Assembly: GCA_913054375.1 (NCBI GenBank)
Contig: CAJXIQ010000007.1
Location: 1 to 32,606, forward strand
From: an uncultured Bacteroidota bacterium
GTDB lineage: Bacteria > Bacteroidota > Bacteroidia > NS11-12g > UBA9320
Direction of reading: 5' to 3'
Length of the DNA stretch: 32,606 nucleotides
In this document: positions 1-32,606 of the stretch, piece after piece
How positions within the stretch are numbered: the first letter of the stretch is position 1
How the letters are laid out: every line of letters starts with the position of its first letter
Program-made: the position numbers and the translations under genes
Notes under the pieces: generated by a model
Seen by the model: the letters and a program-made list of their open reading frames with translations, nothing else
Database searches by the model: none
Told to the model about the DNA's origin: nothing

Positions 1-448
1 CGTCTTGTGCAGATTGGGCAATGGTTTGCAGTGACGTGTTTTCAATACTAGATAGAACCAGAGAATGATACCTACAAACATGAAACGGGGATATGATTTC
101 ATGAAACAAGGGATGTCTTCTATCATAGGTCAAAACACTGGTTTTGCCGTGCATAGGGTAGCTGGCCTTACCGAGAGTTGCTCCAAAATATTCACCTATT
201 GCTTGCATGCCTAGGCATACGCCAAATAGGGGCATTTGATCGTGATACAACTGGATTATTTCCATCATTTTACCAGCATTTTTTGGTTCTCCAGGTCCGG
301 GGGAAAAGATAATACCGGTATATTTATTGGCGATGGTAGCTGTATCTATGTCGTCATTTCGGACCACTTCCACTGCAGCTCCGCAGCGGCAGAAATAGTC
401 ATACAGGTTGTAGGTAAATGAGTCGTAATTGTCTAGCAGAAGAAGCAC
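1..448 (-). CDS. pabA/trpG: Glutamine amidotransferase, anthranilate/aminodeoxychorismate synthase component II (PabA/TrpG), 3' end truncated by window edge
   Basis: Minus-strand translation from GTG at 448 reads M-L-L-L-L-D-N-Y-D-S-F-T-Y-N-L..., later FSPGPGEPKNAG and LFGVCLGMQAIGEYFGA (class I GATase with nucleophile Cys) and YHSLVL. Not in the ORF track, probably because it is partial. Confidence 0.88.
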   Translation of the reverse strand, partial: MLLLLDNYDSFTYNLYDYFCRCGAAVEVVRNDDIDTATIANKYTGIIFSPGPGEPKNAGKMMEIIQLYHDQMPLFGVCLGMQAIGEYFGATLGKASYPMHGKTSVLTYDRRHPLFHEIISPFHVCRYHSLVLSSIENTSLQTIAQSAQD

Positions 449-452
449 AGCA

Positions 453-460
453 CAAAAATA
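453..460 (-). promoter_or_regulatory. Bacteroidota -7 element TATTTTTG, 4 nt upstream of the pabA-like GTG start
   Basis: Minus strand TATTTTTG-TGCT-GTG; exact match to TAnnTTTG. No clear -33 TTG at the right spacing. Confidence 0.45.
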
Positions 461-514
461 CAGCCGTAAAAATAGAGCAGCTACCTATTATTGTATTTAA
501 TTCGTATCGCGCGT

Positions 515-2491
515 ATGGATTTTAATAAATTTAACACATATGATTCGGCCAAACTAAGGGAGCTATATACCTCACTGGTAAAACCGCGTATGATAGAAAA
601 GAAAATGCTCAAGCTCCTCAGGCAGGGACAAGTAAGCAAGTGGTTTAGTGGAATAGGACAAGAGGCCATAGCGGTAGGGGCTACTTTGGCGCTAGAACCT
701 GATGAGTATATTATGCCGCTCCACCGAAACTTGGGCGTATTCACAAGCAGAGGTATTCCACTAAAGAGATTACTTCATCAGTGGCAAGGGAATAAAGAAG
801 GTTTTACCAATGGGAGAGACCGTTCTTTTCATTTTGGTACAAACGAATACCACATAGCTGGTATGATTTCACACTTGGGAGCCATGTTAAGCGTGGCAGA
901 CGGTGTTGCTCTTGCCAATAAGCTAGAAGGTAAAGGAAAGGTTACGCTTGCTTTTAGCGGCGATGGGGGTACAAGTGAAGGCGAATTTCACGAGGCTTTG
1001 AATCTTGCAGCGGTATGGGATTTGCCAGTTATATTTTTAATAGAAAATAATGGGTACGGACTCTCAACTCCGTCTATAGATCAATTTAGGTGTAAGAATT
1101 TGGCAGACAAGGGGATAGGGTATGGCATTGAAAGTAAGACTATAGACGGGAACAACGTCTTAGAGGTGTACGCTGAGGTTTCTGCTATTGCACAAGATTT
1201 ACGTGAAAATCCACGACCTTTTTTATTGGAATGCAAGACCTTTAGAATGCGTGGTCACGAGGAAGCTAGTGGTACAAAATATGTTCCCAAAGAACTTATG
1301 AACGAGTGGGCAAAAAAAGATCCCATACATACGTTCGAAAAGTACTTGGTGGATAATAATTATCTTGTTGATAGTGAGATAGTTGATATCAAAAAAGCCA
1401 TTACAGATGAAATAAATGATGCCGTAGAAATTCTGAAGGTCAAAGAGACAATAGCTGTGGATACAGAGGCAGAAATAAGGGAGATATACAAGTCATATTC
1501 ACCTGTTGCGATTGAGGCGCAAGGCGAGAAGACCGAAATACGTTTTATTGATGCCATTCAAGATGGATTGAAAACGGCAATGCATAAGTATGACAACTTG
1601 GTACTAATGGGTCAAGACATTGGTGATTATGGTGGTGTTTTTAAAATAACAGATGGGTTTGTTGCTACGTTTGGTCATGACAGGGTGCGGAACACCCCTA
1701 TTTGTGAGGCAGCTCCCTTAGGTGCTGCACTGGGACTATCTATAGGGGGTAAGAAAGCAATGGTAGAGATGCAGTTCGCAGATTTTGTGAGTTGCGGATT
1801 TAACCAGATAGCAAATAATTTAGCAAAAACCTACTATCGTTGGGGGCAAAATAGTGATGTGGTGATCCGTATGCCTACGGGAGGCGGAGCTGCGGCAGGG
1901 CCTTTCCACAGCCAGAGCAATGAAGCGTGGTTTTTTCACTTACCCGGACTCAAAATAGTTTATCCGAGTACTCCTTCAGATGCGAAAGGGTTACTTCTCG
2001 CAGCTTTTGAAGACCCTAATCCAGTGTTGTTTTTTGAGCACAAGGGTATGTACAGGAGTTTACGAGAAGAAGTTCACAAAGAGGAGTTTACCATAGAAAT
2101 AGGTAAGGCAAGACTGGTGCAAGAAGGTAAAGATATCACCTTTATTACTTATGGGCTAGCCGTAAAGTGGTGTGAGGATGTGGTAGCTGAGTTAGGCATA
2201 GATGCCTGTATAGTAGATCTTCGTACATTGTTGCCTTGGGATAAGGAAGCAGTGCGTGATGCAGTAGCCAAAACAGGTAAGGTGATTGTGGTACATGAGG
2301 ATACACTTGAAGGAGGTATTGGCGGAGAAATAGCGGCTTGGATTGGTGAGCACTGCTTTACCAGTTTAGATGCTCCTGTGATGCGAGTGGGCAGTCTCGA
2401 TACACCAATCCCGTTTAATGCAGATTTAGAGGTTAACTTTATGGGCCAGAGCAGGCTAAAAGAGAAAGTCAGGGTATTGTTGGGTTGGTGA
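515..2491 (+). CDS. Fused alpha+beta E1 component of 2-oxoacid dehydrogenase (branched-chain/acetoin/pyruvate type), thiamine-diphosphate dependent
   Basis: ORF 491..2491; ATG at 515 preferred over TTG at 491. GDGGTSEGEFHEALNLAAVW...ENNGYGLSTP (E1 alpha TPP motif), then LVLMGQDIGDYGGVFKIT...VEMQFADF (E1 beta). Confidence 0.9.
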   Translation: MDFNKFNTYDSAKLRELYTSLVKPRMIEKKMLKLLRQGQVSKWFSGIGQEAIAVGATLALEPDEYIMPLHRNLGVFTSRGIPLKRLLHQWQGNKEGFTNGRDRSFHFGTNEYHIAGMISHLGAMLSVADGVALANKLEGKGKVTLAFSGDGGTSEGEFHEALNLAAVWDLPVIFLIENNGYGLSTPSIDQFRCKNLADKGIGYGIESKTIDGNNVLEVYAEVSAIAQDLRENPRPFLLECKTFRMRGHEEASGTKYVPKELMNEWAKKDPIHTFEKYLVDNNYLVDSEIVDIKKAITDEINDAVEILKVKETIAVDTEAEIREIYKSYSPVAIEAQGEKTEIRFIDAIQDGLKTAMHKYDNLVLMGQDIGDYGGVFKITDGFVATFGHDRVRNTPICEAAPLGAALGLSIGGKKAMVEMQFADFVSCGFNQIANNLAKTYYRWGQNSDVVIRMPTGGGAAAGPFHSQSNEAWFFHLPGLKIVYPSTPSDAKGLLLAAFEDPNPVLFFEHKGMYRSLREEVHKEEFTIEIGKARLVQEGKDITFITYGLAVKWCEDVVAELGIDACIVDLRTLLPWDKEAVRDAVAKTGKVIVVHEDTLEGGIGGEIAAWIGEHCFTSLDAPVMRVGSLDTPIPFNADLEVNFMGQSRLKEKVRVLLGW

Positions 2492-2492
2492 G

Positions 2493-2522
2493 ATTTGGTC
2501 GTTATCTTTAATTAAACCAAAT
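2493..2522. repeat. 7-bp inverted repeat ATTTGGT-N16-ACCAAAT upstream of feoA
   Basis: ATTTGGT 2493-2499 and ACCAAAT 2516-2522; overlaps a weak promoter-like TTTA-N19-CATCTTTG. Confidence 0.4.
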
Positions 2523-2547
2523 AAAAATACATCTTTGCGGTAGTCAA

Positions 2548-2787
2548 GTGAAACTTACTGAACTACACATAGGGAAAATCGGTAGAATACGATCTGTAGC
2601 AGACTCTCCTTTCAAGGAAAAGCTACAAGAAATGGGCTGTATACCGGGATCGCTTATCAAACCTATTCTTAAAGCTCCGTTGGGAGATCCGATTGCTTAT
2701 GAACTAGAAGAATACACATTAAGTATGCGCAAGAATGAGGCAGAAACAATTGAAATTCGGCCATTAGATCCAATTTTTGCTACCTAA
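2548..2787 (+). CDS. feoA: Ferrous iron transport protein A (FeoA)
   Basis: 79 aa, GTG start; small SH3-like FeoA domain (LHIGKIGRIRSV...LQEMGCIPGS), immediately upstream of feoB. Confidence 0.9.
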   Translation: MKLTELHIGKIGRIRSVADSPFKEKLQEMGCIPGSLIKPILKAPLGDPIAYELEEYTLSMRKNEAETIEIRPLDPIFAT

Positions 2788-2795
2788 TTAAGCAA

Positions 2796-4655
2796 ATGTC
2801 TGACAATAAGAAAATCAAGATAGTACTAGCAGGGAACCCAAATTGTGGTAAATCCTCACTCTTCAATAGTCTTACGGGCCTAAAGCAAAAAATTACCAAT
2901 GTGCCAGGGACTACCATAGAAAATAAGGTAGGTAGATTTGCTATTGAAGATAGTTTTATAGACCTAATAGATACGCCAGGAACCTATTCCTTCAATCCAA
3001 AAAGTTTAGATGAGAAAGAAGCGGTGAAGGTGTTTTTTGAGGACCCGCTTCCAGATGCGATTTTATACGTTGCGGACGCAGCTAATCTGAAACGAAACTT
3101 GTTCTACTTTAGTCAGTTAGCGCAGCATGGCATTCCTATGGTTTTGGCTCTTACGATGCTAGATATTGCTGATTTTAAGGGTTTTGAGATTGATATAGAT
3201 CGGCTGGAAAAGGAACTAGGTATTCGCATATATAAAGTAAATGCACGAACAGGAGATGGCATCGCAGAGTTGAAAAAAGCGCTAGGTCAAGACCAGTTTG
3301 CTCCGCACTATGCTTTTGGTAGTAAGGAGGACCATACACATGAAAGTCATTTTGTTTCCATTAATAAACTACTCAATAAGACCACTACATTAAAATCTAA
3401 AAGAGAGTTGGTCTCCAATAAAATAGATGCATGGGCTACACATCCTATTTTGGGATATCTTATGTTTTTGGTGGTACTGTTGGTTATCTTTCAGAGCGTA
3501 TTTAGCTTAGCGGCCTATCCTATGGACTGGATAGAAAACGGATTCTCCCTACTCAGTGAGTGGCTTTCCGCTGTGCTTCCTGACGGATGGCTTAAAAAAT
3601 TGGTCATAAATGGTCTAGTAGCTGGCGTAGCAGGTGTTGTTGTATTTGTACCTCAGATTGCAATTCTGTTTTTCTTTATGGGACTGCTAGAGGATACAGG
3701 ATATATGGCTCGTGTTAGTTTTATTATGGATAAGATGTTACGGGGGCTGGGTCTTAGTGGTAAGTCTGTGGTTCCTCTACTGAGTGGTGCTGCTTGCGCT
3801 ATACCTGCAATAATGAGTACGCGAAACATCGAAAACTGGAAAGATAGATTGATCACGATAATGGTGACCCCGCTGATGAGTTGCTCAGCGAGACTACCCG
3901 TTTACACTTTACTTATTAGTATGGCTATACCTAGTGACCAATATGTAGGGATAGTCAGTGTACAGGCGCTTCTAATGCTAGGCATGTATGTTTTGGGTAC
4001 TGCTGCTGCTCTTGTAGCCGCTGTAGTTTTTAAATGGATTATACGACACGATGTGCCGTCATATTTTATAATGGAGTTGCCCGTTTACCATGTTCCACGG
4101 TGGGGCAATATTTGGATTAATATGTGGCAAAAATCGCGCAGTTTTGTTACAGAAGCGGGTAAAGTTATACTTGTAGTTTCTGTAGTGCTATGGTTTCTAG
4201 CAAGCTACGGCCCTAAGACTGATCAAACGTTCAGTATACAAGAATCTGAAAAACTGGTAGAAAGCTACGCCGGTCACTTCGGAAAAACACTAGAGCCTGC
4301 CATACTGCCTATTGGATTCAATTGGAAAATAGGGATTTCACTGATCACTTCATTTGCTGCTAGGGAAGTATTTGTAGGGACAATGAGTACGATATACAGC
4401 GTAGGAGATGAAGATAATTTTGAGCAAATACGGGATAAAATGAGGAAAGACACATTGGCTAACGGTAAGCCCGTTTATTCCCTAGGGGTAGTACTTTCTC
4501 TTATGGTATTTTATGCATTTGCTATGCAGTGTATGGGTACGTTAGCTGTTGTTTACAAGGAAACCAAATCTTGGAAATGGCCGGTTATACAATTTGTTTA
4601 CATGACATCATTAGCCTATTTAGGCAGTTGGATTACCTTCAATTTATTTGGCTAA
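2796..4655 (+). CDS. feoB: Ferrous iron transport protein B (FeoB)
   Basis: 619 aa; G1 GNPNCGKSSLFNSLTG, G3 DTPG, polytopic gate domain with SFIMDKMLRGLGLSGKSVVPLLSGAACAIPAIMSTR. Confidence 0.95.
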   Translation: MSDNKKIKIVLAGNPNCGKSSLFNSLTGLKQKITNVPGTTIENKVGRFAIEDSFIDLIDTPGTYSFNPKSLDEKEAVKVFFEDPLPDAILYVADAANLKRNLFYFSQLAQHGIPMVLALTMLDIADFKGFEIDIDRLEKELGIRIYKVNARTGDGIAELKKALGQDQFAPHYAFGSKEDHTHESHFVSINKLLNKTTTLKSKRELVSNKIDAWATHPILGYLMFLVVLLVIFQSVFSLAAYPMDWIENGFSLLSEWLSAVLPDGWLKKLVINGLVAGVAGVVVFVPQIAILFFFMGLLEDTGYMARVSFIMDKMLRGLGLSGKSVVPLLSGAACAIPAIMSTRNIENWKDRLITIMVTPLMSCSARLPVYTLLISMAIPSDQYVGIVSVQALLMLGMYVLGTAAALVAAVVFKWIIRHDVPSYFIMELPVYHVPRWGNIWINMWQKSRSFVTEAGKVILVVSVVLWFLASYGPKTDQTFSIQESEKLVESYAGHFGKTLEPAILPIGFNWKIGISLITSFAAREVFVGTMSTIYSVGDEDNFEQIRDKMRKDTLANGKPVYSLGVVLSLMVFYAFAMQCMGTLAVVYKETKSWKWPVIQFVYMTSLAYLGSWITFNLFG

Positions 4656-7600
4656 TAATGGGGATCACCAGTTTTACTTCTGTTCCTTTGGTTCCGTCTT
4701 TGTTCTGAATATCATTGATTATAACATCGTAGTCTCCTTTCCCTTCACTGAGTATCTTAAGACGTTCTTGTGTAAGGTTCATTCCAGTAGAGTTATGTGT
4801 AGAGCTCCTTCTGGCGTTCATAATACGTGCTGCTTCTCGTCCTATCCCATTGTCAATTATAGTGCAGAGTAGGTGCTGTTTCTCCTTAGATATTAGAATG
4901 TCTAATTTGCGATTATCTTGTTTGGGTAGTAGTCCGTGTATGATGCTGTTTTCGATGTACGGTTGTATCAACATGGTAGGCATATTGGCCATTTCTAAGT
5001 CCTCTATGTTCCGAGTCTTAATGGTATAGTCTAGGTTATTATCCATCCTCATTTTTTCCATCTCCAGGTAGAGGTCTAATCCTGCTATTTCTGCAGCTAT
5101 ACTAATGTATTTGAGCCTGCTATTTTGGAGTATTTTTCTCATGAGACTGGCAAATTTGCTTAAGTAGGTATATGCTTCTCGTGGTTCTTTTTTTAAAATG
5201 AAATACTGTATACTATTGAGTGAATTAAAGATAAAATGTGGATTCATTTGACTCCGCAGTGCTGTTAGCTCAGAGTCAACAAGTTGAAGTTTATAGGAGC
5301 GTTTAATCTCACGTGTTCTGTATCTAAATAGCGCTGCGATTAGTCCAGCAAGGATCCCTGTGGTGAGTAGTATAAACCACCAGCGTTGCCATATTGGTGG
5401 CATTACCTGAATTTTTAACGGATCTGACATACCAGACCAGTTGCCAAATTCATCATTGGCTTCTACAATAAACGTATAGCTTCCTGGAGCTAGAATTGGA
5501 TATACCGCTGTGTTACTTGCTCTAGCATCTACCCAATCTTCGTCTAGTCCTTGTAGCTTGTAGCGGTAGGCTACACCACTAGGATTTGCATAGTATAGTG
5601 AGATAAAGTCAATCTCCAATCTACTTTTCAGGAAGCCAAGAGTGATACTGCTTTCTGTCTTTTTGGTAAAGGTACCCCGCAGATCTGTTAGCATAACATT
5701 GCGAGTAGAAGTATCAAAAAGGATCTGATCTGGATTAAAAATATTAAGTCCGTTCACACCGCCAAAGTAGAATGTACCTGTGCTACTTTTCTGAAAAGCC
5801 CCTTCGTTAAATTCTGTACTCTGCAGATAATGCACGGGTTTAAAGTTTGTATAGGTGTTTTTGTATAGGTTATAATTGACAAGTCCGTCGTTAGTAGAAA
5901 GCCATACAGAACCTATGGTATCATAAAGCACACCGTAGACAATGTTATTTATTAGTCCATCTACCTCAGATATACTACTAAATGTCTTTGTATGTAGGTC
6001 ATATATATTAAGGCCGCCGCCATACGTTCCTATAAGCAGGGTGTCATTATTTACCCACTCAAGACACATAAGATTATTGTTGCTAATGCTGCTGGAGTCC
6101 TCTGCATCGTGTTTTAAAATTTCAAAACGTTTCGTGTTAAGATCAAACAATTGTAAACCGCCTCTAAAACTGGCTATTACTAGTTTGTCCTCCGTTGGAT
6201 GCTCTATTATTTCGTATATGGAATTGTTTTTGTGTAATGAATCAGCTTGATAATGCTTAAAATGGTTGGTGTTCGAATCCTTTCCAGAGAGGCCTACGTT
6301 GGTGCCGAGCCAAATTGTTCCATACTTGTCTTCGAATATGGATCTGATGGTATTATTATTTAGGTTTCCTTGCTGCACACTGGCTACCTGCTTATTATAA
6401 CCAGTTTTGGGATCAAAAATGAATAGTCCTTCAGTTGGAGTACCTATCCAATAGGTACCTTTTGTATCTTGCAAGATGCTTCGTACAGACTCAGATTCTG
6501 AGTTTCCGGCTCCTAGTTTTGGATATATGCGCTCTATGTTATTATTGGCATCGAGTTTGACAAGACCGGAGCCGAGTGTACCCAACCAAATACTTGCGTT
6601 TTGATCTTCGTAGGTAAAGTATACATTGTTGCCATAGGTTATACCGTCCAGGTCGAAATATTGGAGCAAATCAAACTTACTTAATTGTGGGGCATACTTA
6701 CTCACCCCTGATATGGTACCTAACCACACTATATTGTCTCGGTCTACAAAGAGGTGATTCACTTTATCACTCACCAATGAGTATGGCCTTAACTGGTTGG
6801 AGCGGTATAATCGTACGGTTAGGTCTTCTTCTAAAAGCATAAGGCCACCATCCGATCCTACCCATGCTCTCTTCCCGTCCTGGATTATATTATTTATCTG
6901 CTTCACATACCGCTTTCTTGGAGGCAATTCTATTGGGTGTAAGCGAGATTCATCTGTAAGAAGAAAAAGCCCATTTTTGCTCCCTATAAGGATGCTTTGA
7001 TTAAATGCGCACAGTGCATTGAATGCATATTTTTCATTGGTTTCGTAGATTATCTTGGCTTTATGTAAATTGGTAGCGATGAGCGCATTTTTGGTCAGTA
7101 GGTAGAGGCTGTCTTTGTGCACCATCATCGCCTCTATTTCAGTATCAGCCAATTGGGCTATCTGTACCTTTCGTATCTTTTTTTCGCTATAAAAATATTC
7201 CCACAAACCACCGCCATCAGTATCTATGATAAGTCTGTCTTGGTATAGAAGAAGTTGTTCTATGGGGTAATCGTAGTTTGCATCTTGGGTATTTAGGGCT
7301 ATGTGAGAAAATACATAGCTATCGGTATTAAGAATATCGATGGTTCCTAAATTGGTTCCTATATAGATAGTGTTACCCTTGGTGGCCAAGGTGGTGATGT
7401 AGCTATCTGATAACGAATTCCTACTACTTTCTCTGTGCTTAAAAATTTTGAAGGACTTACCATCGTATCGATGTAAACCTTCTGCTGTTGCGATCCATAT
7501 ATAGCCTTTATGGTCTTGTGTAAATGCGGTAATGGTACCCATAGATAGGCCATCGTCTACAGTGATATTCTGGAAACGAATATTATTGGACTGGTTTTGA

Positions 7601-7662
7601 GCGTTACTAAGTAAGCCCAAACTCAAGAGTATAATTGCGTATATGATCTTTATTCTATGCAC
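4639..7662 (-). CDS. Two-component regulator propeller sensor histidine kinase (Reg_prop + Y_Y_Y + LytS-type His_kinase)
   Basis: 1007 aa, GTG start; repeated propeller motifs (GYIWIATAEGLHRYDG, NIVWLGTISGVSKY), TM segment, LRSQMNPHFIFNSLNSIQYF and IIDNGIGREAA. Confidence 0.92.
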   Translation of the reverse strand: MHRIKIIYAIILLSLGLLSNAQNQSNNIRFQNITVDDGLSMGTITAFTQDHKGYIWIATAEGLHRYDGKSFKIFKHRESSRNSLSDSYITTLATKGNTIYIGTNLGTIDILNTDSYVFSHIALNTQDANYDYPIEQLLLYQDRLIIDTDGGGLWEYFYSEKKIRKVQIAQLADTEIEAMMVHKDSLYLLTKNALIATNLHKAKIIYETNEKYAFNALCAFNQSILIGSKNGLFLLTDESRLHPIELPPRKRYVKQINNIIQDGKRAWVGSDGGLMLLEEDLTVRLYRSNQLRPYSLVSDKVNHLFVDRDNIVWLGTISGVSKYAPQLSKFDLLQYFDLDGITYGNNVYFTYEDQNASIWLGTLGSGLVKLDANNNIERIYPKLGAGNSESESVRSILQDTKGTYWIGTPTEGLFIFDPKTGYNKQVASVQQGNLNNNTIRSIFEDKYGTIWLGTNVGLSGKDSNTNHFKHYQADSLHKNNSIYEIIEHPTEDKLVIASFRGGLQLFDLNTKRFEILKHDAEDSSSISNNNLMCLEWVNNDTLLIGTYGGGLNIYDLHTKTFSSISEVDGLINNIVYGVLYDTIGSVWLSTNDGLVNYNLYKNTYTNFKPVHYLQSTEFNEGAFQKSSTGTFYFGGVNGLNIFNPDQILFDTSTRNVMLTDLRGTFTKKTESSITLGFLKSRLEIDFISLYYANPSGVAYRYKLQGLDEDWVDARASNTAVYPILAPGSYTFIVEANDEFGNWSGMSDPLKIQVMPPIWQRWWFILLTTGILAGLIAALFRYRTREIKRSYKLQLVDSELTALRSQMNPHFIFNSLNSIQYFILKKEPREAYTYLSKFASLMRKILQNSRLKYISIAAEIAGLDLYLEMEKMRMDNNLDYTIKTRNIEDLEMANMPTMLIQPYIENSIIHGLLPKQDNRKLDILISKEKQHLLCTIIDNGIGREAARIMNARRSSTHNSTGMNLTQERLKILSEGKGDYDVIINDIQNKDGTKGTEVKLVIPIISQIN

Positions 7663-8368
7663 TGCCGAGGGCAGCTAAGAAGGTGTCTTTTCTTCTTTTA
7701 GAAACGCTAACATGGTCTCCATTAGACATCACTGCATATCTGCCATTGCCACGAATGTAGGTTTTTATCTCCGCAAGATTTATGAGGTATGACTTGTGGC
7801 TTCTAAAAAAATTGAACCCATCCAATCGGTTTTCGTATTCTTTTAAATTTTTGGAAGTAGTAATGCGGGATCCATTTTTCAAGTAAAAGTAGGTGTATGC
7901 TCCATCCCCTTTACAGTATAGAATATCTTCTGTTTTCAGAAATGAAAGCCCTTTGTTATTCGAAATGGAGATTTGGCCTGTTTTAATGCTTGCTTTATTA
8001 TAGAGAGCAGTTTGTCTAACACGAACTCTATCTACTGCACCTTGCAGATGCTCTATGCATACAGGTTTTAGTAAGTAGTCTATAGCCTCGGAGCGAAAAG
8101 CCTTTACAGCGTGTTCTTCATGGCCAGTGACAAAAATTACGTTTTGATTTTTGTTTTTTAAGCTTTCAAGTACCTGAAAACCATCGCCATCTGCTAAGTG
8201 AATATCTAAGAAAATTAGGTCAGGGTGATGCTCATCAATTGCGCGGATACCCTCAAGCACACCATCTGCTGTGCCTACGATTTGTACATTTTCTACAAAT
8301 GAATCAAGGAGTAACTCTAGGTTTTCTCTACTTTTTCTCTCGTCGTCTATGATTACAGCTTTTAACAT
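7655..8368 (-). CDS. LytTR-family response regulator
   Basis: Receiver domain VIIDDE...LIFLDIHLADGDGF plus C-terminal LytTR domain (ILYCKGDGAYTYFYLKNGSRITTSKNLKEYE); overlaps kinase start by 8 nt (GTGCATAG). Confidence 0.93.
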   Translation of the reverse strand: MLKAVIIDDERKSRENLELLLDSFVENVQIVGTADGVLEGIRAIDEHHPDLIFLDIHLADGDGFQVLESLKNKNQNVIFVTGHEEHAVKAFRSEAIDYLLKPVCIEHLQGAVDRVRVRQTALYNKASIKTGQISISNNKGLSFLKTEDILYCKGDGAYTYFYLKNGSRITTSKNLKEYENRLDGFNFFRSHKSYLINLAEIKTYIRGNGRYAVMSNGDHVSVSKRRKDTFLAALGSA

Positions 8369-8404
8369 GGTTTTCTTACTTTTAGTTGATTAAACAAAAT
8401 GGAA

Positions 8405-9004
8405 CTAGTACTTGATAAATTTACGCGTCTCAACGTGCCGATCAGGGTAGGTCAATTGTATAGTATAAACTCCTGGCGTTAGGTCGGTTACCGTTACTAC
8501 AGGGGTGAAGTCTCCTTGTTTTTTTATTTGCCCAATACGATTGGTTATTTGCAGTGTTTGCGGTGGCTGCTCGGCTCTTATATGCAGCTCATTTACCGCA
8601 GGGTTCGGATAAATATCAAACGTTACTTTATATGTTTTTTTAAAAGCGGCTATTGCATGACCTGCTCTAATTTGGTATCCATTCTTCAGTTTGTTTTTGG
8701 ACCCTCCCATATCTTGATTACCTTGATATGCTCCGCTGTATTGGCGGTCATCGTCTCCACCGCCACCTTGACCATCCCAATCCTCATACACCAATGTATC
8801 ATCTACTTGGTTTTTAGCCGTGGGTATATCGTATTTGTTCTCTGTAGTATTACTATCTAACAGGGTAATACTAGCCTTCTTTGGATTTTTTTTACCGTTT
8901 TTATCTTTATCGCCCCCTTCTGCCGTAGCGCAAGAGATACTAGCCACTGCTACCAGCATAAATGCTGTGAGTAGAAAGCGAAATGTATTCTGCGATTTTG
9001 TCAT
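8405..9004 (-). CDS. Secreted T9SS type A sorting-domain protein with Gly/Asp-rich linker
   Basis: ORF 8405..9052; ATG at 9004 (MTKSQNTFRFLLTAFMLVAVASISC) gives a signal peptide. C-terminus DIYPNPAVNELHI...GVYTIQLTYPDRHVETRKFIKY is a typical type IX sorting domain. Confidence 0.85.
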   Translation of the reverse strand: MTKSQNTFRFLLTAFMLVAVASISCATAEGGDKDKNGKKNPKKASITLLDSNTTENKYDIPTAKNQVDDTLVYEDWDGQGGGGDDDRQYSGAYQGNQDMGGSKNKLKNGYQIRAGHAIAAFKKTYKVTFDIYPNPAVNELHIRAEQPPQTLQITNRIGQIKKQGDFTPVVTVTDLTPGVYTIQLTYPDRHVETRKFIKY

Positions 9005-9109
9005 ATCGTAAATATAACGAGAAATAGTTTGAAATGATATGACCCAGTTCATAAAAGGTCTTTTGGACTTGAACAGCGGTCAGAAATGACACAACACAGA
9101 TATTCAGTT

Positions 9110-9139
9110 AAAAGGAAAAGAGAGCCAGTTGACTCTCTT
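9110..9139 (-). terminator. Rho-independent terminator downstream of the TonB gene
   Basis: Minus strand AAGAGAGTC-AACT-GGCTCTCTT followed by TTCCTTTT; 9-bp stem with one G.U pair and a tetraloop. Confidence 0.75.
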
Positions 9140-9212
9140 CATTTAAAAAATGTTACGTTTATGAAAATGTCCTTATTCAAATGATAAGCCAACTATTCAG
9201 GATAACTCTAGC

Positions 9213-9911
9213 CTAATTTAGTTGAATTTGTATGGGTTGTCGTAATCGTACATTCACGTGCTTGCCGCGGTTAGTGCCGGGTGTCCATTTTGGCATTTTA
9301 GTATACACACGTTTGGCTTCATCTTCTAATCCAAAACCGGGTCTAGTGCAGTTAAGTATTTTAAAATCAGAGATATCTCCATATTGGTCTACTACAAATT
9401 CAACATCGAGTTTCACATTGTTTCCGAACTCAAATAGTGGATCTGGTATATCAAATTGAGAAACAATATACTTGATGAGCTCTCTTTCGCCGCCTGGGAA
9501 CTCAGGCATTTGATCTGAGAAATCATGTACTATTGAAGAGGAATCGATTCTTTCTTGTGTTATAAAAAGGGCCATGGGCGTGGGGGGAGTGAAGCTAGGG
9601 GGCGCTATAATTTGATCCTGGGCCTTGAAGAACTCATCTACTTGCTTAATGAGCGCTCTGGCATCAAAAACAGATGCTTTAATAAGTTCAGTTTTTTGAG
9701 GTTTGGGCTCTGTAATGGTTTTGGGCTCAACGAGTGGTCCAAGTACATACGGTTTTTCTGTAAAGGGATTTTCTTGTGTCTTGGGTGGTTCTGCTGAAGC
9801 AACGCCATACTGAAAGTTGAGCATATAGTTCACAAAGAGAAGGGCTAGAATTGAGCCTATCTCAAATAGAATAATTCGGTCTGGTCTTGTTCTGTTTGTT
9901 TTTGGTTGCAT
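9213..9911 (-). CDS. Energy transducer TonB-like protein
   Basis: N-terminal TM, Pro-rich linker, C-terminal TonB domain (MPEFPGGERELIKYI...VEFVVDQYGDISDFKIL...MPKWTPGTNRGKHVNVRLRQPIQIQL). Confidence 0.88.
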   Translation of the reverse strand: MQPKTNRTRPDRIILFEIGSILALLFVNYMLNFQYGVASAEPPKTQENPFTEKPYVLGPLVEPKTITEPKPQKTELIKASVFDARALIKQVDEFFKAQDQIIAPPSFTPPTPMALFITQERIDSSSIVHDFSDQMPEFPGGERELIKYIVSQFDIPDPLFEFGNNVKLDVEFVVDQYGDISDFKILNCTRPGFGLEDEAKRVYTKMPKWTPGTNRGKHVNVRLRQPIQIQLN

Positions 9912-10050
9912 AATAATTACTATTTTATGGTGAATACTATGAAATAACCAAAAGGTAAACGAGAAGATTACACAGATTAAACGAGACGTAGGGAAGAGTT
10001 GAGGAACGGAGTGAATAAAGTATTAATGTAGATTCGAAATCAAAGAAAGA

Positions 10051-10446
10051 TTAACCCTGCTTGTCTTTGTATCTTTCTTTTACAATGGTAGGTATAGGAG
10101 TAGGTTTGCCTTCTTCATCTATTCGTACAAAGGTGGTGTTTGTTGTAACTACTACATCTTCTTCTCCGGTATATACGCTCACTTTACGAGCTTCTATTTT
10201 GAAGGTAAGCGACGTGTTGCCCATATGGGCAACTTCGCCATATATGCGAATCAAGAAACCTTCTTTCACAGTTTTTTTAAAAACCAACTCATCTACCTTT
10301 ACGGTCACCATATTGGGTGTATGGCATATGCTTACAGCCATGGCACTTGCGGCTTCATCTATCCAAGCCATCATTATCCCTCCAAAGAGGTTGCCGTGAA
10401 CACCGATGTCCTTGACCATACAAACGTGTGTAGTGATTAGTTGCAT
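10051..10446 (-). CDS. Acyl-CoA thioesterase (hotdog fold, YciA-like)
   Basis: ORF track 10051..10479; true start probably ATG 10446 (MQLITTHVCMVKDIGVHGNLFGGIMMAWIDEAAS), because the TTG at 10479 is positioned as a promoter -33 element. Confidence 0.88.
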   Translation of the reverse strand: MQLITTHVCMVKDIGVHGNLFGGIMMAWIDEAASAMAVSICHTPNMVTVKVDELVFKKTVKEGFLIRIYGEVAHMGNTSLTFKIEARKVSVYTGEEDVVVTTNTTFVRIDEEGKPTPIPTIVKERYKDKQG

Positions 10447-10450
10447 GGTA

Positions 10451-10479
10451 CAAAGGTAAGGGGTCCTATTTAAATTCAA
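10451..10479 (-). promoter_or_regulatory. Bacteroidota sigma-A type promoter TTG-N18-TACCTTTG
   Basis: Minus strand TTG 10479-10477, 18 nt, TACCTTTG 10458-10451, then TACC and ATG at 10446. Confidence 0.65.
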
Positions 10480-10485
10480 ACCTAT

Positions 10486-12027
10486 TTAGGCCCCCCAATT
10501 TTCGCGATCCAAACTTCTGTAGTGGATAGCCTCTGCTAGGTGCTCCATGTTTATCGTTTCACTGCCGCTCAGGTCTGCTATGGTTCTACTTACTTTTAGA
10601 ATACGGTCGTAGGCACGAGCAGAGAGGTTTAGTTTGTTCATCGCGTTTTTGAGGAGGAGAGCGCCTTTGGCGTCTATCTCACAGTACTTGCGTATCAGGT
10701 TACTTTCCATCTGGGCATTGCTGTAGAGCGGTAGTGTTTTGAAGCGTTTATTTTGAAGTTCACGGGCGGTTATTACACGCGTTCGAATCGCTTCGCTTTG
10801 TTCCTCATTACCCGTATCTTGCTTGTTTAGCTCATCAAATTTTACGGGAGTTACTTCTATGTGTATATCGATACGGTCGAGCAGTGGTCCGCTAATTTTA
10901 CTGAGGTATTTCTGTACTACTCCCGGAGCACATACGCATTCTTTTTCGGGATGATTGAAGTACCCGCAAGGGCATGGATTCATGCTGGCTACAAGCATCA
11001 TAGAGCAGGGATAATCGACAGAAAACTTCGCTCTACTTATGGTTACGCGTCTGTCTTCCAACGGTTGACGTAATACCTCGAGTACAGTACGCTTAAACTC
11101 AGGCAACTCATCTAAGAATAAAACTCCGTTATGTGCCAAGCTAATTTCTCCTGGTTGTGGATGATTACCACCACCTACCAGAGCAACGTCACTTATGGTG
11201 TGATGCGGACTCCTAAAAGGTCGTTGAGCCATTAGCGTAGCATTGTTTCCCAGTCTACCCGCCACCGAGTGTATCTTAGTGGTTTCTAACGCCTCGTGTA
11301 GATTCATAGGAGGCAGAATGGTGTTGAGTCTTTTGGCTAGCATAGTTTTGCCTGCTCCTGGAGGGCCTATGAGGATTATATTATGACCACCTGCGGCGGC
11401 TATTTCCATTGCTCGTTTTATATTTTCTTGGCCCTTTACATCACTAAAATCGTATACTAATTTGTCTACACTGTCTGCGAACTCATCACGAGGATTTACG
11501 ATGGTTCGTTCAAATTGTTGGGTGCCTTCCAGCAGGCATACTACATCTTTTAGGTTTTCCATTCCATAGACTTCTAGGTCTTTTACTATGGCTGCTTCTC
11601 GGGCGTTTTCTTTGGGTACTATGAGTCTTTTGTAGCCATCTTTCTGAGCCTGTATGGCTATGGGTAGCGCTCCTTTTATGGGTAGGATACTTCCATCTAG
11701 GCTTAGCTCACCCATGATGACGGTTTCTTCTATTAGATCTGCGGTTATGAGTTCTCCTGCAGCCATAACACCAATGGCAATGGTGAGGTCATAAGCAGAA
11801 CCTTCTTTGCGTATATCTGCAGGAGCCATATTGATAACTACACCCTTACGCGGATAGGTGTAGCCACTGTTTTTCATTGCAGCATTTACACGCGGTTGGC
11901 TTTCTTTTACGGCATTATCGGGTAAGCCTATTATTTGGGTTTTGGCTCCTTGGCCTACATCTACTTCTACGGTAATAAGTTGAGCAGAGATTCCGTAAAC
12001 AGCACTTCCATAGGTTTTAATAAGCAT
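10486..12027 (-). CDS. comM: YifB/ComM family Mg-chelatase-like AAA+ ATPase
   Basis: ORF 10486..12036; AAA+ with Lon-like N-domain, [33 protein letters not shown]...C cluster. ATG 12027 ([12 protein letters not shown]) preferred over TTG 12036. Confidence 0.95.
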
Positions 12028-12033
12028 AGAAGG

Positions 12034-12041
12034 CAAATATA
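12034..12041 (-). promoter_or_regulatory. Bacteroidota -7 element TATATTTG, 6 nt upstream of comM ATG
   Basis: Minus strand TATATTTG-CCTTCT-ATG; exact TAnnTTTG match. No good -33 TTG. Confidence 0.45.
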
Positions 12042-12176
12042 GGAGAAGCGCCTTTTATGAGGTTATTTATTCTACGGGTTCAACAGTGCACAGAGGAATA
12101 CTACAATCCTCTGACCTTCACCAAGCAACGTTGCCTTTTTTGTTAAACTAGGATACCCTTAAAAGCAGGTGAGTGC

Positions 12177-13028
12177 CTAGTCTAAATAGTTGGTTAGCAA
12201 ACTAGATACAGATTGATTTTTCGATCGGAGGTTTATTTTAGCTAACGTCGCTGAATCGAGTACTTCAGTTGCTTTGTTTTCTACTGCTATCAATGGTTTT
12301 TCGTCTGGCGGCTCTGGGAATAGGTTTTGTTCTTTGAACAGTCTTCGTGTTACGGTAGCTACTTCGTGAGCCCCGGTGTAGTTTCCTTGTTGCTCTAGTA
12401 GGTAAGCAAGTGCAATAAGGCCGTATGCATCTTCAGCCGCAGTGGAGTCGGCTTCTTTTCTGAGGGCATAGTACTTCGTTATCAGTTGATTGGCTGTTTT
12501 AAAATCTCCTTTGGCTATGGATACGAACGATTTGTTGAAGTGATCAATGGTGTACATACCCAAAGCTCCAGTTTCATAACTGATTCGCATACTTTCATTG
12601 TAGTAGTCTTCTGCCCGGTCCATATTGCCGATAAGTCGCCACATCTCAGCATTCATGTGCGCTCGGTACATCAGCCATTGTGGATTGCTAGATGATGCAG
12701 CGAGGCTACTTAATTCAAGGCTCAATTGGGCCAAACGGGTGGTGTCCAGTTTACGTTGTGCATTTCTACAAAGAGATGTAAGTGCTCTGCCTACCAGTGT
12801 ATCGTTTTTTGTCTTTCGGCCTATTGCAAGCACGGTATTAGCCAGCTCTATAGATGCTGCGTCGTCCCCTTCTTTGAAGAGTTGGTATGCTTGCCTGAGC
12901 AACTCTTTTGGAGATTGTACTGCGGCAGATACTACGGTATCTTTTTCAGTAGTATTATCTTGCGGTGCAGAGCAACTTGCTACAAGAAGTAGTACAAGCA
13001 TGTATATGGTGTGGGTTGTTTTTGTCAT
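12177..13028 (-). CDS. TPR-like lipoprotein of unknown function
   Basis: ORF 12177..13052; ATG 13028 gives MTKTTHTIYMLVLLLVASC lipobox; helical repeat composition. Confidence 0.7.
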   Translation of the reverse strand: MTKTTHTIYMLVLLLVASCSAPQDNTTEKDTVVSAAVQSPKELLRQAYQLFKEGDDAASIELANTVLAIGRKTKNDTLVGRALTSLCRNAQRKLDTTRLAQLSLELSSLAASSSNPQWLMYRAHMNAEMWRLIGNMDRAEDYYNESMRISYETGALGMYTIDHFNKSFVSIAKGDFKTANQLITKYYALRKEADSTAAEDAYGLIALAYLLEQQGNYTGAHEVATVTRRLFKEQNLFPEPPDEKPLIAVENKATEVLDSATLAKINLRSKNQSVSSLLTNYLD

Positions 13029-13100
13029 ATTTTTTTGGGGTAAAAGTAACATAAGACCCCTAGTTATTGTCAGAGCCTTTCGTAATTAACGTATCAGTGA

Positions 13101-14696
13101 CTAGCGAATAAGCTCTACGATTCCTGAAATGCGTTCCTGTTTTTCGGTGCAAAGCATTCGATATTTGACGATATAAAAATAGGTACCTTCAGGCGAAGTG
13201 TCTCCTGAGTTTTCAAACTGCCCATTCCATCCATTTTTAGGATCTTGACTAAAAAACAGTTGATTTCCCCATCTATTGCATATGTACAATTGGAATTCTG
13301 AGGCACCTACTATATCTACTAAATAGGTATCATTATACCCATCATTATCAGGAGTGAATATATTATAAAGATGAAGAGACTCTTTAAACTTGTTTGGAAA
13401 AGAAAGACACACTGAATCCAAACACCCATTTTTATCTGAAACCTTCAGGCACGCAAACACAGAATCAACCAATTTGTCTAATGTATGCTTAGGATTATCT
13501 TCAAAATAAGATGTGCTGCTTGTATCAGCATTTTTAATAGTCCAATAGGGTTGAATTTTATCGCCAATGGAAGTATTTATAAATGGAAACTCAAAACACG
13601 ACTGCTCCGATGTGTCTAGAAGGAAAGCAGCCTCAGGCCTTGGATAAATAGTTATAGCTTTAGTCAAGCTATCAAAGCACCCTTGATCCGATTCTATCGT
13701 CAGTTGAATGGTATGGTCATTTGCACTGGAATAGACTTGGTTAAGTGTATCGATGTTAGGATAATCTGTACTATCAGTCGTCCAGGTAAGGGATTGAACA
13801 GTTCCTTGAACAACGGTGCTTTCATTTACAGCAACGATCTCGTGGCCACGGAAGCACTGCAGACTGTCATCTATGGTAAACTGAGCCTTAGGTTGAGGGT
13901 GAAAAGCTACCTCGTATATCTCACTTGTTCTAGACTGACAACCAATGCCACCTTTTCGGACCGTATAATTTCCTGGCTGCAAAACGGCTATTGTATTATC
14001 ATCATTAGGCCCTTGTATCAGAACGCCATTTCTGAACCATTCGAGATCTGGAGCGGGAGAAGACGTTAGGATTAAAGAATCTGATTCGCACATTAGTGTA
14101 TCGTCTCCAGTAATAGTGATATCGCTTCCAAAAGTAATTTGAAAAATATACGGTGTATTACAAGGAGTTTCTACAACTGAGGAAGTAGATGTTCGGCAGT
14201 TATATGTTGTGCCTGGGTTTAGTGATGAAGGCAATTTTAGAATTATCCAAGACTGCAATTTCTTATTACCGAGACAACCTGGATCCCATACTTTTTCCGC
14301 TGTAAATCGATTGGCTAAATTGGCACTATTATAAACCGTTGAATTGTTAAAATAATTCACTAATTCTGTTATGGTCGAGGATCCTGGGGTAATGAAACTC
14401 CAATTGACTGGGGTGCTTGGAATTGTGTAATCTGTAAAAATAAAAAATTCTGACGACGATGTTCCTTTGCAACAATTCACAAAAGTTCCATCATTATTAA
14501 TGTCAATATATAAACCTCGATTTGAGTTTATCGTATTATTAAGCTCCGAAATACTGCTATGCCATGTTCCGATAGCCAGGTACCTATCGCATCCGTCTTT
14601 GACAACTACACCTACACCTGCGTGGCCATTTGCACTATAGTTTGAGCTCAAGCATGCGAGCAGAAAAAACAGAGTGTAAGCAAAGTTTTTACTCAT
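13101..14696 (-). CDS. Secreted PKD-like protein with gliding-motility-associated C-terminal (CHU_C, T9SS type B) domain
   Basis: Signal peptide; PKD/Ig-like repeats; C-terminus LYNIFTPDNDGYNDTYLV...QLYICNRWGNQLFFSQDPKNGWNGQF...GTYFYIVKYR. Confidence 0.9.
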   Translation of the reverse strand: MSKNFAYTLFFLLACLSSNYSANGHAGVGVVVKDGCDRYLAIGTWHSSISELNNTINSNRGLYIDINNDGTFVNCCKGTSSSEFFIFTDYTIPSTPVNWSFITPGSSTITELVNYFNNSTVYNSANLANRFTAEKVWDPGCLGNKKLQSWIILKLPSSLNPGTTYNCRTSTSSVVETPCNTPYIFQITFGSDITITGDDTLMCESDSLILTSSPAPDLEWFRNGVLIQGPNDDNTIAVLQPGNYTVRKGGIGCQSRTSEIYEVAFHPQPKAQFTIDDSLQCFRGHEIVAVNESTVVQGTVQSLTWTTDSTDYPNIDTLNQVYSSANDHTIQLTIESDQGCFDSLTKAITIYPRPEAAFLLDTSEQSCFEFPFINTSIGDKIQPYWTIKNADTSSTSYFEDNPKHTLDKLVDSVFACLKVSDKNGCLDSVCLSFPNKFKESLHLYNIFTPDNDGYNDTYLVDIVGASEFQLYICNRWGNQLFFSQDPKNGWNGQFENSGDTSPEGTYFYIVKYRMLCTEKQERISGIVELIR

Positions 14697-14992
14697 ATCA
14701 AAATGTGGGATTTTTTAACTTCCTAATGGACATGATTATTATCTGACTCATTATTTTGGTTTGATTAAATCGTAAGTATAAAGGTTAGATAAGAATCTAA
14801 AACTTATGGACTAGACAAAAGTAAAATTTAGTTTCATTATTTCACGTGGTTGAGATTTTTTAAAGTAAAACTTAATAGACTGGACTTTACAGCGTGAGTA
14901 GGATCAGAACGAAACAAATAGCAAACTCAAAACCCTTAAATTATTGACATCGAACTTCTTTAGAAAGGAGTCGAAATAAATAGAAATAATTT

Positions 14993-15367
14993 TGGTGGAG
15001 CTGCCGAGAGTCGAACTCGGGTCCGAATTGGAATAGAATTGCGTTTTCTACATGTTTATTGTCCCTTGGTTTTCGAGATGGGTCAGGTGGGTCAAAAACC
15101 CAACCAATCCTTATCCTACATAATAAATTTTAACGTGGTAGAAATAGGCTAAAATTATCTCAGATTATCGACCGCTTGTGATCCCTCGTATCCGAGACAT
15201 GACTTGGGCAAGCGGATGGCATTTGCTCTAGTCTCTAAGACTACGCAGCCATTGCGAAGTTGTTTTCGCCGGTTGTGTTTTGAAAGTCGAGATTTAAGAG
15301 CCGCACTTTCAACGCTCTACATGCTTACACATCTATCGGCCAACCCGTCAAAAGCCAGAACAGCCCC
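14993..15367 (-). ncRNA. ssrA: tmRNA (transfer-messenger RNA)
   Basis: Minus strand 5' GGGGCTGTTCTGGCTTTTGACGGGTTGG and 3' GGACCCGAGTTCGACTCTCGGCAGCTCCACCA. 7-bp acceptor stem GGGGCUG/CAGCUCC, T-arm CCGAG-TTCGACT-CTCGG, encoded CCA. Tag ORF 15270-15241 GGC GAA AAC AAC TTC GCA ATG GCT GCG TAG. Confidence 0.97.
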
Positions 15368-15418
15368 ATATGGTTTGTGATATATGGTATACTATCAAAG
15401 AACACATCTATAACACTG

Positions 15419-15426
15419 CAAAAGTA
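15419..15426 (-). promoter_or_regulatory. Candidate -7 element TACTTTTG for tmRNA
   Basis: Exact TAnnTTTG on the minus strand, about 50 nt upstream of the mature tmRNA 5' end; a TTG lies 22 nt further upstream. Confidence 0.4.
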
Positions 15427-15495
15427 AGGCCTACGCACTCAAATACGCCAAAAGAACACCATTTTACTGCCCCAAACGCTTATATTCGCTAACGT

Positions 15496-15942
15496 ATGCA
15501 CAAAATTTTGCTCGCAGTTATATGTTTACTTGGTTTTACTCAATGCAATAATAAGGTGTATTCTTTACGCGATTTGCCCCCCAAATACATAGAAATAGGC
15601 TCATCTGGAGGCTTTGCAGGCACTGCCAATAGCTACTACTTTTTTCCCAATGGGCAACGCTTTGTAAGCAAAGGACCAATGGGTGCAATAGGGGCTGCCG
15701 ATGCTCAAGAGATAGCACCCGCAACGCCCAAGGACTTTAAAAAGATACTGAAATCGTTGAAGAAAATGGACTTCATTGACATACAGCTGAATGAAATTGG
15801 TAATATGACGTACTTCGTAATACTAAAGACTAAAAAAGATAAAAAGGTAGTGCAATGGAGCAATATGGATACCGCTCCTGAAGCCCTTGTAAAAGCATAC
15901 CGATTTGCTTTAAAGGATATTAACACCACTGCAATAAATTAA
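15496..15942 (+). CDS. Small lipoprotein of unknown function
   Basis: MHKILLAVICLLGFTQC lipobox; 148 aa; 4 nt upstream of the next gene. Confidence 0.7.
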   Translation: MHKILLAVICLLGFTQCNNKVYSLRDLPPKYIEIGSSGGFAGTANSYYFFPNGQRFVSKGPMGAIGAADAQEIAPATPKDFKKILKSLKKMDFIDIQLNEIGNMTYFVILKTKKDKKVVQWSNMDTAPEALVKAYRFALKDINTTAIN

Positions 15943-15946
15943 GAAA

Positions 15947-17143
15947 ATGAAAATAGGACTTATACGCGAATGGAAACAACCCGCAGATAAACGCGTAGCA
16001 CTTTCACCAGAACAATGTGCTGTTTTCAAGCAAAATCACCCCAAGGTAGAACTGGTAGTAGAGGAATCGCCAGATCGTACATTCAGCAAATTCGAGTATG
16101 AGAGTGCAGGGATTGCTGTTGTAAAAGACGTCTCAGACTGTGATATACTCGTAGGTATCAAAGAAGTGCCTATAGATAAGCTTATCCCCAACAAATCCTA
16201 CCTCTTTTTTTCACACACGATTAAGGCACAGCCCTATAACAGAGACCTACTCTTAGCTATTTTAGAAAAGAACATTACACTCATAGACTACGAGACACTT
16301 ACCTGGAAAGAAGGTGGTAGAATACTTGGCTTTGGTAAGTGGGCTGGGGTAGTAGGTGCGTATAATGCATTTCTCACGTGGGGTAAGAAAACAGGTAAAT
16401 TCAATTTGCCTTCTGCTTACAAAACCAATGACTATGAGCAATCTATGAAAGATTTAGCGGAGCTAGATTTGGGAAAAGCACGTGTCGTATTTACCGGAAA
16501 CGGAAGAGTAGCAGAAGGAATACGTGAAGTTTTGGAAGGTATGAAGATACGTGAGTGCTCTCCACAAGAATTTATTTCACAACCCCCTCGGGGAGCTCAC
16601 TTTGCACAACTTACAAGCTGGGACCTATACCACCGTAAAGATGGTGGTGAGTGGAATCCAGAGCATTTTTATGCCAATCACGGAGAATACTGCTGCGAGT
16701 TTGACAACTTTTTGCCATACACCGATGTACTCATCAACGGTATGTACTGGCAAGATGATATGGCAGCACTGTTTACCAAAAAAGATACGAAAGCAGATAC
16801 CTTTGATATACAAGTAATAGCGGATATTACGTGCGATGTAGAAGGAAGTGTGCCCATTACCATGGAAGCCACAGATATCTACAGCCCTACCTTTGGGTGG
16901 AGTCGTAGCCAACAAAAACAAGTAGCACCGTATGGTGATGATACGATAGACGTAATGGCTGTGACCAATCTGCCTACAGAGATGCCACGCAATGCCAGTA
17001 CCGAGTTTGGTAGTTTATTTTTGGAGCATATTGCTCCGTTATTGGTAAATGGCGATCAAGACGATGTACTCAAGAGAGCCCGTATAACAGAAGAAGGTAA
17101 ACTCACAGATCAATACGATTATCTACAAGATTTTGTAAAATAA
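15947..17143 (+). CDS. NAD(P)-dependent alanine dehydrogenase/saccharopine dehydrogenase-like oxidoreductase
   Basis: 398 aa; MKIGLIREWKQPADKRVALSPEQC, SYLFFSHTIKAQPYN, VVFTGNGRVAEGIREVL. Confidence 0.8.
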   Translation: MKIGLIREWKQPADKRVALSPEQCAVFKQNHPKVELVVEESPDRTFSKFEYESAGIAVVKDVSDCDILVGIKEVPIDKLIPNKSYLFFSHTIKAQPYNRDLLLAILEKNITLIDYETLTWKEGGRILGFGKWAGVVGAYNAFLTWGKKTGKFNLPSAYKTNDYEQSMKDLAELDLGKARVVFTGNGRVAEGIREVLEGMKIRECSPQEFISQPPRGAHFAQLTSWDLYHRKDGGEWNPEHFYANHGEYCCEFDNFLPYTDVLINGMYWQDDMAALFTKKDTKADTFDIQVIADITCDVEGSVPITMEATDIYSPTFGWSRSQQKQVAPYGDDTIDVMAVTNLPTEMPRNASTEFGSLFLEHIAPLLVNGDQDDVLKRARITEEGKLTDQYDYLQDFVK

Positions 17144-17236
17144 GATTAACCCTTTAAATACATACCCGTTTATAAAATCGGACAAAATATAGGAATGGAG
17201 CTTTCATGATTTTACATATGTTCGTATAATTATAAA

Positions 17237-19630
17237 ATGAAACTACGACATTTTTTTATCTTTCTTATCGTGCCTTTTGTATCAACAGCTGCTGCTCAAG
17301 AGACATTTACTCTATCTGGCAATGTGAAAGAAGCAGGGAGTCAAGAGTTACTCCTGGGTGTCACCATTTACACAGAGAGTAAATCTGCCGGTACAGTAAC
17401 AAATAATTTTGGGTATTACGCCCTGCAATTGCCTACAGGCAAGCACCGTATTATCTACAATTTTGTGGGTTATGATGCGGTAACTAAAGAGGTTACTATA
17501 AGCGGTGACAAGGTGCTAAACGTGAATCTTGCCAGTGCTCACAGTGAAATAGGAGAAGTGGTAGTGAATGCCTCCAAAACGCAAAAGAAGGTGAGTCAGG
17601 ATGTGCAAATGAGTACGATAGAGATCCCAATAAAGACTATCAAGGATATTCCTGCCCTATTTGGAGAAAAGGATGTGCTAAAAGTGCTTCAGCTTATGCC
17701 AGGCGTACAAAGTGGTAGTGAAGGACAGAGTGGGCTCTATGTGCGTGGAGGTGGTCCAGATCAAAATCTTATTATCTTAGATGGTGCTACGGTGTATAAT
17801 GCTCAGCACTTGTTTGGGTTTTTCTCTCTTTTCAATGGGGATGCATTGCGTAGTGTAGAGCTTATTAAGGGGGGCTTTCCGGCTCGCTACGGTGGTCGTC
17901 TTTCGTCTGTAATAGACATGAATATGAAAGATGGAAACAAAGAGAAAGTGACTGGCGAACTTGGCATTGGTGTTATCTCTAGCAAGGGTTTGATAGAAGG
18001 TCCTTTTGCTAAGGGTAAAGGCTCTTTTATAGTTAGCGGCCGACGCACGTATATAGATGTTCTTACGCAGCCTATTATTCGGGCTTTTAATAATGGGAAC
18101 TCAGCAGGATATTATTTTTATGACTTGAATGCAAAAGCCAACTATGAAATAAACGATAAAAATAGAGTGTACCTGAGTGGGTATTTTGGTAGAGATAAGT
18201 TTTACTTGAGGGAGAAATATGAAAACAGTTTTGATGGTCAAGAACAATCGTATACCAATAAGGTGAACTTTGGTTGGGGAAATGCAACCGGTACGGCGCG
18301 CTGGAATCACCTTTTTGGACCAAAGCTGTTTTCCAATACATCATTAATATACAGCTTCTACGAACTGGCTATTTCGGCCGAAGAAGAGTCTACAGGCAAT
18401 TCGGACTTTACTTTGGGTTACGGATCAGGCATCACTGACTATACACTAAAGCAAGACTTCGATTGGTACGCTAATAATAAACATAAGGTCAAGTTTGGGT
18501 TGCAAGCTACGCACCATACTTTCACCCCTGATGCCCTGGTGGTGAGAGATATTAGTTTTGGTTTGGATATAGACAGAAAAACGCAATATACTTCTGTAGA
18601 AACAGGGTTGTACATGGAAGACGAATGGAAAATCAGTAACAGACTAAAAAGTTTGTATGGCGTACGACTAAGTACGTTCACCACCAACAAAGTGACGTAT
18701 GTAAATCCAGAACCTAGGGTAGCATTGGCCTATAATCTTAAATCTGACGTATCACTCAAGGCATCATATGCTACCATGAATCAATATGTGCATTTGCTTA
18801 GTACGAGTGGAGTGGGTTTGCCCACAGACTTATGGGTACCTGCCACAGATTTGATAAAACCACAAAACTCACAGCAAGTCGCTGTTGGAATGGCAAAAGA
18901 CTTTGAGAAGCAAAACTTTAGCCTTACTGTAGAAGGATACTATAAGACAATGAACAATATCATTGGATATAAAGAAGGAGCATCTTTTCTGGCTATACAA
19001 GAAAGTGACGAAGGACTCGAGTCTATCTCTTGGGAAGAGAATGTCACCTCTGGCAAGGGAACAAGCTATGGAGCAGAGGTATTGCTGCAACGCAAACAGG
19101 GAAGGCTTACTGGCTGGGCAGGATATACACTCTCTTGGACCACTCATCAGTTTGATGAGTTGAATAATGGAAAGAAATTTTTTGCTCGCTATGATAGACG
19201 ACACGATATTTCTCTGGTAGGGGTATATGAACTAAAAGAAAACATAACTCTATCCGCCACATGGGTGTATGGCACGGGCAATGCCATTACACTGCCTATT
19301 AGCACTTATCAAACAAGTGAATTGTCAAATGTAAGTTCACCGAGTCGCGACAATTTTTATCGGGCCAATGGCACGGAGTATACGGATAGAAATGCGTTTA
19401 GGATGAGAGCCTACCATAGAGCAGATATAGGAGTGCAGGTCATGAAACAAAAGAAAAGTGGAGTACGGACCTGGGAGTTCAGTGTATACAATTCGTATAA
19501 TAGAAAAAATCCGTTCTACTATTTTATTGGGTCAGAAGAACAGTTTAATCCAGATAGTAAGCAGGTTCTAAAACAGGTGAGTCTCTTCCCAATTTTACCT
19601 TCTGTTAGTTGGAATTTTAAATTTAATTAA
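17237..19630 (+). CDS. TonB-dependent receptor with N-terminal carboxypeptidase-like regulatory domain
   Basis: 797 aa; signal peptide, CarboxypepD_reg-like domain, plug domain LMPGVQSGSEGQSGLYVRGGGPDQNLIILDGATVYN, C-terminal beta-barrel. Confidence 0.93.
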   Translation: MKLRHFFIFLIVPFVSTAAAQETFTLSGNVKEAGSQELLLGVTIYTESKSAGTVTNNFGYYALQLPTGKHRIIYNFVGYDAVTKEVTISGDKVLNVNLASAHSEIGEVVVNASKTQKKVSQDVQMSTIEIPIKTIKDIPALFGEKDVLKVLQLMPGVQSGSEGQSGLYVRGGGPDQNLIILDGATVYNAQHLFGFFSLFNGDALRSVELIKGGFPARYGGRLSSVIDMNMKDGNKEKVTGELGIGVISSKGLIEGPFAKGKGSFIVSGRRTYIDVLTQPIIRAFNNGNSAGYYFYDLNAKANYEINDKNRVYLSGYFGRDKFYLREKYENSFDGQEQSYTNKVNFGWGNATGTARWNHLFGPKLFSNTSLIYSFYELAISAEEESTGNSDFTLGYGSGITDYTLKQDFDWYANNKHKVKFGLQATHHTFTPDALVVRDISFGLDIDRKTQYTSVETGLYMEDEWKISNRLKSLYGVRLSTFTTNKVTYVNPEPRVALAYNLKSDVSLKASYATMNQYVHLLSTSGVGLPTDLWVPATDLIKPQNSQQVAVGMAKDFEKQNFSLTVEGYYKTMNNIIGYKEGASFLAIQESDEGLESISWEENVTSGKGTSYGAEVLLQRKQGRLTGWAGYTLSWTTHQFDELNNGKKFFARYDRRHDISLVGVYELKENITLSATWVYGTGNAITLPISTYQTSELSNVSSPSRDNFYRANGTEYTDRNAFRMRAYHRADIGVQVMKQKKSGVRTWEFSVYNSYNRKNPFYYFIGSEEQFNPDSKQVLKQVSLFPILPSVSWNFKFN

Positions 19631-19631
19631 A

Positions 19632-20438
19632 ATGAAAAAAACGATCATACTATTAGTTGTACTCGTTCTGGCAGGATGCCAGACTGTATTAGAAGACGTA
19701 GCAGTGCCTGCCGCCGAGGTGAAAGCTGTGGTATTCTATTCTGCTAATAATTTCGGCGGTTTTGCAAATCCACTACTATTAACCAAAACCAAACCTGTAC
19801 TTAATAACAGTGTATCTGGAGATTTTGAAAAAATACAAAATGCAGCTATATCGTTGATAGGCAACGGACAGGAAGTTGATTTTATCAATATAAATAATGA
19901 TTATGTACTCAATAATCAAAAGTTTAGATTCAGTGCAGGAATTGAATATTCGCTAAGCATAGTAACCCCCGAAAACGGAACGGTTACGGGTAAGAGTATC
20001 ATGCCCGACTCTATTTCAGAATATGAGCTTGAAGTAGATTCTATTGACCAGGACTTTGAGGTTATTTATAATGGTAGGTTATCTATCCCAGACAACCCAA
20101 ATAAAGACGAATATTACAGGATTGAGGCATTTTCACGGTATGATGGGAGCGATGAAGTTATGTATGTAGACGGCGAGTATTTCTCGGATGAAAATGCTGC
20201 AAACGGCAGTGTAAATACACGATTTACCACTAGATCATGGGATGATAAAAATGGAAAAAGACCTGAAGCTTATGTAATACTAAGTGCTATCACTAAAGAT
20301 CATTATGAGTACAGTATGGCTTTAGAGAATTATGATCCAGAGAATCCTTTTTCTGAGCCAACACCGCTGCCTAATAATGTAGAAGGAGGACTTGGAATTT
20401 TTACGTTGAGCAATAGTCAGATCGTAAGAATCAAATAA
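19632..20438 (+). CDS. DUF4249-like lipoprotein
   Basis: Lipobox LVLAGC; directly after the TonB-dependent receptor, as is usual for DUF4249 proteins; 268 aa. Confidence 0.75.
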   Translation: MKKTIILLVVLVLAGCQTVLEDVAVPAAEVKAVVFYSANNFGGFANPLLLTKTKPVLNNSVSGDFEKIQNAAISLIGNGQEVDFININNDYVLNNQKFRFSAGIEYSLSIVTPENGTVTGKSIMPDSISEYELEVDSIDQDFEVIYNGRLSIPDNPNKDEYYRIEAFSRYDGSDEVMYVDGEYFSDENAANGSVNTRFTTRSWDDKNGKRPEAYVILSAITKDHYEYSMALENYDPENPFSEPTPLPNNVEGGLGIFTLSNSQIVRIK

Positions 20439-20449
20439 CGAAATCCTTT

Positions 20450-21196
20450 CTATGCCGTCTTATAGATAATCAATAGGTTATTATCCAAGGCATTTGCCAT
20501 GTTGGGTATGCTGCATAGTCTAAAAACAAGGTCGGGATACTTTTGGGTATACTCTTCTTTTATCTTCTGCTCCCAGTAGCCAAGCTTTACAGAAAGTATA
20601 TCTTCTACTACATATATACCCCCAACTCTTAGCTTGTGTATGCTGTTTTCAAAAAAATGGGTATTGGCCTCAAATACGTGCAAGCCATCGTCTATCATTA
20701 TATCAAAAGCTTCAGGTATAATGGGGTGTGCCCACATGGTCTGGATACTTGCAGCATCTGTCTGGTCGCAGTGATAAGCGTATATACCTTCCTCATTTTT
20801 TACCACACGCTCATCTATATCTGCTGCATGTATGGTAGCATTTTTAAAGTAACCTTTCCATCCTCTGTGAGAAGCCATTGGTGTCCCTTCTGCACCCATA
20901 TTGTTTCCAAAAGACGTATCAGTGGTCCCTATACCTAGCTCAAAAAGATGATTCACCGTCATTCCTGCAAAAAGTGAAGCGTACACCTTTGCATAATTGT
21001 GCCAACCGTTTCCCTTGTCGCTGCCAGCTTGTGTCATTATTTCGCAGAGCGGTGTAGCTCCGCTAAATCCTATTTCGGGATATCTCTTGGTTAGCTCCGT
21101 AGTAGATTTAGTATCTTGGTAGTAGTGAGACCAAGTGCTACTATGTAGCTTGGCAAACACCCTATTTAGTATTATATTTTTTAGGTAACGTGTCAC
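20450..21196 (-). CDS. Class I SAM-dependent methyltransferase, macrolide O-methyltransferase-like
   Basis: GSDKGNGWHNYAKVYASLF, LFELGIGTT, IHAADID, FDIMIDDGLH; GTG start overlapping the upstream stop (TAGTG). Confidence 0.75.
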   Translation of the reverse strand: MTRYLKNIILNRVFAKLHSSTWSHYYQDTKSTTELTKRYPEIGFSGATPLCEIMTQAGSDKGNGWHNYAKVYASLFAGMTVNHLFELGIGTTDTSFGNNMGAEGTPMASHRGWKGYFKNATIHAADIDERVVKNEEGIYAYHCDQTDAASIQTMWAHPIIPEAFDIMIDDGLHVFEANTHFFENSIHKLRVGGIYVVEDILSVKLGYWEQKIKEEYTQKYPDLVFRLCSIPNMANALDNNLLIIYKTA

Positions 21197-21840
21197 TATA
21201 ATTTTCTTGCTACCATTAGCCCATCTCTTACGGGTAGTAATATGTTTTCTACGCGTGGGTCATCATTCACTTCCTTGTTGAACATATCTAACGCCTTTGT
21301 GTCTTTATCTTGAGCGAGCTGTTCTTTATTTATCACTTTACCACTCCACAGTACATTATCGGCAATGATAATAGCACCTTGTGGCAGGCGATCTATGAGT
21401 AAATTGTAGTAGGCAGAGTAGTTATCCTTATCAGCATCTATAAATACTAGGTCAAAATCAGCATCCAATGTTGGAATAATATCGAGGGCATTGCCCACGT
21501 GGAAATGCAATTGCTCTGCATACGAAGATTCACCAAAAAACTGTAGGATACGCGTTTCTAATTCTTCATTAATATCAATGGTATGCAACACACCTCCTGG
21601 GGCAAGACCTTCTGCCAAGCAAAGAGCAGCATAGCCCGTGTACGTGCCTATTTCCAGTATAGCTTTAGGCTGCTTCATTTTACTAAACAAACTGAGTATA
21701 CGGCCTTGCAAGTGTCCGCTAAGCATACGAGGAGCAAGTACATTGGCATAGGTGTCCCTGTTCAACGTTGCTAGTAAAGTGCTTTCTGCACTCGAGTGCT
21801 TTTCTGCATAATCGGCGAGTTCTTTATCTATAAAATCCAT
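21196..21840 (-). CDS. O-methyltransferase, caffeoyl-CoA OMT-like family
   Basis: AILEIGTYTGYAALCLAEGL, LVFIDADKDNYSAYYN, IIADNVLWSGKV. Confidence 0.92.
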   Translation of the reverse strand: MDFIDKELADYAEKHSSAESTLLATLNRDTYANVLAPRMLSGHLQGRILSLFSKMKQPKAILEIGTYTGYAALCLAEGLAPGGVLHTIDINEELETRILQFFGESSYAEQLHFHVGNALDIIPTLDADFDLVFIDADKDNYSAYYNLLIDRLPQGAIIIADNVLWSGKVINKEQLAQDKDTKALDMFNKEVNDDPRVENILLPVRDGLMVARKL

Positions 21841-21847
21841 AGGCTCT

Positions 21848-22894
21848 TTAGTTTGATAGTTTAAAAGTTGCTTCTACCATAGCGTGGTCACTTTTTATGG
21901 TAGATACGCACTTGTAGCTGGTACATTCTAGTTCGCTATCGTGCAATATATAGTCAATACGCATGATTGGGAAAGGTTTAAGATACGTAGCACCCCAGCC
22001 ATTGCCCCTTTCTATGAAAGCATCTTTTCTTCCTTTTTTCAGCTGTTGATAGGTATAACTCTGAGGTGTATCGTTAAAATCACCTAGAATTATCACTGGA
22101 TAAGGACTATCTGCTATTACTTCTTGTATTGCTTTGGTCTGCTCGCTACGTTGTACTATTAGTTTTTTTAGTCTTTTAGCAAAGTTTAATGCATATGATT
22201 TGTACTCTTCATCTATTTCTACATTTACCAGCTTGTGATAGAGTGAAGAATTAATGCCATTAGACTGCAAGTGCGTTGCAACGTAGCGCACAACGGTGCC
22301 GTTTATATCGATGTCAAAATAGGCCGCGATGTTATTGGTAAAATGCTCGTATTTTATTCGTTCCCAGTTGATAATTTTGTGTTTGGAAACTATTTTAAGT
22401 CCATAATCATACTTGTTTTTTTTGGCATCCAGTTTCACAAACTGTTGGTGTGGGTAGGTATCATAATCAATGCTTCCTTTCTTATTAAGCCACTCAATAA
22501 GGACTGCAACATCAAATTGTTTTTGGTTCAGGTAGTTTCTGATTTGCTCCGATGTGTTCCCTCCATTATAGACCTGTTGTACATTCACATTGAAAGTGGC
22601 TACCTTAATGTCGGAAGCGGCGGCACTGCTCGAGTTGAATTGAATATTCCGTGCGGCAAACTGTAGGCCCATGAGAATAAAGAACGCGTTGTACATCCAT
22701 CGTCTTTTTTTGAGGAAGATCCAAAAAAAGACCAAGAGCAGATTGAGGATTAACCAAAACTTGTAGGTGAGCCCAAAGAAGGACACAGGCCAAAAATCTT
22801 GAGGGTCAACAAACGGAGCTAAGTAGGCTATAAGCAAGCCTAGTATTGCTAGGGAATTTATGAAATCTGCTATACGTTTGAAAAGTCGACGCAT
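21848..22894 (-). CDS. Endonuclease/exonuclease/phosphatase family protein with N-terminal TM helices
   Basis: KVATFNVNVQQVY, THLQSNG, VIILGDFNDTPQSYTYQ, RIDYIL, SDHAMVEATF. Confidence 0.88.
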   Translation of the reverse strand: MRRLFKRIADFINSLAILGLLIAYLAPFVDPQDFWPVSFFGLTYKFWLILNLLLVFFWIFLKKRRWMYNAFFILMGLQFAARNIQFNSSSAAASDIKVATFNVNVQQVYNGGNTSEQIRNYLNQKQFDVAVLIEWLNKKGSIDYDTYPHQQFVKLDAKKNKYDYGLKIVSKHKIINWERIKYEHFTNNIAAYFDIDINGTVVRYVATHLQSNGINSSLYHKLVNVEIDEEYKSYALNFAKRLKKLIVQRSEQTKAIQEVIADSPYPVIILGDFNDTPQSYTYQQLKKGRKDAFIERGNGWGATYLKPFPIMRIDYILHDSELECTSYKCVSTIKSDHAMVEATFKLSN

Positions 22895-23755
22895 TTATTC
22901 GCTCGCTTTAAAAAGAATATCCTTTTCTGTCGTACTTAAGCTATCGTATCCGCTCTGTGATATCTTGTCCAATATGGCATCTATTTGATCCTGGTTGGGT
23001 TGGTACTTTTTGTAAGCACGTTCTTGTGCAAGCGTACTTTCATCCACATCTATTTTTTTCATTCTAGAAGGGATAATGGACTTACCGTTTATGGTAGGGA
23101 GTTCTATTTTTCCTTGCAATTGGAGGATGAATAGCATCCCGAATATAGCACCACCTATATGGGCAAAAAGCCCGCCAGTATTGTCGCTTACGGGGAATAG
23201 ATACAAGTCTCTAAACACCAAGAATAGAGCGACCCAACGCATTTCTACATTGAATAATCCAAAAGGACGAATCTGATAACGCGGAACATATAAACCAGTA
23301 GCTACGAGTATGGCGGTAACACCTCCAGATGCTCCTAGTAATTTTTTATAGCTCTTGACCTCAGCAAAAATGGGGAATACGTTGTAGCTGATGACAAAGA
23401 GTGCTGCACCGGCTAGTCCTCCGTACAGAAATATTTTCCAGACCTTGGCACTGTCCATAAAGTCTTCGAGCACTCGGCCAATGAAATAGAGCATTAGCAT
23501 ATTACCCAATATGTGCCAAAAGCCACTGTGAAAGAAGATATTTGTAATGATACTCCAAGGCCTGATGAGCAGGACACCCAGGTTGCTTGGGATGTAGAAA
23601 TACTCCAAGAGTTCATTTGGTTGGAACCCAGATAGTTTTGCTATGATACCAACAAATATGGTAAAGACAAAAACACCCAAATTGATCAGTATAATCTGAC
23701 GTATGGCTGAGCCTCCTTTATTGTATTCGTATTTTATCTTTTCCCAGACAGTCAT
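22895..23755 (-). CDS. Rhomboid family intramembrane serine protease
   Basis: HILGNMLMLYFIG, catalytic GASGG, AHIGGAIFG. Confidence 0.92.
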   Translation of the reverse strand: MTVWEKIKYEYNKGGSAIRQIILINLGVFVFTIFVGIIAKLSGFQPNELLEYFYIPSNLGVLLIRPWSIITNIFFHSGFWHILGNMLMLYFIGRVLEDFMDSAKVWKIFLYGGLAGAALFVISYNVFPIFAEVKSYKKLLGASGGVTAILVATGLYVPRYQIRPFGLFNVEMRWVALFLVFRDLYLFPVSDNTGGLFAHIGGAIFGMLFILQLQGKIELPTINGKSIIPSRMKKIDVDESTLAQERAYKKYQPNQDQIDAILDKISQSGYDSLSTTEKDILFKASE

Positions 23756-23761
23756 GGTTGG

Positions 23762-24391
23762 TTAGTATAACGTATTACGGTTGGTCTTATTCCAGTACTT
23801 AACAAGCAAGAAGCCAAAAAGTGCACCACCCAAGTGTGCGAAGTGTGCAACTCCTGTCTGGAAACCGCTCACCCCTGCAAATAATTCGTATGCAGCATAT
23901 GCTCCTACAAGGTATTTTGCCTTGATAGGTACAGGAATAAACATAATGTAGAGTTCTGTATTGGGCCAGTACATTGCAAAGGCTACTAGTATGCCAAACA
24001 GAGCGCCAGATGCTCCTACAGTAGGCTGATTTATACTAACTATTCCCTGGGTTATCTCGTAATCCTGTATGAGTGTATGGATTAATGCTGCGCCAAGTCC
24101 TGTGATAATATAAAAGTTGAGGTACCGTTTTGCGCCCCACATCTGTTCTAGTCGTGTACCAAACATGTACACCCCAAACATATTGAAAAGAATATGTGTA
24201 AAACCGCCATGCATAAACATGTGTGTTATGATTTGCCAACCCCGAAAATATTCGCTTTTGTAGTTGAACAAAGCGAAGTATTCATAGGCCTGATCACCTA
24301 ATAACATGGTTATTACAAACATAAGAATGTTAATACCAACGATATTTTTGGTGACTAGGGGTAGATTAAACTGATTGCTGTTAAACTGCAT
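23762..24391 (-). CDS. Rhomboid family intramembrane serine protease
   Basis: MFMHGGFTHILFNMFGVYMFG, GASGALFG, AHLGGALFG. Confidence 0.95.
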   Translation of the reverse strand: MQFNSNQFNLPLVTKNIVGINILMFVITMLLGDQAYEYFALFNYKSEYFRGWQIITHMFMHGGFTHILFNMFGVYMFGTRLEQMWGAKRYLNFYIITGLGAALIHTLIQDYEITQGIVSINQPTVGASGALFGILVAFAMYWPNTELYIMFIPVPIKAKYLVGAYAAYELFAGVSGFQTGVAHFAHLGGALFGFLLVKYWNKTNRNTLY

Positions 24392-24401
24392 GTATTCTTA
24401 C

Positions 24402-26180
24402 TTATTGAAAAAAACGTTCCAAACTGCTCTTTGTTAGTTTTACAATGATGGCCTTGCCTGCATTGTTGTTTGTATACTGTTTACACTGAAGCAAATCACT
24501 CACCAGATTACTCATCTCAGCCTCGCTCAATGCCTTGCCTGCCTTAATGGCAGCGTTCTTTGCGGTAGCTTGCCGCAACGCATCTTTTTTGGCTATTTTT
24601 AAGTCTTGGAAATTGGTTTTAAAGTCATCCAGTATTTGTACTACGATATCTGCACCGTCTACTTTACTGAGTTCACTAGGCAACCCATTTATGATAATGG
24701 CATCTTTGCCAAACTCGCTGGTGTCAAAACCAAGGGCATTTATCTCATCCTTCATTTCAAAATAGAGCAAAAGATCGGCTTTACTCATTGCTATGGTGCG
24801 GGGAAACAGTAGCTGCTGCGAGGCAATTTGTTGATTTTCTGTATACCGTTCATACAAGATCTGGGCGTGTGCTCTATGCTGATTTATAATGCACAATTCT
24901 CCGTCTATTTTGGTGATGATAAAGGCATTTTCTATCTGAAAAATATCAGTGAATATTCTATTTTCTTCATGCTTGTCTGCAGGTGTCTCATTGAAAATAT
25001 CGCGCTGTTGCACTTGCTGTACAGGCGTATTGAGTAATTCATCTAGTTTTTCCCATTCGGTACTTGTACGCTGCTTGGGTGTCTCAAAAGGATTGAACCG
25101 CACATTTGGCTCCGTTGTTTTAAGACTAGGATTATACTCGCGATGCAATGGAGGCTCTGTGGCATTGTGCAACTGAGCTTGTGTAGGCATTACAAAATGT
25201 ACACCTAAGGTTTTTTTGATAACACTCTGCAGTAGCGTATATACATGTCTGCCATCCTCAAATTTTACCTCATGTTTTGTTGGGTGAATGTTTACGTCTA
25301 TTTTTCCGGGATCTACATTCAGAAACAGGACAAAGAACGGATACGTTTTTTCCTCTAGCAAACTACCATATGCAGAGCTTATTGCATGGTTTAGGTAGGC
25401 ATCTTTAATGAATCTTCCGTTGGCAAATAGGTATTGACTTCCTCTGGTGCGTTTGGCTATTGTAGGGGAGCCTATGTACCCAGTTATACCTACTATTTCT
25501 GTTTGTTCGCTGGCATCGATAAGGTTTTCTTCTTTTACGCTGAAAAGATCTGCAATTCTATGTTTTAGGTTGCCACCTCTTAGTTTAGATAGGTTTTTGT
25601 CTTGGTTGTAAAATTCGAAACTTAGTGCAGGGTATGCTAAAGCTATTCGCTGGTATTCTTCAAAAATATGCTTGGTTTCTACCGCTATACTTTTTAGGAA
25701 ATTCTTGCGAGCAGGTATGTTATAAAAGAGATTCTTTACGGTGATTGAGGTACCTTGGTTGGTTGCTGTATTTTCTTGTGTTTCTACTGTACCTGCATTT
25801 ATGACTATACGTGTACCCACACTTTCTTCTCCACTCTTGGTTCGCATTTCTACCTCGCTTACTGACGCTATACTGGCTAGCGCTTCGCCCCTAAAACCGA
25901 GGGTGTTCAAATTATATAAATCGCCTGCCTTTGTTATCTTAGAGGTGGCATGCCGTTCCCAGCACATTCTGGCATCAAATGCGTTCATGCCTGTCCCGTT
26001 ATCATCTACTTGGATGTGGGTACAGCCTCCATTTTTAATAAAAAGTTTGATTTCTGTGGACCCAGCATCTACCGCATTTTCGAGCAGTTCTTTTACCACA
26101 GATGCGGGGCGTTGTACTACCTCTCCCGCGGCTATCTGATTGGCGGTGCTTTCGGGTAGTAATTGTATAATTCCAGGCAT
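24402..26180 (-). CDS. mutL: DNA mismatch repair endonuclease MutL
   Basis: IAAGEVVQRPASVVKELLENAVDAGST, DDNGTGM, RHATSKI, TLGFRGEALASIASV; C-terminal MutL dimerisation domain. Confidence 0.97.
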   Translation of the reverse strand: MPGIIQLLPESTANQIAAGEVVQRPASVVKELLENAVDAGSTEIKLFIKNGGCTHIQVDDNGTGMNAFDARMCWERHATSKITKAGDLYNLNTLGFRGEALASIASVSEVEMRTKSGEESVGTRIVINAGTVETQENTATNQGTSITVKNLFYNIPARKNFLKSIAVETKHIFEEYQRIALAYPALSFEFYNQDKNLSKLRGGNLKHRIADLFSVKEENLIDASEQTEIVGITGYIGSPTIAKRTRGSQYLFANGRFIKDAYLNHAISSAYGSLLEEKTYPFFVLFLNVDPGKIDVNIHPTKHEVKFEDGRHVYTLLQSVIKKTLGVHFVMPTQAQLHNATEPPLHREYNPSLKTTEPNVRFNPFETPKQRTSTEWEKLDELLNTPVQQVQQRDIFNETPADKHEENRIFTDIFQIENAFIITKIDGELCIINQHRAHAQILYERYTENQQIASQQLLFPRTIAMSKADLLLYFEMKDEINALGFDTSEFGKDAIIINGLPSELSKVDGADIVVQILDDFKTNFQDLKIAKKDALRQATAKNAAIKAGKALSEAEMSNLVSDLLQCKQYTNNNAGKAIIVKLTKSSLERFFQ

Positions 26181-26190
26181 CTATTCGAGC

Positions 26191-26520
26191 TTATTGAGAC
26201 AAGCCTTCGAAGATAATTTTTAGAAGATTAGAATCCCAGAGATAATAGAAAATAACCGTTAGAATAATAGCAATAGCCGCTATACGTGCTACATACAATT
26301 TGTGGCCGGGCGCTGTACCATACCTATTACTTGTCTGCTTGGCTTTGTAAGCACGACGTATATGGTCCTTCACATCATCTTTAGAACGCGCTTCTTCTCC
26401 CATTTCTCTCTTAATATCATCTACCCTTGAGTGAAGTTCTTCTTTGGCTTCATCATAGAAAACAGGCGTGTAATTGAACTTACGGTACTTCGGTAGTCTG
26501 GAAAATTTAAGGTTAATCAT
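26191..26520 (-). CDS. Small conserved membrane protein adjacent to mutL, unknown function
   Basis: 109 aa; FNYTPVFYDEAKEEL motif and one C-terminal TM helix; 10 nt before mutL. Confidence 0.7.
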   Translation of the reverse strand: MINLKFSRLPKYRKFNYTPVFYDEAKEELHSRVDDIKREMGEEARSKDDVKDHIRRAYKAKQTSNRYGTAPGHKLYVARIAAIAIILTVIFYYLWDSNLLKIIFEGLSQ

Positions 26521-26613
26521 ACGCTCTGCAAATTTACGGTTTTGTGGGTAAAGCCATTGAACAGGGTGTTACTTGCTTGGTATTGACCTTTTTATTGGCT
26601 TGATTCGGTAACG

Positions 26614-27321
26614 TTAAGGGTTACAATTTTCATAATGCGAACGCTCGGCAACTACTATATGGTGGTCCAGTGCCTTTTGGTACTCTTCACACGCAAATTC
26701 TGTTTCGTCTATTTGGAGGTATAAATTTCCTTTAATGTAGTGAACCATTTTGTACTTGGGTAGCAATTTTTCTACCGAGCTATAGTCGCGTAGGGCTCCG
26801 TTTATGTCCTTCATTTCTACCTTAAGCTCCGCTCTTCTTTTGTAGAGATCCCCGGATAGGTTGTCTATGCGGATGGCAACGTCGAGGTCAGCTAATGCTA
26901 GTACTTCATCTCCATTGGCATTGTGTGCATCTGCCCTAACCTTTAGGAAAGGGACGCTTCTTGGGTTATCTAAAAGTATGTAGGTGTAGTCCTTTATAGC
27001 GGCATCGTATTGCTTTAGCTCTACTTGGCAGAGGCCTCGGTAGTAGTATGCCTCTCTGTATATTGGGTTTAGTGTTAATGTTTTAGTGAAATCTCTTGTT
27101 GCATCTGCGTATTTCCCAGCATTAAACTCTGTTGTACCTCTATTGAAATAGCCTCTAAAATCAGCTGGATTTAGCACAATGTATTTACTGTAAAGGATCA
27201 AGGCTTTACTGTATTCTCTTTCTAGTGTAGCTCGATTTGCTTGAATGAGCAATTCAGCTGCTGTTTGTGCATACGTGTTTGCAAAAAATAAGAGTAGGAG
27301 TGCCGTAAGTATTGGTTTCAT
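26614..27321 (-). CDS. Tetratricopeptide repeat protein, secreted/periplasmic
   Basis: Signal peptide and several TPRs (YREAYYYRGLCQVELKQYDAAIKDYT). ATG 27321 preferred over TTG 27324. Confidence 0.88.
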   Translation of the reverse strand: MKPILTALLLLFFANTYAQTAAELLIQANRATLEREYSKALILYSKYIVLNPADFRGYFNRGTTEFNAGKYADATRDFTKTLTLNPIYREAYYYRGLCQVELKQYDAAIKDYTYILLDNPRSVPFLKVRADAHNANGDEVLALADLDVAIRIDNLSGDLYKRRAELKVEMKDINGALRDYSSVEKLLPKYKMVHYIKGNLYLQIDETEFACEEYQKALDHHIVVAERSHYENCNP

Positions 27322-27444
27322 CAATGAGTTTATAACTGCAAATAAAGTACGGTATTGTATGTACTCTCAAAAAATCTATGCACAGGTGTGAATCCATTTG
27401 GCTAAGATTGTTTATAATTGAATCGGAATAAATAAAAAAATAGA

Positions 27445-27912
27445 ATGATGAAAAGATTTACTTTAGCTGCACTAGTGTTAAGTGTAGTGACAATTGCGAG
27501 TGCAGTAATGATAAACGGACTAACTGCAGATGACATAAAAGGCACGTATTGGAATGCTGAAAAAACGGCACACATACGCATGTACAAGGCTAAGAATGGC
27601 AAATACTATGGCAAAATAGAATATTTGGTTGAGCCAAATGACGCGAGTGGAAATCCCAAAAAGGATCCGGAAAATTCAAACGAAGAGCTTAGGGATAGAG
27701 ATCGTCTTGGTATGGTCATAGCTAAAGGTTTTACATGGGATGCTGACGAAAATGAGTGGAATGATGGAACCATCTATAATCCGACAGATGGTAAAACGTA
27801 TGATGGATATATGTACTTTGAAGGAGACGATAAGAAAAATTTGTATCTAAGAGGCTTTGTTCTGGGTATGCCGTTCTTAGGCAAAACCAGTGAATGGACT
27901 AGGATAAAATAA
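27445..27912 (+). CDS. DUF2147 domain-containing secreted protein
   Basis: 155 aa; signal peptide; IKGTYWNAEKTAHIRMYKAKNGKYYGKIEYL...LGMVIAKGFTWDADENEWNDGTIYNPTDGKTYDGYM. Confidence 0.85.
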   Translation: MMKRFTLAALVLSVVTIASAVMINGLTADDIKGTYWNAEKTAHIRMYKAKNGKYYGKIEYLVEPNDASGNPKKDPENSNEELRDRDRLGMVIAKGFTWDADENEWNDGTIYNPTDGKTYDGYMYFEGDDKKNLYLRGFVLGMPFLGKTSEWTRIK

Positions 27913-27954
27913 GTGCAGTGAATAATACTTTCTTTTGTGGGTATTATCTGGCAA

Positions 27955-28737
27955 CTAGCGCACCGCAGCAACAAATTCAATAAAATGCTTCACTTCAGTG
28001 AGGCATTTTTTTTGGTCTTCTAGCATACTGAGGTGACCCACATTGGTCAAGTTACCTATTTGTGCTGCTTGGCATTTTGCTGCTTGTCCATATATTTCCT
28101 TCGCTTGGTAGTAGGGGTCTTCTTCTCCACGCAATAGTAAGACGGGCTTATCAAATGTGTCTAGGACACTGCTGCGGTCCTTCCTATCTCTCATAGCGTG
28201 CAATCCAGCTATAACAGATGCCGTAGGTGTAGCATTCACCATAGCCGTCAAATTTTCTCTTAGTCGTGCCCTATGGGAAGAAGCTACGAGGCCTGACATG
28301 AAGATGCGAAAGAACTCGGAGGTACCATACGTATTAATGAAATTTATGGACTTGAGCCTATTCTCTTTTTTAATGCTGTTATCTGCATAGGTGGTAGAGT
28401 GGATAAATGCAGCAGCAGCTAAGCTGCTGGGGTATTGGTGTATGTATTCTGCGACAATATAACCGCCAAGCGAATGACCTAAAAGTATAGGTTGTTCCAC
28501 GTTTTCGTAGTCTAGTAGATTTTTAATCTGTTTGACAACTTCAGGGATAGTCGTAAAAGGGATAGATGTGCTAGCGCCAAAACCAGGAAGGTCTATTGCT
28601 ATGCAGGTGTGCGTTTTGGCAAACGCGGTTATGAGAGGCTCCCAAATCCTGGAGTCTTCACAAAAACCATGTAAAAAACAAAGGTGGGGACCTGTCCCCA
28701 CCTTTGTATATGTTATTTGGTTAAAACGCGAAAGCAA
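27955..28737 (-). CDS. Alpha/beta fold hydrolase
   Basis: GTGPHLCFLHGFCEDSRIW, ILLGHSLGGYIVAEY (GHSLGG nucleophile elbow), LLRGEEDPY, VGHLSMLE; probable TTG start 7 nt after the ppiD-like stop. Confidence 0.92.
   Translation of the reverse strand: MLSRFNQITYTKVGTGPHLCFLHGFCEDSRIWEPLITAFAKTHTCIAIDLPGFGASTSIPFTTIPEVVKQIKNLLDYENVEQPILLGHSLGGYIVAEYIHQYPSSLAAAAFIHSTTYADNSIKKENRLKSINFINTYGTSEFFRIFMSGLVASSHRARLRENLTAMVNATPTASVIAGLHAMRDRKDRSSVLDTFDKPVLLLRGEEDPYYQAKEIYGQAAKCQAAQIGNLTNVGHLSMLEDQKKCLTEVKHFIEFVAAVR
27982..28013 (+). terminator. Intrinsic terminator for the plus-strand DUF2147 gene, embedded in the 3' coding end of the convergent hydrolase
   Basis: Plus strand AAAATGCTTCAC-TTCA-GTGAGGCATTTTTTTT; 10-12 bp stem with one G.U pair, tetraloop, T8 tract. 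Confidence 0.8.
28673..28707 (-). terminator. Intrinsic-terminator-like hairpin downstream of the ppiD-like gene, embedded in codons ~11-20 of the hydrolase
   Basis: Minus strand ACAAAGGTGGGGA-CAGG-TCCCCACCTTTGT followed by TTTTT; perfect 13-bp stem, tetraloop. Confidence 0.7.
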
Positions 28738-28744
28738 TAGCGTC

Positions 28745-30889
28745 CTAGTTGTAGAATTTGTAACGTTGATCTTTTACCTCGGCCTTCTTGATAAGTGCGG
28801 CTTGTACTTCGTTTCCTCCTTGTGTATTCTGTGCAGACGTTCGTTGCATCTGATCCTTGAGTGAATCAAGGCTCTCGGCGTCGTATTCATTTGCGTTGTT
28901 TACAAACACCACTGCTACACCGGTTGTTCCTTCTATTGCATTGGAGTGTTTTCCTACTGGAGTACCCAGTATACTTCCTATGATCTTGTAATCTTGGCCT
29001 ATATTAGGAAGGCTGCCTGTATTAAAAGAAGCAGCAGGTACTGGTGTTATCACAGCGTTCAAAGCGTTACTCAATTCATCTGCTGTTTCGGCTGTTGCCA
29101 AAGCTGCATTCATTCTAGGCAGTAGGATTTCTGCTTTCTTTTGGTTCTTGATGATAAACTCTATTTCACCACGTAGGTCTTCGGCATTTGGTATACCTTC
29201 TTCTCTTATCTTAGAAACCCTAGCCACGACAAGACTTCCGTCTACATCTATTACACCAGAAACACTACCTTCTTCGGTAGAGGAATTAAACAACCATTCT
29301 GCTATTTTATCAGATTCGGTTATGTTCGGGATAGTTCTATTTTCTTCTGTTATCTTGTTCGCTACACGCTTACCAAGTCCCATACTTTCTGCAACTTCTT
29401 CAAAACTCTGCTCTCCATTCACTTTACCGAGAAATTCGCCAGCTTTTTTGTAGAATGCACCGTCTGTTGCCGTGCTTGGAAATATACGTTGGTCTACAAT
29501 TGCCACTTTTACAGTTTTGCGACTTACAGCAGATGTAGTTTTGGCTAAGTGAACACCTCTATTACTTCTAACGATTATGTAGTTCCCCTGTCTTGAGGTC
29601 ATAAGGCGGTTTACAAGTCTTTTGGGGTATTTTCCCGATTTTTCCCTTATCCAGCCCATATCTCCACCAGTGGCTCTGGTAGCATCAAAGTTTCTTGATG
29701 ATGCTTGAGCAGAAAAAGTAGTTGTCCCTTTTTTTATCTTAGCTAACACTTCTCTAGCCTCCGTCTCCGCATCAGCAGTATCTGTTCCGGCTACTGAAAA
29801 GAGAATATGACTCCCTCTAACAGAACGCAGAGAGTCTGAACCAAAATCCAATATTTTAACTACACTGTACACTCCGTTTTGTTCGAACGGACCTACAACT
29901 TTACCCGCTTCTTCATCAAAAATTCTATTTTCAACTTCGGGGGAGAATGAACCTCTTACTTGAAAAGCTGGGTTGAAAGGAGTTTCGCTACCCATGATGC
30001 TAACAAAGGCAGAATCGTTCTTTGTATTAGAAAACTTCTCTATTGTTTCTCCTGCCCATTCAATCATACCAACCGAGTCTTTCGTAGAAGGAACGACATC
30101 CAATTTGATGTATTCTATATCTCTGCTGGCTTGTTGTACGTATTTGCTTTTATGTTGTTTGGCATACGCTAGTATTTCGGCATTAGAAACTGAAATATTG
30201 GAATCTGCTATTTGGGCATAAGGTAAGCTCACAATTGACGCATTTACGGTTTGTTCAGTCTCTTTACCTCTAATGCGAGCCTCTAAGTCAGTGGTGTAAT
30301 ACGAACTTGAAACCAAGTTGCGGTACTTCTCAGCTATTAAACCTGTGGTAAATTGCTCTTGGAACGTGGTCCAACTCTGTCTTGCTTGTGGATTTTCGTT
30401 TATATCCTGCTTTAGAAACTGAATAAGTCGCTGCTTGTCAAATTGGTTACTCTCAGGATCTCTGAAAGATTGCTGTATTTGTGGGTGAGTGTTTGCGCCT
30501 ACGGTTAGATCTTCAAGTTCTGCCGGGCTTACAGATATACCAAGTTGCTCGTATTGAGGTTGTATGGTCTTGGCTTCTATTAGCGAGTTCCACGCTTGAG
30601 TTCTGTATTGCTCAGCTATAGCCTCGTCTATGGTGATGCCGGGGTTGTTTTGAACCAATTGTTGCTTCATTCCCTCGTAGGTGCTGTTAAACTCTTCGTA
30701 CGAAACAGGATTCCCGTTTATACTACCTACTGAATTTTCGGTTGATCCAAAAATACTGCTTCCGCTACTTACTAAATCTGTGAGCACAAAAGCGAGCATA
30801 GCTGCACCTATTACCAAGAATAGGCAACCTGTCTGGTTTTGGATTTTTTGTAGGACACTTGGTTCTTCTTTGTTGTATTTATCTGACAT
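28745..30889 (-). CDS. SurA N-terminal/PpiD-like peptidylprolyl isomerase, membrane-anchored
   Basis: N-terminal TM anchor, SurA_N-like region, parvulin domain (RGSHILFSVAGTDTADAETEAREVLAKIKKGTTTFSAQA...GGDMGWIREKSGKYPKRLV). Confidence 0.9.
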   Translation of the reverse strand: MSDKYNKEEPSVLQKIQNQTGCLFLVIGAAMLAFVLTDLVSSGSSIFGSTENSVGSINGNPVSYEEFNSTYEGMKQQLVQNNPGITIDEAIAEQYRTQAWNSLIEAKTIQPQYEQLGISVSPAELEDLTVGANTHPQIQQSFRDPESNQFDKQRLIQFLKQDINENPQARQSWTTFQEQFTTGLIAEKYRNLVSSSYYTTDLEARIRGKETEQTVNASIVSLPYAQIADSNISVSNAEILAYAKQHKSKYVQQASRDIEYIKLDVVPSTKDSVGMIEWAGETIEKFSNTKNDSAFVSIMGSETPFNPAFQVRGSFSPEVENRIFDEEAGKVVGPFEQNGVYSVVKILDFGSDSLRSVRGSHILFSVAGTDTADAETEAREVLAKIKKGTTTFSAQASSRNFDATRATGGDMGWIREKSGKYPKRLVNRLMTSRQGNYIIVRSNRGVHLAKTTSAVSRKTVKVAIVDQRIFPSTATDGAFYKKAGEFLGKVNGEQSFEEVAESMGLGKRVANKITEENRTIPNITESDKIAEWLFNSSTEEGSVSGVIDVDGSLVVARVSKIREEGIPNAEDLRGEIEFIIKNQKKAEILLPRMNAALATAETADELSNALNAVITPVPAASFNTGSLPNIGQDYKIIGSILGTPVGKHSNAIEGTTGVAVVFVNNANEYDAESLDSLKDQMQRTSAQNTQGGNEVQAALIKKAEVKDQRYKFYN

Positions 30890-30997
30890 TCTTTTCGTCG
30901 TTAAAAAATAGTGTGCAAATTACGTTGATTTGACCTGAAAAGGCAAAGGAAATATAAGGAGTGTAATTACCCTAGTTAAGGCAAGGGTAAATCAATA

Positions 30998-32560
30998 TCA
31001 ATTTAGCTGAATCTTACGTCTGTAAACGTTTCGTACCGCTAGGTCTCTTATCCGGTATTTTATACGATATATATGGGCTTCAGGCTCAATATTTATAACT
31101 CCAAGTATGTGGTCCCAGCTGGTGTTTGAGCCCCGGTATAGGGCTTTGTATGAGTGCTTACTTTTCTTTCCGTTTTTTTCTACGTGAATTACCATTTTAG
31201 TTTTGTGCGGGTGCTCTACATTGAGAATTATTTGAGCGGTATCACTATTGCGGACTATTGCCACGGTATTGTTTATAGCCAATTTACTAAAAATTCCGTT
31301 ACTTATTGTCGCTTCTGTCACTAGCTTTATTTCTGTTTTTTGGCTAAGGTCATAGGCGGTGTATGCTACTGCCAGTTGGTCGTTATACAATGCTAAATCG
31401 AGGTAATCGCCATAAAACACCTTTTTGCCGGGCAGAGCGGTTACAAATGGGGTTAGTTGTGCATTGGTGACTTTGCCATCTGTTGTGTATGTAGCAAGAC
31501 TTATGGTGTAGAACGTGTTGGTGGGGCTGGTTTTAAAGTCATAGTAGGCAACATGAACATCTCCGGTGTGTTCATCGACAGCCATATTGGGAAAGTACTG
31601 GTGTGTGTTTGTTTTGTCTAAGTTTAGCAGAATAGGCTCACTCCACGTTTTGCCCAGATCTTTACTGGCGAGTAGCCATATATCTGCATTACCATTTCGT
31701 TCATCTGCCCAGCAAATATAGAGACTCTCTCGTATCTTATCAGCTACTAAGAAGGGCATACCATTGGCCCTCATTATATTCGGCATGTCCATGTCCCATC
31801 CTTTTACTTGGAGGGCTACTATACGATCTTGGCCCCACGTTTTTCCGCCATCATTGCTTTGGTCAAAGTAAATATTGCCGAGACCTGCCCAAACAGCATA
31901 AAGGTTTCCCGAAGCATCTACAGCAGTTGTGGCCCCTTCTAAGGTGTTATCACCATCTTCACAATTTCCGACGGTATCTGAAATCGTAATCGCCTGACTA
32001 AAACTATCATTCTTTGAGTTGAGTGCCGCAAAACGTATCCGTGAGTGGTCAGTTGGGTCACTGCTGCCGTATTTGTCAAACTCTGTCCACGTTACATAAA
32101 TATTGTTTTGGTATTTTACGGACCAATCATCCGAACTTAACCACGGCTTATCTTGCATTTTGCCTTTATTGTAACCAAGGCTATAGGATTTCTCCTTCCA
32201 AGGATGTGCACTGTCTATGCGTTGAACGACTATTCTATCGAACCAATCTCCATAGTCTTTTTTTGGTGTTTTAGAGAGATGTGTGTAGTACAAGGATGAC
32301 TTTGCCCAATGCAATACAGGGTCGCCATATACTCCTAGCGGGGAGCTTGCTTTTTGCTTACGAATGATTCCGTTGGAGGTGTTTATGGTGTAAAAATTGG
32401 TAATGTTAGCCGCAACATACAGCAGGCTGTCCCCATTTTCAGAGAAACAGACGCTTGGTTCATTGGGGTTGCCAGTGTCATCTATAATGACTTCAGTTAT
32501 TTGCGGAAATACATTAATTGAACAAGTAATAAGGTAAGCTATAACAGTAAATAATCTCAT
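30998..32560 (-). CDS. Sialidase/BNR-repeat-like secreted protein
   Basis: ORF 30998..32581; ATG 32560 (MRLFTVIAYLITCSINVFPQ) gives a signal peptide; Asp-box repeats SNDGGKTWGQ and SKDLGKTWSEP. Confidence 0.8.
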   Translation of the reverse strand: MRLFTVIAYLITCSINVFPQITEVIIDDTGNPNEPSVCFSENGDSLLYVAANITNFYTINTSNGIIRKQKASSPLGVYGDPVLHWAKSSLYYTHLSKTPKKDYGDWFDRIVVQRIDSAHPWKEKSYSLGYNKGKMQDKPWLSSDDWSVKYQNNIYVTWTEFDKYGSSDPTDHSRIRFAALNSKNDSFSQAITISDTVGNCEDGDNTLEGATTAVDASGNLYAVWAGLGNIYFDQSNDGGKTWGQDRIVALQVKGWDMDMPNIMRANGMPFLVADKIRESLYICWADERNGNADIWLLASKDLGKTWSEPILLNLDKTNTHQYFPNMAVDEHTGDVHVAYYDFKTSPTNTFYTISLATYTTDGKVTNAQLTPFVTALPGKKVFYGDYLDLALYNDQLAVAYTAYDLSQKTEIKLVTEATISNGIFSKLAINNTVAIVRNSDTAQIILNVEHPHKTKMVIHVEKNGKKSKHSYKALYRGSNTSWDHILGVINIEPEAHIYRIKYRIRDLAVRNVYRRKIQLN

Positions 32561-32606
32561 GGTATAAATAATCAGATGCAAATGGATTAATCCTTAATTA
32601 ATTCAA

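Follow-up and report, generated by a model that had tools for sequence, protein, structure and literature searches.

The close packing of a ppiD-like gene and an alpha/beta hydrolase gene on the minus strand of the window, the whole 32,606-nucleotide stretch of uncultured Bacteroidota DNA that was analysed, raises the question of whether a terminator-like hairpin within the first codons of the hydrolase can end transcription of the upstream gene while encoding part of the downstream enzyme. The features concerned are the following.

28745..30889, minus strand: ppiD-like gene for a periplasmic chaperone/peptidyl-prolyl isomerase, 714 aa (open reading frame; Pfam SurA_N_2, Rotamase, Rotamase_2)
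28745..28747, minus strand: ppiD stop codon TAG, with a 37 nt spacer to the stem
27955..28737, minus strand: alpha/beta hydrolase gene, 260 aa (open reading frame; Abhydrolase_1, E 7.5e-25)
28735..28737, minus strand: hydrolase start codon (TTG), which follows the ppiD stop by 7 nt and precedes the stem by 30 nt
28678..28707, minus strand: putative in-frame terminator hairpin with a 13-bp stem and CAGG loop (arms 28707-28695 and 28690-28678)
28672..28677, minus strand: T-tract TTTTTA, directly 3′ of the stem and falling in the Phe and Leu codons of FLHG
27982..28009, plus strand: another terminator-like hairpin and T-tract, antisense to the final hydrolase codons (terminator-like site scan)
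27445..27912, plus strand: convergent DUF2147 gene (domain search)

A preliminary description of this DNA had reported the 13-bp stem, tetraloop and T-tract about 38 nt after the ppiD stop, together with the TTG start and the identities of both genes; sequence, coordinates and start are as it gave them, the spacer is one nucleotide shorter, and the identities are borne out by the SurA_N/rotamase and Abhydrolase_1 domains. The C-terminal DQRYKFYN* of PpiD is kept in relatives. In the hydrolase, Ser89, Asp207 and His235 are invariant among 30 homologues and the body of the gene shows a pN/pS of about 0.46; because of this purifying selection and the intact Ser-Asp-His set, the enzyme must be expressed. 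Its start lies at the same position in the 16 loci of the genus that were examined, with TTG in 15, GTG in one and ATG in none. A true start 3′ of the hairpin, at the GTG codon within the stem, was considered and rejected: the residues that precede it fit the Y-x-x-x-G-x-G pattern seen across the family, a pN/pS of 0.55 marks codons 1-10 as coding sequence, and in one group of relatives (type III, below) the hairpin is located past the HG motif. Separately, a weak hairpin (AGGACGC...GCGUUUU) is predicted to fold around the TTG start (28722-28746, minus strand); similar folds are seen in relatives G016 and G008 and are not clear in others.

On the minus strand the stem-loop reads ACAAAGGTGGGGA-CAGG-TCCCCACCTTTGT; it spans hydrolase codons 11-20, or 11-22 when the T-tract is included, in the frame T-K-V-G-T-G-P-H-L-C-F-L-H-G. 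It has the structure of an intrinsic terminator, a G+C-rich hairpin (13 bp) followed by a U-rich tract (T5 then A), and is the top terminator-like site of the 12.6 kb scanned; the tail on its plus-strand side, ATATGTTATT, is far poorer than the sense-side T-tract. The 101-nt stretch containing it has a minimum free energy of -32.9 kcal/mol (z -5.8 against dinucleotide shuffles), and terminator-like hairpins in relatives range from -13 to -21 kcal/mol. When the local 25 codons were recoded synonymously 20,000 times with genus codon usage, the stability of the native fold was never matched (observed -26.8; recoded mean -10.6, sd 3.0). Given the protein, the ten stem and T-tract codons have a joint probability of about 3e-6, and they include rare ones (AAG 21%, GTG 22%, GGG 11% and CCC 17% of their amino acids). 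The hairpin is single-copy in the source genome; a mobile or repeated REP-like palindrome was excluded by the presence of one copy per genome, and in an Rfam scan of 27400-29000 no family reached its gathering score. The hairpin is real and not a product of chance.

Comparison with relatives shows what is conserved in it. A search for the hydrolase covered 58 related genomes, and the loci were then oriented; 19 genomes from three genera carry the same stem and T-tract in the same frame (type I), namely all 17 genus members in which the gene was recovered at high similarity plus G023 and G027 from other genera, while the incomplete assemblies G002 and G005 gave weak, paralogue-level hydrolase matches only. 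The 19 share the in-frame codons AAG GTG GGG nnn GGt CCy CAC CTT TGT TTT TTA, and identity among the hydrolases goes down to 40%. The exact pattern AAGGTGGGGNNNGGNCCYCACCTTTGTTTTTT occurs in 19/108 genomes of the order, always within the hydrolase gene and nowhere else in the 108, even with 3 mismatches (control pattern, 0). At degenerate sites of invariant residues a single codon is used throughout at 8/10 in the stem and T-tract and at 2/39 elsewhere (Fisher p 4e-6); parsimony finds 3 synonymous changes in the stem and T-tract versus about 61 expected (0/100,000 resamplings). Of the two exceptions, CCC to CCT keeps pairing (G-U in the sense RNA) and the other touches the loop-closing pair. 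Synonymous divergence (pS) is 0.036-0.058 in the stem and about 0.75-0.83 in the hydrolase body; the loop codon is free (pN 0.48, pS 0.59), the flanking codons vary freely with synonymous change next to the hairpin saturated, and directly after the T-tract, where TGT TTT TTA stands in 19/19 sequences, CAC/CAT and GGT/GGA/GGG again vary freely. The residues KVGxGPHLCFL are invariant within the hairpin clade and variable outside it. Since the stem and T-tract are frozen while the loop and neighbouring codons are free, the RNA stem and T-tract are themselves under selection, in addition to the protein; the type I stem is too frozen for any compensatory change to appear among its sequences. The earlier suggestion that this DNA is a terminator-like element and true coding sequence at once is upheld by the synonymous freeze and the coding constraint on either side, and the search that it had proposed, for synonymous sites in relatives that disrupt the stem, returned the opposite, stem codons that are nearly frozen. 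Many of the source assemblies are metagenomic; assembly error is excluded because many independent assemblies agree. One assembly, G009, holds a divergent copy of the ppiD-hydrolase locus on each of two contigs (G009:C30 and G009:C31, loci L011 and L190) and may mix two species or contain a duplication.

Outside the type I clade the arrangement recurs in other forms. Four species of the sister genus g4 (G032, G034, G058, G059) carry a different in-CDS hairpin, AAGGGG...CCCCTT with an interior of 30-40 nt (type II), that ends at the same I-F-L codons with the same T-tract as type I; this hairpin is absent from G021 and G029 of the same genus. Ten species of family f12, in the same class, have a third hairpin inside the hydrolase soon after HG, in the codons E-N-N-T-C-F-N-E-Q-V (type III), and in all ten ppiD lies about 0-10 nt upstream; 98% of cells in its arms are paired, with compensatory changes at two pairs, against at most 57% in slid controls, and the T-tract is interrupted in three of the species (G117, G230, G289). 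Type I loci are packed similarly, with 0-12 nt from ppiD stop to hydrolase start. Where the gap is wider, an ordinary intergenic terminator separates the two genes (G020, G028, G031, G033, G060, G024; G341, G464, G480, L053, L069), and in the wide-gap groups g3 and g7 the ATG that starts the hydrolase lies just a few codons ahead of HG. In-CDS terminators are found in 33 genomes and intergenic ones in 11, none having both (raw Fisher p 2e-8, a value that ignores relatedness). The pair is kept with neither terminator recognisable in G021, G029 and G026, so the element is not indispensable. Start codons are TTG or GTG in type I, GTG in type II and ATG in type III; the g4 members that lack the hairpin also use TTG.

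The hairpin and T-tract are probably the intrinsic terminator of ppiD, dual-coded in the first 22 codons of the hydrolase, which would then be made by read-through only; this reading is drawn from sequence conservation and layout. RNA polymerase leaving ppiD would mostly stop at the hairpin and T-tract, and hydrolase would come solely from transcripts that pass it, a form of built-in attenuation. The terminator lies 3′ of the start codon in the 5′ coding sequence, with coding constraint on both sides; because the start codon sits upstream of it, only read-through transcripts encode the hydrolase, and since the type III terminator lies past the HG motif, no later start codon could yield a complete enzyme. 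Attenuation of the hydrolase, as proposed in the preliminary description, would follow from this layout, in which every full-length hydrolase mRNA crosses the terminator. We infer that the element sets a low hydrolase-to-ppiD ratio, both the extent of read-through and the purpose of the ratio being part of that inference; no sensing element for an attenuation signal was identified at the locus, and plain partial termination would suffice. With a near-zero gap between the genes, the terminator would have been retained by being written into the downstream frame. As a side effect, terminated ppiD transcripts would carry no in-frame stop for the hydrolase ORF; the weak TTG/GTG start suggests a limit on non-stop translation, and this is a suggestion only because hairpin-less g4 members use TTG and type III uses ATG. 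An E. coli terminator is suppressed by a terminating ribosome within roughly 27-30 nt of the stop codon and acts at full strength beyond (PMC4824070); the distance from the ppiD stop to the stem core AAGG, 31-45 nt in all type I and type II relatives with ppiD in view, is just outside this ribosome shadow.

A translation-dependent attenuator, which would be an extra layer on the dual-coded terminator and not its opposite, is possible but doubtful. Ribosomes that finish ppiD would reinitiate at the TTG. Where they follow RNA polymerase closely, they would mask the 5′ arm and the hydrolase would be transcribed; otherwise transcription would stop. The short gaps in types I and III favour coupling, the weak TTG/GTG start is conserved, and at pyrL/pyrBI ribosomes are known to relieve a terminator (PMC5021804, PMC4824070); however, for a terminator 30 bp past an AUG in E. 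coli, translation cut termination by only about 10% (PMC4824070), and the distances here are 30 nt from start to stem and 37 nt from stop to stem. Furthermore, the locus showed neither a leader ORF nor an alternative antiterminator fold, and the layout is found equally where the hydrolase starts with ATG (type III) and where the terminator is intergenic. It is improbable that the hairpin is instead an RNA stability or processing element, which protects the ppiD mRNA 3′ end or creates it by processing and not by termination; the stem is stable by folding, and a stable 3′ hairpin would also shield the ppiD mRNA from exonucleases, but the T-tract codons are frozen like the stem (TTT TTA, 19/19) and a T-tract also trails the unrelated type II and intergenic hairpins, whereas a mere stability hairpin needs none. 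A DNA palindrome bound by a protein, as an operator or chromosome-organising site, is very improbable: the core is a near-perfect inverted repeat, but it is present in a single copy per genome with a conserved asymmetric T-tract, the change CCC to CCT retains RNA pairing while breaking palindrome symmetry, and unrelated hairpins stand in for it in relatives. Codon usage that merely coincides with a conserved protein motif, with no RNA function, is scarcely credible even though the encoded residues fall at one (G-x-G ahead of FLHG), as the synonymous constraint is confined to the stem and T-tract and contradicts it, the frozen sites include rare codons, adjacent change is saturated and the hairpin recurs in three forms.

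Further terminator-like hairpins within coding sequence bear on how general a dual-coded terminator may be. At the other end of the hydrolase, the antisense hairpin at 27982-28009 lies about 70 nt beyond the convergent DUF2147 gene and is probably its terminator; seven genus members (including G016, G010, G012, G001, G004 and G018) have a hairpin at this site whose arms differ, and others lack it. Both ends of the hydrolase gene would thereby hold the terminator of an adjacent gene. In the near-complete relative G008 (JAGYJG010000001.1, 'Bacteroidia bacterium isolate M30B35'), a survey over 2.4 Mb found 166 perfect-stem terminators versus 40 in a reversed-sequence control; 136/166 are intergenic, only 4 were classed as sense and no more than 150 nt from a called start, and 9 more, including the one in rimM, are in open frames that precede a called start. 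The survey undercounts, the simple gene caller having put the hydrolase start too late. A genome-wide habit of in-CDS terminators was rejected on the rarity of 5′-CDS cases in this survey. The rimM case is located as follows.

G008:C1:623243-623272 (locus L223), and in the source genome G000:C135 near 4240-4737 (locus L225): rimM in-CDS hairpin

Directly downstream of rpsP, a 13-bp hairpin and T-tract, AAAATCGTCTCGC-TAAA-GCGAGACGATTTT-GTTTTT, lies inside the 5′ rimM codons in 13 genus members including the source genome, with a variant in G023; 96% of cells pair, with no formal covariation among 10 aligned sequences. Cells need very different amounts of ribosomal protein S16 and of the assembly factor RimM, which fits a ratio-setting role for the rpsP-rimM hairpin. 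In G008 an 11-bp hairpin and T-tract (MCLQPYINQAAVLFTAAFLMSC) is also present at G008:C1:1876695-1876721, where a lipoprotein-like ORF is predicted to encode its signal peptide; it may be a third in-CDS case or reflect a wrongly called start. We lean, with modest confidence, towards dual-coded terminators as a recurrent device of compact Bacteroidia at chosen tight pairs (ppiD-hydrolase, rpsP-rimM), which would fix an expression ratio and would have arisen independently up to three times at one pair.

Predicted intrinsic terminators within coding sequence are easily written off as false positives, and such elements would escape annotation that looks for terminators in intergenic DNA alone. If termination at the ppiD-hydrolase hairpin is true, selection constrains the codons, and probably the residues, of a protein to retain a transcription signal; the locus would then offer a natural system for studying bacterial expression of a gene whose start precedes its own terminator, and the cost that non-stop mRNAs impose. 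Such elements may have been described earlier; the literature searched was open-access.

In the tightly packed E. coli frd/ampC pair, too, the terminator of the upstream unit doubles as the attenuator of the downstream gene; however, the hairpin lies in the ampC leader and not in ampC codons, whereas that of ppiD-hydrolase is dual-coded within the reading frame and kept from species to species. The pyrBI/pyrL attenuator (PMC5021804, PMC4824070) likewise has its intrinsic terminator within translated RNA, where a ribosome may suppress it; the translated part there is pyrL, a dedicated leader peptide that includes pause sites, while here it is a full enzyme ORF and no sensing element was found. 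Partial terminators in ABC transporter operons of Clostridia (PMC9045158) share the principle that incomplete termination gives more of the first product; their stem-loops are intergenic, in contrast to a hairpin within coding sequence. Intrinsic terminators internal to E. coli ORFs (narY and rsxC, PMC5021804; 3′-end maps, PMC7815308) share the placement of the signal within codons; in the portions of these sources consulted, narY and rsxC are single cases studied when translation falters, with no deep synonymous conservation shown. Unlike the narY and rsxC terminators as treated there, the 5′-CDS terminator of ppiD-hydrolase would serve the upstream gene, and it exists in three unrelated forms.
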